Origin: Acidobacteriaceae bacterium
Lineage (GTDB): Bacteria > Acidobacteriota > Terriglobia > Terriglobales > Acidobacteriaceae
NCBI GenBank assembly: GCA_027306695.1
Contig: DAHUZH010000012.1
Span: 1-45,663, forward strand
DNA length: 45,663 nucleotides
Reading direction: 5' to 3'
The position numbers were made by a program, and so were the translations under genes. Under the pieces are notes generated by a model. The model was not told where the DNA came from. It was given only the letters and a program-made list of their open reading frames with translations, and did not search any database. Positions 1 to 45,663 of this stretch are shown here, in pieces; positions within the stretch are counted from its first letter, which is position 1, and each line of letters opens with the position of its first letter.

Positions 1-1475
1 GCAAATTCATCCACGCGCGCAATTCGGCACGCTTCCAATACCTCCGCTTCGCTGGCCATGGGCCGCGAAAATTGCACGTTCTCACGAATGCTTCCATCGA
101 ATAAAAACGACTCCTGCAACACCACGCCAAGTTGCGTGCGATAGTCGGCGAGCCGCACCGTCGCAAGATCGATGCCATCGATCAGCACCCGGCCGCCGTC
201 CGGTTTGTGAAACGCGCACAGCAGGCTGATGATCGTCGACTTGCCCGACCCCGACGGGCCGACCAGCGCCGTCACCGTTCCCTGCGCGGCTTCGAGCGTG
301 ATGCCGTGGAGCACTGGCTTGCTCGGCTCATACGCAAACACGACGTCCTCAAACTTTACCTCGCCGCGTATTGCACCCAGCGCGACCGTGCGCCGCGGGT
401 CTTTTTCTTCGTCGGTCTCCGCCAGGATTTCAATGGTGCGGTCCATGCCAGCGACGGCCTCCGTCAATTGTGTTCCAATGGCTACGACCTGCGCGACGGG
501 TGCGATGAGGTACGCGAGAAACAAGATGTACTCAACATAATCTCCGGTCGTCATATGGCCGCCCACGACCTGGCGCGCCCCGAAAAACATGACCAGCGCA
601 CCAACCAGCCCCAGCAGGACAGTCGAGGCCAGACTCATCACCGACTGCGCCGTCAGCGTGCGGATCACGTTTTCCAACAGGCGCTGTACCCCACCGGCAA
701 ACACCTGCGCTTCGCGTTCTTCCGCGTGATATCCCTTCACCACGCGCACGCCGCCCAGCGACTCCGTCAGCCTGCCGGTCACATCGGCGTTGATGCGGGC
801 GCGTTCGCGAAAGATGGGCCGGATGGTTTTGAATGCGACTTGAAGAATGGCGGTAAAGACCGCGACGATGGCGAAAGCGAGCAGCGTCATCACCGGGCTG
901 ATGCGCAGCAAAACGACAAACGCGATTGCGGCCGTCAACAGGCCGCCGATGAAATTCACCAGTCCCGTGCCGATCAGGTTGCGCACGCCTTCGACATCGG
1001 TCATGATGCGCGCAACCAGCGTGCCGGAGCGGTTCGCGTCATAGAAGGCCACGGGCAGGCGGCCTACATGTTGCTGCACCTTGACGCGCAGTTCCGCAAT
1101 CAAGCGTTGGGCGGCCTTGGAAAGCAGTTGCGTCAGCGCGTAAGAAGTCGCGCCTTGGATCGCCGTTGCAATCAGCACTGTGCCCACGATCCACGGCAGC
1201 AGATTCATGCGGTGATTTTTCATCACGCCGTCAATCAGAAATTTGCTGGAGTACGGCAGCACCAGGCCGGAGACGCGGTTGACGACCATCAACACCATGC
1301 CGAGAACCAGAATCCAGCGGCGCTGTTTGACCAGCGCCCAGACCTCCGGCAATACCTTGCGTATCTCCGGTTTCTTTTTTCCTTGTGGTTTGTCGAGAGA
1401 CGCATGGCCGCCTGCGGACTCCGACTTCCGCCCGCTGCGCGTTCCTACCCCCACCCATGCCGGTCGTGTGCTCAT
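1..1475 (-). CDS. ABC exporter, fused permease/ATPase (MsbA/MdlB-like), 3' end cut by window edge
   Basis: About 491 codons are visible; the C-terminus runs off the left edge. Translation from ATG 1475 gives a basic cytoplasmic head of about 45 residues, then a transmembrane domain of the exporter type (hydrophobic stretches from about residue 50 to 330). It is followed by a nucleotide-binding domain with Walker [10 protein letters not shown] (codons at 260-234) and a Q-loop region reading [15 protein letters not shown]. The signature, Walker B and H-loop lie outside the window. One-chain permease-ATPases of this kind work as homo- or heterodimers in the inner membrane and export lipids, drugs or peptides; the substrate cannot be told here. 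The start sits 9 bp after the preceding gene's stop with AGGGAAAA just upstream, so it is the distal gene of the same operon. The long plus-strand ORF opposite is a shadow. Confidence 0.93.
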
Positions 1476-1484
1476 GAATTTTCC

Positions 1485-1862
1485 CTAAGGCCGTCCGCGC
1501 CGCGCTGCGATAAAGGAGCGAACGCACAGCAGCACGAAGATCAGGCAGATGACAGCCATGGCCAGCTCTTCCTGCATGGCGACTGGCCGTAGCACGGTCT
1601 GGCCGTGCATCTGCTTGATGAGATCGCCCGCCGCGCGCCAGCCGGGGAAAACAAATCCAATCAGTCCCACTGTGACGGCGATGTGCATAAAGAGCATGCG
1701 GCGCTTGCTGTTTTCCGTATTGGCAAACAGGCCGAGGATGCCGAGAAGAACACCGAAGTATGCCGGAATCAGCGCGGTTGGCGCATGGCTGCCGGTCGCG
1801 ACAAAAACGGCGACCCCCAAAATAATAAGAATGAGCGCTAAAACAAGCGTAAGTTTTGCCAT
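1485..1862 (-). CDS. small conserved-type integral membrane protein, unknown function (125 aa)
   Basis: A 125-residue, almost entirely hydrophobic protein. Membrane segments are visible at about residues 4-22, 32-47, 57-75 and 98-117, with short charged loops (NTENSKRR near 50, a Lys/Gln/Met stretch near 82-90) and a basic C-terminus RRGRP. No known domain is recognised. The start ATG follows a GAGG motif 9 bases upstream. It is spaced 35 bp from the gluconokinase gene and 9 bp from the ABC exporter, so co-transcription is very likely. A role as a helper of the exporter is possible but is only inferred from position. Confidence 0.75.
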   Translation of the reverse strand: MAKLTLVLALILIILGVAVFVATGSHAPTALIPAYFGVLLGILGLFANTENSKRRMLFMHIAVTVGLIGFVFPGWRAAGDLIKQMHGQTVLRPVAMQEELAMAVICLIFVLLCVRSFIAARRGRP

Positions 1863-1897
1863 CCGAACAAGCCTCCTCTAATTCTGTTTCGTTCCAC

Positions 1898-2404
1898 TCA
1901 CTCCAGCATAGCCTTCCGCGCCAGCGCACTCAGGATTTGCTGCACAATCGCCGGAACGCTTTGCGCAATGGATACCTGGATCGCATCCTGCGGCGGCTCC
2001 AACGCGGCAAGCTGGCTGGGAAGCAGCGATGGCGGCATGTAATGATCGTGCCGCGCTTCCAGCCGCTCGTGAATCACCGATTCCGGCCCGGTTAGATAGA
2101 CGAATCGAATCGACTCAGGCGGGGTTCCTTCCGTCAGCGTTGCCCGGTAAGACTTCTTCAACGCCGAACAGGCCAGGACGCCATTTGCGCCTTCGCGCAG
2201 CCAACTGGCGATCTGCTTATGCAGGCTGCGCAGCCACGGTGCGCGATCTTCATCCGTCAACGGAATGCCGGCCTGCATCTTCGCTCGGTTCGCTTCCGAA
2301 TGGAAATCGTCGGCATCGGCAAACGGCCAGCCTGTCTCCTGCGCCAGCGCGTGGCCCACAGTTGTCTTGCCGGTCCCAGTTACGCCCATCAGCACGACCA
2401 CCAT
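1898..2404 (-). CDS. gntK: gluconokinase, GntK/IdnK family (168 aa)
   Basis: Phosphorylates D-gluconate to 6-phosphogluconate with ATP, feeding the pentose phosphate or Entner-Doudoroff pathway; cytoplasmic. Walker A is GVTGTGKT at residues 7-14. It is followed by the family-typical DADDFHSEANRAKMQAG (gluconate/lid region), PLTDEDRAPWL and the LACSALKKSYR stretch, then a C-terminal FVYLTGP and RHDHYMP lid motif. Length matches the usual 165-180 residues. The start is 3 bp after the SCO1-like gene's stop (TAA GCC ATG), with an AGGA about 11 bases upstream, so translation is probably coupled. A sugar-acid kinase inside an otherwise metal- and membrane-related run is unexpected, but the assignment itself is secure. 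Confidence 0.93.
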   Translation of the reverse strand: MVVVLMGVTGTGKTTVGHALAQETGWPFADADDFHSEANRAKMQAGIPLTDEDRAPWLRSLHKQIASWLREGANGVLACSALKKSYRATLTEGTPPESIRFVYLTGPESVIHERLEARHDHYMPPSLLPSQLAALEPPQDAIQVSIAQSVPAIVQQILSALARKAMLE

Positions 2405-2407
2405 GGC

Positions 2408-3355
2408 TTAATTTTTCCTCACGTTTCTGCGCGGCTCCGATGTCAGCACCTGTCGAACATTCTGAAATATCCGCTGCGGCGTCCATGTGTTGGTCGGATA
2501 CCAGTAGCGGATCCTTCCATCCGGCCCGATCACCGCCGTCGAAACGGAGTGCTGCAAAATCTTTCCGTCCGCAGACGTCACGCCAACATCGAACCAATTC
2601 AATATAGATGGCAGCTCGGCCATAGAAGGTGCGGCAAAATCCCAATGCGCGAAATTTTCTTTGGTATAACGGCCCGTATACGCGGCCCCATAGCTGCGCA
2701 GCACCGCCGGCGTGTCGTACTTTGGATCGAAGCTCACGCTTAGTAGATGCGTTTTGGCGTAAAGTTCCGGATCGGCGGCCAGCATCTTGTCCACCTTGGA
2801 AAAATTTCGGCTCATCAAAGGACAGAACTGTGAAGACGCGCACCGCGTATAGATGAAGGTAAGCAGCAGCACTTTGCCGCGAAATTGGCGCAGATCGATT
2901 TCGCGCCCGCTCTGGTTGCGCAGCTTGAAGTCCGGGACGGTATCTCCCGGTTGCGGCACATGATATAGCCTCGTCGGCTTCACGTTCAACATCGCCTGAT
3001 GAACGATGTCGATGTCGCTCAGGACCGCTCCCTGCGCGCCGATATGCAATTGTGCCGTGATCGTGTCGCCAGGATGCAACTCGGTCGCAATCGATGGATT
3101 TTGCAACGTGTAGGCCATCGTCATCGCTTCCATGAAACCGGGGATCTCTTCCGTATCGAGAGAAATCACGCCATCCTTGGCATAGACGGAAATCACCTTA
3201 CCGCGCACCGCATATTGTTTTTCGGACGATGCGGCGGCATTGCTGCCGCCCTTCTCTTTCGGGTTGGAATGACATCCGCCGATGCCGAGCGCAGCTAGGC
3301 CCAGGGCCAGTGCGCATGCGGCCATGCTGTATTTTTTTCGGGGAATTCTGTTCAT
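2408..3355 (-). CDS. lipoprotein with CusF-like copper domain fused to SCO1/SenC thioredoxin-fold domain (315 aa)
   Basis: The signal peptide ends in a lipobox (LGIGGC, Cys28), so the protein should be membrane-anchored outside the cytoplasm. Residues about 48-115 look like the CusF/YP-type copper-binding fold, with the typical stretch IPGFMEAMTMAY (71-82). Residues about 135-300 form a SCO1/SenC domain: PDFKLRNQSG, the metal-binding Cys172 and Cys178, and His269 in LQHSVSTAVIGPDGR. SCO proteins deliver copper to cytochrome c oxidase CuA or act as thiol reductants. The two cysteines are spaced CX5C (CASSQFC) instead of the textbook CX3C. The start ATG overlaps the TonB receptor stop as ATGA, meaning tight coupling. 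Known for the family: copper chaperone. Inferred: it receives copper imported by, or protects against copper near, the receptor encoded just upstream. Confidence 0.9.
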   Translation of the reverse strand: MNRIPRKKYSMAACALALGLAALGIGGCHSNPKEKGGSNAAASSEKQYAVRGKVISVYAKDGVISLDTEEIPGFMEAMTMAYTLQNPSIATELHPGDTITAQLHIGAQGAVLSDIDIVHQAMLNVKPTRLYHVPQPGDTVPDFKLRNQSGREIDLRQFRGKVLLLTFIYTRCASSQFCPLMSRNFSKVDKMLAADPELYAKTHLLSVSFDPKYDTPAVLRSYGAAYTGRYTKENFAHWDFAAPSMAELPSILNWFDVGVTSADGKILQHSVSTAVIGPDGRIRYWYPTNTWTPQRIFQNVRQVLTSEPRRNVRKN

Positions 3356-5667
3356 CTCAATTCATCTCTCTGCTTGTAAAACAGCCTGTCGTAGTGGAAC
3401 CGGTAATGGACCTCACCATAAAATTCGCGCGGCGCGTTGTAATGGAACCCTCCAAAGGTCAGGCTATTATCCAGCAGCACGCGATGATTGGTCACATTCG
3501 TCATGTTCACGGAAACTGTCGTATTTTTCCGAAATGTTTTTCCCAGCGCCAAGCTCAGGTTCGTATCGTGCGGCAGATATTCCCCTGGATACTCCGCGTT
3601 GGGATCTCCATTGTAGAAGCCCGATCCGTAGTACAAATTCACCGAGCCATACGCATGTCCGGGCAAGGTGGCGTCCATCCCTGCATTCAGTGTATTTCTC
3701 TGGTCGTGGTCCAGCGGAATGTAGTTGAAACCGGAATCGCATTCCGGTGCAGTGATGGGAACGCAGACCAGCCCGCCTGTAATCGCGCCGCGCTGTTGGG
3801 CCAGTTGGTTGGAATAGGCAAGATGCGCCTGCCCAAAATGCCACAGTGTCGGCGAATGAATGGTCAGCTCCCATCCCTGAATGAGCGCCCCATCGATGGA
3901 GATTGGGAAGAATATGTTCGACTCCCCGACATTTGAGTGGTCGAGAAAATCGTTCGCCCTCGTCTCGAAGTTGTCCGCGTCCAGCAGCCATCCGCGAAAC
4001 GGAATCTGCACGCCGAACTGGTGTTCTTCATCCCGTTCTCCATGCAATGGCAGAAAACTTGTGTTGGTGCTGTTCGCGTAACCAAGCAACGGGCCAGATG
4101 CAGTCAGCAACGGCGGCGGCTGATAGTAGCGTCCATAGAACGCGCGAAACACCCAGTCGAGCTTCGGTATCTGTACGGCAATTCCAAAACGAGGATCATT
4201 TTCAATTTCTGTAATGTTGCCAGTAAACTGCGATGCTCGAAGACCGGCAATGACGGTCAGCCATCGCGTCATTTTATAGTTGTCGGAAATATATTCTTCC
4301 GTCAGCCCCGCCGCTGCGCCGTCGTGGATAAGAAAGTTCTGGTAACTGCCATTGTTAAACACCGAACCGAAAACATAGCTGTCATGCTGACCGAACGAAT
4401 AGAACCCCGTCTGCACGGTATGATTCGCAATCTGCGTAGTTAGCGACGCTTGCACGCCCGCGTAGTTGGAAGCACGGTCAGAGGTGGCCGCTACAGGGTA
4501 ATCGTTCGCGTTGGGATTGTAGTTTGCGCTGTTGTAGTGGTAGTAGGGAGAAACTTGAAGCACCGTCGATGCGTTGTACGTATGCACCCAGGAAAACGCA
4601 GAGAAGCCATCGACCTCATGCTGCCCATCCCGCAGGCCGCTGGAATTATATTGCCGGTTCTCATAGTCGTTGACATTGGGATCGTAGGGAATCTGAAAGT
4701 AATCCGTGCGCAACTGCGACACCAGACGGACCTGGTCGCGCGGCGTGCGGTTATACACAAGCGATGAAAATCCTCCGTAGCCATTGGCCGCATCATGGTA
4801 CGGCTTCGCAATCGGCGGCATCAGCCCATAGTTCGTGCGGTTCCCATTCAAGCTCGCATAGTAGGCAAACTTCTCCGTATGACTGCCGAAGTTAAGCTGA
4901 TCGTTGGTCTGGTAATAGTTCCCCGCGCTCAGAACCAGCTCCGCCTTATTGTCGCGTTCAAAACCGGTGCGCGGAGACACGTCGAACACGCCGTAGGTGC
5001 GGTCGCCAACATCCGCGTTATAGCTGCCGCGCTGCACTTCCAGAGTTTCGATGTCCTTCGGATCGATCTGCGGTCCCAGATTGCTGGCGATGTTCGTATT
5101 CGGAATTTCAACGCCATCGATCTCCCAGCTCACCTGATGCCCGCCGCGCACATGCAGCATGTCATGCACCATGTAGGCCCCGGGAACATAGTCCGTAATC
5201 ATTGCCATGCTGTCGTTGCGGTCCGCGCCTGGCGTTCGCGCGATATCGAGTCGATCGACCAGTGTGGTCGGCGTGACGGAATTTGCATTGACCACATCGG
5301 CCTGCGAAGTGACCTGGACCGATTGCTGCACACTGCCCACCTGCAACTGAAAATGCAGGATGGGAGAGTTGTCGGAAAACACCGTGATCGTCTGCTGCAG
5401 CACATCGAAGCCCGCACTTGTAATTGTGACTTTGTAATCTCCGAGCGGCAGCGTTGGAAATGAAAAGTAACCGTCCCGGTTGGTGTGCGTCGTCTGCGAA
5501 AAATGCGAATATCCAGCATGGACTATGACCTGCGCGCCTTGAATGGGCCGATGTTGCGGGTCATGCACAATGCCTTGCAGCTCCCCAAACACAGTGGCGC
5601 GGGCATTTCGACCGTAAAACGGAAATAAAAAAAACGTCAGAATAGCGAACCGCAAATACGTACGCAT
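3352..5667 (-). CDS. TonB-dependent outer-membrane receptor with N-terminal carboxypeptidase-regulatory-like domain (771 aa)
   Basis: The reading frame is open further upstream, but ATG 5667 is chosen: it has AAGGAAA just in front and begins a clear signal peptide (MRTYLRFAILTFFLF..., cleavage near ARA). Residues about 27-110 are a CarboxypepD_reg-like beta-sandwich (GELQGIVHDP...GAQVIVHAG...NRDGYFSFPTLPLGDYKV). Then comes a plug domain (MITDYVPGAYMVHDMLHVRGG, IDGVEIPNTN, IETLEVQRGS) and a long beta-barrel ending in the aromatic YGEVHYRFHY region. It imports a ligand across the outer membrane using TonB energy. The ligand is not readable from sequence; the overlapping SCO1/CusF gene and the upstream Cys/His-rich protein suggest copper or a copper complex (inference). 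It overlaps the next gene by 4 bp. Confidence 0.92.
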   Translation of the reverse strand: MRTYLRFAILTFFLFPFYGRNARATVFGELQGIVHDPQHRPIQGAQVIVHAGYSHFSQTTHTNRDGYFSFPTLPLGDYKVTITSAGFDVLQQTITVFSDNSPILHFQLQVGSVQQSVQVTSQADVVNANSVTPTTLVDRLDIARTPGADRNDSMAMITDYVPGAYMVHDMLHVRGGHQVSWEIDGVEIPNTNIASNLGPQIDPKDIETLEVQRGSYNADVGDRTYGVFDVSPRTGFERDNKAELVLSAGNYYQTNDQLNFGSHTEKFAYYASLNGNRTNYGLMPPIAKPYHDAANGYGGFSSLVYNRTPRDQVRLVSQLRTDYFQIPYDPNVNDYENRQYNSSGLRDGQHEVDGFSAFSWVHTYNASTVLQVSPYYHYNSANYNPNANDYPVAATSDRASNYAGVQASLTTQIANHTVQTGFYSFGQHDSYVFGSVFNNGSYQNFLIHDGAAAGLTEEYISDNYKMTRWLTVIAGLRASQFTGNITEIENDPRFGIAVQIPKLDWVFRAFYGRYYQPPPLLTASGPLLGYANSTNTSFLPLHGERDEEHQFGVQIPFRGWLLDADNFETRANDFLDHSNVGESNIFFPISIDGALIQGWELTIHSPTLWHFGQAHLAYSNQLAQQRGAITGGLVCVPITAPECDSGFNYIPLDHDQRNTLNAGMDATLPGHAYGSVNLYYGSGFYNGDPNAEYPGEYLPHDTNLSLALGKTFRKNTTVSVNMTNVTNHRVLLDNSLTFGGFHYNAPREFYGEVHYRFHYDRLFYKQRDELR

Positions 5668-5789
5668 CCATTTCCTTTTTTTGCGCTTGTGAGATTTCAA
5701 GCTGACAATAGGCAGCGTCTTTCCCCGTGGGCCCGCGCATACGTTGCAACGACGCAAGCCTGCGCGAGCGGGAAGATTCGGAGAATTGT

Positions 5790-6179
5790 TTAGAGGGTTA
5801 CAGCCGGAGGCGCGCGTGTGGACCGGGACCGCGAGCGGAGCGCGAAGAAAATCACCGAAGAAGTGGGCGTTACACGCCCGAAGGTAACTGGCTGCGAAAT
5901 CGATCTGTACCACGGTTCCGCAGCAGCCACAACTGCGGGAACCATGGCTACCTTCCACCATGGACACGGCGCTGGCGTTATGAAATGCGTGTTGGAGCCA
6001 GCCAGATCGGAGGCCAGCGTCGACTGCACCATCATGCAGTGATGCGCGCCATTTCTACGACAGCATGCGGGCACGCTTGCTGTTGCCTGCGCGCTGCCAA
6101 AAAGCGGCTGCAATGGCAGTAAAGCCGTCAACAACAGCAACAGGGATGCGGCCCAACGTCTCACAGGCCAGCATACCAT
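5790..6179 (-). CDS. small secreted Cys/His-rich protein with CC...HHC motif, unknown function (about 129 aa)
   Basis: From ATG 6179 the product has an Arg-rich start, a strong Leu-rich signal peptide (WAASLLLLLTALLPLQPLF, likely cleavage after SAQA) and then VPACCRRNGAHHCMM, a compact cluster of three Cys and two His that looks metal-binding. A second CPWW element lies about 30 residues later, and the C-terminus is basic and Ser/Arg-rich. No known domain is recognised. Other in-frame starts (6206, 6314) exist without clear ribosome sites; the longer ones would overlap the divergent addB-like gene. It lies 122 bp upstream of the TonB receptor in the same direction and is probably the first gene of that operon. 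Metal binding outside the inner membrane, most likely copper given the neighbours, is an inference. Confidence 0.62.
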   Translation of the reverse strand: MVCWPVRRWAASLLLLLTALLPLQPLFGSAQATASVPACCRRNGAHHCMMVQSTLASDLAGSNTHFITPAPCPWWKVAMVPAVVAAAEPWYRSISQPVTFGRVTPTSSVIFFALRSRSRSTRAPPAVTL

Positions 6180-6234
6180 CCAGGATCGCAGGGCCTGGGC
6201 ACGCATCGCCGCGCATATGGCGTATAACGTTGAA

Positions 6235-9069
6235 ATGTCCCTTTCGTCCATTTGGACAGAGCAAGAATTGCTGCAAGCCTTGGAGCGAAACATTGCCGGG
6301 GCCACTCTCGTCACCAGCTCCGTCCGTGCCGCGCGCGCACTGCGACAGCGCTATAACCAGTGGCGGCAAACCAGCGGCAATACCGGCTGGATGACTCCTA
6401 AAATTCTGGCCTGGGAGCCATGGCTTGGAACATTGTGGGATGGCCTGGTCCTCACTGGCGCCGAGACGCGCGTGCTGCTGACGGAAGCGCAGGAATTGCA
6501 GCTATGGCAAAAAGTTCTGGCACAGGATGAGGCGGCAAAACAAACTCAGTCCGTCGCCTCTTTGGCGGAACAGGCGCAGCGGTCGTGGAAAGAAATGCAC
6601 CGCTACAAGGTTCCATTGCGGAGCGTGCGTGGCGACAGCAATATGGACACGCAGGCCTTTTACATCTGGGCCACCGAAATTGAAAAACTCTGCCGCGCAT
6701 CTTCGTTTTTATCGCCGTCGCTGCTGGAAGCGGCCATCGCGCAGTCGATTCCCTCGAATACAACTTCCTTGCCGGAAGAAATTTTTCTGGTTGGGTTTGA
6801 CCGTGTCCTTCCATCGCAAACTTTATTGATCGACGCGCTGGATGCGGCCGGTTGCTCGGTTCATTTTGTCGAACTTCAACACGCAGACACCGCTGCGTCC
6901 GAACATGCTATTGTCTATGCCGCCACATTGGAAGAGGAGATTGCCTCTGCCGCCTGGTGGGTCCGCAGCGAGCTGCTGAAAAATCCCATGCAGAAAATTG
7001 GCGTCATAGTGCCGGCACTCGCTGCCATGCGGGACCAGATCGACGCGACCTTTCGACGCATCCTCGCGCCCACTTCGCTCGACGTTCGCGCACCGCGTAC
7101 CACTCTGCCGTACGAATTTTCTCTCGGCACGCCCACGCATCTTCTAACGCCGATCCGCACGGCACTGGCATGTCTGCGATGGTTGCAGGGACCGATACCG
7201 GTGGAAGAAATCTCCTGGCTGGTGGTCCACGGAAGTTTCAGTTCTGGGTCGCAGGACGCTCGCGCAAGATTAGATCGAAAATTCCGCGACCGCGACTTTC
7301 AACTGGGTGGTCCGGTAGCGCTCGCTGCGTTCCGGCAATGGTTCCTGCAAGCTGGAAATCGTGAAGAATTTGCACCCTTGCGTCGCACTATCGAGCGGCT
7401 GTTCGCTATCGTCCAAAGCCGCGCATTGGAGCGGCCACGCTCCTTCGCTGAATGGCGCGAGACGATCGAGGATCTGCTCCTCACCGCCGATTGGCATTTG
7501 CTGCAAGCGGTTGACAGTGCGGACTATCAACTACTGCAACGCTGGAGCACGCTGTTGAACGAGCTTTCGTCGCTGAATCTTGTCGCTGGGCCAGTACAAC
7601 TTTCGGCGGTGCTTGAAAAACTTCAGCACATGTCTGCGAACACTTTGTTTGCACTGGAAAGCAGAAATGCGCCCGTGCAGATTCTCGGCGTCACTGAATC
7701 GGCGGGGCTCTTGTTCGACTCTGTGTGGTGGTTGAACGCGCAGACCAGCGCGTGGCCGCCCCATGGCCGGGCACAGCCGTTCCTCCCGTGGAGCTTGCAG
7801 CGCGAAGCCCACATGCCCTACGCCGACCATACTGCCGATTACGCCTTCGCGCACCGCGTGACCAAACGAATTGTTGAATCCGGCAGAAAGGTCGTCTTCA
7901 GTTTCGCCTTGCAGGAAAGCGATCCGGCCACCGCCAGCACACACATCCCCAACCGCGAGGTGTTGCTGTCTCCGTTCGTGCGCGAAATTCTACCGGATGT
8001 TCCGTTGCAAACTGTAGAAGAATTTCTGCCGGAGCAGCCGCGCATGTGGCCCGCAGAATCCATTGTGCTTGAAAATGTCTACGAGGAGCCTGCGGTTGCG
8101 TTCGATGCGCGCGCGGTGCGTGGTGGCGTGGAATTTCTACGGCTGCAAGCCGCGTGTCCGTTTCGCGCCTTTGCGGAGTTGCGGCTGGGCACGCGCCCCC
8201 TCGCGGAACCTGGCACAGGACTTTCCGCATCGGCACAAGGCAGCATCCTGCATCAGGTATTGCAGAAATTCTGGAATGAGATGGCGTCGCAAAAAAACCT
8301 GCTGGCCAGCTCGACGGAGCAACACAGCCAGATGCTGCGCGGACACATTCGCGTTGCGCTGGCAGAGTTCGTCGAAAACGCGCACGAGTCATGGCAACAA
8401 ACGCTGCTGGAGATTGAAGCGGAGCGCATGGAAGCGCGTCTGCTGGCATGGCTCGAAATAGAAAAACAACGCCCGGAATTTACGATAGTGGAAACGGAAA
8501 ACAAGTTGGAGCACGCCCAACTCGCAGGTATCGAGTTGAGCTGTCGCATCGATCGCATCGACGCAGTGAAGGAAGGAATTGCGTTGATCGATTACAAGAC
8601 CGGCCCGGTGAAACGGAAAGACTGCGAAGGGGAACGGCCCGACCAGCCGCAGATGCCGACCTACGCCGTGCTGCGCAATCAGGCGTCCTCAGCCGAGCGG
8701 CCGCTGGCGGGTGTCGCCTTCGCGGGGCTGCATGCGCGCAAGGTGGAATTCACTGTTGTCAGTTCCCTTCCATCCATCTTTGAAACCGCCCCGGAAAAAA
8801 CGCGCGTCAAAACGAAGTTTGATCCAGCCGCACTCTCTCCTGAAGAGATGCAGGCACAGTTGGAGACATGGAGCAAAACTTTGACCGCACTGGCGGAAGA
8901 TTTTCAGGCTGGCGTCGCAGTCGTCGATCCGAAAAAAATGGGCGAGACCTGCCGCCACTGCCAGCAAGCCTTGCTGTGCCGCATTGGCGAGATGCAGGAG
9001 GTTTTTGAAAATGCATTGCAGGAAGAACAGGATACTGCGGAGCGGCAGCCGCCCGGAAATTACGAATAA
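6235..9069 (+). CDS. AddB-like PD-(D/E)XK nuclease, 'probable DNA repair protein' type (944 aa)
   Basis: Partner of the AddA-like helicase that follows after 30 bp. The N-terminus (TLVTSSVRAARALRQRYNQW, then PKILAWEPWL) resembles the proteobacterial 'probable DNA repair protein' branch of inactivated-helicase AddB relatives; no Walker A is present. The C-terminal part is a RecB-type nuclease: GSILHQVLQKFW, IDRIDAVKEG, ALIDYKTG and QMPTYA give the His, Asp, Asp-X-Lys and Gln/Tyr motifs. Cysteines in QAACPFRAFAELRLG plus CRHCQQALLC are spaced like the AddB iron-sulfur staple. The complex resects double-strand breaks for RecA. The start could be ATG 6217 or 6235; neither has a good ribosome site. 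It is divergent from the Cys/His-rich gene, leaving only about 55 bp between starts. Confidence 0.88.
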   Translation: MSLSSIWTEQELLQALERNIAGATLVTSSVRAARALRQRYNQWRQTSGNTGWMTPKILAWEPWLGTLWDGLVLTGAETRVLLTEAQELQLWQKVLAQDEAAKQTQSVASLAEQAQRSWKEMHRYKVPLRSVRGDSNMDTQAFYIWATEIEKLCRASSFLSPSLLEAAIAQSIPSNTTSLPEEIFLVGFDRVLPSQTLLIDALDAAGCSVHFVELQHADTAASEHAIVYAATLEEEIASAAWWVRSELLKNPMQKIGVIVPALAAMRDQIDATFRRILAPTSLDVRAPRTTLPYEFSLGTPTHLLTPIRTALACLRWLQGPIPVEEISWLVVHGSFSSGSQDARARLDRKFRDRDFQLGGPVALAAFRQWFLQAGNREEFAPLRRTIERLFAIVQSRALERPRSFAEWRETIEDLLLTADWHLLQAVDSADYQLLQRWSTLLNELSSLNLVAGPVQLSAVLEKLQHMSANTLFALESRNAPVQILGVTESAGLLFDSVWWLNAQTSAWPPHGRAQPFLPWSLQREAHMPYADHTADYAFAHRVTKRIVESGRKVVFSFALQESDPATASTHIPNREVLLSPFVREILPDVPLQTVEEFLPEQPRMWPAESIVLENVYEEPAVAFDARAVRGGVEFLRLQAACPFRAFAELRLGTRPLAEPGTGLSASAQGSILHQVLQKFWNEMASQKNLLASSTEQHSQMLRGHIRVALAEFVENAHESWQQTLLEIEAERMEARLLAWLEIEKQRPEFTIVETENKLEHAQLAGIELSCRIDRIDAVKEGIALIDYKTGPVKRKDCEGERPDQPQMPTYAVLRNQASSAERPLAGVAFAGLHARKVEFTVVSSLPSIFETAPEKTRVKTKFDPAALSPEEMQAQLETWSKTLTALAEDFQAGVAVVDPKKMGETCRHCQQALLCRIGEMQEVFENALQEEQDTAERQPPGNYE

Positions 9070-9099
9070 CATGCGAAATCCTTCAACGATAAAGAATCA

Positions 9100-12000
9100 A
9101 TGAACGAGACGAAGACATCTCCCGGACCTGCCGATTCCCTGCCCGTGCCGGGCGATGCATCCGCGCGCGCCCACGCATGGGATGTCGAGCAATCGTGGAT
9201 CGTCGAAGCGCCTGCAGGCTCCGGCAAAACCGAACTGCTGATGCAGCGCTTTTTGCGCCTGCTGGCGCGTGTCGAACAACCGGAGCAGGTGCTGGCCATC
9301 ACCTTTACGCGCAAGGCAGCAGCGGAAATGCGCGACCGCATTCTGGAATCCTTGCGCGATGCAAAAATTGCCGCGCCGCTTGATCCAGCCGCTGCACATA
9401 AATTGCAAACCCGCAAATTCGCGCTGGAAGCGCTGGAGACCGACGCCAGGCTGGGATGGAACCTGACCAGCCAGCCGCAGCGTTTCAACATCCGCACCAT
9501 CGATTCTCTTTGCAGTGAGATTGCAGGCCGCCTGCCGGTGCTCTCGCAGCTCGGCGCGGAGATGCATCCCATCGACGACGCTTCGGAACTTTATCGTGAG
9601 GCGGCACAGTCTACCCTGGAAGAAATGGGCGGCCGCGACGCGCGCCTGCGCGGAGCTGCACGCAGTCTGCTGCTGCATCTCGACAACCGCATGGACCGGG
9701 CAATCGATTTGTTGGCCGCCATGCTTGGCAGCCGCGATCAATGGGGCCGCGTGTTTCCTATTGCGCGGGAACACTCCGACGAGGAGATCGACGCGATCAT
9801 CCGCGAGAAATTTGAAGCACTACTGCAACAACTTGCCATCCACATGCTGGAAGATGCATGCGCGTCCCTGCCGGAAAAAACCTGGGTGCAGGTGTTTGAT
9901 CTGGCGCACTACGCTGCCGGGCAGTTGGAGAATTCCGAATATAAAAACATCTTCCGCGAACTTCTACCCTCCTCTGCCGTGCCAGACTGCGACCTTGAGC
10001 AACTCGCCGCGTGGAAAACTGCTGCGCAACTGCTCCTGACAAAGGATTGCGATTTGCGGCTGCCGGGCGGCATCAATAAAAAAATCGGCTTCGTTCCCAG
10101 ACTTCCCCGCACGCTGGAAATGAAGACCCTCGTCGAATCGCTGGCTGGTGATGAATCTCTTGTCTATAAGCTACAGGCGCTTCTCGCACTGCCACCCGCG
10201 GGCTACACCGAACAGCAGCGCGAGATTTTGCGCGCCAGTTTTCTGCTGCTGCGCCGCGCCATCGCACATTTGAAATTTACTTTTGCCGAATCTGGTAGCA
10301 CAGACTTTACAGAAATTTCTCTGGCAGCGCTGCAAGCGCTCGACGACGATGCGGGCAGCCTCGCGCTCGCCTTCGGCACAACCATCCGGCATCTACTCGT
10401 CGATGAAATGCAGGACACTTCGATCACGCATTTCGACATGTTCAGCAAACTCGTCGAGGGTTGGGACGGCCACAGCCAGACCGTCTTTCTCGTCGGAGAC
10501 CCGAAGCAATCCATCTATCGTTTCCGTCATGTCGAGGTGGGCCTGTTCGCCCGCGCGCGCCGCGAAGGGCTGGGTGGCGTGGCGCTCAACCCTATTCGCC
10601 TGACTAGAAATTTTCGTTCGCATCAAAGCCTGGTGGCGCAGGTCAACGATGCCTTCCAACAGATTTTTGGCGGAGGCGTCGATGCCGACGGAATTCAATT
10701 TGAACCAGCGGAAGCTGCACATCGCGAGACGGAAACTCAGCGCGTGTTCTGGCATCCGCAGGTGCGCGCCTATCCCGGCCAAAGTGCAAATGAAGATTCC
10801 GAACCGGAAAAAGATCCATGCGCGCGTGAAGCACGTCAGATCTGCGACGTCATTGAGCATCACCGCGCGCAAACTGCCGCCGATGGAAGGCTCCCGAGTA
10901 TCGCCATTCTGGCGCGCGCCAGAAATCATGTCGTTCCGGTCTTGGAAGAGATGCGGCGACGCGGAATTCCTTATCGCGCCATCCAGCTCGACACGTTGCC
11001 GGACCGCCAGCCCATGCTCGACCTGCTGACCATCACCCGCTGCCTGCTGCATTCCGCGGACCGCATTGCGTGGCTGGCCGCGCTGCGTGCTCCGTGGTGC
11101 GGACTCACTCTGACCGATCTGCACACACTCTGCGGCAATGACGATCCGCAGTGGAACCAGCCGACGGTTCCAGAACTGCTCCGCAAACGCCTTGCCTTGC
11201 TGAGTACAGATGGCCAGCAACGCGCGCTCCGCACCTGGCAAGCGCTTGAAGCCGCCAGGGAGCAGGTTGCCCACCAGCGCATTTCTACACTTGTCGAACG
11301 CACCTGGCGCACGCTGGGCGGCCCGCAGTGTGTGTCCACGAACGAACTCGCCGGGGCCAACGAATTTTTCCGCATGCTGGACGCGATGGAAAATGAAGGC
11401 GCGTGGCTGGACGCCACGCAGATCGAAGCGCGCATGCAGAAGCTGTTTGCGCCATCGGCGTCACCGGAAGATTCTCCAGTCGAGGTGCTCACGCTTTTCA
11501 AGGCGAAGGGTCTCGAGTGGGATGTCGTGCTGTTGCCCGGTCTGCATCGTCCACCGCGACGAGACGATACTCGGCTGGTGCAGTGGATGGAGCAGGTCGC
11601 GGACAGCGAACACACGGAGGACGATGCAACCCGGAGTTCGGTCCTTCTCTCTCCCATCAAGCACATTGCGGAGGAAGCGGAACCCATCGGCGCATGGATC
11701 AACGCGCGAAGCGCGGAGCGCGACTCCGCCGAGTTGAAGCGCCTGTTCTATGTCGGTTGTACGCGCGCTCGACATGAGCTGCATCTCTTCGCCGAATGCA
11801 AACAAAACAAGTCCGGCGAGTTGTCTCAGGCAGCGCAGCAAACCTTGCTGCGCACCGCATGGCCGGTCGCGGAGGCGATCTTCACCCAACTCGCGACAAT
11901 TCCGCAACCCACGCCGGCCTCGAATGTTATCGAGATGCCTTCTCCTGCGAGCGAAACACGGAACGCATTCCCAGGTATCGTGGAAAAGATCGCCGCCGAA

Positions 12001-12786
12001 AGCATGCAGACACCGAGCATGCTGAGCGCTCCGATCATCCCGCTCTCGAACTTCCGTCGGCTGGTTTCGGGTTGGCAACCGTCGTCATCCCTGACCGATG
12101 TTCCGATGACCGCGCCGAAATGGCAGGAGGAAACCAGCGCTGATGTCCTCGAAGCAACCTGCGAAGAACGCGCTGCCTTTGCGCGCCCGCAAGGCTCCTG
12201 GCAAGTGCGCATTTTGGGGACCGTGGTCCACGCATTCCTGGAACCTCTGAGTCATGTCCTGGCCAACAACAAAAACGAAAGCGCCATAATCGAAGCCATC
12301 GAGCGGATGAAGCAGCCCATCCGGCTCCATCTACTACGCAGCGGCCATCAGTCGCATGACGCGCAGAATGAAGCCGCGCGCATTCGGGCCATCCTGCAAC
12401 ATGTCGCTCGTGACAAACATGGCCGCTGGCTGCTGTCCATGCACCCAACGCCTTCGGCTTCCAGCGGCGGCTTTGAAATTCCTCTCACCGCGCTGCATCA
12501 AGATGTACTGCGATCAGCGCGTGTGGACCGCATGTTTCTTGCGGGCGCATCCCCGTTGAGTAGCGGCGAAGATTGTTTGTGGATTATAGATTTCAAAACC
12601 GCATCGCTTGGAGGCAGGGACCTGGAAGCATTCCTGGCTGCCGAACGCGAACAGTATTCTGACCAGATGCAGACGTACGCGGAAATCGCGCAGGCAGTAT
12701 ATCCAAAATACGCGGAGATCCGTCTGGGTCTCTATTACCCACTGTTGCCGCACCTTGCATGGTGGCCCTACAAAGCGGCGCTCTAG
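9100..12786 (+). CDS. AddA-like UvrD/Rep helicase with C-terminal nuclease domain (1228 aa)
   Basis: Superfamily 1A helicase fused to a RecB nuclease, the motor half of an AddAB-type recombination complex. Visible in order: Walker [13 protein letters not shown] (about residues 35-46), motif Ia [12 protein letters not shown], Walker [11 protein letters not shown], motif [15 protein letters not shown], motif [10 protein letters not shown], motif [16 protein letters not shown] and motif [18 protein letters not shown]. The nuclease follows with [29 protein letters not shown] and [11 protein letters not shown]. The length is typical of AddA. It is encoded 30 bp behind the AddB-like gene and the two must be co-transcribed. 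The gene ends convergently against phoU with an inverted repeat pair in between. Confidence 0.93.
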
Positions 12787-12821
12787 ACCAAATTTGCAGA
12801 TACTGGTTTTGAAAATAATGG

Positions 12822-12934
12822 GAGTCATTCTGAGCGCAGCGAAGAATCCAGAGGATGATAGCGGGGCAACCCAAGTAGATGTTCTCTGGATTCTTCACTC
12901 CGGTCGCCGCGGCGACCTCCGTTCAGAATGACTC
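12822..12934. repeat. paired palindromic dispersed repeat, head-to-head copy 1
   Basis: Two units of the same repeat face each other. The outer arms GAGTCATTCTGA (12822-12833) and TCAGAATGACTC (12923-12934) are perfect 12-bp inverted copies. The inner arms GAAGAATCCAGAG (12841-12853) and CTCTGGATTCTTC (12884-12896) are perfect 13-bp copies. Between core blocks the left unit has a short GCGCAGC and the right one a perfect palindrome GGTCGCCGCGGCGACC (12902-12917). It fills the gap between the convergent ends of the addA-like gene and phoU and could serve as a bidirectional terminator. A second pair lies at 23530-23660. Confidence 0.9.
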
Positions 12935-12969
12935 TTTTGACATCCAGCTATGCTGACCATCAATTTTCT

Positions 12970-13638
12970 TTAGCTCGCCGTGTGCAGATGGTGGCGAACG
13001 TCGGCGCCGCGCACCCAGAAGATCACGTCCTCCGCAATGTTCGTCGCATGGTCGCCGACGCGCTCCAGGTTGCGCGCGATCAGCAGCACATTCAATGCCG
13101 ACTGCGAGTGCTGCGGCATGGTTTCAATGCTGCGGGCCAGCGCTCCGTACACCGCGCGGTTCATCTCGTCCACTTCGTCATCCATCAAAAGAACTTTTTC
13201 CGCCATCGCCGGATCGGCGTCGATGAATGCCTGAAGTGCATGCCGCACCATGGTTGCAGCCATCGTGGCCAGCCTGGGAATATCGACAGGCAGCTCAACC
13301 GGCGGCAGATTATGCATGTCTCGTACACGTTCCGCAATGTTCACCGCCTGGTCGCCCACGCGCTCCAGGTCCGCGTTGATCTTAATCACAGCCAAAATAA
13401 AGCGCAGATCGATGGCCATCGGCTGTTCCATGGCCAGCAGGTCGAGCGCCCTCTGGTCGATGTCGCGCTCCATGCGATTGATGGCCGGCTCCGACCGCAC
13501 CACCAGATCGCAGATCGACAGGTCGCCCACCCTATAGGCCTCCATGGCACGCTGGATCGCCTGCTCCGCCATTCCAGCCATCACCAGCAGCTTTTCTTTC
13601 AGGTCGTCGAGATTTTGATGGAACCGGGTGCGTGTCAT
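12970..13638 (-). CDS. phoU: phosphate uptake regulator PhoU (222 aa)
   Basis: PhoU links the Pst transporter to the PhoR kinase and lowers phosphate signalling when phosphate is ample. The protein shows the two tandem three-helix repeats of the family, each with the metal-binding signature: [15 protein letters not shown] in repeat 1 and [15 protein letters not shown] in repeat 2. It begins [27 protein letters not shown], the usual opening. Length is normal. Its ATG overlaps the end of pstB by 4 bp (13635-13638), so it is translated from the same mRNA. Confidence 0.96.
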
Positions 13639-14393
13639 CCGAACCTGCCTGTTATGTAGTCTTCCGTGCGCTTGTCCGCCGGGTTGGTAAAAATTTTCGT
13701 CGTTGCATCGAACTCCACAAGATACCCGTTGAGAAAGAACCCTGTCATCTCCGCAACGCGCGCCGCCTGTTGCATATTATGCGTCACAATCACGATGGTG
13801 TAATCGGCCTTCAACTCAAAAATCAGGTCTTCAATCTTGGAGGTGGAGATTGGGTCCAGCGCCGACGCCGGTTCGTCCATCAGCAACACCTCCGGGTCGA
13901 TGGCCAGCGCGCGCGCGATGCAGAGACGCTGTTGTTGTCCTCCAGAAATGCTCGCACCCGACTTGCGCTTCCATACATCTTTCACCTCGTCCCACAAGGC
14001 AGCGCGGCGCAGACTACGCTCGACAATTTCGTCGATCTGTTTGCGCCTTACAAATCCCCCCAACCGCAACCCACTGGCAACATTGTCATAAATGGACATG
14101 GTCGGGAAGGGATTGGCGCGCTGGAACACCATGCCGATCCGGCGGCGAATGGCGACCGGCGCTGCATCGTTATAAATGTCCAGATCGCCAAGTTTCACCA
14201 GGCCTGTCACCCGCGCGATCGGGTTGGTTTCATGCATCCGGTTCAGGCAGCGGACGAACGTGGATTTACCGCAGCCGGAGGGCCCAATCAATGCCGTGGC
14301 GCGATTGGCGGGAACCGTCAGATGGATATCGTGCATGGTATGGGTGCTCCCATACCATGCATTCAGATCTTTCACTTCGATTCCCGCTCCCAC
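13635..14393 (-). CDS. pstB: phosphate ABC transporter ATP-binding protein PstB (252 aa)
   Basis: ATPase of the high-affinity phosphate importer. Walker A is GPSGCGKST, the Q-loop is in [12 protein letters not shown], the signature [17 protein letters not shown] is followed by Walker [15 protein letters not shown], and the H-loop is in [11 protein letters not shown]; these are PstB-specific forms. Translation begins at GTG 14393, with GGGAG 8 bases upstream. An in-frame TAA stands directly before this GTG and an 8-codon open frame with a better ribosome site precedes it. The permease and binding-protein genes pstSCA are not in the window: upstream lies a DedA-like gene. They must be elsewhere, or this pstB-phoU pair is a detached module. 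Confidence 0.95.
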
Positions 14394-14420
14394 TTACAAT
14401 TCTCCCAAGTTCATGTGCAT
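14394..14420 (-). other. 8-codon mini-cistron abutting the pstB start
   Basis: Reads ATG to TAA encoding MHMNLGEL, preceded by AAGGAAATAA, a better Shine-Dalgarno than that of pstB itself. Its TAA directly touches the GTG start of pstB and is in the same frame. Either it is a leader whose ribosomes restart at pstB, or the original pstB began here and one codon became a stop. The sequence alone does not decide. Confidence 0.4.
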
Positions 14421-14687
14421 TTATTTCCTTCAATTCCAGCGTATATCCCAACCTACACCAGTTTCCCAAATTGTCTGGATAATCCAAGCGGACGCAATGG
14501 GAAAGAACCTGCCGTTCTTTGTAGAAAAATAAAACGCACTAACGCCTCGTTATCGGACGGCCACAACGCATGCGCGTACACGTAAGGCTAGCAGCCCTTT
14601 GTAAACAGGCGATGAACGGCAATCGGACCGCATGAAATTCTATTTTTGGATGCAAGCACGCCAGTCAGGGCTGGCGAAACAACACGC
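14421..14687. other. intergenic stretch upstream of pstB, no gene seen
   Basis: Contains no credible coding region on either strand. A small perfect stem CGCCAG/CTGGCG with loop TCAGGG (14659-14676) lies just past the stop of the DedA-rhodanese gene. It could end that transcript, but no T-run follows it on the minus strand. The pstB promoter should lie here; a convincing pair of hexamers was not found. Confidence 0.5.
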
Positions 14688-15644
14688 TCAAGGGTGAGTC
14701 ACGATGGGTTCAAGAATTTCCACCAACGGATAGCCCTCTTCCTTCCAGCTATCGAAGCCTCCGCGCAACGGGCGGATTCGCTCCACGCCAAACCGGCGCA
14801 TCGTCAGGGCGACTTTGGCGCTGGTGGCTTCGCTGGGGCAGGTGCAATAAAGCACCACGTCCCGGTCGCGTGGAATTTCGGCATTGCGTGCAATCAATTC
14901 GCTCGGCTGCAATCGCACGGCGCCGGGCAGGATGCGTGGATCGGGCAGGATGTCCAGTGGATGACGAAGATCGACAATGTAGACGCTTTCGCCGCGGTCC
15001 ATCATGGCTTTCAGTTCGCTTGGGTCAATGCGCAGGGTACGGATTTTGCGCAGGAACGCCTGCTGCCGAAACACCCGATAGAACACCATTCCCAGCACCA
15101 CCAGGACCACGAGTCCAGCAGCGGAACTGGCCAGCCAGTGCCATATCGAACGGTCATGGACAACAGCATCGCCAAAGAAGCGTCCGGCCAGAACAAAGGT
15201 CGTGGCCCACAGTAAAGTACCCGCCATATCGTAGAGCAGAAAAACCCGGTATCCCAGCTTACTTTGGCCGGCCAGCGGAGCCGCCATCGTGTTCAGGCCT
15301 GGGACAAATTTCGCAATCAACAGCGAAATGGAACCATGCCGGGTCAACATGTCTTCCGTTTTTCGGATGCACGAAGCCGCTTCCAGAGAAAACCTGCAAA
15401 TCCACCGGGTCAGTCCTCCTCCATAGCGCCCTCCGAGATAAAACCATGTGGAATCCGCAATGGCTGCTCCCAGCATCACGGCAATCAAAATGTCCGGCAT
15501 GCTCATCTCGTGGGTAACCGTCAGGGTCCCGGCAGTCAGCAGGATGGGAGTGCTCGGCAAAGGAACTCCGAGCTGCTCCAGCAATACCCAGCCAAACAAA
15601 ACCAGGTAGCCATAGTGTAAGAACATTTCAACGGTGGTGTGCAT
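14688..15644 (-). CDS. DedA-family membrane protein fused to a C-terminal rhodanese domain (318 aa)
   Basis: Residues about 1-190 are DedA/VTT-like: GVPLPSTPILLTAG near the N-terminus, the half-helix motif AKFVPGLNTMAAPLAG (111-126) and flanking membrane helices up to about residue 190. Residues about 200-310 form a rhodanese domain, with VYIVDLRHPLDI, PGAVRL, the active-site Cys267 in LYCTCPSEATS and the closing LRGGFDSWKEEGYPL. DedA proteins affect lipid carrier recycling and membrane homeostasis; rhodaneses transfer sulfur or sense thiols. The fusion puts the rhodanese at the inner membrane, probably on the cytoplasmic side. It stands alone between the pstB leader region and the VWFA gene. 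Start ATG 15644 gives the expected N-terminus. Confidence 0.9.
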   Translation of the reverse strand: MHTTVEMFLHYGYLVLFGWVLLEQLGVPLPSTPILLTAGTLTVTHEMSMPDILIAVMLGAAIADSTWFYLGGRYGGGLTRWICRFSLEAASCIRKTEDMLTRHGSISLLIAKFVPGLNTMAAPLAGQSKLGYRVFLLYDMAGTLLWATTFVLAGRFFGDAVVHDRSIWHWLASSAAGLVVLVVLGMVFYRVFRQQAFLRKIRTLRIDPSELKAMMDRGESVYIVDLRHPLDILPDPRILPGAVRLQPSELIARNAEIPRDRDVVLYCTCPSEATSAKVALTMRRFGVERIRPLRGGFDSWKEEGYPLVEILEPIVTHP

Positions 15645-15708
15645 GGGTCACTCTCAATGCTTCGCACTCCTTCTGATGCTCGAATCCGGAAAAAGCATCA
15701 TCTTTACA

Positions 15709-16734
15709 TCAGGGAGTGCCCGGTGGAGGGTTTTCTTCTTCCGTGCTACCCGGCTGGCTGGCCGCCCAGTAATTCGTCCGGGCAAGTACGCGCGCTTCCA
15801 GCGGCTGCCGCAACTCTACGCTCAGCACATGCAGGCCCGGTTTCGGGTCCGATGGCTGAAAACTCAGGATGTAGCGATTATGCACCTGATTGGCCAGCAT
15901 GCCCATTTCACTGTCGAGCTGCTTTCCTTTGTTGAACCTCAGATATTGGCCGCCGGTCATTCTCGGGATTGCCGATGCCGTGTTTTTTCGGAACGCCTGG
16001 ACGGCCATGGCCAACGCTGGCACAGGATTGAGCAGCGCGCCCGTCCACGCCGGGTTAGCCAGGTCCTGCATCAGGTCGCCCCGGCCCGGACTGAAGGTCA
16101 GGCTATAGACCACAACATCGCTTCTGCCAATTTTGCGGACCACGTCCTGGATCGGCGTTCGGCTGCCGTGGTCGCGCGTCTCGCTCAGCAGCAGGATCAC
16201 GCGCTGGTTTTGCTGCGGCTCGTCCTGCAACATGTCCACGGCATACCAGACGGAATCCCGGATGGCCGCTCCGTCATCTCCAGGTTGAATGGAGTAAATC
16301 GCCTGCTTTGCAACATCGGAATCGCTGGTAAAGTCCTGTAACATTCGCGGCTGGCTGTCGAATTCCACCACGGCAATGCGGTGCTGCGTATTCCCGGCGA
16401 GCGCATCCACCATGGTTGGCAGGCCCTCATATTTTTCAAATTCACGGACCGCCGATCCGCCCACCTGTACCAACACCACAATCGATATCGGCGCTTGGTC
16501 CGTCTCCGTATCGAGATGGATCTTCTGCTCGACACCGTTGTCTTTTACCAGGAAATCTTTTGCCCCCAGGTTGAATACCGGCTCACCCGTCTTGCTTTCC
16601 ACCAGCGTAGGAACCAGTACCAGGTTGATGCGCGCGTGCAAAGTAATCTGCTGCGCCCTAGCCAGTGGGGCCACGGTTAGAGGCAACAGCCCGAGCAGAA
16701 AATAAATGGGCCAGCGAGAAATGGAGCTGTTCAT
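15709..16734 (-). CDS. secreted VWFA-related protein, acidobacterial type (341 aa)
   Basis: Has a signal peptide (IYFLLGLLPLTVAPLARAQ), then a short beta-rich segment (NLVLVPTLVESKTGEPVFNLGAKDFLV) typical of the acidobacterial VWFA-related family. A von Willebrand A-like domain extends from about residue 75 to 290. The metal site is degenerate: where DXSXS is expected it reads VLVQVGGSA. Later landmarks are IAVVEFDSQP, VILLLSETRDHGS and TGGQYLRF. A C-terminal beta part (RYILSFQPSDPKPGLHVLSVEL) and a Pro-rich tail follow. These proteins act outside the inner membrane and their role is unknown; without a proper MIDAS it may bind a partner metal-independently. Nearest neighbours are not obviously linked. 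Confidence 0.85.
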   Translation of the reverse strand: MNSSISRWPIYFLLGLLPLTVAPLARAQQITLHARINLVLVPTLVESKTGEPVFNLGAKDFLVKDNGVEQKIHLDTETDQAPISIVVLVQVGGSAVREFEKYEGLPTMVDALAGNTQHRIAVVEFDSQPRMLQDFTSDSDVAKQAIYSIQPGDDGAAIRDSVWYAVDMLQDEPQQNQRVILLLSETRDHGSRTPIQDVVRKIGRSDVVVYSLTFSPGRGDLMQDLANPAWTGALLNPVPALAMAVQAFRKNTASAIPRMTGGQYLRFNKGKQLDSEMGMLANQVHNRYILSFQPSDPKPGLHVLSVELRQPLEARVLARTNYWAASQPGSTEEENPPPGTP

Positions 16735-16829
16735 GTTCCATTTCTACACCAGCGCGTTTGCACTTGCAGGAGGGATTGCAGCCATGCGAAGGCATTGTGG
16801 GTCTGGAACATTTTCGTAGCTCTGCCTCT

Positions 16830-18035
16830 TCACATTTTTACTTCAGGAGCAGCTTTGGAATCCGCTCGACGCATGCGCCCACCTTTTTCCAGCAGATAGG
16901 TTTCATTCCGCCACAGGATTTTGCGGCTGCCATAGCTGGCCGCCCAGAAAAAAATGGCCAACAGGTCGCGCACCGGATACAGCAGCACACTCTGTCCCAG
17001 GGATTTTTCCCGCACCACGCTTCGACTCACCGCCGCGGCCAGCAGCATTCGCGTTCCGATGCTCCAAACCAGCGCACCCGTCGCCAGCCATATCCAATGC
17101 GGTCCGTGCCACGCAAAGGCGGCTGCGGCAGTCAGCATGCCAAAGGGAACGCTGAAAGTAAGCGCCGTGCCGAAGTGCCCTTTAGGCCGCGAAAATCGCG
17201 TGCTTTTCATCCAGCGCGCCTGGTGCTGCATGGACGGCCAGAAGTCCGCATGCAGCACAACATGGTCGATGACATGCTGCGACAGCACTACGCTATGTCC
17301 CCGTTCGGCCACGCGGTTTCCCAGCAGAAAATCGTCCGCGCAGTAGTCGCCCATGGGCAGAAACCCGCCGATCTCCCGCAGGCAGGAGCGGCGCACGGCC
17401 ATGGTCGGACCCAGGGTAAACTTCATCCCTTCCAGCATGTCCGCCACCAGCACGCCCGCACTCATTTCGACCGACATGGCCGCTGCCTCGATGCGCGACC
17501 ACAGACCGCCCTGCGCAGCAACGCCGCGATACAGGCAAGTCACCGCACCCACACGCGGGTCCGCAAATCGCGCAACCACTTCGCGCACATAATTCGCCTG
17601 CACGCGGACATCGCTGTCGCTGATGATGAGAATGTCGTGTCGCGCCGCCTGCGCCATGCGTTCCAGCGACAGAATTTTCGCGTTCGGCATGGTCGGCTCG
17701 CCGCTGGTAAGAAACTGTGCTGTCACTTTTGGATAGCGCGCGGCCACGCGCCGGGCGACTGCCAGCCCGGCATCGTCCGCGTGGCGGGCACAGAAGAGAA
17801 GCTCGTACGCCGGATAATCCTGTTCAAAAAAAGAGGCCAGATACGCTTCCAGCCCCGGCTCCGCGCCATGCAAGGGTTTCAGCAGGCTCACAGGCGGCAG
17901 AAAATCGCCAACCCTGACAGCACGCCCACGCCGCGCAAACCTCGCCACCGCCACCAGCACCATCGCGGTGTACACCGTCGAGGTGAGCAGCCCAAACAGG
18001 CCCACCATCAGCACGAAATCGAGCAGTTTTTCCAT
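16830..18035 (-). CDS. GT21-family membrane glycosyltransferase, HpnI/ceramide glucosyltransferase-like (401 aa)
   Basis: An N-terminal membrane helix (about 6-32) is followed by a GT-A domain: PPVSLLKPLHGAEPGLEAYL, ELLFCARHADD, then D-X-D in IISDSDVRVQ, TLGPTMAVRR, the base Asp in DYCADDFLLGNRV and the QXXRW-type motif QHQARWMKSTR. Membrane segments about 290-375 and a basic tail end the protein. This arrangement is that of ceramide glucosyltransferase and of HpnI, which adds N-acetylglucosamine to bacteriohopanetetrol during hopanoid maturation. HpnI is the better guess for a bacterium, but no other hopanoid gene is in the window, so the acceptor lipid stays open. ATG 18035 starts directly ahead of the membrane helix. 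Confidence 0.82.
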   Translation of the reverse strand: MEKLLDFVLMVGLFGLLTSTVYTAMVLVAVARFARRGRAVRVGDFLPPVSLLKPLHGAEPGLEAYLASFFEQDYPAYELLFCARHADDAGLAVARRVAARYPKVTAQFLTSGEPTMPNAKILSLERMAQAARHDILIISDSDVRVQANYVREVVARFADPRVGAVTCLYRGVAAQGGLWSRIEAAAMSVEMSAGVLVADMLEGMKFTLGPTMAVRRSCLREIGGFLPMGDYCADDFLLGNRVAERGHSVVLSQHVIDHVVLHADFWPSMQHQARWMKSTRFSRPKGHFGTALTFSVPFGMLTAAAAFAWHGPHWIWLATGALVWSIGTRMLLAAAVSRSVVREKSLGQSVLLYPVRDLLAIFFWAASYGSRKILWRNETYLLEKGGRMRRADSKAAPEVKM

Positions 18036-18147
18036 GAATTTTCAGGACAGGAATCGCAGAGGACAGAATACCGGAAGGACGAATTGCCGGGAGAAAACCT
18101 TGCAGGGATTGTAGTGGGGAGGGTTCGCTCATTCACCGCCCAAAGTT

Positions 18148-18173
18148 GTCATGCCGACCGAAGTGGAGGGACC
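18148..18173. repeat. possible single unit of a second dispersed repeat family
   Basis: The sequence GTCATGCCGACCGAAGTGGA and the following GGGACC resemble the common bacterial intergenic repeats of the form GTCAT-CCGA-...-GTGGAGGGA. Only one unit is seen in the window, between the glycosyltransferase start and the end of hspR, so its repeated nature is inferred from resemblance only. Confidence 0.35.
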
Positions 18174-18220
18174 GGCGTTGCGGAAATTTTTTTGAGTACG
18201 GATCGCGGCAGCACCCAATC

Positions 18221-18631
18221 TTATGGGCGCTTCTTTGCGTCACGCTGCGACACCGGTACGATGATTGGCCGGCGCAGCGGAACCAGGCCCGGCTCCGACG
18301 AAAAGCTGCCCGATTGCGCGCGCGTCAACATTTCAGTACGCACATAATCGACAAAACTTTGCATCTGCCGGTTCATTTCTTCCATACGCTCGCGCATCTG
18401 CAGGACGATGGCAATGCCGGCGATGTTCACGCCCAGATCGCGGGCCAGGTTCAGGATGAATTCCAGCCGCTCCAGGTCCTCTTCCGTATACAGCCGCGTG
18501 TTGCCCTCGGTGCGCGACGGCTTCAGCAGGCCCTCGCGTTCATACAGGCGCAGCGTCTGCGGATGGATGCCGTACATCTCGGCAACCGAGGAGATCATAT
18601 ACGCGCCTTTGGACTTACGTTTGGTCGCCAT
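18221..18631 (-). CDS. hspR: heat-shock repressor HspR, MerR superfamily (136 aa)
   Basis: Winged helix-turn-helix of the MerR type: YMISSVAEMYGIHPQTLRLYEREGLLKPSRTEGNTRLYTEEDLERLEFI. A helical stretch (LARDLGVNIAGIAIVLQMRERMEEMNRQMQ) follows, matching HspR. HspR represses dnaK operons by binding HAIR inverted repeats (CTTGAGT-N7-ACTCAAG) with DnaK as co-repressor. A HAIR-like site is present before dnaK in this window (26267-26289). In actinobacteria hspR is the last gene of dnaK-grpE-dnaJ-hspR; here it keeps that orientation but is separated from dnaJ by about 2.1 kb of other genes. Its C-terminus is a Pro/Ser/Arg-rich tail of unknown use. The start ATG 18631 lies 71 bp from the divergent DUF3617 gene. 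Confidence 0.93.
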   Translation of the reverse strand: MATKRKSKGAYMISSVAEMYGIHPQTLRLYEREGLLKPSRTEGNTRLYTEEDLERLEFILNLARDLGVNIAGIAIVLQMRERMEEMNRQMQSFVDYVRTEMLTRAQSGSFSSEPGLVPLRRPIIVPVSQRDAKKRP

Positions 18632-18702
18632 CGTCTTCTTCCCTTTAGCTTAACGCAATTCCCTGCGACTACTGTACATACTTTGTGCTAGAATTCCGCA
18701 CC

Positions 18703-19179
18703 ATGCGGGCATTCATGAACGTCTTTGCAGTCTCGTCCATGGCCGGACTGTGTGCCTGTGCGGCGCTGGCCCAGAAACCGAATGTCCCGTTTAAGCCCGG
18801 CGAGTGGAAGATCAATGTCACCATGGTGCTGAACAACGGCAAACCCATGAACACCGAAATGCAGGTATGCGCCAAGGACCCGCAGGATGCGTGGCAGCAG
18901 AAACGTCCGGGCCAGACCTGCGATCCGATCCAGTTCACCCCCGTTGCGGACGGCGTGCATGTGCAGATGCATTGCAAGGCCGCGACCGGACAGGTAGTGA
19001 CGGAAATGCACATCGACATGATGACCCATTTCTCCAGCGATGGTGAATCGTATACGGAATCCGGGACCAGTACATCGAGCACTACAATTCCAGGACGGCC
19101 GCCGATGATCATGAACATTCAGATGAAGGGCCAGGGCAATAGGACCGGCCCCTGCACGACGGCCCCCGCCAAGCCCTGA
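18703..19179 (+). CDS. DUF3617-family exported protein A (158 aa)
   Basis: Signal peptide (MNVFAVSSMAGLCACAALAQ region), then KPGEWKINVTM, typical of DUF3617. Two cysteine pairs follow: VCAKD / QTCDPI and HCKA / GPC near the end. The family is exported and of unknown function. ATG 18703 is preferred over an upstream TTG because it starts the signal peptide; ATG 18715 is an alternative. It is a diverged paralogue of the gene at 20276-20725, with which it shares VCAK, a Phe-Ser-X-Asp-Gly-X-Ser segment and the end motif RTGPC. It is divergent from hspR and stands, with the intervening DNA, inside the otherwise minus-strand heat-shock locus. Confidence 0.85.
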   Translation: MRAFMNVFAVSSMAGLCACAALAQKPNVPFKPGEWKINVTMVLNNGKPMNTEMQVCAKDPQDAWQQKRPGQTCDPIQFTPVADGVHVQMHCKAATGQVVTEMHIDMMTHFSSDGESYTESGTSTSSTTIPGRPPMIMNIQMKGQGNRTGPCTTAPAKP

Positions 19180-19450
19180 TGCATCGCACAGCAAACGCAT
19201 TCCTATGGCGCTGCGTACGCGCCGCCACATCGGGATTGGTCGTCGCAGCCGCCGCAACCACCGCCCGCATCGGCGCCGGGCTGGGAGGATCTGCCGCCAC
19301 ATCGGGCATCGACCCGTCCGCGATCATCTGCTGGACAATGTCCTGATCGGAAGCCGACTGCGCCCCATTCGCGTTCGCCCGCGCCGAAGCCTGACCGTCA
19401 TCCCCCGGCATCTGCTGCGCAGTGCTCAACCCTATGACTGGACTACTCAA
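19109..19450 (-). CDS. possible small gene, unknown; 3' part overlaps DUF3617 gene A
   Basis: Starts at TTG 19450 with a good AGGAG seven bases upstream. The first about 80 residues are Ala/Asp/Ser-rich and read like a genuine polypeptide (SSPVIGLSTAQQMPGDDGQA, then QDIVQQMIADGSMPDVAAD). After about residue 85 the frame runs antisense into the end of DUF3617 gene A and becomes Arg/Cys-rich, suggesting the natural end has been lost. No family is recognised. It could be the front of a truncated phage or mobile-element gene. Confidence 0.33.
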   Translation of the reverse strand: MSSPVIGLSTAQQMPGDDGQASARANANGAQSASDQDIVQQMIADGSMPDVAADPPSPAPMRAVVAAAATTNPDVAARTQRHRNAFAVRCIRAWRGPSCRGRSYCPGPSSECS

Positions 19451-19522
19451 GTTTCAACTCCTGCGATATAATTCGCGTTCTGCCGACCGAAATCCATCCC
19501 ACACCTACGGAAAGGGAATACG

Positions 19523-19810
19523 TTGAGGCTTGCAAAAGCGTTTTGGCACTTCTTTCCGCCATTTGAGGTGCGGATCACCTGCGAGGACATCGACTCACTT
19601 CTTCGCGCCGACAATGGACTATGCATGGACGCAGTCATGGAACAAGCACTTGCATTGGCCAAGAACGCGGACAGAACCGTATATTCGATCCGTATCGGCG
19701 GTCTCAAGCCGGACCAGTTGGCCCTCATCTTGATCTTCAACGTCCTGACCAGAAATCTGCAGAGTGGGCACGAGCACGTATACCGCGGGCGACTGTCAAT
19801 CGTCGGGTGA
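19523..19810 (+). CDS. small protein of unknown function (95 aa)
   Basis: TTG start with GGAAAGGG upstream. The product begins RLAKAFWHFFPPFEVRITCE, then has an Asp/Leu-rich helix (DIDSLLRADNGLCMDAVMEQ), ends in a mixed alpha/beta stretch (GLKPDQLALILIFNVLTRN) and looks like a folded soluble domain. No known family is recognised. It is followed after 3 bp by a 38-codon ORF in the same direction, so the two may form a small operon. Divergent from the ORF at 19109-19450, sharing a 72-bp gap. Confidence 0.5.
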   Translation: MRLAKAFWHFFPPFEVRITCEDIDSLLRADNGLCMDAVMEQALALAKNADRTVYSIRIGGLKPDQLALILIFNVLTRNLQSGHEHVYRGRLSIVG

Positions 19811-19813
19811 GAC

Positions 19814-19930
19814 ATGTTGCGACTCTGGCACCTCACCGCTAAAGAACTCGTCAAACGAGGGTATTCGACGCAGACGGAGTACGACACCGACGCCCAGGAC
19901 CTTATGGCGGAGATCCGCTCCGTCGGATGA
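19814..19930 (+). CDS. very small ORF of unknown function (38 aa)
   Basis: ATG 19814 follows the stop of the previous ORF by 3 bp. The product begins MLRLWHLTAKELVKRGYSTQ and ends in an acidic helix (AQDLMAEIRSVG). Length and position suggest translational coupling to the 95-aa ORF. It may be a real micro-protein or chance. Confidence 0.35.
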   Translation: MLRLWHLTAKELVKRGYSTQTEYDTDAQDLMAEIRSVG

Positions 19931-19946
19931 CCGGCGTCACACGCCG

Positions 19947-20369
19947 TCACTGCATCGATTTCCCTTTCTTGAGCCACCACGCGGCGATCTGGGCTTGGGT
20001 GCCGGGCAGTCCGGCGGCCCGGATCGCCTGACTCCCCTGCGCAGCGACCTGCTGCGGAATGTCCATCATCCGCACCTTCTGGTCTCCGACCCAGACATGC
20101 GCCTGCTGTTGCTGCTGTGGCGTGAGGATGGCGGCCGGCGTCAGGTCGCTGTTGTTGGTGTAGACCTTGTCGATGATCATGTCGCGCGCGAGCTTGCCTT
20201 TTTCCTGCCAGGTCACTTTACTGCGATCGAATGAGAAGCCTTGCGGCGTGCTAGCCTTATGGGTCGAGGCGAGCCATGAGAAAACTTCTTGCTCTGTCCG
20301 CAGTACCGTTGCTTTGTGGATTGTCCGTTCTGGCCCAGCAGCCTGCCCCCAACTTCCACCCCGGAGCAT
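19947..20369 (-). CDS. C-terminal fragment-like ORF, unknown, possibly phage-derived
   Basis: The last about 100 residues look like real protein: FSFDRSKVTWQEKGKLARDM, a Gln-rich stretch (ILTPQQQQQAHVWVGDQK), PGTQAQIAAWWLKKGKSMQ and stop. The first about 30 residues run antisense to the start of DUF3617 gene B and have no ribosome site, so the gene probably lost its beginning at the boundary near 20275. The style (Gln run, AWWLKKGK end) recalls phage structural proteins, but no family is recognised. Confidence 0.35.
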   Translation of the reverse strand: MLRGGSWGQAAGPERTIHKATVLRTEQEVFSWLASTHKASTPQGFSFDRSKVTWQEKGKLARDMIIDKVYTNNSDLTPAAILTPQQQQQAHVWVGDQKVRMMDIPQQVAAQGSQAIRAAGLPGTQAQIAAWWLKKGKSMQ

Positions 20370-20725
20370 GGGAAATCAACTCAGTCACCACCATGGCAAC
20401 CGGCAGGACCGTGACCTCCCTCACGAACGTATGTGCCAAAGGACAAGCGGACTTCTGGAAACGAAAACAGGCCGGCCTACTATGCAATGCACCGAAAATC
20501 ACCCCAGCGCAAGGCGGCATACGGGTCCGAGTGGTCTGCCACTACGACGAAGATTTGCTCACTTCCCGCATTGAGTCCGACGTGATCGAAAAGTTCTCCC
20601 ACGATGGCGACAGCTTTACCGCAACAGGAACCAACAAGACCAATACGGTCTACGCCGGGCACGCGCCCGAAGTGACCTCCGTACACGTCCAGGCCGAGGC
20701 GCACCGCACTGGCCCCTGCAAGTAA
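20276..20725 (+). CDS. DUF3617-family exported protein B (149 aa)
   Basis: GAGG lies 6 bases before ATG 20276. A clear signal peptide (KLLALSAVPLLCGLSVLAQ) is followed by FHPGAWEINSVTTM, VCAKGQADFW, LLCNAP, VVCHYDED, KFSHDGDSFTATGTN and the closing HRTGPCK. The pattern of four to five cysteines and the end motif match DUF3617 gene A at 18703-19179, so the two are paralogues. They flank about 1.1 kb of unrelated small ORFs. The gene runs convergently into dnaJ with a 19-bp gap and no visible terminator. Confidence 0.85.
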   Translation: MRKLLALSAVPLLCGLSVLAQQPAPNFHPGAWEINSVTTMATGRTVTSLTNVCAKGQADFWKRKQAGLLCNAPKITPAQGGIRVRVVCHYDEDLLTSRIESDVIEKFSHDGDSFTATGTNKTNTVYAGHAPEVTSVHVQAEAHRTGPCK

Positions 20726-20744
20726 GCCACATCTTGCAGAAAAA

Positions 20745-21974
20745 TTACACTTGCGAAAATAATTCTGTCCGTGGGTCTTCTGGGTTCAGCCGCGCCAGCT
20801 CCCGCAAAATTTCCTTGGAGCGCTCATCCTGCACCTTCGGCACGGCGATCTTCACTTCAACAATCTGGTCGCCGCGCTGTGCTTCATTCGCCGCGGAGGT
20901 GACGCCTTTTTCACGCATGCGCAGCTTCTGCCCCGTCTGCGTGCCCGGAGGGATCTTCAAATGCGCGCGGCCGTCGATGGTCGGCACTTCGATCTTCGCG
21001 CCCAGCGCGGCCTCGGCAACTGTAACCGGGACGGTCACATAAATGTCATCGCCCTTGCGGGTGAACACCGGATGCGGATCGATGCGCACAATCAGGTACA
21101 GATCGCCGGCAGCTCCACCACGCACACCCGCGTTTCCCTTGCCTGCCAGCCGGATGCGCTGCCCATCGCGCGTCCCGGGCTTGATGCGAAATTCGGCGGT
21201 CTCCGTGCGCGCCACCGTGCCCTGTCCATGACAGGTGGGACACTCCTGCTGAATATGGCCGCTGCCACCGCAGCGCGGACATTGGATGTTGAACTTCATC
21301 CGTCCGCCCATCTGCGTCACCTGCCCGCTGCCGCTGCACTCCGGGCAGATCATGTCGCCGCCGCTCGATGCCGCGCCGTGACAAGTGGGACAGACCACCT
21401 GGCGCGTGATCTGCAAACGCAATGAGCCGCCGCGAATCGCCGTCCAGAAATCCACGTTGACCTGATATTCCAGGTCACTTCCCGGCTGTGGGCCAGGCTG
21501 CGCACCGGACTCCCGCTGGCCCCCGTTGAAGACCCCGGAGAAAATATCGCGGAACCCTCCCCAGGAAGACGAGCCACCGGCGCTCTGTCCCGGATGCGCT
21601 CCACGCTGCGCGCCGCTGGCGAAGTCGGAAAAGTCGAAGCCTTCAAAATCGACCGGGCCGCGAGCATGCGGCTGGCCTTGTCCCGCGCCGCCACGGAATC
21701 CATAGCCACCCTGCGCCGCAGCTTCCGCCGCCGCCGGGTCGATGTTGTCGGAGTAGAAACCAAGCTGGTCGTAAATCTTCCGCTTCTTCGGGTCGCTCAG
21801 GATGTCGTTGGCCTCCGACATCTCCTTGAACTTTTCCTCGGCCTTTTTATCGCCGGGGTTGACGTCGGGATGATATTTACGCGCCAGCTTGCGGAACGCC
21901 TTGCGGATCTCCTCCGCCGACGCCGTCTTTTTCACTCCGAGAATGCCGTAATAATCTTTGGTCTTCGTGGCCAT
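20745..21974 (-). CDS. dnaJ: chaperone DnaJ (409 aa)
   Basis: Co-chaperone that stimulates DnaK ATPase. J domain at about residues 6-72 with the HPD motif ([11 protein letters not shown]). A Gly/Phe/Ser-rich linker ([35 protein letters not shown]) follows, then four zinc-binding repeats: [24 protein letters not shown] and CPTCHGQG, the first slightly degenerate. The C-terminal substrate domain ([18 protein letters not shown]) completes a type I DnaJ. The start ATG 21974 lies only 13 bp after the stop of higA, with a weak ribosome site, so dnaJ is probably on the higBA transcript. In many bacteria dnaJ sits with dnaK; here dnaK is 2.3 kb upstream. Confidence 0.97.
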
Positions 21975-21987
21975 TGGTTTATTTCAA

Positions 21988-22344
21988 TTATGCGCTGCGT
22001 TTCATGCGGCTCGCACTTGTATGTTCAGCATCGTTTTTGCGCCGACGCACTTCTTTCTGGATCGTAGGAAGCAAGCTGTCCTCCGCGAGGGAAAGTTCAT
22101 AGCTCGCCTGCAAGTTTAGCCACAACTCTGGGGAGGTGCCGAAGTACGTTGCGAGCCGAAGCGCGGTATCGGTCGTAATACCTCGTCTTTCGTTTACAAT
22201 CTCCGAGATGCGCGTCGCAGGCACGCGCAATTCCATTGCGAGCCGGTTAGAGCTGAGTCCCAATGGCTTCATGAATTCTTCCCGCAGAATTTCGCCAGCG
22301 TGCATCGGCGGCATTCTCTCCGTTGTTTTTCGAGGTATAGACAT
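21988..22344 (-). CDS. higA: HigA-family antitoxin, XRE-type (118 aa)
   Basis: Opens with MPPMHAGEILREEFMKPLGL, the standard HigA start, followed by a Cro/C1 helix-turn-helix (LSSNRLAMELRVPATRISEIVNERRGITTDTALRLATYFGTSPELWLNLQ). HigA neutralises HigB and represses the shared promoter. AGGAGAG with 5-base spacing precedes ATG 22344 and overlaps the stop codon of higB, giving the usual toxin-first order with coupled translation. It is followed by dnaJ after 13 bp. Confidence 0.94.
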   Translation of the reverse strand: MSIPRKTTERMPPMHAGEILREEFMKPLGLSSNRLAMELRVPATRISEIVNERRGITTDTALRLATYFGTSPELWLNLQASYELSLAEDSLLPTIQKEVRRRKNDAEHTSASRMKRSA

Positions 22345-22354
22345 TGGTTCTCTC

Positions 22355-22633
22355 CTAGCGATAATCGACGATTTCTACGTCCCAAGCCTCGCCGTTTTGC
22401 CAGCGAAAGCAAATGCGGTATTGATCGTTGACCCGAATGCTGTATTGGCCCAGCCGATCGCCGCGCAGCACCTCCAGCCGGTTTCCGGCTGGGCATTTCA
22501 GATCGTCCAAGCGCCGGGTATTATCCAGAATGTTCAGTTTACAGAGCGCAACGCGCGCGATGCGTCCAAACTTTCTGCTCATCCCAGTAAAAAATAGCTT
22601 TTCTATTTCTTCATCGGTGAATGACCGGATCAC
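22355..22633 (-). CDS. higB: HigB-family toxin, RelE/ParE superfamily mRNA interferase (92 aa)
   Basis: Typical HigB: IRSFTDEEIEKLFFTG at the N-terminus, then RVALCKLNILDNTRRLDDLK, GNRLEVLRGDRLGQYSIRVN and QYRICFRWQNGEAWDVEIVDYR. HigB toxins cut mRNA on the ribosome. It starts with GTG 22633 with no clear ribosome site. It ends 10 bp before higA. The system appears intact. It is inserted between dnaK and dnaJ together with other accessory genes. Confidence 0.93.
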   Translation of the reverse strand: MIRSFTDEEIEKLFFTGMSRKFGRIARVALCKLNILDNTRRLDDLKCPAGNRLEVLRGDRLGQYSIRVNDQYRICFRWQNGEAWDVEIVDYR

Positions 22634-22676
22634 ACGTTCAGCGTATCACGGAGAACGTTATAGTGACGCAGAAGTT

Positions 22677-23495
22677 CTACTCTTCTACTTTTGGAAGGGT
22701 GTGTGTTGGACAGCTTTGCACCGAAACTCGCGTCACATCAGCCATTTTATTTCTCCCTGCCTCAAACACAGTCCCGCAGTCCCCCACTGGAAATACAATG
22801 CCGAGATTAGCAGCTAGATCAACGGTATAGGGATTTTTGCATTTGGGGCATGTTACGAACTCATTCTTCGGGACTCCATCAAAGCGTCTGTCACTGCCCT
22901 GCACAGGCGGAGCTATCGTGCGCCAACTATTGAAGCTGTAGAGTGACCTTCCGTCATCCGGGTATTGATGGACTCTATATGCCTCCAAATTTGTTTCCGC
23001 CGTTTCCACTGGGCCTTGAAGAATCAATTTAATTCCCAAATGCCTACTACGCAAAGGAGCGTTGAGAATTTCTGTCAATCGGTTATGCACTTCTCGATAT
23101 TTAAAGGCATCGAAAGTCACTTGCTTCTCTTCTCCTACAGGAACGAAAATTTCAGCCGCTTTACCGAACAAAATTTTCTCTCGATCTCCGAGCAGAGGAA
23201 GAATCTGCATCCCCGTAACAAGAAAACCGACTGTTCCCAGATTTGCGCAAGATAATTTTAGATTGCATTTAAGACAGTCTGAGAACCCGAATGCAGCTTT
23301 GGGCTTATTCTCCTCTGCACGAATTGCGTCCTCGCGCCTCCAGCGCTGTCTTTGCTCTTCGGCTCCCTTCCGAATCGCCTTCAATTGAATAAAGCCTGCT
23401 CCGACGAGGCATCCAGTCGCTATCGCTGCGACCCATTCGGCCACGGCCGCGCCGGATGGAAACAGCCAATAGACGATATGGTGCAAACAATTCAT
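22677..23495 (-). CDS. membrane-anchored protein of unknown function with a zinc-ribbon-like CPKC (272 aa)
   Basis: One N-terminal membrane segment (about residues 16-36, AVAEWVAAIATGCLVGAGFI) is followed by a charged helix rich in Arg/Glu/Gln (AIRKGAEEQRQRWRREDAIR). A soluble part of mostly beta character follows. CLKCNLKLSC near residue 75 and CPKCKNPY near 218 give several Cys pairs that could hold zinc. No known family is recognised. Its base composition is clearly more AT-rich than its neighbours, pointing to recent arrival. It lies 43 bp upstream of higB on the same strand and may be part of the same mobile unit; a link to the toxin is only positional. Confidence 0.65.
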   Translation of the reverse strand: MNCLHHIVYWLFPSGAAVAEWVAAIATGCLVGAGFIQLKAIRKGAEEQRQRWRREDAIRAEENKPKAAFGFSDCLKCNLKLSCANLGTVGFLVTGMQILPLLGDREKILFGKAAEIFVPVGEEKQVTFDAFKYREVHNRLTEILNAPLRSRHLGIKLILQGPVETAETNLEAYRVHQYPDDGRSLYSFNSWRTIAPPVQGSDRRFDGVPKNEFVTCPKCKNPYTVDLAANLGIVFPVGDCGTVFEAGRNKMADVTRVSVQSCPTHTLPKVEE

Positions 23496-23529
23496 TCAGT
23501 CCCCGTAATGCAACCCATCATCCATCATT

Positions 23530-23660
23530 CTCTGGATTCTTCGGTCGCCACGGGCGACCTCAGAATGACTCCTCTTTGGTTCTATCGATATATTCCAGCG
23601 CTGAGTCATTCTGAATGAAGGTCGCTCGCTGTAGCGAGCGACCGCAGTGAAGAATCCAGA
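23530..23660. repeat. paired palindromic dispersed repeat, tail-to-tail copy 2
   Basis: Two more units of the family seen at 12822-12934, in the opposite relative orientation. The first unit runs CTCTGGATTCTTC (23530-23542) to TCAGAATGACTC (23560-23571) and holds GGTCGCC/GGGCGACC between them. The second runs GAGTCATTCTGA (23603-23614) to GAAGAATCCAGA (23649-23660). Inside it is a strong hairpin GGTCGCTCGCT-GT-AGCGAGCGACC (23620-23643). The core ends are conserved while the inner hairpins differ. It lies 23 bp beyond the stop of a GIY-YIG gene remnant. Confidence 0.9.
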
Positions 23661-23683
23661 CAAAACCCAGCGCCACAACTTCC

Positions 23684-24002
23684 CTATCGGTTCTCTGGAA
23701 TTTCCATCGGCTTTCCCCAACCTTCCGCCAAATCCTTCCATTCAGGATTCAAACTTTCGATCAGCGCGATCTTTTTCGCCCGCGTCCATCCTTTGATCTG
23801 TTTCTCGCGGTCGATGGAAACCCCAATGGCTCCCGATTCCTCATAAAACACCAGCCGGTTGCAATCATACTTCGCCGCAAAACCTGGCCGGATTTTCTCG
23901 CGATGCTCCAGCACCCTCCGATACAAGTCGCTGGTGACTCCCGTGTACAGCGTCCCGGTCCTTTCCCACGAGAATGTACACCCAACCCGGTTTTACGTTC
24001 AT
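23684..24002 (-). pseudogene. small GIY-YIG nuclease, frameshifted
   Basis: From ATG 24002 the frame reads MNVKPGWVYILVGKDR, the start of a small GIY-YIG protein. The rest of the domain (TLYTGVTSDLYRRVLEHREK, KYDCNRLVFYEE, EKQIKGWTRAKKIALIESLN, PEWKDLAEGW) continues in another frame. Removing one C from the CCC at 23954-23956 joins them cleanly as GKDR-TLYTG, so a single-base insertion (or sequencing error) broke an otherwise complete gene of about 105 codons. Family proteins are small endonuclease-like folds of unclear role. It starts 6 bp after the stop of the 56-aa gene and ends 23 bp from the repeat pair. Confidence 0.82.
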
Positions 24003-24008
24003 AAACCC

Positions 24009-24179
24009 TCAGTTCCAAACCTTCTCCACATCGATCGGCTCGATACGGCAGAAAATGTCCGGGGCCACGCGCGCCATCTTCGCTACAAATTCTTCCGCTT
24101 CCGCCTGCGTCTGGAATATCTCCTTGCTGTAGACCTTGCCCGCGCGCAGTTGCTCGCACTGCCATACTGTGTCCGTCAT
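24009..24179 (-). CDS. small protein of unknown function (56 aa), downstream of dnaK
   Basis: ATG 24179 has AGGGG 6 bases upstream; an adjacent ATG at 24182 is too close to it. The product begins MTDTVWQCEQLRAGKVYSKE, continues with a Gln/Glu-rich helix (IFQTQAEAEEFVAKMARVAP) and ends CRIEPIDVEKVWN. It looks like a compact alpha/beta fold and has natural codon use. No known family is recognised. It follows dnaK by about 100 bp, separated by a hairpin, and may be transcribed with it by readthrough. Confidence 0.65.
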   Translation of the reverse strand: MTDTVWQCEQLRAGKVYSKEIFQTQAEAEEFVAKMARVAPDIFCRIEPIDVEKVWN

Positions 24180-24201
24180 CATTCACCCCTTTATAGGCGT
24201 T

Positions 24202-24233
24202 GAGGGCGTCCCGCTGTTTCTCAGGACGCCCTC
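24202..24233 (-). terminator. hairpin after dnaK
   Basis: Perfect 10-bp arms GAGGGCGTCC (24202-24211) and GGACGCCCTC (24224-24233) with a 12-base loop, starting 51 bp past the dnaK stop. No T-run follows on the minus strand, so it may reduce rather than stop transcription into the 56-aa gene, or protect the dnaK mRNA end. Confidence 0.5.
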
Positions 24234-24284
24234 CATTCACTGGGAATTTAATTCCACCGCTTGCCGTACTTGCGATCTCGATTT

Positions 24285-26210
24285 CTATTTCTTGTCCTCG
24301 ACATCGACATACTCGGCGTCGATCACGCCTTCGTCCTTCTTCGCCTCGGCTTCCGGCTCGCCTGCTGTCGGAGCGCCTTCCGGCACACCCGCTCCACCCG
24401 CAGCGGCGTTGGCTTTATACATCGCCTCCGCCAGTTTGTGCGAAGCCGCAGTCAGCTTCTCCCGCGCCGCATTCAGTTCCGCTGGACTCGGCGAGCCTTC
24501 CAGCGTCTTCTTCGCCTCCGCCAGCGCGCCTTCCACTTCCGTCTTGTCGCCGGACGCCACCTTGTCGCCGCTGTCCTTCAACATCTTTTCAATGTTGTAG
24601 ACCAGACCGTCGAGCTGGTTGCGCGCCTCGATCTCTTCCCGCTTGGCCTTGTCTTCCGCCGCGTGCGCGTCGGCGTCCTTCGCCATGCGCTCCACTTCTT
24701 CCTTGCTCAAACCGGAAGACGACGTGATCGTGATCTTCTGGTCCTTACCCGTCGCGTTGTCCTTGGCGGTCACGTTCAAAATGCCGTTCGCGTCGATGTC
24801 GAACGTCACTTCAATCTGCGGCACGCCACGCTGCGCCGGAGGAATCCCGCTCAGCTTGAACTTGCCCAGCGTGCGGTTCTGGCTGGCCAGCGGCCGCTCG
24901 CCCTGCAACACATGCACTTCCACCTCAGTCTGGCTGTCCGCCGCCGTCGAAAACGTCTCCGTCTTCTTGGTCGGGATGGTAGTGTTGCGCGGAATCATCG
25001 GGGTCGCCACGCCGCCCAGCGTCTCAATCGACAGCGTCAGCGGAGAAACGTCGAGCAGCAGTAGGTCCTTCACCTCGCCGCCCAGCACACCCGCCTGGAT
25101 GGCCGCGCCAATGGCAACGACTTCATCCGGGTTGACGCCCTTGTGCGGCTCCTTGCCGAACAAATCTTTCACAATCTGCTGGATCTTCGGCATGCGCGTC
25201 TGGCCGCCGACCAGCACCACTTCATCGATCTTGCTCGCCTCGATGCCAGCGTCCTTCAGCGCCTGCTTGCACGGTCCAATGGAACGCTGGAGGAGATCGT
25301 CCACCAGGCTTTCGAGCTTGGCGCGCGTCAGCTTCTTCACCAGATGCTTCGGTCCGGTCGCGTCCGCCGTGACGAAGGGCAGGTTGATCTCGGTTTCCAT
25401 GGTTGTGGAAAGCTCGATCTTGGCCTTTTCCGCCGCGTCTTTCAGGCGTTGCAGCGCCATTTCATTGCCCTTGGCGCGCAGATCCAGGCTTTCATCCTTC
25501 TTGAACTCGTCAATCAGCCATTCCACAATTCGCTGGTCGATGTTGTCGCCGCCAAGATGCGTGTCGCCATTGGTGGACTTCACTTCAATGACGCCTTCGC
25601 CTACTTCGAGCACCGACACGTCGAACGTGCCGCCGCCAAAGTCATACACGACGATGGTCTCGTCCTTTTTCTTGTCGAGCCCGTAGGCCAGCGCCGCCGC
25701 CGTCGGTTCATTCACGATGCGCTTGACGTCCAGGCCGGCAATTCTGCCCGCATCCTTGGTCGCCTGCCGTTGCGCATCGTTAAAGTACGCAGGCACGGTA
25801 ATGACGGCTTCCGTCACCGACTGGCCGAGATAATCCTCCGCGGCCTTTTTCAATTTCTGCAGGATCATCGCCGAGATTTCCGGCGGCGTGTAGTCCTTGC
25901 CCTGCGCCTCCACAACGATATGGTCGCCCTGCTGCTTCACCTTATAAGGGACCATCTTCATCTCGTCGTTCACTTCATTGAAGCGGCGGCCCATAAAGCG
26001 CTTGATCGAATAGATTGTGTTGTCTGGATTGGTGATCGCCTGCCGCTTGGCCACCTGGCCTACCAGCCGTTCGCCGCTTTTGGTAAACGCAACCACGGAC
26101 GGCGTGGTCCGGCCACCCTCTTCGTTGGGAATCACCTTCGGCTCGCCGCCTTCCATCACCGCGACGACCGAATTGGTAGTTCCTAAGTCAATTCCTATAA
26201 TTTTTCCCAT
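24285..26210 (-). CDS. dnaK: molecular chaperone DnaK (Hsp70, 641 aa)
   Basis: Full-length Hsp70. N-terminal ATPase with [20 protein letters not shown], a [19 protein letters not shown] phosphate-2 motif and [14 protein letters not shown]. The substrate domain follows ([20 protein letters not shown]), then the lid and a C-terminal tail ending [11 protein letters not shown] with a Gly/Ala/Pro-rich stretch before it. Two ATGs are adjacent; 26210 is preferred because GAGGG lies at better spacing and it gives the standard [10 protein letters not shown] start. Upstream is a near-consensus promoter covered by a HAIR-like site, indicating control by the HspR encoded at 18221. No grpE follows it. In the HspR scheme DnaK itself acts as co-repressor. 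Confidence 0.98.
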
Positions 26211-26258
26211 CATGCCCTCGTTTTTTGCCTGGCTTTGCAGACAGATTCCTATTTTGCT

Positions 26259-26289
26259 AGTATCGCAGTTGAGTGTATCACTGTCAACT
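26259..26289 (-). promoter_or_regulatory. dnaK promoter overlapped by a HAIR-like HspR operator
   Basis: On the minus strand: TTGACA (-35, 26287-26282), 17-bp spacer, GATACT (-10, 26264-26259), about 49 bp before the dnaK start. The perfect inverted repeat AGTTGA/TCAACT (26267-26272 and 26284-26289) covers the -35 and spacer. The spacing TTGA-N11-TCAA equals that of the HspR consensus HAIR (CTTGAGT-N7-ACTCAAG). The half nearest the gene reads ACTCAA exactly, the distal half TTGACA. Binding of HspR here would block RNA polymerase directly. Confidence 0.72.
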
Positions 26290-26398
26290 TAATTGATGCT
26301 CTCATTCGCGTAAAGGATGCAAACCCCCGCCGGGAAAGATTGGCAGGGAATCGCCCTAAAAATTTTCCTGTAACAATTTGTATTGCAATTAGTTACAT

Positions 26399-27262
26399 TC
26401 AAACCTGGCCCATGATCTTCCGCAGGTTGCGATAGCTGATCTGCAAGCTCTCCATCGGCGGCAGCGTCGTCGTGTCCTGCTCGACAAAGTAATAACGGAT
26501 GCCCTGCTGGTGCGCGACGGCCAGGACCTTCTTCCAGTCGATGCTCCCCGTTCCCACCTCGGTAAAGTGCTCCGCAGCCGCATCCAGTTTATGGGAGGTC
26601 GGGTAGCCCGGCTTACGGTCTTTCAGATGCAGCAGCCGGATGCGGTCTCGATACTTCCGCAGCATGGCCACCGGGTCCTGGCCCGCCTGCGTGACCCAGT
26701 AACAATCCATCTCCCACTCCACCAGCTTTGGATCGGTGCGCTCCATCAGCACATCGAAACCCGTTTTGCTGCCGAATTGCTGAAATTCGTAATCGTGATT
26801 GTGAAATGCGAAGCGCATCCCGAGCGCCCGCGTCTTCTCGCCCCATTGGTTGAACTGGTCCGCTGCCCGCTGAAATCCTTCCACAAAATTCCACATGTTT
26901 TTCGGCAGCATGGGGCAGATCATGTATCGGACGCCGAGTTCGTTGGCATAATCCAGCTTCCGGTCGAAGCCGTCGTAGTCGAAGTGGCCGCTCGGCACAC
27001 GCAGCCCATGATCGAGAATCATCTGCCGCAGTTGATGCGCTGGGTGCGAATAGACGTTCCAGTAGGTCTCCACTTCCTCATAGCCGATGCTGCGTATCTG
27101 CGCCAGCACGCCAGGAAGGTCCTGTTCCGCCAGATTGCGCACCGTATAGAGCTGCACCCCAAGCGGCTGGCGAGCGCCCGCAAAGGCAAACCTGCTCAAA
27201 GAAAGCGCCGGAACTCCCAGAGAAATTCCACGCAGAAAATTTCTTCGCGTCCAAGTCAACAT
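26399..27262 (-). CDS. Tat-exported sugar phosphate isomerase/epimerase-like TIM-barrel protein (287 aa)
   Basis: Begins with a twin-arginine signal (TRRNFLRGISLGVPALSLSR) and then an AP2Ec/xylose isomerase-like TIM barrel: PLGVQLYTVRNL, GYEEVETYW, VPSGHFDYD, MRFAFHNHDYEF and WEMDCYWVTQAG, with metal-ligand-type Glu/His/Asp residues (HNHD, EMD, LHLKDR) and a late EQD. Homologues isomerise or epimerise sugars or cyclitols; the substrate is unknown. Tat export implies folding with cofactor in the cytoplasm and action in the periplasm. AGGAG sits 8 bases before ATG 27262 and overlaps the stop of the VOC gene upstream, so the two genes are one operon (VOC first). Confidence 0.87.
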   Translation of the reverse strand: MLTWTRRNFLRGISLGVPALSLSRFAFAGARQPLGVQLYTVRNLAEQDLPGVLAQIRSIGYEEVETYWNVYSHPAHQLRQMILDHGLRVPSGHFDYDGFDRKLDYANELGVRYMICPMLPKNMWNFVEGFQRAADQFNQWGEKTRALGMRFAFHNHDYEFQQFGSKTGFDVLMERTDPKLVEWEMDCYWVTQAGQDPVAMLRKYRDRIRLLHLKDRKPGYPTSHKLDAAAEHFTEVGTGSIDWKKVLAVAHQQGIRYYFVEQDTTTLPPMESLQISYRNLRKIMGQV

Positions 27263-27277
27263 AAGATTTGCTCCTGA

Positions 27278-28210
27278 CTACTGCGGTCCGTGCGGCACTG
27301 GCAACGTGTATGGGGAACAGCAGGGCGTCTGGACAGGCCGAAACTCCATCAACTCCACGCGCGTGCCATCGGGGTCGTAGAGGTTCAGTTGCCATTTTCC
27401 ATCGCGGCCCATCTGCGCGTGCTCCCGCTGGGAAGGATGCCACCCCCGCTGTTGCAGAAATTCAGCGGTCTTCTGAATGCTCGCCACGCCCAGCGCAAAA
27501 TGGTTGAGCACGCCGCTTTCCTGCGGCGATGGCGCAGATGCTCCATGCAGCATATATTCAATCCAATCGCTTCCATTCGGCACTTGCATGTCCACCCAAT
27601 CGGTCGTGCCGTCCTTCATGCCGCCGTGCCATGCCTCGTGAAAGCCCAACACATCGCGATAGAAATGGTCCTCTGCGGCGCGGTCGTGCACGATGAAACC
27701 GGCATGAAGAACATGCCGGGAAATTTGCTTTCCCTGGATTTGAATGATCGGAACCAGACGCGCTTTAGTTGTTGCCTGAATAAATTCAATCCGGTGTCCT
27801 TCCGGGTCGTTCATCCAGAAAAACTGCGTGCCGTCCGCCTGCTCTTGGATATTTCCCGCAACTGCAACATGTTTGCCAAGCAGGTAACGGCGAAGCGCAA
27901 CCACATCCGGCGTGGCGAAGGCCACATATTCCAGGTGGTTGGCCATGCCTTTCAGTAGAGGATCGACCTCGATCGATTGCAGTGGACCCACGCGATACTG
28001 TTGCGTGGCCGATGGTCCGCCGTCTCGGTCCTCAACAAACCCGAGAAAATCCCCATAGAAATGCCTGGACTGGGCCATGTCGGACGCATACACTGCAACC
28101 TTCGCGATTCCTGTAATCGGTGGACGCCAGGAAGGACTTTGGGCGCGGAGAGAGACCGGCAGAGCGAGGACAACAGCGAGGACCGCACAAGAGAATTTTA
28201 TTCGCGACAC
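27278..28210 (-). CDS. secreted protein with two VOC/glyoxalase-like domains (310 aa)
   Basis: GTG 28210 is taken as start: GGAAGG lies just upstream and it begins a signal peptide (SRIKFSCAVLAVVLALPVSLRAQ). An upstream TTG (28249) would add 13 odd residues. Domain 1 (about residues 35-150): KVAVYASDMAQSRHFYGDFLGF, then FFWMNDPEGHRIEFIQ. Domain 2 (about 165-290): HAGFIVHDRAAEDHFYRDVLGF, LNHFALGV and WQLNLYDPDGTRVELMEF. The His and Glu residues in each domain match the usual metal site. VOC proteins include glyoxalases, dioxygenases and resistance proteins; the substrate cannot be assigned. It is followed after 15 bp by the Tat-exported TIM-barrel gene. Confidence 0.87.
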   Translation of the reverse strand: MSRIKFSCAVLAVVLALPVSLRAQSPSWRPPITGIAKVAVYASDMAQSRHFYGDFLGFVEDRDGGPSATQQYRVGPLQSIEVDPLLKGMANHLEYVAFATPDVVALRRYLLGKHVAVAGNIQEQADGTQFFWMNDPEGHRIEFIQATTKARLVPIIQIQGKQISRHVLHAGFIVHDRAAEDHFYRDVLGFHEAWHGGMKDGTTDWVDMQVPNGSDWIEYMLHGASAPSPQESGVLNHFALGVASIQKTAEFLQQRGWHPSQREHAQMGRDGKWQLNLYDPDGTRVELMEFRPVQTPCCSPYTLPVPHGPQ

Positions 28211-28299
28211 CAGTGGACCTTCCCGAACGACAAGAAAATCCTCTAACAAACGGCCCCGGATGTCTATGGCGCAGCGCGGGATTTTTCAGGAAAATAGCA

Positions 28300-28328
28300 T
28301 GGCCACGAAGAGGACATCTCCGTGGCCA
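28300..28328 (-). terminator. terminator-like hairpin after the DUF4382 gene
   Basis: Perfect 8-bp arms TGGCCACG (28300-28307) and CGTGGCCA (28321-28328) begin 24 bp after the stop of the lipoprotein gene. On the minus strand they are followed by TGCTATTTTCC, moderately T-rich. Confidence 0.55.
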
Positions 28329-28351
28329 AACCTGCGGTAGTCGAACAGCGT

Positions 28352-29860
28352 TTAGCTGTCGCCTTTATCTGTATTGCCAGTCTTATCCATATACCGGCCC
28401 ACCAGGATCGGCTTGCCAGTCATGGGATCTTCGAGCACCAGTCCCACCACCCGGACGACTGTATTTCCTGTGGCAGCCAGGTCGTCCATACTGGAAAATC
28501 CATCGCGAAATTCTGTTTCGCCGGTGAGGTACACCCGAATCGGATTTGCAGTTGGATTGCCATTGCTCAACAGATATCCCGCCACGCCATCTGGAACCAT
28601 CTCAAAGCTTTTGCTGGACTGGTTCATACTTCCAGCAACGATCGTTCCCGTAATGCCGCTCAATTGCAGCACGACGCGGTTCGTGGTGACGCTGCTGGCA
28701 TTCTGCGCATCGGATGCAGGACCGCCGATCGATACATGCTGGCCAGGAATGAGCAGGCTGGAGTTGAACAGGAATTGCAACAGTGGAGAATGACGGCGGA
28801 AGACGTAATACTTTTCTTTCCCCGTCAACTGCACGTTTGCGATCTGGCCCAGTTTCAGGACCGTATTAGTCGGCAGCAGCGACCGAACATACATCTGGAA
28901 CGTGTTCGCAGCGCCCGCGGTTGGGTTGACATAGGTCACAGTACCACCCACATAGAACCCATGCTGCGAAATGATGGCCACGTCGGTTGCATCGATCGTC
29001 TGCGTGTTCGGCTGGAACTGTCCGGCAATATCGACGATGGTCTGGTTCGGAACCAGGCTGGCAAGATTCACCTGGCCGTTATTGGCGCCCTGGCTATTGT
29101 CGTTTTCATCTCCATTGTCGTCCCATTCGGTGGGCGTCATGCCAGATCCGCTGTTCGCCTGGTTTAGCGCAACTGTGTACTGGCGACCGTCTCCTCTTTG
29201 AATCAGGAATGAATTTTGCGCGGTGCTGACACTGATGACCGTGCCATACATTTCATCGATTTCCGACGCGGGAGTATTTGGCGTGAGCGCGGTAAAGTCG
29301 ATGGTCGGATTGACCTGACCCGTCAACTGGCCTGTCGAGTCCGTCAGTAAAGACTGACGAAGGTTGAAGTCCATCTTCAAGCCGATGGCATTTCCCGCCG
29401 TGACCGTGAACGCTTTCGGCAACTGCACGATCACCGAGGAGTTCATCAGGCTGACGTTGCTCAGCGTACTGATTGTCGGCGCAGCTGGAGGTGTGCTGCT
29501 TATATTGAGATATGAAATGACTGGGTTCGAGAGCGAAACAGTCACCGTGTTGTATGTACCGGCAGGAATCGAATTGAAATCGAGGAGCGTCTGCAGGCCG
29601 TTGAAGCGTGCAAAATCGACAGTTTGTGCGTTTTGTAAAATGTTCACTCCTCCGCTGCCGCCGTTGGATAGAGTAACGCTGTTGATGGTGACCTGGAATG
29701 AGACCACACTCGGTAGAGGCGCGTCTGTGCCCGTCAAAAAGACAGGCGCGCTCTGCGCGTTGGAAGTTACAGATGCGGATGGAGAACTCGTGCCACAACC
29801 AGCCAGACCTGCGGCCAGGGTACAAGCGACGAGTCCACAAAGAAGGTCCTTGTGCCTCAT
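28352..29860 (-). CDS. DUF4382-type lipoprotein (502 aa)
   Basis: ATG 29860 follows AAGGAAAGGA and gives a lipoprotein signal peptide (LLCGLVACTLAAGLAGC). An N-terminal beta domain of DUF4382 type extends to about residue 185: FLTGTDAPLPSVVSFQVTIN, QTVDFARFNGLQTLLDF, GTYNTVTVSLSNP. The rest consists of several small beta units: EIDEMYGTVISVSTAQNSFL, FYVGGTVTYVNP and ITGTIVAGSMNQSSKSFEM; these resemble the DUF5666-like repeats seen in such proteins. An acidic Asn/Asp/Gly-rich loop (WDDNGDENDNSQGANNGQ) near residue 250 could bind calcium. The protein should be membrane-anchored outside the cytoplasm; function is unknown. It is monocistronic, with a terminator-like hairpin downstream. Confidence 0.82.
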   Translation of the reverse strand: MRHKDLLCGLVACTLAAGLAGCGTSSPSASVTSNAQSAPVFLTGTDAPLPSVVSFQVTINSVTLSNGGSGGVNILQNAQTVDFARFNGLQTLLDFNSIPAGTYNTVTVSLSNPVISYLNISSTPPAAPTISTLSNVSLMNSSVIVQLPKAFTVTAGNAIGLKMDFNLRQSLLTDSTGQLTGQVNPTIDFTALTPNTPASEIDEMYGTVISVSTAQNSFLIQRGDGRQYTVALNQANSGSGMTPTEWDDNGDENDNSQGANNGQVNLASLVPNQTIVDIAGQFQPNTQTIDATDVAIISQHGFYVGGTVTYVNPTAGAANTFQMYVRSLLPTNTVLKLGQIANVQLTGKEKYYVFRRHSPLLQFLFNSSLLIPGQHVSIGGPASDAQNASSVTTNRVVLQLSGITGTIVAGSMNQSSKSFEMVPDGVAGYLLSNGNPTANPIRVYLTGETEFRDGFSSMDDLAATGNTVVRVVGLVLEDPMTGKPILVGRYMDKTGNTDKGDS

Positions 29861-30068
29861 GGGAGAATTCCTTTCCTTGCAACTCACTTGGGATGATGCG
29901 CCGCTCATGATCGAGCGAAGGCGGCTGCCATTCACACAGGAAAACGCCAGCGCAGGAAAAAAGTTGCGCCGGAGAATTTTTAAGCTGGAAAGGAAGACAG
30001 GATTTACGGAAGGTTGAAGGCAGCAAGGGCCAAACTTTTAAGCTCTGCCGAGGGTCTGAAGAAGTCGT

Positions 30069-30096
30069 CGGGGAGAATTAAGAGAAATTCTCCCCG
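30069..30096 (-). terminator. strong hairpin after the S10 peptidase gene
   Basis: Perfect 11-bp arms CGGGGAGAATT (30069-30079) and AATTCTCCCCG (30086-30096) with loop AAGAGA start 15 bp past the peptidase stop. No T-run follows on the minus strand, though TTTTT lies between stop and stem. Confidence 0.6.
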
Positions 30097-30110
30097 CAAC
30101 TAAAAACAAA

Positions 30111-31688
30111 CTACGGGGTCAATGCGCTTGTGTAGAATTGTGCCAGGTCGCCCTTCAATTGTTTCAGCGCGTCCACATTCAGATAAATCATGTGGCCGGA
30201 GGGATAATAGCCGAAGTGAATGTTCTTCTGTAGCGTCGGGTCCAGTTGCATGTGGGAAATGTCGAACTCCGTCTTGAAGAACGGCGTGGCCAGATCGAAA
30301 TAGCCGTTGGCAGAGAACAGTTTCATGTGTGGGTTTTCGCGCATCGCCGCGCCGAGGTCGAGCGCAACGTCCGGCCATTTTTCCTGCCCGTAGGGACCTC
30401 TGACACCGGGCGGAGTGTGCTTCCAGTCCCATTTGAAATCCGGCCCGTACGCGGTCGCTTTATACACATCGTCCGATGAGTACTTCAATTCAGTCCCGAG
30501 ATAGTTGTGGAAGGCAGCCACAAATGCCCCGGTGATTCCCGTGTCAGATGGATCGTAGGATGGCGTCGCGCCGACCGCATCCATGTCGATGCCTTCAAAG
30601 CGCGCATCGTAACGGCCCAGGGTACGTCGGTCATCGCGCATCAGCTCTTTGCGAAATTGCGAAGGAGAAACGCGCAGGTTCGCCTCCTTCAAATACTTCA
30701 CGCTCAGGCCGGTCATCTGGCTCAGCTTTTGCGCGACCTCATCTTCCTGCACGGCGCTCAGGTTCGCCCCTTGCCATAGCGCTTCCGCGTATGGGCCGCG
30801 CGCATAGGCACGCACCTGATTCAAAAATGTTGGCAAGTCGGCGGGCTTGTTGGCCAACTTATCGTGGTACCAGGCGATCGCTGCGTAGGAAGGCAGGCTG
30901 CCGATGTAGTCCGTGTCCAGTCCTGGAGCTTCATCGTTGTAGTTCAGGACGGACGACACGAGAACGACCCCGTTGAGATAAATGCCGCTCTGCAACAAGG
31001 AATACGACAACGCTCCCGACCGCGTTGTTCCGTAAGATTCTCCGATGAGGAATTTCGGTGAGTTCCAGCGCTGGTTCACCGTAAGGTAACGCGCAATAAA
31101 ACGATTGAAGGCGCGAGCATCTTCATCCACGCCAATAAAATCTTTCAGCGTGCCTTTGCCGACAGGCCGGGAAAATCCCGTGCCCATGGCGTCGATAAAT
31201 ACCAGGTCTGTTTTATCCAGCAGGCTGTACTGGTTGGGGACCAGGTGATACGGCGCAGGTCCGGTCGCCTTTGGGCTGTCCGTTTCAATCCGCATCGGCC
31301 CAAACGATCCCATGTGCAGCCACAAGGTCGAAGAACCGGGGCCTCCGTTGTAAAGAAAAGTAATGGGCCGCGATTTTGCCTCCGCGCCGTCCTGGGTATA
31401 AGCAACATAGAAGATGCTGCCGTTAGGCTGGTTCTTGTCGTCGCGGACCAGCAAAGTGCCTGCGGTCGCGGTGTAGTGGATGGTCTGACCGTTCAATGCC
31501 AGGGTGTGCTGGGTCACTGAGCTTTGCTCTTTCGGAATGGCGGCGGGCTTATTCGCATCCGCAGCGGCGGGCGGTTGTGCCTTGGCTTCGTCTGGCTTTT
31601 TCTCCTGCGCCAGGACCGTTGTTCCCGCAAACATTCCAACCAAGGCTATAAGGCATAAATTTCTCATCCCGCTTCGCATGCTGTACAT
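30111..31688 (-). CDS. secreted serine carboxypeptidase, peptidase family S10 (525 aa)
   Basis: Alpha/beta-hydrolase exopeptidase acting outside the cytoplasm. A signal peptide (RNLCLIALVGMFAGTTVLAQ) is followed by a Lys/Ala/Pro-rich linker. The oxyanion motif NGGPGSS spans 114-120, the nucleophile is Ser218 in GESYG, and Asp465 (NGYFDLATP) and His499 (YPSGHMIY) complete the triad. S10 enzymes remove C-terminal residues from peptides at acid pH and are unusually common in acidobacteria. GAGGAGG precedes ATG 31688 closely; ATG 31679 or 31667 could also serve. The gene stands alone, with its own promoter presumably in the 116 bp upstream and a strong hairpin downstream. Confidence 0.9.
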   Translation of the reverse strand: MYSMRSGMRNLCLIALVGMFAGTTVLAQEKKPDEAKAQPPAAADANKPAAIPKEQSSVTQHTLALNGQTIHYTATAGTLLVRDDKNQPNGSIFYVAYTQDGAEAKSRPITFLYNGGPGSSTLWLHMGSFGPMRIETDSPKATGPAPYHLVPNQYSLLDKTDLVFIDAMGTGFSRPVGKGTLKDFIGVDEDARAFNRFIARYLTVNQRWNSPKFLIGESYGTTRSGALSYSLLQSGIYLNGVVLVSSVLNYNDEAPGLDTDYIGSLPSYAAIAWYHDKLANKPADLPTFLNQVRAYARGPYAEALWQGANLSAVQEDEVAQKLSQMTGLSVKYLKEANLRVSPSQFRKELMRDDRRTLGRYDARFEGIDMDAVGATPSYDPSDTGITGAFVAAFHNYLGTELKYSSDDVYKATAYGPDFKWDWKHTPPGVRGPYGQEKWPDVALDLGAAMRENPHMKLFSANGYFDLATPFFKTEFDISHMQLDPTLQKNIHFGYYPSGHMIYLNVDALKQLKGDLAQFYTSALTP

Positions 31689-31804
31689 GACCTCCTCAAA
31701 AATAATTGCGCTCTTGGACTGCTGTTCCTTGCGGACACACTCATCCTAAAACAAGGACGACGGCACGTTGCAAAAAGACGCCGAAAAAACACGCTTTGGT
31801 ATTT

Positions 31805-34051
31805 TTAATTTGCATTGCTGCTGTTGGCAGGGCTGGTCACAATGCTGGAATGCAAATGCCAAGGGATACTCTCGTTGGAAATCTCGGGATGGTTCCGCAG
31901 GAATTCCAGCGCATACATGTTCGCCATCGGATCGTCCTTCTCATCGGCGAACAGGGCAGCCTCCTGTGCTGCCTGTTTCTTCATCCCCAGACGGCGGTAC
32001 AAAATCGCCAGATTGTAATGGGCCGCGAGATCGTCGGGGTCGATCTGCTGGAGCGCCTGATACTGCTCCAGCGCCAGCGAATACTTGCGCTCCTGATAGT
32101 ACGAGTAACCCAGTTCGCGGTGTGCGTCGCGCGAATAAGGAAATTGCTGCGTCACCGACCGAAGATCGGTGATGGCGGAATCCAGATGCCCCTGATTACG
32201 CTCCACCAACGCCAGGTAATACAGCGCGCGCGCGTTGCCCGGACTGAGCGCAAGCGCCTTTTCCACGCCCGCCCGCGCCGAACCATATTTCTCCCAGGAA
32301 ATCTCCGTCACAGCGATGTTCGTATAGGCGTCCGCATAGTCCGGGCGCGATTTTGTCACCTGCTCGAAGGCGTGCACTGCTGCGGCATATTGCATTTCAT
32401 CGAGCAGGCCGATGCCATAGTCGTTCCACCGCATCCAGTCAGGATTATCGCCAGCCACAGGTACTTGTGGCGTATTCTGTCCAATCTGAATCGTACGCAC
32501 CTGCTCGGCGACCTCCACCACCGGATACGCAGGATGGTCTTTGCCGAGAATGAAATTCAAATAGTCCTGCATAAAATGCCGGTAGTTGACCCGCGCCGTA
32601 ATTTGCAGAGGGCCTTTGGCGGCGGCGGGAATGCGGAACTGATAGCGCACCAGCGTCGAGCGGCCGCTCTGGATCGTGTTGTCATAGGCCACCACGCGCC
32701 GAGACCACACCTGGTGCAGATCGAGATATCGGCCATGCTTATCGAGCATCCGATTGGTAAAGCTGTGGGCCTGCGCTTCCAGCGTTCCATCGGGGTTGAG
32801 ATAACCGCTGTGATAGATCACATGCCCGGTAGAGTCGGTCACTTCAAACTCCACCCACGCCTCATAGAAATCGCGCTGTTCTGGAATCAGCGAATGACCG
32901 ATCTGTTTGTTCTGGATCACAACCATGGCCTCGACGACATCCTTCGGCTCCAGCGTGAATGCCGTGGAACCCAAAGGCGCGATCAGCTTGTCGTCGCTCG
33001 CTTTGCGAAGCGCGAACAGATCGACATTCAAGCGCTGGTCTTTCAAGTACGCTTCCGTCTTCTGCAGTTGCTCGGGATATTTGTAGTAGTACGGAATCGC
33101 CGTGTTGCCGCCGGTCCATCGATGACTCGCGACGCTTCCATTCTTCGCGCTGTAATCGTGCAGGGTCGAACTCTCGCGGACCATGTGGCAGTCCTGGCAG
33201 GTCTGCTGTGGCTTGCTATAAAACGGCAGCGGGTTCTGCTTGGAATAGGACGATGTCTGCCATTCATCGTAGGTCCCAAAGGCGCGCAGCCATTTATAGC
33301 CATTCAAAATGCGCGGCAAAGCCGCTTTATGGCAGCTCCCGCAATACTCTGGCGATTTGTAGAAGTCCTTCATCACCGCCCTGCTATGGCGCTCGGGATG
33401 GGCCAGAATCGCATCGAAGCTGACCTCGCCAGGAATCGGAACTCCCTTGGCGTCCACCGTCACCGCGGGAACGCCCATCACGTAGGAGCCAGTCCCATAG
33501 TTGGCCTGAATTTTTGCGATGGAATGGCAGACCATGCAGGTCACGCCATCGTCGTCGAAGCTCCGCTTCACCTTGGAACCAGGCGTCATGGCGCCTGAAA
33601 ACAACGCGATTGGGTTATGGCAGCCCTCGCAATGGCGCGCCGATGGAATGCCTTTCTCATCCATCAGCAACTGGACGTTCTTGGTATAGAAAGGCTCGCG
33701 AAAAGAATTGGCATGCGAGGACTCGCGCCACTGGTGATACGTCGCCTCATGGCAATGGGCGCAATAGGCCGCCGTGGGAAATGCTCCCGGCTGAATAAAT
33801 GTGCCGCCCTCAATCTGGGCATTGCTGGGCCAGAAGGGATGCTCCTTGCCCCATGGAAATTGATAGGTTTTTGCAATTTCCGACGAATAAGCCGAACGCG
33901 CCGCGCTAAAGTCCTCCTGCGCGCGGACGCTTTTCGTGCACCACAAAAATAAAGCAGCGCCCGCAGCCAACACCATACCCGCTAAGCCCAGAAAAAAACC
34001 TGTTTTACAAATTGGCAATGAATGACCCGAAGATGAAAATCGCTTTGTCAC
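31805..34051 (-). CDS. pentaheme cytochrome c with C-terminal TPR domain (748 aa)
   Basis: Starts at GTG 34051. A membrane anchor or uncleaved signal lies at about residues 18-38. Five heme c motifs follow: CAHCH (97-101), CEGCH (141-145), CMVCH (172-176), CGSCH (237-241) and CQDCH (285-289). This is the arrangement of cytochrome c-554/NrfA-like proteins, with many His residues for second ligands. A beta-rich middle (about 330-530) comes next, then five TPR-like repeats (about 545-720; WNDYGIGLLDEMQYAAAVHA, YYLALVERNQGHLDSAI, HRELGYSYYQERKYSLALEQ). Located outside the inner membrane and presumably part of an electron-transfer complex; the TPRs likely bind a partner. Substrate and partner are not encoded next to it. 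Confidence 0.88.
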   Translation of the reverse strand: MTKRFSSSGHSLPICKTGFFLGLAGMVLAAGAALFLWCTKSVRAQEDFSAARSAYSSEIAKTYQFPWGKEHPFWPSNAQIEGGTFIQPGAFPTAAYCAHCHEATYHQWRESSHANSFREPFYTKNVQLLMDEKGIPSARHCEGCHNPIALFSGAMTPGSKVKRSFDDDGVTCMVCHSIAKIQANYGTGSYVMGVPAVTVDAKGVPIPGEVSFDAILAHPERHSRAVMKDFYKSPEYCGSCHKAALPRILNGYKWLRAFGTYDEWQTSSYSKQNPLPFYSKPQQTCQDCHMVRESSTLHDYSAKNGSVASHRWTGGNTAIPYYYKYPEQLQKTEAYLKDQRLNVDLFALRKASDDKLIAPLGSTAFTLEPKDVVEAMVVIQNKQIGHSLIPEQRDFYEAWVEFEVTDSTGHVIYHSGYLNPDGTLEAQAHSFTNRMLDKHGRYLDLHQVWSRRVVAYDNTIQSGRSTLVRYQFRIPAAAKGPLQITARVNYRHFMQDYLNFILGKDHPAYPVVEVAEQVRTIQIGQNTPQVPVAGDNPDWMRWNDYGIGLLDEMQYAAAVHAFEQVTKSRPDYADAYTNIAVTEISWEKYGSARAGVEKALALSPGNARALYYLALVERNQGHLDSAITDLRSVTQQFPYSRDAHRELGYSYYQERKYSLALEQYQALQQIDPDDLAAHYNLAILYRRLGMKKQAAQEAALFADEKDDPMANMYALEFLRNHPEISNESIPWHLHSSIVTSPANSSNAN

Positions 34052-34157
34052 AGCCCTGATTCACTCACTGGATGCTTTGATTCGGAGATTAGCCCCGCGA
34101 TTTCTTCATGTCAACGCTCGCCAAGCATCCATGTGCGGCCGCTCAAACCGGCGCACT

Positions 34158-36062
34158 TCACCGCTGCGCGCTAAGGACCATCAACTGCTCGGCGCCAACA
34201 TTTACATCGCATTGGTTATGTTCCACCGTAACCGTTTCCTTCGCGTTCCATGCGGGAGCCAGCGACGCAATCCCTTGCAGTGCGGTGCGCGAAAAATCCA
34301 GATGAAATGTCCGTGGCGCGTCGGCCTTGTTCATCAGCACCAGCACGATTTCTCCCTGCGCCAAAGCTGCGCTCGCCTTGCCGGAAGCAGGGACATCCAT
34401 GCGCGCAAATACGAAGCCCGTATCGTCCACCAGCAAATCCTGCTGCGCTCCCGATTGCAACACCTCATGGTGCGCGCGTAGCTGCAACAGGCCCTGCACC
34501 CAGGCATGCATCGCCTCCTGCTGCGGCGTGCGGCCAGCCGCCGTGAAGGCATCGTTCTTGTCTCCAGAAAATCCACCGGCGAGCGCAATCTCATCGCCGG
34601 AATCGATCTGCGGCATGCCGCGCATGGTCGCCAGCAGACCGAAGGCCAGCTTCACGCGCGCCGCAGTCGCTCCCGGCTGCGACAGAAAACTCCCAGCATC
34701 GCGATTGCCGAGAAACGTCACCAGCCGCTCAGGATGCGGATACAGCCAGTCCTGCCGCTGGACATCGGCCAGCCTGGTCATCGAAGCATCGCCCGTCGGC
34801 GCCGTCCCTGTCAGCGTGGCGCGTAGCACAAAGAAGGTCGGAAAATCGAACGGAGTATACAGACCCGTGTCGATGCCCCCATGTTTTGCACCGCCTGCAA
34901 AATAGGAAACGATGGTGGGGTCTGGATTGGAGATTTCTCCGACCATGGTCAGATGCGGATACAGCGCATGCAGCTCGGAATGAAAATCCTCCCAAAAGAC
35001 CCGGTCGACATAAGGAAATGCGTCCAGGCGCAAGCCATCGAGCGCGCCCGATTCAATCCACCAGATGGCGTTCTGAATCAGATACTCCTTCACCTGCGGG
35101 TTGGATTGGTTCAGGTCGGACAGCACATTGCCAACCCATCCATCCACAACCGGACGATAGGCCGCCGGAGATGCATGCGGATCGGTGATGGCCGCAAAGT
35201 CCCCATTCGCTTCCAGATGATGCGCCAGCGTGCCATGGAACCATTCCGGCGCGGGCGGATCGAGCAGCCATGGGTTCTTCGGGCCGACATGGTTCAACGC
35301 GGCATCCAGGACCAGCTTCATATTATGGCTGTGCAAGGCCTGCGCCATGTCTTCGTAATCCTGCAGCGTGCCAAGGTGCGGATTGACGCCATACATATTC
35401 CCCGTGCCATGGTTTCCCGCGTCCTGACCGTGGTCCTCGCCTGCCGCAGTAGCACCGTTAGCGTAAAGCAGCGGGACCGATACGGTCGTGACGCCGAGCT
35501 GCTGCAAATAATCCAGATGGCCTGCAATGCCGCGAAGGTTTCCGCCATGGTACGCGCGCGGCGACTGCTGCAGAGGGCCTTTCGACTGGTCTCCATTCTC
35601 AAAATTTTCCGGCAGTATCCGATATATTACGTCCGCGGAAGAAAATCCCTGAAAGCCGTCCATCGGCGCATGGCGCTGCTCCAGCGCATACGGCACATGC
35701 GCTTCACCCCCTGGAGTGCGCACGACAAGCTCGAGTTTTTGCGCAGGCGCGGCTGCAATGTCCAGCCAGACAAAGACCCAATGGCCATTCGCGGAGACCC
35801 TGGTCCGCCGCACGGAAATTCCCGGCACGCTGCTGGTTACGTGCGCTCCGGAAAGATTTTTCCCGTTCAGCAGCAGCATGGGGTTCGGCAGTCCGCTCCA
35901 CCAGTTAGGCGGGTCTGTACGTTGCACCGATGGCTGCTCTACTTTCGGTGGCGGAGCATGTTTTTTCGCATGCCTGCTGGCAGAAAGGGCCGGACCCACA
36001 CAAAACCACAGCAGCATTGGAAGCAACACGCGCAGTCGGCGAGGGGAGATTCCGTATTTCAT
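34158..36062 (-). CDS. secreted GH13 alpha-amylase-like protein, cyclomaltodextrinase/SusA type (634 aa)
   Basis: ATG 36062 starts the signal peptide (RVLLPMLLWFCVGPALSA); ATGs up to 36110 are possible. Residues about 50-150 form the N-terminal beta-sandwich of cyclomaltodextrinase-like enzymes. The catalytic barrel then shows region I DAALNHVG, region II GLRLDAF (nucleophile Asp), region III VGEIS (acid/base Glu) and region IV FLGNRDAGSF. The invariant His of NHD in region IV is Arg here. A C-terminal beta domain ends the protein. Expected to cleave alpha-glucans or maltodextrins in the periplasm; the His-to-Arg change may shift or reduce activity. It lies alone between the cytochrome and glnD genes. 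Confidence 0.87.
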   Translation of the reverse strand: MKYGISPRRLRVLLPMLLWFCVGPALSASRHAKKHAPPPKVEQPSVQRTDPPNWWSGLPNPMLLLNGKNLSGAHVTSSVPGISVRRTRVSANGHWVFVWLDIAAAPAQKLELVVRTPGGEAHVPYALEQRHAPMDGFQGFSSADVIYRILPENFENGDQSKGPLQQSPRAYHGGNLRGIAGHLDYLQQLGVTTVSVPLLYANGATAAGEDHGQDAGNHGTGNMYGVNPHLGTLQDYEDMAQALHSHNMKLVLDAALNHVGPKNPWLLDPPAPEWFHGTLAHHLEANGDFAAITDPHASPAAYRPVVDGWVGNVLSDLNQSNPQVKEYLIQNAIWWIESGALDGLRLDAFPYVDRVFWEDFHSELHALYPHLTMVGEISNPDPTIVSYFAGGAKHGGIDTGLYTPFDFPTFFVLRATLTGTAPTGDASMTRLADVQRQDWLYPHPERLVTFLGNRDAGSFLSQPGATAARVKLAFGLLATMRGMPQIDSGDEIALAGGFSGDKNDAFTAAGRTPQQEAMHAWVQGLLQLRAHHEVLQSGAQQDLLVDDTGFVFARMDVPASGKASAALAQGEIVLVLMNKADAPRTFHLDFSRTALQGIASLAPAWNAKETVTVEHNQCDVNVGAEQLMVLSAQR

Positions 36063-36198
36063 CGATAACATTCCAGCGTTCGCAGGCATGGACGTATCGT
36101 GCGCTTTCAAGCCGCTCGCACGCAGTCGCCAACGAACCTCCCCAGTTTACTCCGCAGCCACTGCTTGTTGAGTCGGATTCACGCCGAGGAAAAAGACG

Positions 36199-38829
36199 TT
36201 ACAAAAGCGCTGCGGTCAGCGCCTGCTGCAAGTGCTCCACGCTGGCTGCATCGAGCTTTGCATTTTCAGCATGCGTCTCCGAGCGCGTTCTCTCTGCCTC
36301 GCTGGCGCTGTGTGTCAGATAAAAAACGTCGATCGCCATTTCGCCTTCCGTATCGATCAGCGCGACAGAAATATCGCACGCCTGCTGCGCCATCACCAGG
36401 CTGATGCGCCGCAGAAGACCGGGCGTGTCCTGCGCAATCACCTGCAGGATCGTGCTGTGCGTCGAAGATTCGTTATCGACGGAGAGTTTCGTTTCGACGC
36501 GGATTTTGTTCTGCTGGGTGCGCGCCGAATGGGCGCGGGCCGCCAGCAGCCGTTCCACCGAGACGCTGCCGTTGGCCACATCCATCAGGCTCTTCTCGAA
36601 GCGCTCCGCCTCGCCGGGGTTCAATGAGAGTGTCTGATAGCGGTCCAGAAAACGAAATGTATCGATCACAACTCCGGCGGCGTTTGAAAATGCATCGGCC
36701 TTGATAATGTCCATGCCCCACGCCGTCAGTGTGCCCGCCAGGTCCGCAAACAGAAATGGCCGGTCGCGCGTAACCAAATTGCATTCCCACCATGCGGCCG
36801 CCTGCAGCAGCGACACTTTGGCCGGCAATGATGCGAGTTGAACGGAGAACTGCCAGTGCTCCAATACTTCTGGAGCACTGCGTGTGCGCAGGTAGCGCTG
36901 CGGCAGACCCGCTAGAAACGAGTGGATCTCCGCCGACTCATTTGGCGCCAGCGCGATTATTTTCTGGATGGCCGCAGTCTCGGCGTCCACCGCAATGCGG
37001 TCCTCATCGACGGTGCGGTCTAAATAATTCGACGTCGCCATGTACAGCCGCCACAGATTTTCCGCCTTCCACGGCGTCAGCGCTTCGGGATTCACCGAAT
37101 GAATGTCCGCATAGGTCAGCAGCGTCAGCAGGCGCAAATTGTTGGGCGTGCCCACCAGCTCCGCAAAGGCCCGCACCGTCTCCGCATCGAAAATGTCCTT
37201 GCGCAGGGCCAGTGACATTTCCAGATGATGCCGGATGAGCCGCAGAACGGTTTCGCGCTGGCTGGCTGTCAGGCCCCATCGTTGGGTGACAGTGTCGGCG
37301 ATCCAAACGCTCTGCTCGGTGTGGCTGCCCTCGCTGCGCGACTTGCCCGTGTCATGCAGCAGCGCGGCAAGATACAACAATGCAGGCTCTTCGACCTCAC
37401 GCAGAATCTCAGCAAAATGCCCTTCCCACTCCGTCGCTGGCTGTTCCAGCGCATGCAGATGTTCGAGAATCAGGAACGTATGTTCATCCACGGTATAGCG
37501 GTGATATGCATCGCGGACCACCAGCGCATCGACACCATGAAACTCTGGCAGAATCAGCTCCAGAATTCCCATCGCATGCATGGTGCGCAACGATTGCGCG
37601 GCCTCCGGGCCTTCCAGTATGCGCCGGAACCGTTGCCACAGTTCCGCGCCTTCGGGCAACCGCTCCGCTAGCATCGCCAGCGATTCTCCCAGATGACCTT
37701 CCGCTTCCCAACTCAATTGCAGCCGCTGCTCGGCGAGCATTTGAAATAACGCCAGCACTCGATTGGCGTCCGCATATTCCGGGACAGTCTTCAGCGATAT
37801 TCGTCCGTCCTCCACTGGACAGCCATCGAGGATGGTCCGGCTGCGCCATTGTCGAATCTGGTCAATAAATGAAATGCGGCCATTGGGGATTTCGTCCAGC
37901 ATCTGCCGTGTCAGCCAGTCGATCGAGCGAGCGTGTCGAAAATACTGCCGCATCCATCGCGCGGTGTCCACGGGCCGCTTGCCCACCAGCGCCAGGTTTT
38001 GCGCAGCCACGTCATCCTGCGCCTGCCAGTACAGCATGTTGTCGTCCCGCTGGCTGCGGTAATGCAGAAAGCTGCGCACGGTCAGCAAAAACTGGTGCGC
38101 CAGCGCCGACTCGTCCCGCCGCTCGATCAACAACTCGCTCTCATAACGACTGGCGGGACTCTGCGCGGATTCCGGCAGCAGTTGGGCCAGCCAGGCGCAG
38201 GTATGGAAGTCCCGCAGCCCTCCCGGGCCGTCCTTCACGTTCGGTTCCAGATGGAAAAGAGTGCGCTGGAATTTTGCATGCCGCGCATGGGCCAGCCGCG
38301 CAATGGCCGACAACAACGGCTGCCTGCGTCGTTCGACCAGCGCTGGAATCCGCTCCAGATCGAGGTCCTCGAAAAGGGCAAAGTCCCCCGCAATATAACG
38401 CCGGTCGAGCAGCGAAAGCGTAAATTCAGGATTTTCCTCGCTCAGCCGCTCGCACTCTTCCACCGTCCGCGTAGTGGCGCTGACGCGCAGGCCAATGTCC
38501 CACAAGTCCTGACACAGTCGGCGGATGACGACCTTATGGCTGCCTTCCAGCGCGGTATTGGCGCAGACAAATAACAGATCGATGTCGGAGTGGGGAAAGA
38601 GTTGATGCCGGCCGTATCCGCCAATCGCGGCCAGCGTCAGTCCCTGCGGCCCATACTCTTCGCTGGCGATATGCTCCAGCCACAGGCGCTCGATCAGATG
38701 GTCCACCAGAGCGGCACGTCGTTTGACCAGCGCGGCCCCGTCCTGCGAGTCCACGAAAGACTCCCGCATCGTGTCCGAAGTGCGTTGATATTCCACGCGC
38801 AGCGTGGCAGTCGAAGACGGAGCGGGCAT
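36199..38829 (-). CDS. glnD: [protein-PII] uridylyltransferase/uridylyl-removing enzyme GlnD (876 aa)
   Basis: Nitrogen sensor that adds or removes UMP on PII in response to glutamine. The nucleotidyltransferase motif is GGYGRHQLFPHSDIDLLF (residues 70-87), followed by PNVKDGPGGLRD and the GlnD-specific helical region. An HD domain (AALLHDTGKSRSEGSHTEQS) performs UMP removal. Two C-terminal ACT domains bind glutamine (DRPFLFADLAGTLTAWGMDI; AQDTPGLLRRISLVMAQQAC). The length is normal. It is the third gene of amtB-PII-glnD, 52 bp after the PII gene, so the sensor and its target are co-expressed. Confidence 0.96.
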   Translation of the reverse strand: MPAPSSTATLRVEYQRTSDTMRESFVDSQDGAALVKRRAALVDHLIERLWLEHIASEEYGPQGLTLAAIGGYGRHQLFPHSDIDLLFVCANTALEGSHKVVIRRLCQDLWDIGLRVSATTRTVEECERLSEENPEFTLSLLDRRYIAGDFALFEDLDLERIPALVERRRQPLLSAIARLAHARHAKFQRTLFHLEPNVKDGPGGLRDFHTCAWLAQLLPESAQSPASRYESELLIERRDESALAHQFLLTVRSFLHYRSQRDDNMLYWQAQDDVAAQNLALVGKRPVDTARWMRQYFRHARSIDWLTRQMLDEIPNGRISFIDQIRQWRSRTILDGCPVEDGRISLKTVPEYADANRVLALFQMLAEQRLQLSWEAEGHLGESLAMLAERLPEGAELWQRFRRILEGPEAAQSLRTMHAMGILELILPEFHGVDALVVRDAYHRYTVDEHTFLILEHLHALEQPATEWEGHFAEILREVEEPALLYLAALLHDTGKSRSEGSHTEQSVWIADTVTQRWGLTASQRETVLRLIRHHLEMSLALRKDIFDAETVRAFAELVGTPNNLRLLTLLTYADIHSVNPEALTPWKAENLWRLYMATSNYLDRTVDEDRIAVDAETAAIQKIIALAPNESAEIHSFLAGLPQRYLRTRSAPEVLEHWQFSVQLASLPAKVSLLQAAAWWECNLVTRDRPFLFADLAGTLTAWGMDIIKADAFSNAAGVVIDTFRFLDRYQTLSLNPGEAERFEKSLMDVANGSVSVERLLAARAHSARTQQNKIRVETKLSVDNESSTHSTILQVIAQDTPGLLRRISLVMAQQACDISVALIDTEGEMAIDVFYLTHSASEAERTRSETHAENAKLDAASVEHLQQALTAALL

Positions 38830-38881
38830 TTAGATCGAAAACTCCTTCTGCGGGAGCGGCGCGCGCGCTTCGCATCTCAGC

Positions 38882-39274
<393 letters not shown>

Positions 39275-39302
39275 TCACGAAGTTTAAGATACAGCGCATC
39301 GG

Positions 39303-40727
39303 TTAAGAAGGCGCAATTTCCCAGTCGTAGCCCTCTTCGCCATGCTGGCTCAGATCCAATCCATCGATCTCATCCGACGGATCGACCCGCAGACCGACCA
39401 GCAGATCGACGACCTTCAGCAGCACCAGCGTCCCTACAATCGAAATCACCCAGGCAATCCCCACGCCGCCCAGTTGATGCACCACCTGCCGCCAGTTGCC
39501 GTCGATCCAACCCACCGGCAAAGCGTTGCCATGCGCATCTTTGAAGATTGGGTTGATGGCGCGCGACGCGAACACTCCGGTAAGAATGGCCCCCAGCGTC
39601 CCGCCCGCGCCATGCACGCCGAAAGCGTCCAGCGAATCGTCGTAGCCAAACCATTGCTTCACCTTGACGACCATAAAGAAGCAGACCAGTCCGGCAAGAA
39701 ATCCAATGGCGAGCGCGGGCATCGGCCCGACAAAGCCCGCTGCGGGCGTAATCGCGACCAGTCCGGCGACCGCCCCGGAAATCGCTCCCAATGCGCTCGG
39801 CTTGCCGTTGCGGAACCACTCCGCCAGGCTCCATCCCATGGCCGCTGCCGCAGCGCCAAAGTGCGTGGCCACAAATGCGCTGGTGGCCAGCGTGCCTGCG
39901 GAAAGCGCGCTGCCCGCGTTGAATCCAAACCAGCCCACCCACAGCAGACCCGCGCCAATGAAGCTCAGCACCACGCTATGCGGCGGCATCGGCTCTTTGG
40001 GATAATTCAGCCGCTTGCCCAGATACAGCGCGCAAACCAGCGCGGACACCCCGGAAGTGATGTGCACCACCGTGCCGCCTGCAAAGTCCAGCGTAGGGAT
40101 CGCGCCGCCCAGGGAAGCATTCAGCAGACCGCCCTTGCCCCACACCATGTGTGCCATCGGCGCATAGACGAACAGAGACCAGAGCAGCGTAAACAAAGCC
40201 ATCGCGCTGAACTTCATGCGTTCGGCGAACGCCCCGGAGATCAGCGCCGGCGTGATGATGGCAAACATCAACTGATAGATCATGAACGTGGCCTGCGGAA
40301 TCGTCGCGGCGTAGGCGGGATCTGGCGCTGCGCCTACCCCTCGCAAGAACAGATGGTGAAAGCTGCCGATGAAGCTATTCCCTGAGCCGAAGCACAGGCT
40401 GTAACCGACAAACGCCCACACCACGCTGATAATGCCGGTCATGGCGAAGCTGTGCATCATGGTGCTGAGCACGTTCTTTTTTCGCACCAGACCGCCGTAG
40501 AACAAGGCGAGACCGGGAATGGTCATCATCAACACCAGCGCGGCGCTGACCAGCATCCACCCGTTGTCCGCGGAGAGTTGTGCATTCGCTACCGCCTGGT
40601 CCAACTGCTGCAGGTGTTGCGTGACGGCTGCGTTCGTCTCAGGAGCGGTCTGAGCATGGACACTCGTCCATGCACACCCCGCCGACAGCAAAAAAAGAAG
40701 TGCCGTGCGAGCCAGAATCCATCGCAT
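39303..40727 (-). CDS. amtB: ammonium transporter AmtB (474 aa)
   Basis: Signal peptide (WILARTALLFLLSAGCAWTS) and a short extracytoplasmic head, then eleven membrane helices of the Amt/Rh family. Landmarks: LFYGGLVRKKNVLSTMMHSF, FAERMKFSAMALF and the twin pore histidines in VVHITSGVSAL and FGVHGAGGTLGAILTG. The protein ends in a cytoplasmic tail. It conducts ammonium into the cell and is shut by PII. First gene of the amtB-PII-glnD cluster; the ribosome site is GGTGG 8 bases ahead of ATG 40727. Confidence 0.96.
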   Translation of the reverse strand: MRWILARTALLFLLSAGCAWTSVHAQTAPETNAAVTQHLQQLDQAVANAQLSADNGWMLVSAALVLMMTIPGLALFYGGLVRKKNVLSTMMHSFAMTGIISVVWAFVGYSLCFGSGNSFIGSFHHLFLRGVGAAPDPAYAATIPQATFMIYQLMFAIITPALISGAFAERMKFSAMALFTLLWSLFVYAPMAHMVWGKGGLLNASLGGAIPTLDFAGGTVVHITSGVSALVCALYLGKRLNYPKEPMPPHSVVLSFIGAGLLWVGWFGFNAGSALSAGTLATSAFVATHFGAAAAAMGWSLAEWFRNGKPSALGAISGAVAGLVAITPAAGFVGPMPALAIGFLAGLVCFFMVVKVKQWFGYDDSLDAFGVHGAGGTLGAILTGVFASRAINPIFKDAHGNALPVGWIDGNWRQVVHQLGGVGIAWVISIVGTLVLLKVVDLLVGLRVDPSDEIDGLDLSQHGEEGYDWEIAPS

Positions 40728-41091
40728 AATGATTCACCACCAGACTTCAAAAAATATGGATTACGGAAGTACCACTCAAAATATCGTTCCGGCTGTTCTG
40801 CGAAGCGAACTCCAAATGTAGCCAGCGCTATTGCAACCAGAGGCTGCCACCGCTCACATTTGGCGATTTCGCCGCAACCTGAGAAGAGATTCGGGGAGAT
40901 TTTCTGGAAACTGTTCCTTCTACTTTGCCTTGCGGCGGGCCAAACGTCGAATACAAATTTTTTATCGGGACTATCAGTCCTGCTTATGCGCCGATTTCGT
41001 CCGGGTAGTCTTCCCGGTTCGCCCACTCCACAAGGTCTTAGCTCGCTCCCGAACCCCGCGCATTTTCTGCTACCATCAAGGTTCAACTTGA
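40728..41091. other. intergenic region upstream of amtB, no gene seen
   Basis: No credible coding sequence on either strand; open frames here run through the tRNA or amtB and are shadows. A weak minus-strand pair TTGAGT (40779-40774) and CATATT (40758-40753) with a 15-bp spacer could be the amtB promoter. No convincing sigma54 site was found. Confidence 0.5.
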
Positions 41092-41166
41092 GCGGGAGTA
41101 GCTCAATGGTAGAGTAGCGGCTTCCCAAGCCGTTGGTTGCGGGTTCGATCCCCGTCTCCCGCTCCA
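41092..41166 (+). tRNA. tRNA-Gly, anticodon CCC
   Basis: Complete cloverleaf. Acceptor arms GCGGGAG/CTCCCGC pair perfectly, the D-arm is GCTCAATGGTAGAG, and the anticodon stem GCGGC/GCCGT encloses TTCCCAA with anticodon CCC, reading GGG. The T-arm is GCGGGTTCGATCCCCGT. The discriminator is T and the CCA end is encoded. Confidence 0.97.
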
Positions 41167-41330
41167 GCAATCTGGCTTGATTTCCCGCCCTGGGGCCTGC
41201 TGTACTTTGCCTGAGAACGACGCCGCAACGCATCATAAAATAAAGAACTGTCAGCTATATCGCCGGAAATGGTTCGACATGGGACTTGCCCGCCCCAGCA
41301 GAGAAGGTAGCAATTATTTTTGAGGTGCGA

Positions 41331-43307
41331 GTGAAAAATAGCGGCATGCAGGAATTCATGCGGAAAATCTCGATGGGTCTGCTGGGTATCGGGCTGGTGG
41401 CTGGGTTGCCAGTTCTGTCCACCGGAAGCGCCGCAGCGCAGGTACAAATAGCCAGCGCAGCCGCCAACCCGGCCCCCACCCAGCTTTGGGGCCTGTCTTC
41501 CTGGACCATCCCTTCCGGCGCGGCCTGGCAGCAGACTACACAGCAAAACTCGCAGCAGGACCAGAGCCTGCCCGCCTACGACCAGAAATCACAGGCCAAA
41601 CCCAAGGCCGGCTCCGCCAACTCGTCCACTACTCAGTCCAGCGGCTCCAACGCCATGGGCGAAGCGCTTCCGCCCTATCGCGTGGTCCAGAGTTCGTTTC
41701 TTGGCCCCAATTTAGGCTCGACCTACATTCCCGTCGATAGCTGGATTTACCCGGCGCTGCTGCGTTTGTACTCGCTCGGCTATCTGGACCGCGCCTTTCT
41801 CGATATGCGTCCGTGGACCCGCATCGGCGTGCTGCGCATGCTGGATGCGGAAAATGAGCGCGTCCACATGGAACGCAGCAATGCCGAGGCGCTCGCCATT
41901 TTTGACGCTGTACTGGCGGAACTCCAGCCGGATGTACAGGAGGCTGGAGGCTGGACCCTCCACTCCACGCTGGAGTCCACCTACGAGCGCGCCATGGGCA
42001 TCGGCGGCACGCCGCTGAACGATAGCTATCATCTGGGCCAGACCATCATCAACAATTACGGTCGGCCCTACGAGCAGGGATTCAACAACTACGCCGGATT
42101 CAGCGCGCGCGCAACCTCCGGGCCATTTGGCCTGTATGTGCGCGGAGAATATCAGCATGCCCCCAGCGCTGCGGGCTATCCGCTTTCGCTGGCGCAGACT
42201 CTGTCGAACATCGACGGCATTCCCTATGTGCCGCAGGCCACCATTCCCGCCGGGCCAATCCCCAGCCAGAATTATTTCCGCCTGATCGAAGCGAACCTTT
42301 CCGCCACGCTCTGGAACCACGACATCTCCATCGGAAAAAGCGATGTATGGGACGGCCCCGCAACAGGCGGCGCGTTCGACTGGAGCAACAACGCGCAGAA
42401 CATCTACTCTTTCCGTATCAATCGCGTCGAGCCGCTGCATATCCCGCTGCTCTCGTTCTTTATCGGTCCGGTGCGGTATGAATTCCTGGTGGGCAGCCTC
42501 AAGGGCCATACCTATCCCAATTCTCCGTGGGTCCACATGGAAAGGTTCGCGTTCAATCCTTCGGGCAACTTTGAATTTGGGTTCTCCCGCACCGACATCT
42601 GGGGTGGCAAAGGGCATGAGCCAGTGACGCTGGGCACATTTTGGAATAGTTTCTGGAGCTTCCAGAATGTTCCCGTGGCACAGAAGTATTCCACCAACGA
42701 TCCCGGAGCGCGCTTCAGCACCTTCGACTACACGTACAGGATCCCCTTCCTGCGCCGCTGGCTGACGCAGTATATGGATTCGGAAGTACATGACGATGTG
42801 ACGCCGGTGAGCGCGCCGCAACGGGCCGGCATTCGCACCGGCCTGTATCTGACGCGCTTTCCCGGCGCGCCGAAATTCGACCTGCGCGCGGAAGCGGTCT
42901 ACACCGACGTGCCGATTATTAACAGCCAGGGCGGCAGCTTCATGTACTACGAAACCATTCAGAGGCAGGGCTACACCAACGAGGGCAACATCTTCGGCGA
43001 CTGGATCGGGCGCGAATCCAAAGGCGGCCAGGCATGGCTGACCTATCATCTTGCTCCCAATGAAATGTTCCAGTTGTCCTACAGAAACGCCAAGGCCGCC
43101 AAGGACTTCATTCCCGGCGGCACCACGCAGAACCTGTTCACGGCGACGGTCGTCAAACGCATCCGGCCCCAGATTGAGCTGAACGCCTGGCTCCAATATG
43201 AACGCTGGAAGGCCCCGGTTTACAAAACCGGCGGCCAAAATGACGTGACCACCAACGTGCAGGTCACCTGGTATCCAGAACTCAAACACAGCCTGCGCAA
43301 GTGGTGA
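41331..43307 (+). CDS. capsule assembly Wzi-like outer-membrane protein (about 658 aa)
   Basis: GTG 41331 with GAGG 5 bases upstream is the preferred start; ATG 41346 or 41358 are alternatives. A signal peptide (KISMGLLGIGLVAGLPVLST) is followed by a Gln/Ser-rich low-complexity linker (about residues 45-115), an N-terminal helical part (DSWIYPALLRLYSLGY, MRPWTRIGVLRML) and an outer-membrane beta-barrel. Barrel strands include NYAGFSARATSGPFGLYVRG, FEFGFSRTDIWGGKGHE and FQLSYRNAKAAKDFIPGG. Wzi anchors capsular polysaccharide to the cell surface; many distant relatives occur in acidobacteria, where function is not shown. No capsule genes are adjacent. Confidence 0.87.
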   Translation: MKNSGMQEFMRKISMGLLGIGLVAGLPVLSTGSAAAQVQIASAAANPAPTQLWGLSSWTIPSGAAWQQTTQQNSQQDQSLPAYDQKSQAKPKAGSANSSTTQSSGSNAMGEALPPYRVVQSSFLGPNLGSTYIPVDSWIYPALLRLYSLGYLDRAFLDMRPWTRIGVLRMLDAENERVHMERSNAEALAIFDAVLAELQPDVQEAGGWTLHSTLESTYERAMGIGGTPLNDSYHLGQTIINNYGRPYEQGFNNYAGFSARATSGPFGLYVRGEYQHAPSAAGYPLSLAQTLSNIDGIPYVPQATIPAGPIPSQNYFRLIEANLSATLWNHDISIGKSDVWDGPATGGAFDWSNNAQNIYSFRINRVEPLHIPLLSFFIGPVRYEFLVGSLKGHTYPNSPWVHMERFAFNPSGNFEFGFSRTDIWGGKGHEPVTLGTFWNSFWSFQNVPVAQKYSTNDPGARFSTFDYTYRIPFLRRWLTQYMDSEVHDDVTPVSAPQRAGIRTGLYLTRFPGAPKFDLRAEAVYTDVPIINSQGGSFMYYETIQRQGYTNEGNIFGDWIGRESKGGQAWLTYHLAPNEMFQLSYRNAKAAKDFIPGGTTQNLFTATVVKRIRPQIELNAWLQYERWKAPVYKTGGQNDVTTNVQVTWYPELKHSLRKW

Positions 43308-43346
43308 GCGGCAGACCAGCGTTCTATCGGTAGATTGACAAATCAA

Positions 43347-44228
43347 TTATGCTTCGACAGGCAGAGTGTCAATCTTCGATTCGGAAACATAGCTGGCCAT
43401 GGCCTGGGCCAGTTGCGAGTCCACCTCATCGGCGATCGCCATCACATCCACCAGCAGCAGGCTGAAGTCCACCTTGTGCAGGTTGTTTTGCAGGGTCTGG
43501 AAGATGCTGACTTGCAGCATGCGCGACTCCTCGACCATCATGGCGGCGGTGTAACCTTGCTTCCGTCGCGCCAGCCCATGCCCAGCGGCCGCCGTCGACA
43601 CCAGCGCGCGCGTGCCTAGTGGGAGCGGGTGGCGAAGACGAGACACCAGGTCGCGAAACAGTTGTGGCAAGTGGGCGCACCGCTCTTTGTAATCCATGGG
43701 GACAGCGATGATTTGCGGCTCCAGTTCGACCCGCAGGAGCCAATCATCGATCGCCAATTGCGTCTCTCGTTCCAGAATACTCGCCACATTTTCTACAGGT
43801 CTCACAGACTTCACCCCTCGCTTCAACCGCTCTCGAATCGTTTCCACCAGTGTCGCCGGATCCAACGGCTTGACCAGAATTTCATCCGCCTGCATCAGGA
43901 TCGCGGCAGCCGCTTCCTTCATCTCGGGATATCCGCTGAAGATGATCGTCACCGCCGCGGGGTTGGCGTGGCGCATGGCGCTCACCACGGTCAGTCCGTC
44001 CCCCGCGTTCGGCATGTGCAGGTCGCTCAGCAGTACGTCGAAAACTTGAGTACTGAGGAGCTTGAGCGCTTCGTTCACATTCGCCGCCGCGACCACCTCA
44101 AAGTCGTTATGTTCCAGGACCATTTTGAGGGTGACGAGGACGGACTCGGTATCGTCCACGAGTAAAACCTTCGGCTTGGCCGGCCGCCCACAGTCGGTGA
44201 TCGGGGGCTTTAAATTTTCGACTGTCAT
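43347..44228 (-). CDS. response regulator: receiver domain plus RsbRD-N-like C-terminal domain (293 aa)
   Basis: ATG 44228 with GGAAGGG 6 bases upstream is the start. Receiver domain at about residues 20-140: VLLVDDTES acidic pair, phospho-acceptor Asp in VLLSDLHMPN, IIFSGYPE and the conserved Lys in EILVKPLDP. The C-terminal about 150 residues are helical (ETQLAIDDWLLRVE, HLPQLFRDLVSRLRHPLPLG, LARRKQGYTAAMMVEESRML) and resemble the RsbRD N-terminal domain of stressosome-type regulators; no DNA-binding motif is visible. Output is probably protein-protein. It overlaps the preceding response regulator by 4 bp (ATGA). Confidence 0.82.
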   Translation of the reverse strand: MTVENLKPPITDCGRPAKPKVLLVDDTESVLVTLKMVLEHNDFEVVAAANVNEALKLLSTQVFDVLLSDLHMPNAGDGLTVVSAMRHANPAAVTIIFSGYPEMKEAAAAILMQADEILVKPLDPATLVETIRERLKRGVKSVRPVENVASILERETQLAIDDWLLRVELEPQIIAVPMDYKERCAHLPQLFRDLVSRLRHPLPLGTRALVSTAAAGHGLARRKQGYTAAMMVEESRMLQVSIFQTLQNNLHKVDFSLLLVDVMAIADEVDSQLAQAMASYVSESKIDTLPVEA

Positions 44229-44929
44229 TGCATGCCCTTCCAATCAAATCCTCCAGCGCGGCTCCTGAATGTCTTCGGCTCTCGTTGCGGAAGCGATACG
44301 GCTCGCGGCTGAAATTTACCGGCGTTTGCCTCCAGCCCAAGCATTGAGTCCGGCGGCTGGACGATGGCATAGTAAATCTCCCCGGAACAATGGACGCATT
44401 CTGTTTTGTGGACCGTGCGGATGGCTTCGTCGAGTACCTGCGGAAACGTCCTGAAGCACTCTGGGCAGGCAATCATGACATACGCCTCGCCCGAAGGGTC
44501 ATGTCCGTTCATCGGAATCCAGATGGGCGCCGACGCGCTGGAAGGCTCGATCGGGCGCATCCCCTCCGCGTGGGGCATGGCCTCCAGTATCTCCAATAAG
44601 CAACTCACTGGGGCCCCCTTCTCATAGAAGGCATCTGCGGCAACCCCAGACGGAACGCTGTAGCCTGAAAACGCGGCGCTCATGGCAATCGCCTGGATGG
44701 CGAAAAACCTGCGACGGACCACAGACAGCAACTCGAAGCCGGACATGCCCGGCATGTTGAGGTCACAAAGAATGATGTCGGGGATTTCCTTTCGTATCTC
44801 CGCAAGCGCGGAAAAGCCATCTTCCGCCGAACACACTCTATATCCAGATTGAGTAAGGATCGCGGACAGCAACGCACGGATCAAGGCATCATCTTCAACG
44901 ACCAGGACATTTGCTTTTTCGGTGGGCAT
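44225..44929 (-). CDS. response regulator: receiver domain plus C-terminal zinc-ribbon-like segment (234 aa)
   Basis: Receiver domain at about residues 7-120: VLVVEDDALI, phospho-acceptor Asp in IILCDLNMPGMSGFELL and the Lys in FYEKGAPVS. After a linker the C-terminus carries CPECFRTFPQ and CVHCSGEI, two CXXC pairs 20 residues apart, as in a zinc ribbon; no helix-turn-helix is seen. Function of the output is unknown. It is coupled by a 4-bp overlap to the RsbRD-like regulator downstream, so the two probably belong to one phosphorelay whose kinase is outside the window. A G10 tract stands in the place of its Shine-Dalgarno. Confidence 0.85.
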   Translation of the reverse strand: MPTEKANVLVVEDDALIRALLSAILTQSGYRVCSAEDGFSALAEIRKEIPDIILCDLNMPGMSGFELLSVVRRRFFAIQAIAMSAAFSGYSVPSGVAADAFYEKGAPVSCLLEILEAMPHAEGMRPIEPSSASAPIWIPMNGHDPSGEAYVMIACPECFRTFPQVLDEAIRTVHKTECVHCSGEIYYAIVQPPDSMLGLEANAGKFQPRAVSLPQREPKTFRSRAGGFDWKGMQ

Positions 44930-44935
44930 CTGGTG

Positions 44936-44945
44936 CCCCCCCCCC
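44936..44945 (-). promoter_or_regulatory. G10 homopolymer at the ribosome-binding position
   Basis: On the minus strand ten Gs lie 6 bases before ATG 44929. They act as, or replace, the Shine-Dalgarno of the response regulator gene. Such tracts can change length by slippage. Confidence 0.55.
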
Positions 44946-44991
44946 GAGCATCTAAAGAGCTTCGGAATTCAATCATCCCACTGCGAAAAAT

Positions 44992-45663
44992 TCAAGTCTG
45001 TTCAATTTTGAACACCTTCGCGGCTTTCCGTCTCGCCGGTTTGGGTCGGCCGTTTGGAGTGTCCAGCAGGGCAGCACTGACGGCGTTCTCCTGCGGATGT
45101 TGATCGTGCAAAATGATGTTGAGCAGCGACTTGTGCACCCGGATGCGTCCGTTGTATTCAATAAAGCCGAGCTTGCGGAAACGGTTCATGAAAAAGCTGA
45201 CGCGGGACCGAGTGGTGCCGATCATCTCCGCCAGGGTCTCCTGCGTGATCTCTGGAATCAACGTTTCCTGTTCGCCCGGTTTACCGAATTCCGCCATCAA
45301 CAGCAGAATTCTGGCCAGACGCTTTTCGCTGGAGTTGAAAAGCTGATCGACAAGATCGGCCTGGGTGCGCATACTCCGCGCCAGCAGAAACTTTAAGAAC
45401 ATGTCGGAGAAGGCATGCTCCTCGTGCATCACGCGGACCATCTCCTCCCTCTCGATCTTGAGCGCTGTACAAGCGGTAATGGCAGTGGCCGTCGCCAGCC
45501 GCAGCCCAGCTATGGCCGCAATCGATTCCTCCCCGACGAATTCGCCGGCGGAGAGCAGCGTGATGGTGGCTTCCTTCCCGGTTTTTGAAACGACGGTGAG
45601 TTGTGCGCGGCCCTTCTGAATATAAAAAATGGAGTCCGCGGAATCTCCCTGCGAAAAGAAGGC
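44992..45663 (-). CDS. Crp/Fnr-family transcriptional regulator, N-terminus cut by window edge
   Basis: 224 codons visible including the stop; the beginning lies past the right edge. The cyclic-nucleotide-binding-like beta roll reads FFSQGDSADSIFYIQKGRAQ, SKTGKEATITLLSAGEFVGE and ESIAAIAG. The dimer helix (FLKFLLARSMRTQADLVDQL) and the winged HTH (EITQETLAEMIGTTRSRVSF, FRKLGFIEYNGRIRVHKSLL) follow. The first visible residues are inside the beta roll, so about 20-30 residues are missing. The tail is basic (RPKPARRKAAKVFK). Effector is not predictable: no Fnr-type cysteine cluster is visible in the part present. It is in the same direction as, and 62 bp upstream of, the response regulator pair. 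Confidence 0.9.
   Translation of the reverse strand, partial: AFFSQGDSADSIFYIQKGRAQLTVVSKTGKEATITLLSAGEFVGEESIAAIAGLRLATATAITACTALKIEREEMVRVMHEEHAFSDMFLKFLLARSMRTQADLVDQLFNSSEKRLARILLLMAEFGKPGEQETLIPEITQETLAEMIGTTRSRVSFFMNRFRKLGFIEYNGRIRVHKSLLNIILHDQHPQENAVSAALLDTPNGRPKPARRKAAKVFKIEQT

Follow-up and report, generated by a model that had tools for sequence, protein, structure and literature searches.

Gene layout and RNA features of the locus

The window analyzed here, the whole stretch of 45,663 nucleotides, carries on its minus strand a tandem of a small Cys/His-rich open reading frame (ORF), a TonB-dependent receptor (TBDR) gene, and a gene for a CusF-SCO1/SenC protein, confirming the arrangement described in an earlier note on this DNA. 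The receptor gene (3352..5667) encodes 771 amino acids with a CarboxypepD_reg domain, a plug, and a barrel, and the third gene (2408..3355, 315 amino acids) matches CusF_Ec at 9.5e-11 and SCO1-SenC at 1e-15 in a domain search. The SCO start and the TBDR stop have positions 3355-3352 in common, so the ATGA overlap previously pointed out also holds. A gluconokinase gene of the GntK/IdnK type (1898..2404, minus strand; TIGR01313, 1e-48) prolongs the same-strand run, and a copper role is not evident for it.

The small ORF, whose product contains ...VPACCRRNGAHHCMM..., is real, but its start is better placed at GTG 6164 than at the ATG 6179 chosen earlier, because homologs begin with [MVL][RK][RK] and ATG 6179 lies at the edge of a -10-like TATGCT. 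Read from this GTG, it occupies 5790..6164 on the minus strand (stop codon 5790-5792) and encodes 124 amino acids; we refer to it as the leader, a putative nascent-peptide copper sensor. By eye, its N terminus is signal-peptide-like, with an Arg-rich start and a Leu-rich stretch. Residues 34-43 form a putative metal site, CCRRNGAHHC (6036..6065, minus strand), and residues 67-70 read CPWW (5955..5966, minus strand) where the known leader CruR has CXXC. The C terminus is RAPPAVTL-stop, a feature absent from the earlier note; the RAPP (5805..5816, minus strand; residues 117-120) is a predicted arrest motif followed by 4 further residues, and its Arg follows the Cys of CPWW by 50 residues.

A predicted -10 element, TATGCT, occupies 6170..6175 on the minus strand, and its position relative to the leader start places the predicted transcription start at or next to the start codon, as in a leaderless mRNA. 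A plain sigma-70 scan and a terminator scan of positions 5500-6400 returned no sigma-70 match and no intrinsic terminator, and no Rfam family was found in positions 1-9000. The leader-receptor gap of 122 nt (5668..5789, minus strand) is free of an intrinsic terminator, an Rfam match, or a significant RNA fold. Over the leader end lies a C-rich, G-poor stretch (5773..5876, minus strand; 78-nt windows with C 31-32 and G 15-20) that is at most suggestive of a Rho utilization region. Taken as a whole, the CP..RxPP segment of the window has no excess of C (+0.006), and the C>G signal is modest, being positive in the CP..RxPP segment of 96% of 113 leaders and also in 83% of 106 receptor stretches.

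No sequence match to the receptor was found among solved structures, and its profile returned only two weak matches there (a tail fiber and NOMO2), both in the N-terminal domain only. The receptor model (mean pLDDT 68.6; residues 163-178 below 50) resembles siderophore, cobalamin, and PQQ transporters alike; it thus supports a TBDR and says nothing on the substrate. Plug histidines 168, 172, and 177 are near-invariant and fall within the poorly predicted part of the model. Given these matches, copper as the substrate is suggested by context, namely the CusF-SCO1 neighbor, the receptor itself, and the relation to CruR/DUF2946 described below, and it is this context that supports the earlier proposal of copper and outer-membrane import.

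Conservation and genomic context in Acidobacteriota

Three elements are shared by acidobacterial relatives of the leader: CCRRxGxHHC, a CP farther along, and R[AGS]PP near the C-terminal end. Among ORFs selected by the N-terminal motif from the best 80 of 208 loci, 82/82 complete ORFs have both an R[AGS]PP no more than 12 residues from the stop and, 49-54 residues ahead of it, a Cys, against a background of 5/2177 ORFs for such an ending and upstream Cys; the 82 come from loci that also passed a tblastn step and are partly of the same species. Because complete leaders served as the seeds of profile A1, its matches favor conserved C termini, which is why the 82-ORF test picked ORFs by their N-terminal motif.

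We assembled a family set of 127 leader sequences less than 80% identical, leaving out of all family counts G441:C31, a weak phylum match (E 2.8e-4) without RxPP. In window numbering, C35, H41, C43, C67, R117, P119, and P120 are invariant and C34, R36, G39, H42, and P68 at least 90% conserved, while mean column identity outside the motifs is 22%. With the Cys looked for 44-56 residues before the RxPP Arg (unrestricted frequencies were also computed), it lies 49-56 residues before it in 127/127 and exactly 52 in 79/127; over the spacer between CP and RxPP, mean identity in those 79 leaders is 17%. The CC-to-CP distance is more variable (32.5 +/- 3.5 in the 127 sequences). RxPP stands 1-11 residues from the stop across the family, and RGPP outnumbers RAPP by 104 to 19 of 127. 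In the redundant set, where alone L087, a duplicate of L032, was kept, 161/162 leader ORFs have R[AGS]PP (129 RGPP, 28 RAPP, and 4 RSPP), and the exception runs off a contig end.

The first RxPP proline is encoded by CCU in 90/127 leaders, compared with 13% of prolines in the receptors. This bias is absent from the canonical acidobacterial DUF2946 leaders (1/7) and weak in divergent same-family acidobacterial leaders (2/6). Differences by codon position, counted over the final 24 codons in ten close relatives with the window leader among them, show only a moderate third-position excess (458, 369, 652). Across the 104 of the 127 leaders with a placeable start, TAnnnT starting at -12 is found in 27, versus 0-3 per position between -50 and -21, and an SD-like motif precedes 12.

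The ORF is more than a chance occurrence: a leader match is present in 17/61 genomes examined, own genome included. In 17 of 19 regions around other matches, a TBDR gene directly follows a leader ORF; the two remaining matches (L018 and L019) were rejected as spurious, with stops and without a leader or adjacent receptor. By BLAST to nine reference proteins (seven Pfam-typed, plus the domain-typed receptor and SCO of the window), the gene following 141 leaders with distinct ends is a TBDR in 135 cases, PepSY_TM in 3 (one checked by Pfam, two by similarity), and neither in 2 (L178 and L195), with 1 contig end; the corresponding figures for the redundant 161 leaders are 155, 3, 2, and 1. Two leaders stand in tandem at 14 distinct loci. 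The gene order suggested for checking in the earlier note divides into a constant part, leader before TBDR in 17/17 loci, and an inconstant one, an adjacent SCO gene in 8/17, with one more partial SCO match (109 amino acids, E 9e-18) and one locus cut by a contig end; the SCO neighbor was accordingly rejected as a defining part. A lack of conservation of the Cys/His protein at homologous loci, named in the earlier note as a refuting result, was checked by regular expression and by eye: the leader is present at 19/20 same-family (f1) receptor loci and 1/1 in another family but at 0/9 loci of the sister family f2, where matches L242 and L249 were judged not leader-like and receptor G043, which had no locus, was left out of the count.

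Relation to CruR

CruR (BP2923 of Bordetella pertussis) is described as a copper-responsive arrest-peptide upstream ORF of the DUF2946 family (PF11162), with a CXXC at 90-93, a RAPP at 139-142, and conserved spacing; its regulation is reported to require both motifs and to involve Rho (PMC9426467). CruR is further reported to arrest in vitro in a RAPP-dependent manner with the two prolines in the P and A sites, and RAPP/RGPP small ORFs to be enriched before TonB and copper genes (PMC12992588). PF11162 matches 14/127 members of our family set at E <= 1e-3 (best 4.4e-7), and three leader loci (G236, G280, and G406) score above the Pfam cut-off for DUF2946. The window leader has no PF11162 match at E <= 1, so the earlier remark that no family was recognized holds for the window protein but not for some of its relatives, and its homology to CruR becomes detectable via intermediate family members. 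A candidate for a second DUF2946 in its own genome, with E 0.45 at best, was rejected.

Both CruR and the window leader are short leaders with a C-terminal RAPP and a Cys motif about 50 residues before it, and both stand, with a long gap, at the head of a TBDR operon, which for CruR includes PepSY_TM. The acidobacterial leaders differ from CruR in carrying CCRRxGxHHC, in keeping CXXC at the CP place in only 17/127 (the others have mostly CPxx, as in the CPWW of the window), in having RGPP more commonly than RAPP, in preferring CCU at the first RxPP proline, in forming tandem pairs at some loci, and in being predicted leaderless, whereas cruR transcription is reported to start 45 bp before its start codon (PMC9426467). 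The Cys-to-RxPP spacing, usually 52 in the family and 50 in the window, is 47-48 in the canonical acidobacterial DUF2946 leaders (n = 7) and 49 in CruR by the residue numbers in PMC9426467. The receptor in turn recalls the copper TBDT CrtA (BfrG), which also lies behind a CruR-type leader. CrtA orthologs are reported mostly from beta- and gamma-Proteobacteria (PMC12914433), and by description the window receptor differs in its N-terminal carboxypeptidase-regulatory domain and in finding no sequence match among solved TBDTs. On these sequence comparisons, the best reading is that the window leader functions in the manner of CruR and belongs to a lineage at the border of DUF2946.

Alternative readings and a predicted translational switch

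Several properties bear on how the small ORF should be read: its terminal RxPP, the near-fixed CP-to-RxPP distance over an unconserved spacer, the CCU bias, a Cys about 52 residues ahead of RxPP with the CC/HHC motif still farther out, its position heading TBDR (rarely PepSY_TM) genes, and the relation of some members to DUF2946/CruR. The first three fit a regulatory nascent peptide and speak against the earlier view of a working exported copper-binding component, a mature Cys/His protein carrying copper in the periplasm or at the receptor. That view can draw on the signal-peptide-like N terminus, the conserved CC/HHC, and the copper-type neighbor, but it is very unlikely given that the protein is so little conserved beyond its motifs and yet nearly fixed in length to RxPP, that this RxPP is a documented arrest motif next to the stop, and that a mature protein would offer no reason to favor one synonymous codon at the first proline. 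Most likely, the small Cys/His protein does not carry copper and is instead a sensor that is read during its synthesis. ApdA, ApdP, and SecM, with which the leader shares a C-terminal arrest motif (RAPP or RAGP), control protein-localization genes and are not known to have a metal motif. SecM and Apd peptides also carry export signals, and this would agree with a SecM/VemP/Apd-type secretion monitor whose arrest reports export activity and not metal, as would the reported ties of RAPP arrest peptides to protein-localization genes (PMC10951233, PMC7897499). Such a monitor is nevertheless highly improbable here, where the downstream genes are receptors and PepSY_TM and not sec/yidC, and it leaves the Cys/His motifs unexplained.

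Metal sensing can itself be read in other ways. CutF of Rhodobacter capsulatus, like the leader as proposed here, is an exported nascent copper sensor acting in cis and is described with a signal peptide, a Cys-containing metal motif, and a proline-rich end; its own features are CXXXC, a stem-loop over the downstream SD, and activation by copper (PMC9973294). By analogy, copper would delay leader export, open a stem-loop over the downstream ribosome-binding site, and turn the operon on, and the receptor start is indeed partly paired in some minimum-energy folds. However, in nine junctions that include the receptor start (L028 and eight from the genus), no significant or common fold and no common hairpin was seen, and their structure did not exceed that of shuffles (z -1.2 to +1.4); another junction set, mostly short of the receptor start, gave z -1.6 to +1.4. 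The median leader-receptor gap is 109 nt (108 loci, starts chosen by a rough score), while stem-loop unfolding is expected to be limited to short gaps (PMC9973294). CXXXC is absent from the window leader, which has CCRRNGAHHC and CPWW instead, and copper induction would fit an importer poorly, making a CutF-type leader quite unlikely. An arrest-peptide leader for another metal or redox state (zinc, nickel/cobalt, or disulfide) is unlikely as well: Cys/His sites bind several metals, and His-only CutF-like clusters are reported before HupE/UreJ family genes, but most Cys-containing CutF-like clusters are reported upstream of copper genes (PMC9973294), and both the CusF-SCO neighbor and the DUF2946 relation point to copper.

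We therefore regard the small ORF as probably a divergent leader of the CruR type, an arrest peptide that responds to copper and controls the receptor-SCO operon. Under copper scarcity, the ribosome would stall with the first and second RxPP prolines in its P and A sites, respectively, cover the leader end, and keep Rho off, so that transcription would continue into the receptor and SCO genes. When copper is present, the Cys/His residues, which at this point would have reached or passed the tunnel mouth, would bind it, and the resulting local folding would pull on the chain and end the arrest; with the ribosome gone, the message would be terminated before the receptor. The finished leader would be expected to be exported and then degraded. 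A broader proposal, which we put forward tentatively, is that Acidobacteriota harbor a lineage of leaderless, copper-sensing arrest peptides whose sensing site has moved from CXXC to a composite CC/HHC...CP outside the exit tunnel, whose arrest depends in addition on the kind of tRNA-Pro in the P site (CCU), and some of whose receptors lie behind two leaders, forming a two-step copper gate on one mRNA.

An apparent copper-binding protein is thereby recast as a predicted translational switch, and a CruR-related lineage of Acidobacteriota with a changed sensor is described. The near-fixed spacing over a free spacer amounts to a natural experiment on the distance from the peptidyl-transferase center that a metal site needs for arrest to be released, and the P-site codon bias and tandem leaders are specific features that are directly testable in vitro.

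The leader ORF and its operon

A copper acquisition cluster comprising an exported Cys/His protein, a TonB receptor, and a CusF-SCO1 protein had been proposed in an earlier note, and the gene arrangement is confirmed: a short ORF (5790-6164), a TonB-dependent receptor gene (3352-5667), and a CusF-SCO1 gene (2408-3355) lie in tandem, in this transcription order, on the minus strand, with ATGA shared by the end of the receptor gene and the start of the SCO gene. A gluconokinase gene (1898-2404) comes fourth, with more minus-strand ORFs beyond it, and a DNA-repair gene pair beginning at 6217 diverges from the operon. The short ORF, here called the leader, contains the previously described ACCRRNGAHHCMM motif. 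Its C terminus, overlooked in that note, reads ...RSRSTRAPPAVTL-stop and carries a terminal R[AGS]PP motif (RxPP) at 5805-5816.

Aligned homologs share a signal-peptide-like start, followed by CCRRxGxHHC (CC/HHC), a Cys-Pro (CP), and R[AG]PP at the C-terminal end. Among 127 leaders less than 80% identical, C35, H41, C43, C67, R117, P119, and P120 (window leader numbering) are invariant and M1, P32, C34, R36, G39, H42, and P68 are at least 90% conserved, while mean column identity is only 22%. The terminal motif is RGPP in 104, RAPP in 19, and RSPP in 4. We also scanned genome contigs with CCR[RAK]xG[AK]H[HR]C as the sole pattern, followed by tblastn, keeping the best 80 of 208 relatives. In each of the 82 complete plus-strand ORFs that carry this N-terminal motif in the best 80 of 208, R[AGS]PP falls no more than 12 residues short of the stop, with a Cys 49-54 residues before it; one additional motif-bearing ORF, outside the 82, runs past its contig end. 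That ending occurs in 5 of 2,177 background ORFs, and an R[AGS]PP ending occurs in 16 of 6,432 other six-frame ORFs and in none of 175 receptor, PepSY, or SCO ORFs. When the last 40 leader residues were shuffled, R[AGS]PP landed among the final 20 in 0.6% of shuffles.

The SCO domain retains CxxxxxC (CASSQFC) and the later His, a motif two residues longer than that of the aligned Bacillus Sco1. The same spacing is present in five of eight relatives (CPSAKYC, CSSAKYC, CASSQFC, CPSPKYC, and CPLSDYC) and was not found by the sequence pattern in the other three. In the receptor plug, His 168, 172, and 177 (HDMLHVRGGH) are near-invariant among 88 receptors and possibly form a metal site.

Spacing, codon use, and start of the leader

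The CP Cys lies 49-56 residues before the RxPP Arg in all 127 leaders, the Cys having been sought only between 44 and 56, and the commonest spacings are 52 (79 leaders), 53 (25), and 50 (13). When the search is left unrestricted, cysteines are most frequent at offsets 49-53, and those of the CC/HHC part are spread over 71-89. The CC-to-CP distance is looser (23-53; SD of 3.5 versus 1.0 for CP to Arg). Mean pairwise identity of the spacer is 17% in the 79 leaders with spacing 52. A nascent-chain sensor would require just this combination of near-constant length and freely varying sequence, because length sets the position of the site when the ribosome stops.

The first proline of RxPP is encoded by CCU in 90 of the 127 leaders, in an analysis that includes the window motif at 5805-5816, although Fisher values for this bias overstate independence because the leaders share kinship. 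CCU encodes 17% of other leader prolines, 13% of receptor prolines, 21% of first prolines of PP in receptors, 25% of second prolines of RxPP, and 19 of 71 in [AG]PP of non-leader proteins. The first proline sits in the P site during CruR arrest (PMC12992588), and the CCU excess suggests selection on the P-site tRNA. CCU is found there in one of seven canonical acidobacterial DUF2946 leaders and two of six divergent same-family leaders, and the bias is therefore confined to this leader lineage at most.

Start codons could be placed in 104 leaders (ATG in 55, GTG in 26, and TTG in 23). A TAnnnT hexamer starts at -12 in 27 of them, compared with 1-7 per position from -20 to -13 and 0-3 per position from -50 to -21, and an SD-like motif precedes 12 of the 104. 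This is the picture expected of an mRNA that would begin at or near the start codon. The window hexamer, TATGCT at 6170-6175, thus favors GTG at 6164 over ATG at 6179 as the leader start.

Distribution and relation to DUF2946

Leader matches occur in 17 of 61 relatives, counting the window's own genome. In a set of 17 leader loci, an SCO gene lies downstream in 8, and a ninth has a partial SCO match. Across 396 genomes of the phylum, 41 have hits to the leader profile, 40 of them within the same family and one elsewhere in the class. Downstream of 161 RxPP leaders are 155 receptors of several classes, three PepSY_TM genes, two instances of neither, and one contig end; for the 141 leaders with distinct ends, the counts are 135, three, two, and one. 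Viewed from the receptor side, an RxPP Cys/His ORF lies upstream in 19 of 20 same-family loci, in the single locus of another family, and in none of nine loci of a sister family. Several of these upstream ORFs are too divergent for the leader profile. The sister-family loci (L234 and L242-L249) have receptors 44-54% identical without such a leader. Far more divergent Cys-rich leaders, missed by the profile and ending in R[AG]PP, are found at L230, L231, L236, L237, and L241.

Two leaders in series precede one receptor at 14 distinct loci (16 rows, two duplicates): L092, L093, L097, L101, L102, L106, L109, L151, L158, L161, L169, L201, L209, and L211. Each is complete, with its own CC/HxC, CP, and RGPP, and the gap, measured at the 8 of 14 loci with an assignable second start, is 87-243 nt. 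For 26 of the 28 tandem members, the closest sequence within this set is a leader other than the tandem partner, indicating that most pairs are not recent duplications. Tandem leaders may possibly act as a two-step gate. The receptor frame at L102 is just 455 amino acids.

PF11162 (DUF2946) matches occur in 16 of the 396 genomes, nine above the cut-off. Among the loci matched, the leader profile also found G236:C2, G280:C1, and G406:C3 above the cut-off and G368:C1 and G296:C1 below it. PF11162 matched 14 of 127 leaders at E <= 1e-3 and 8 of 18 profile seeds at E <= 1; the window leader had no match in these searches. CruR, the copper-responsive arrest peptide of Bordetella, is a DUF2946 protein encoded by a uORF of a TBDT operon, and both its CXXC and RAPP are required for copper-dependent Rho termination (PMC9426467). 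In contrast to CruR, the window leader has neither CXXC nor a Pfam match and falls formally outside DUF2946. Its lineage nonetheless touches DUF2946 via intermediate sequences. Arrest at the CruR RAPP has been demonstrated in vitro, and RAPP/RGPP small ORFs are reported ahead of TonB-related genes across Gram-negative bacteria at large (PMC12992588), a survey in which these leaders were therefore probably counted in bulk. The consulted parts of PMC12992588 give no description of this leader family, and the words tandem, leaderless, CCU/CCT, and proline codon are absent from its main text. Our searches of an open-licence library yielded no title or abstract start describing the family. The comparisons made here establish the leader's anatomy, spacing, synteny, and family relation.

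Proposed control by copper

We infer arrest, a role for copper and Rho, and the direction of control as follows. At low copper, the ribosome would stall at RAPP and cover the leader end, keeping Rho off and allowing the receptor and SCO protein to be produced. The ribosome exit tunnel is 30-40 residues long, and the Cys/His sites lie 50 and 74-83 residues from the RAPP arginine. At high copper, metal binding at these sites, which lie at or outside the tunnel mouth, would free the stalled ribosome. A C-rich stretch at 5773-5876 (C of 31-32 versus G of 15-20 in 78-nt windows) fits a candidate Rho site; the whole CP-to-RxPP segment of the window has no C excess, and receptor sequences show the same C-over-G skew. 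Alternatively, control could resemble that of CutF, the nascent copper sensor of Rhodobacter capsulatus, with a stem-loop at the receptor start, but nine junctions across this start are no more structured than shuffled sequences (z of -1.2 to +1.4), and such a stem-loop is therefore not supported, although one may still form. Returning to release of a stalled ribosome, there is a good probability that the leader is a divergent CruR-type peptide and works like CruR.
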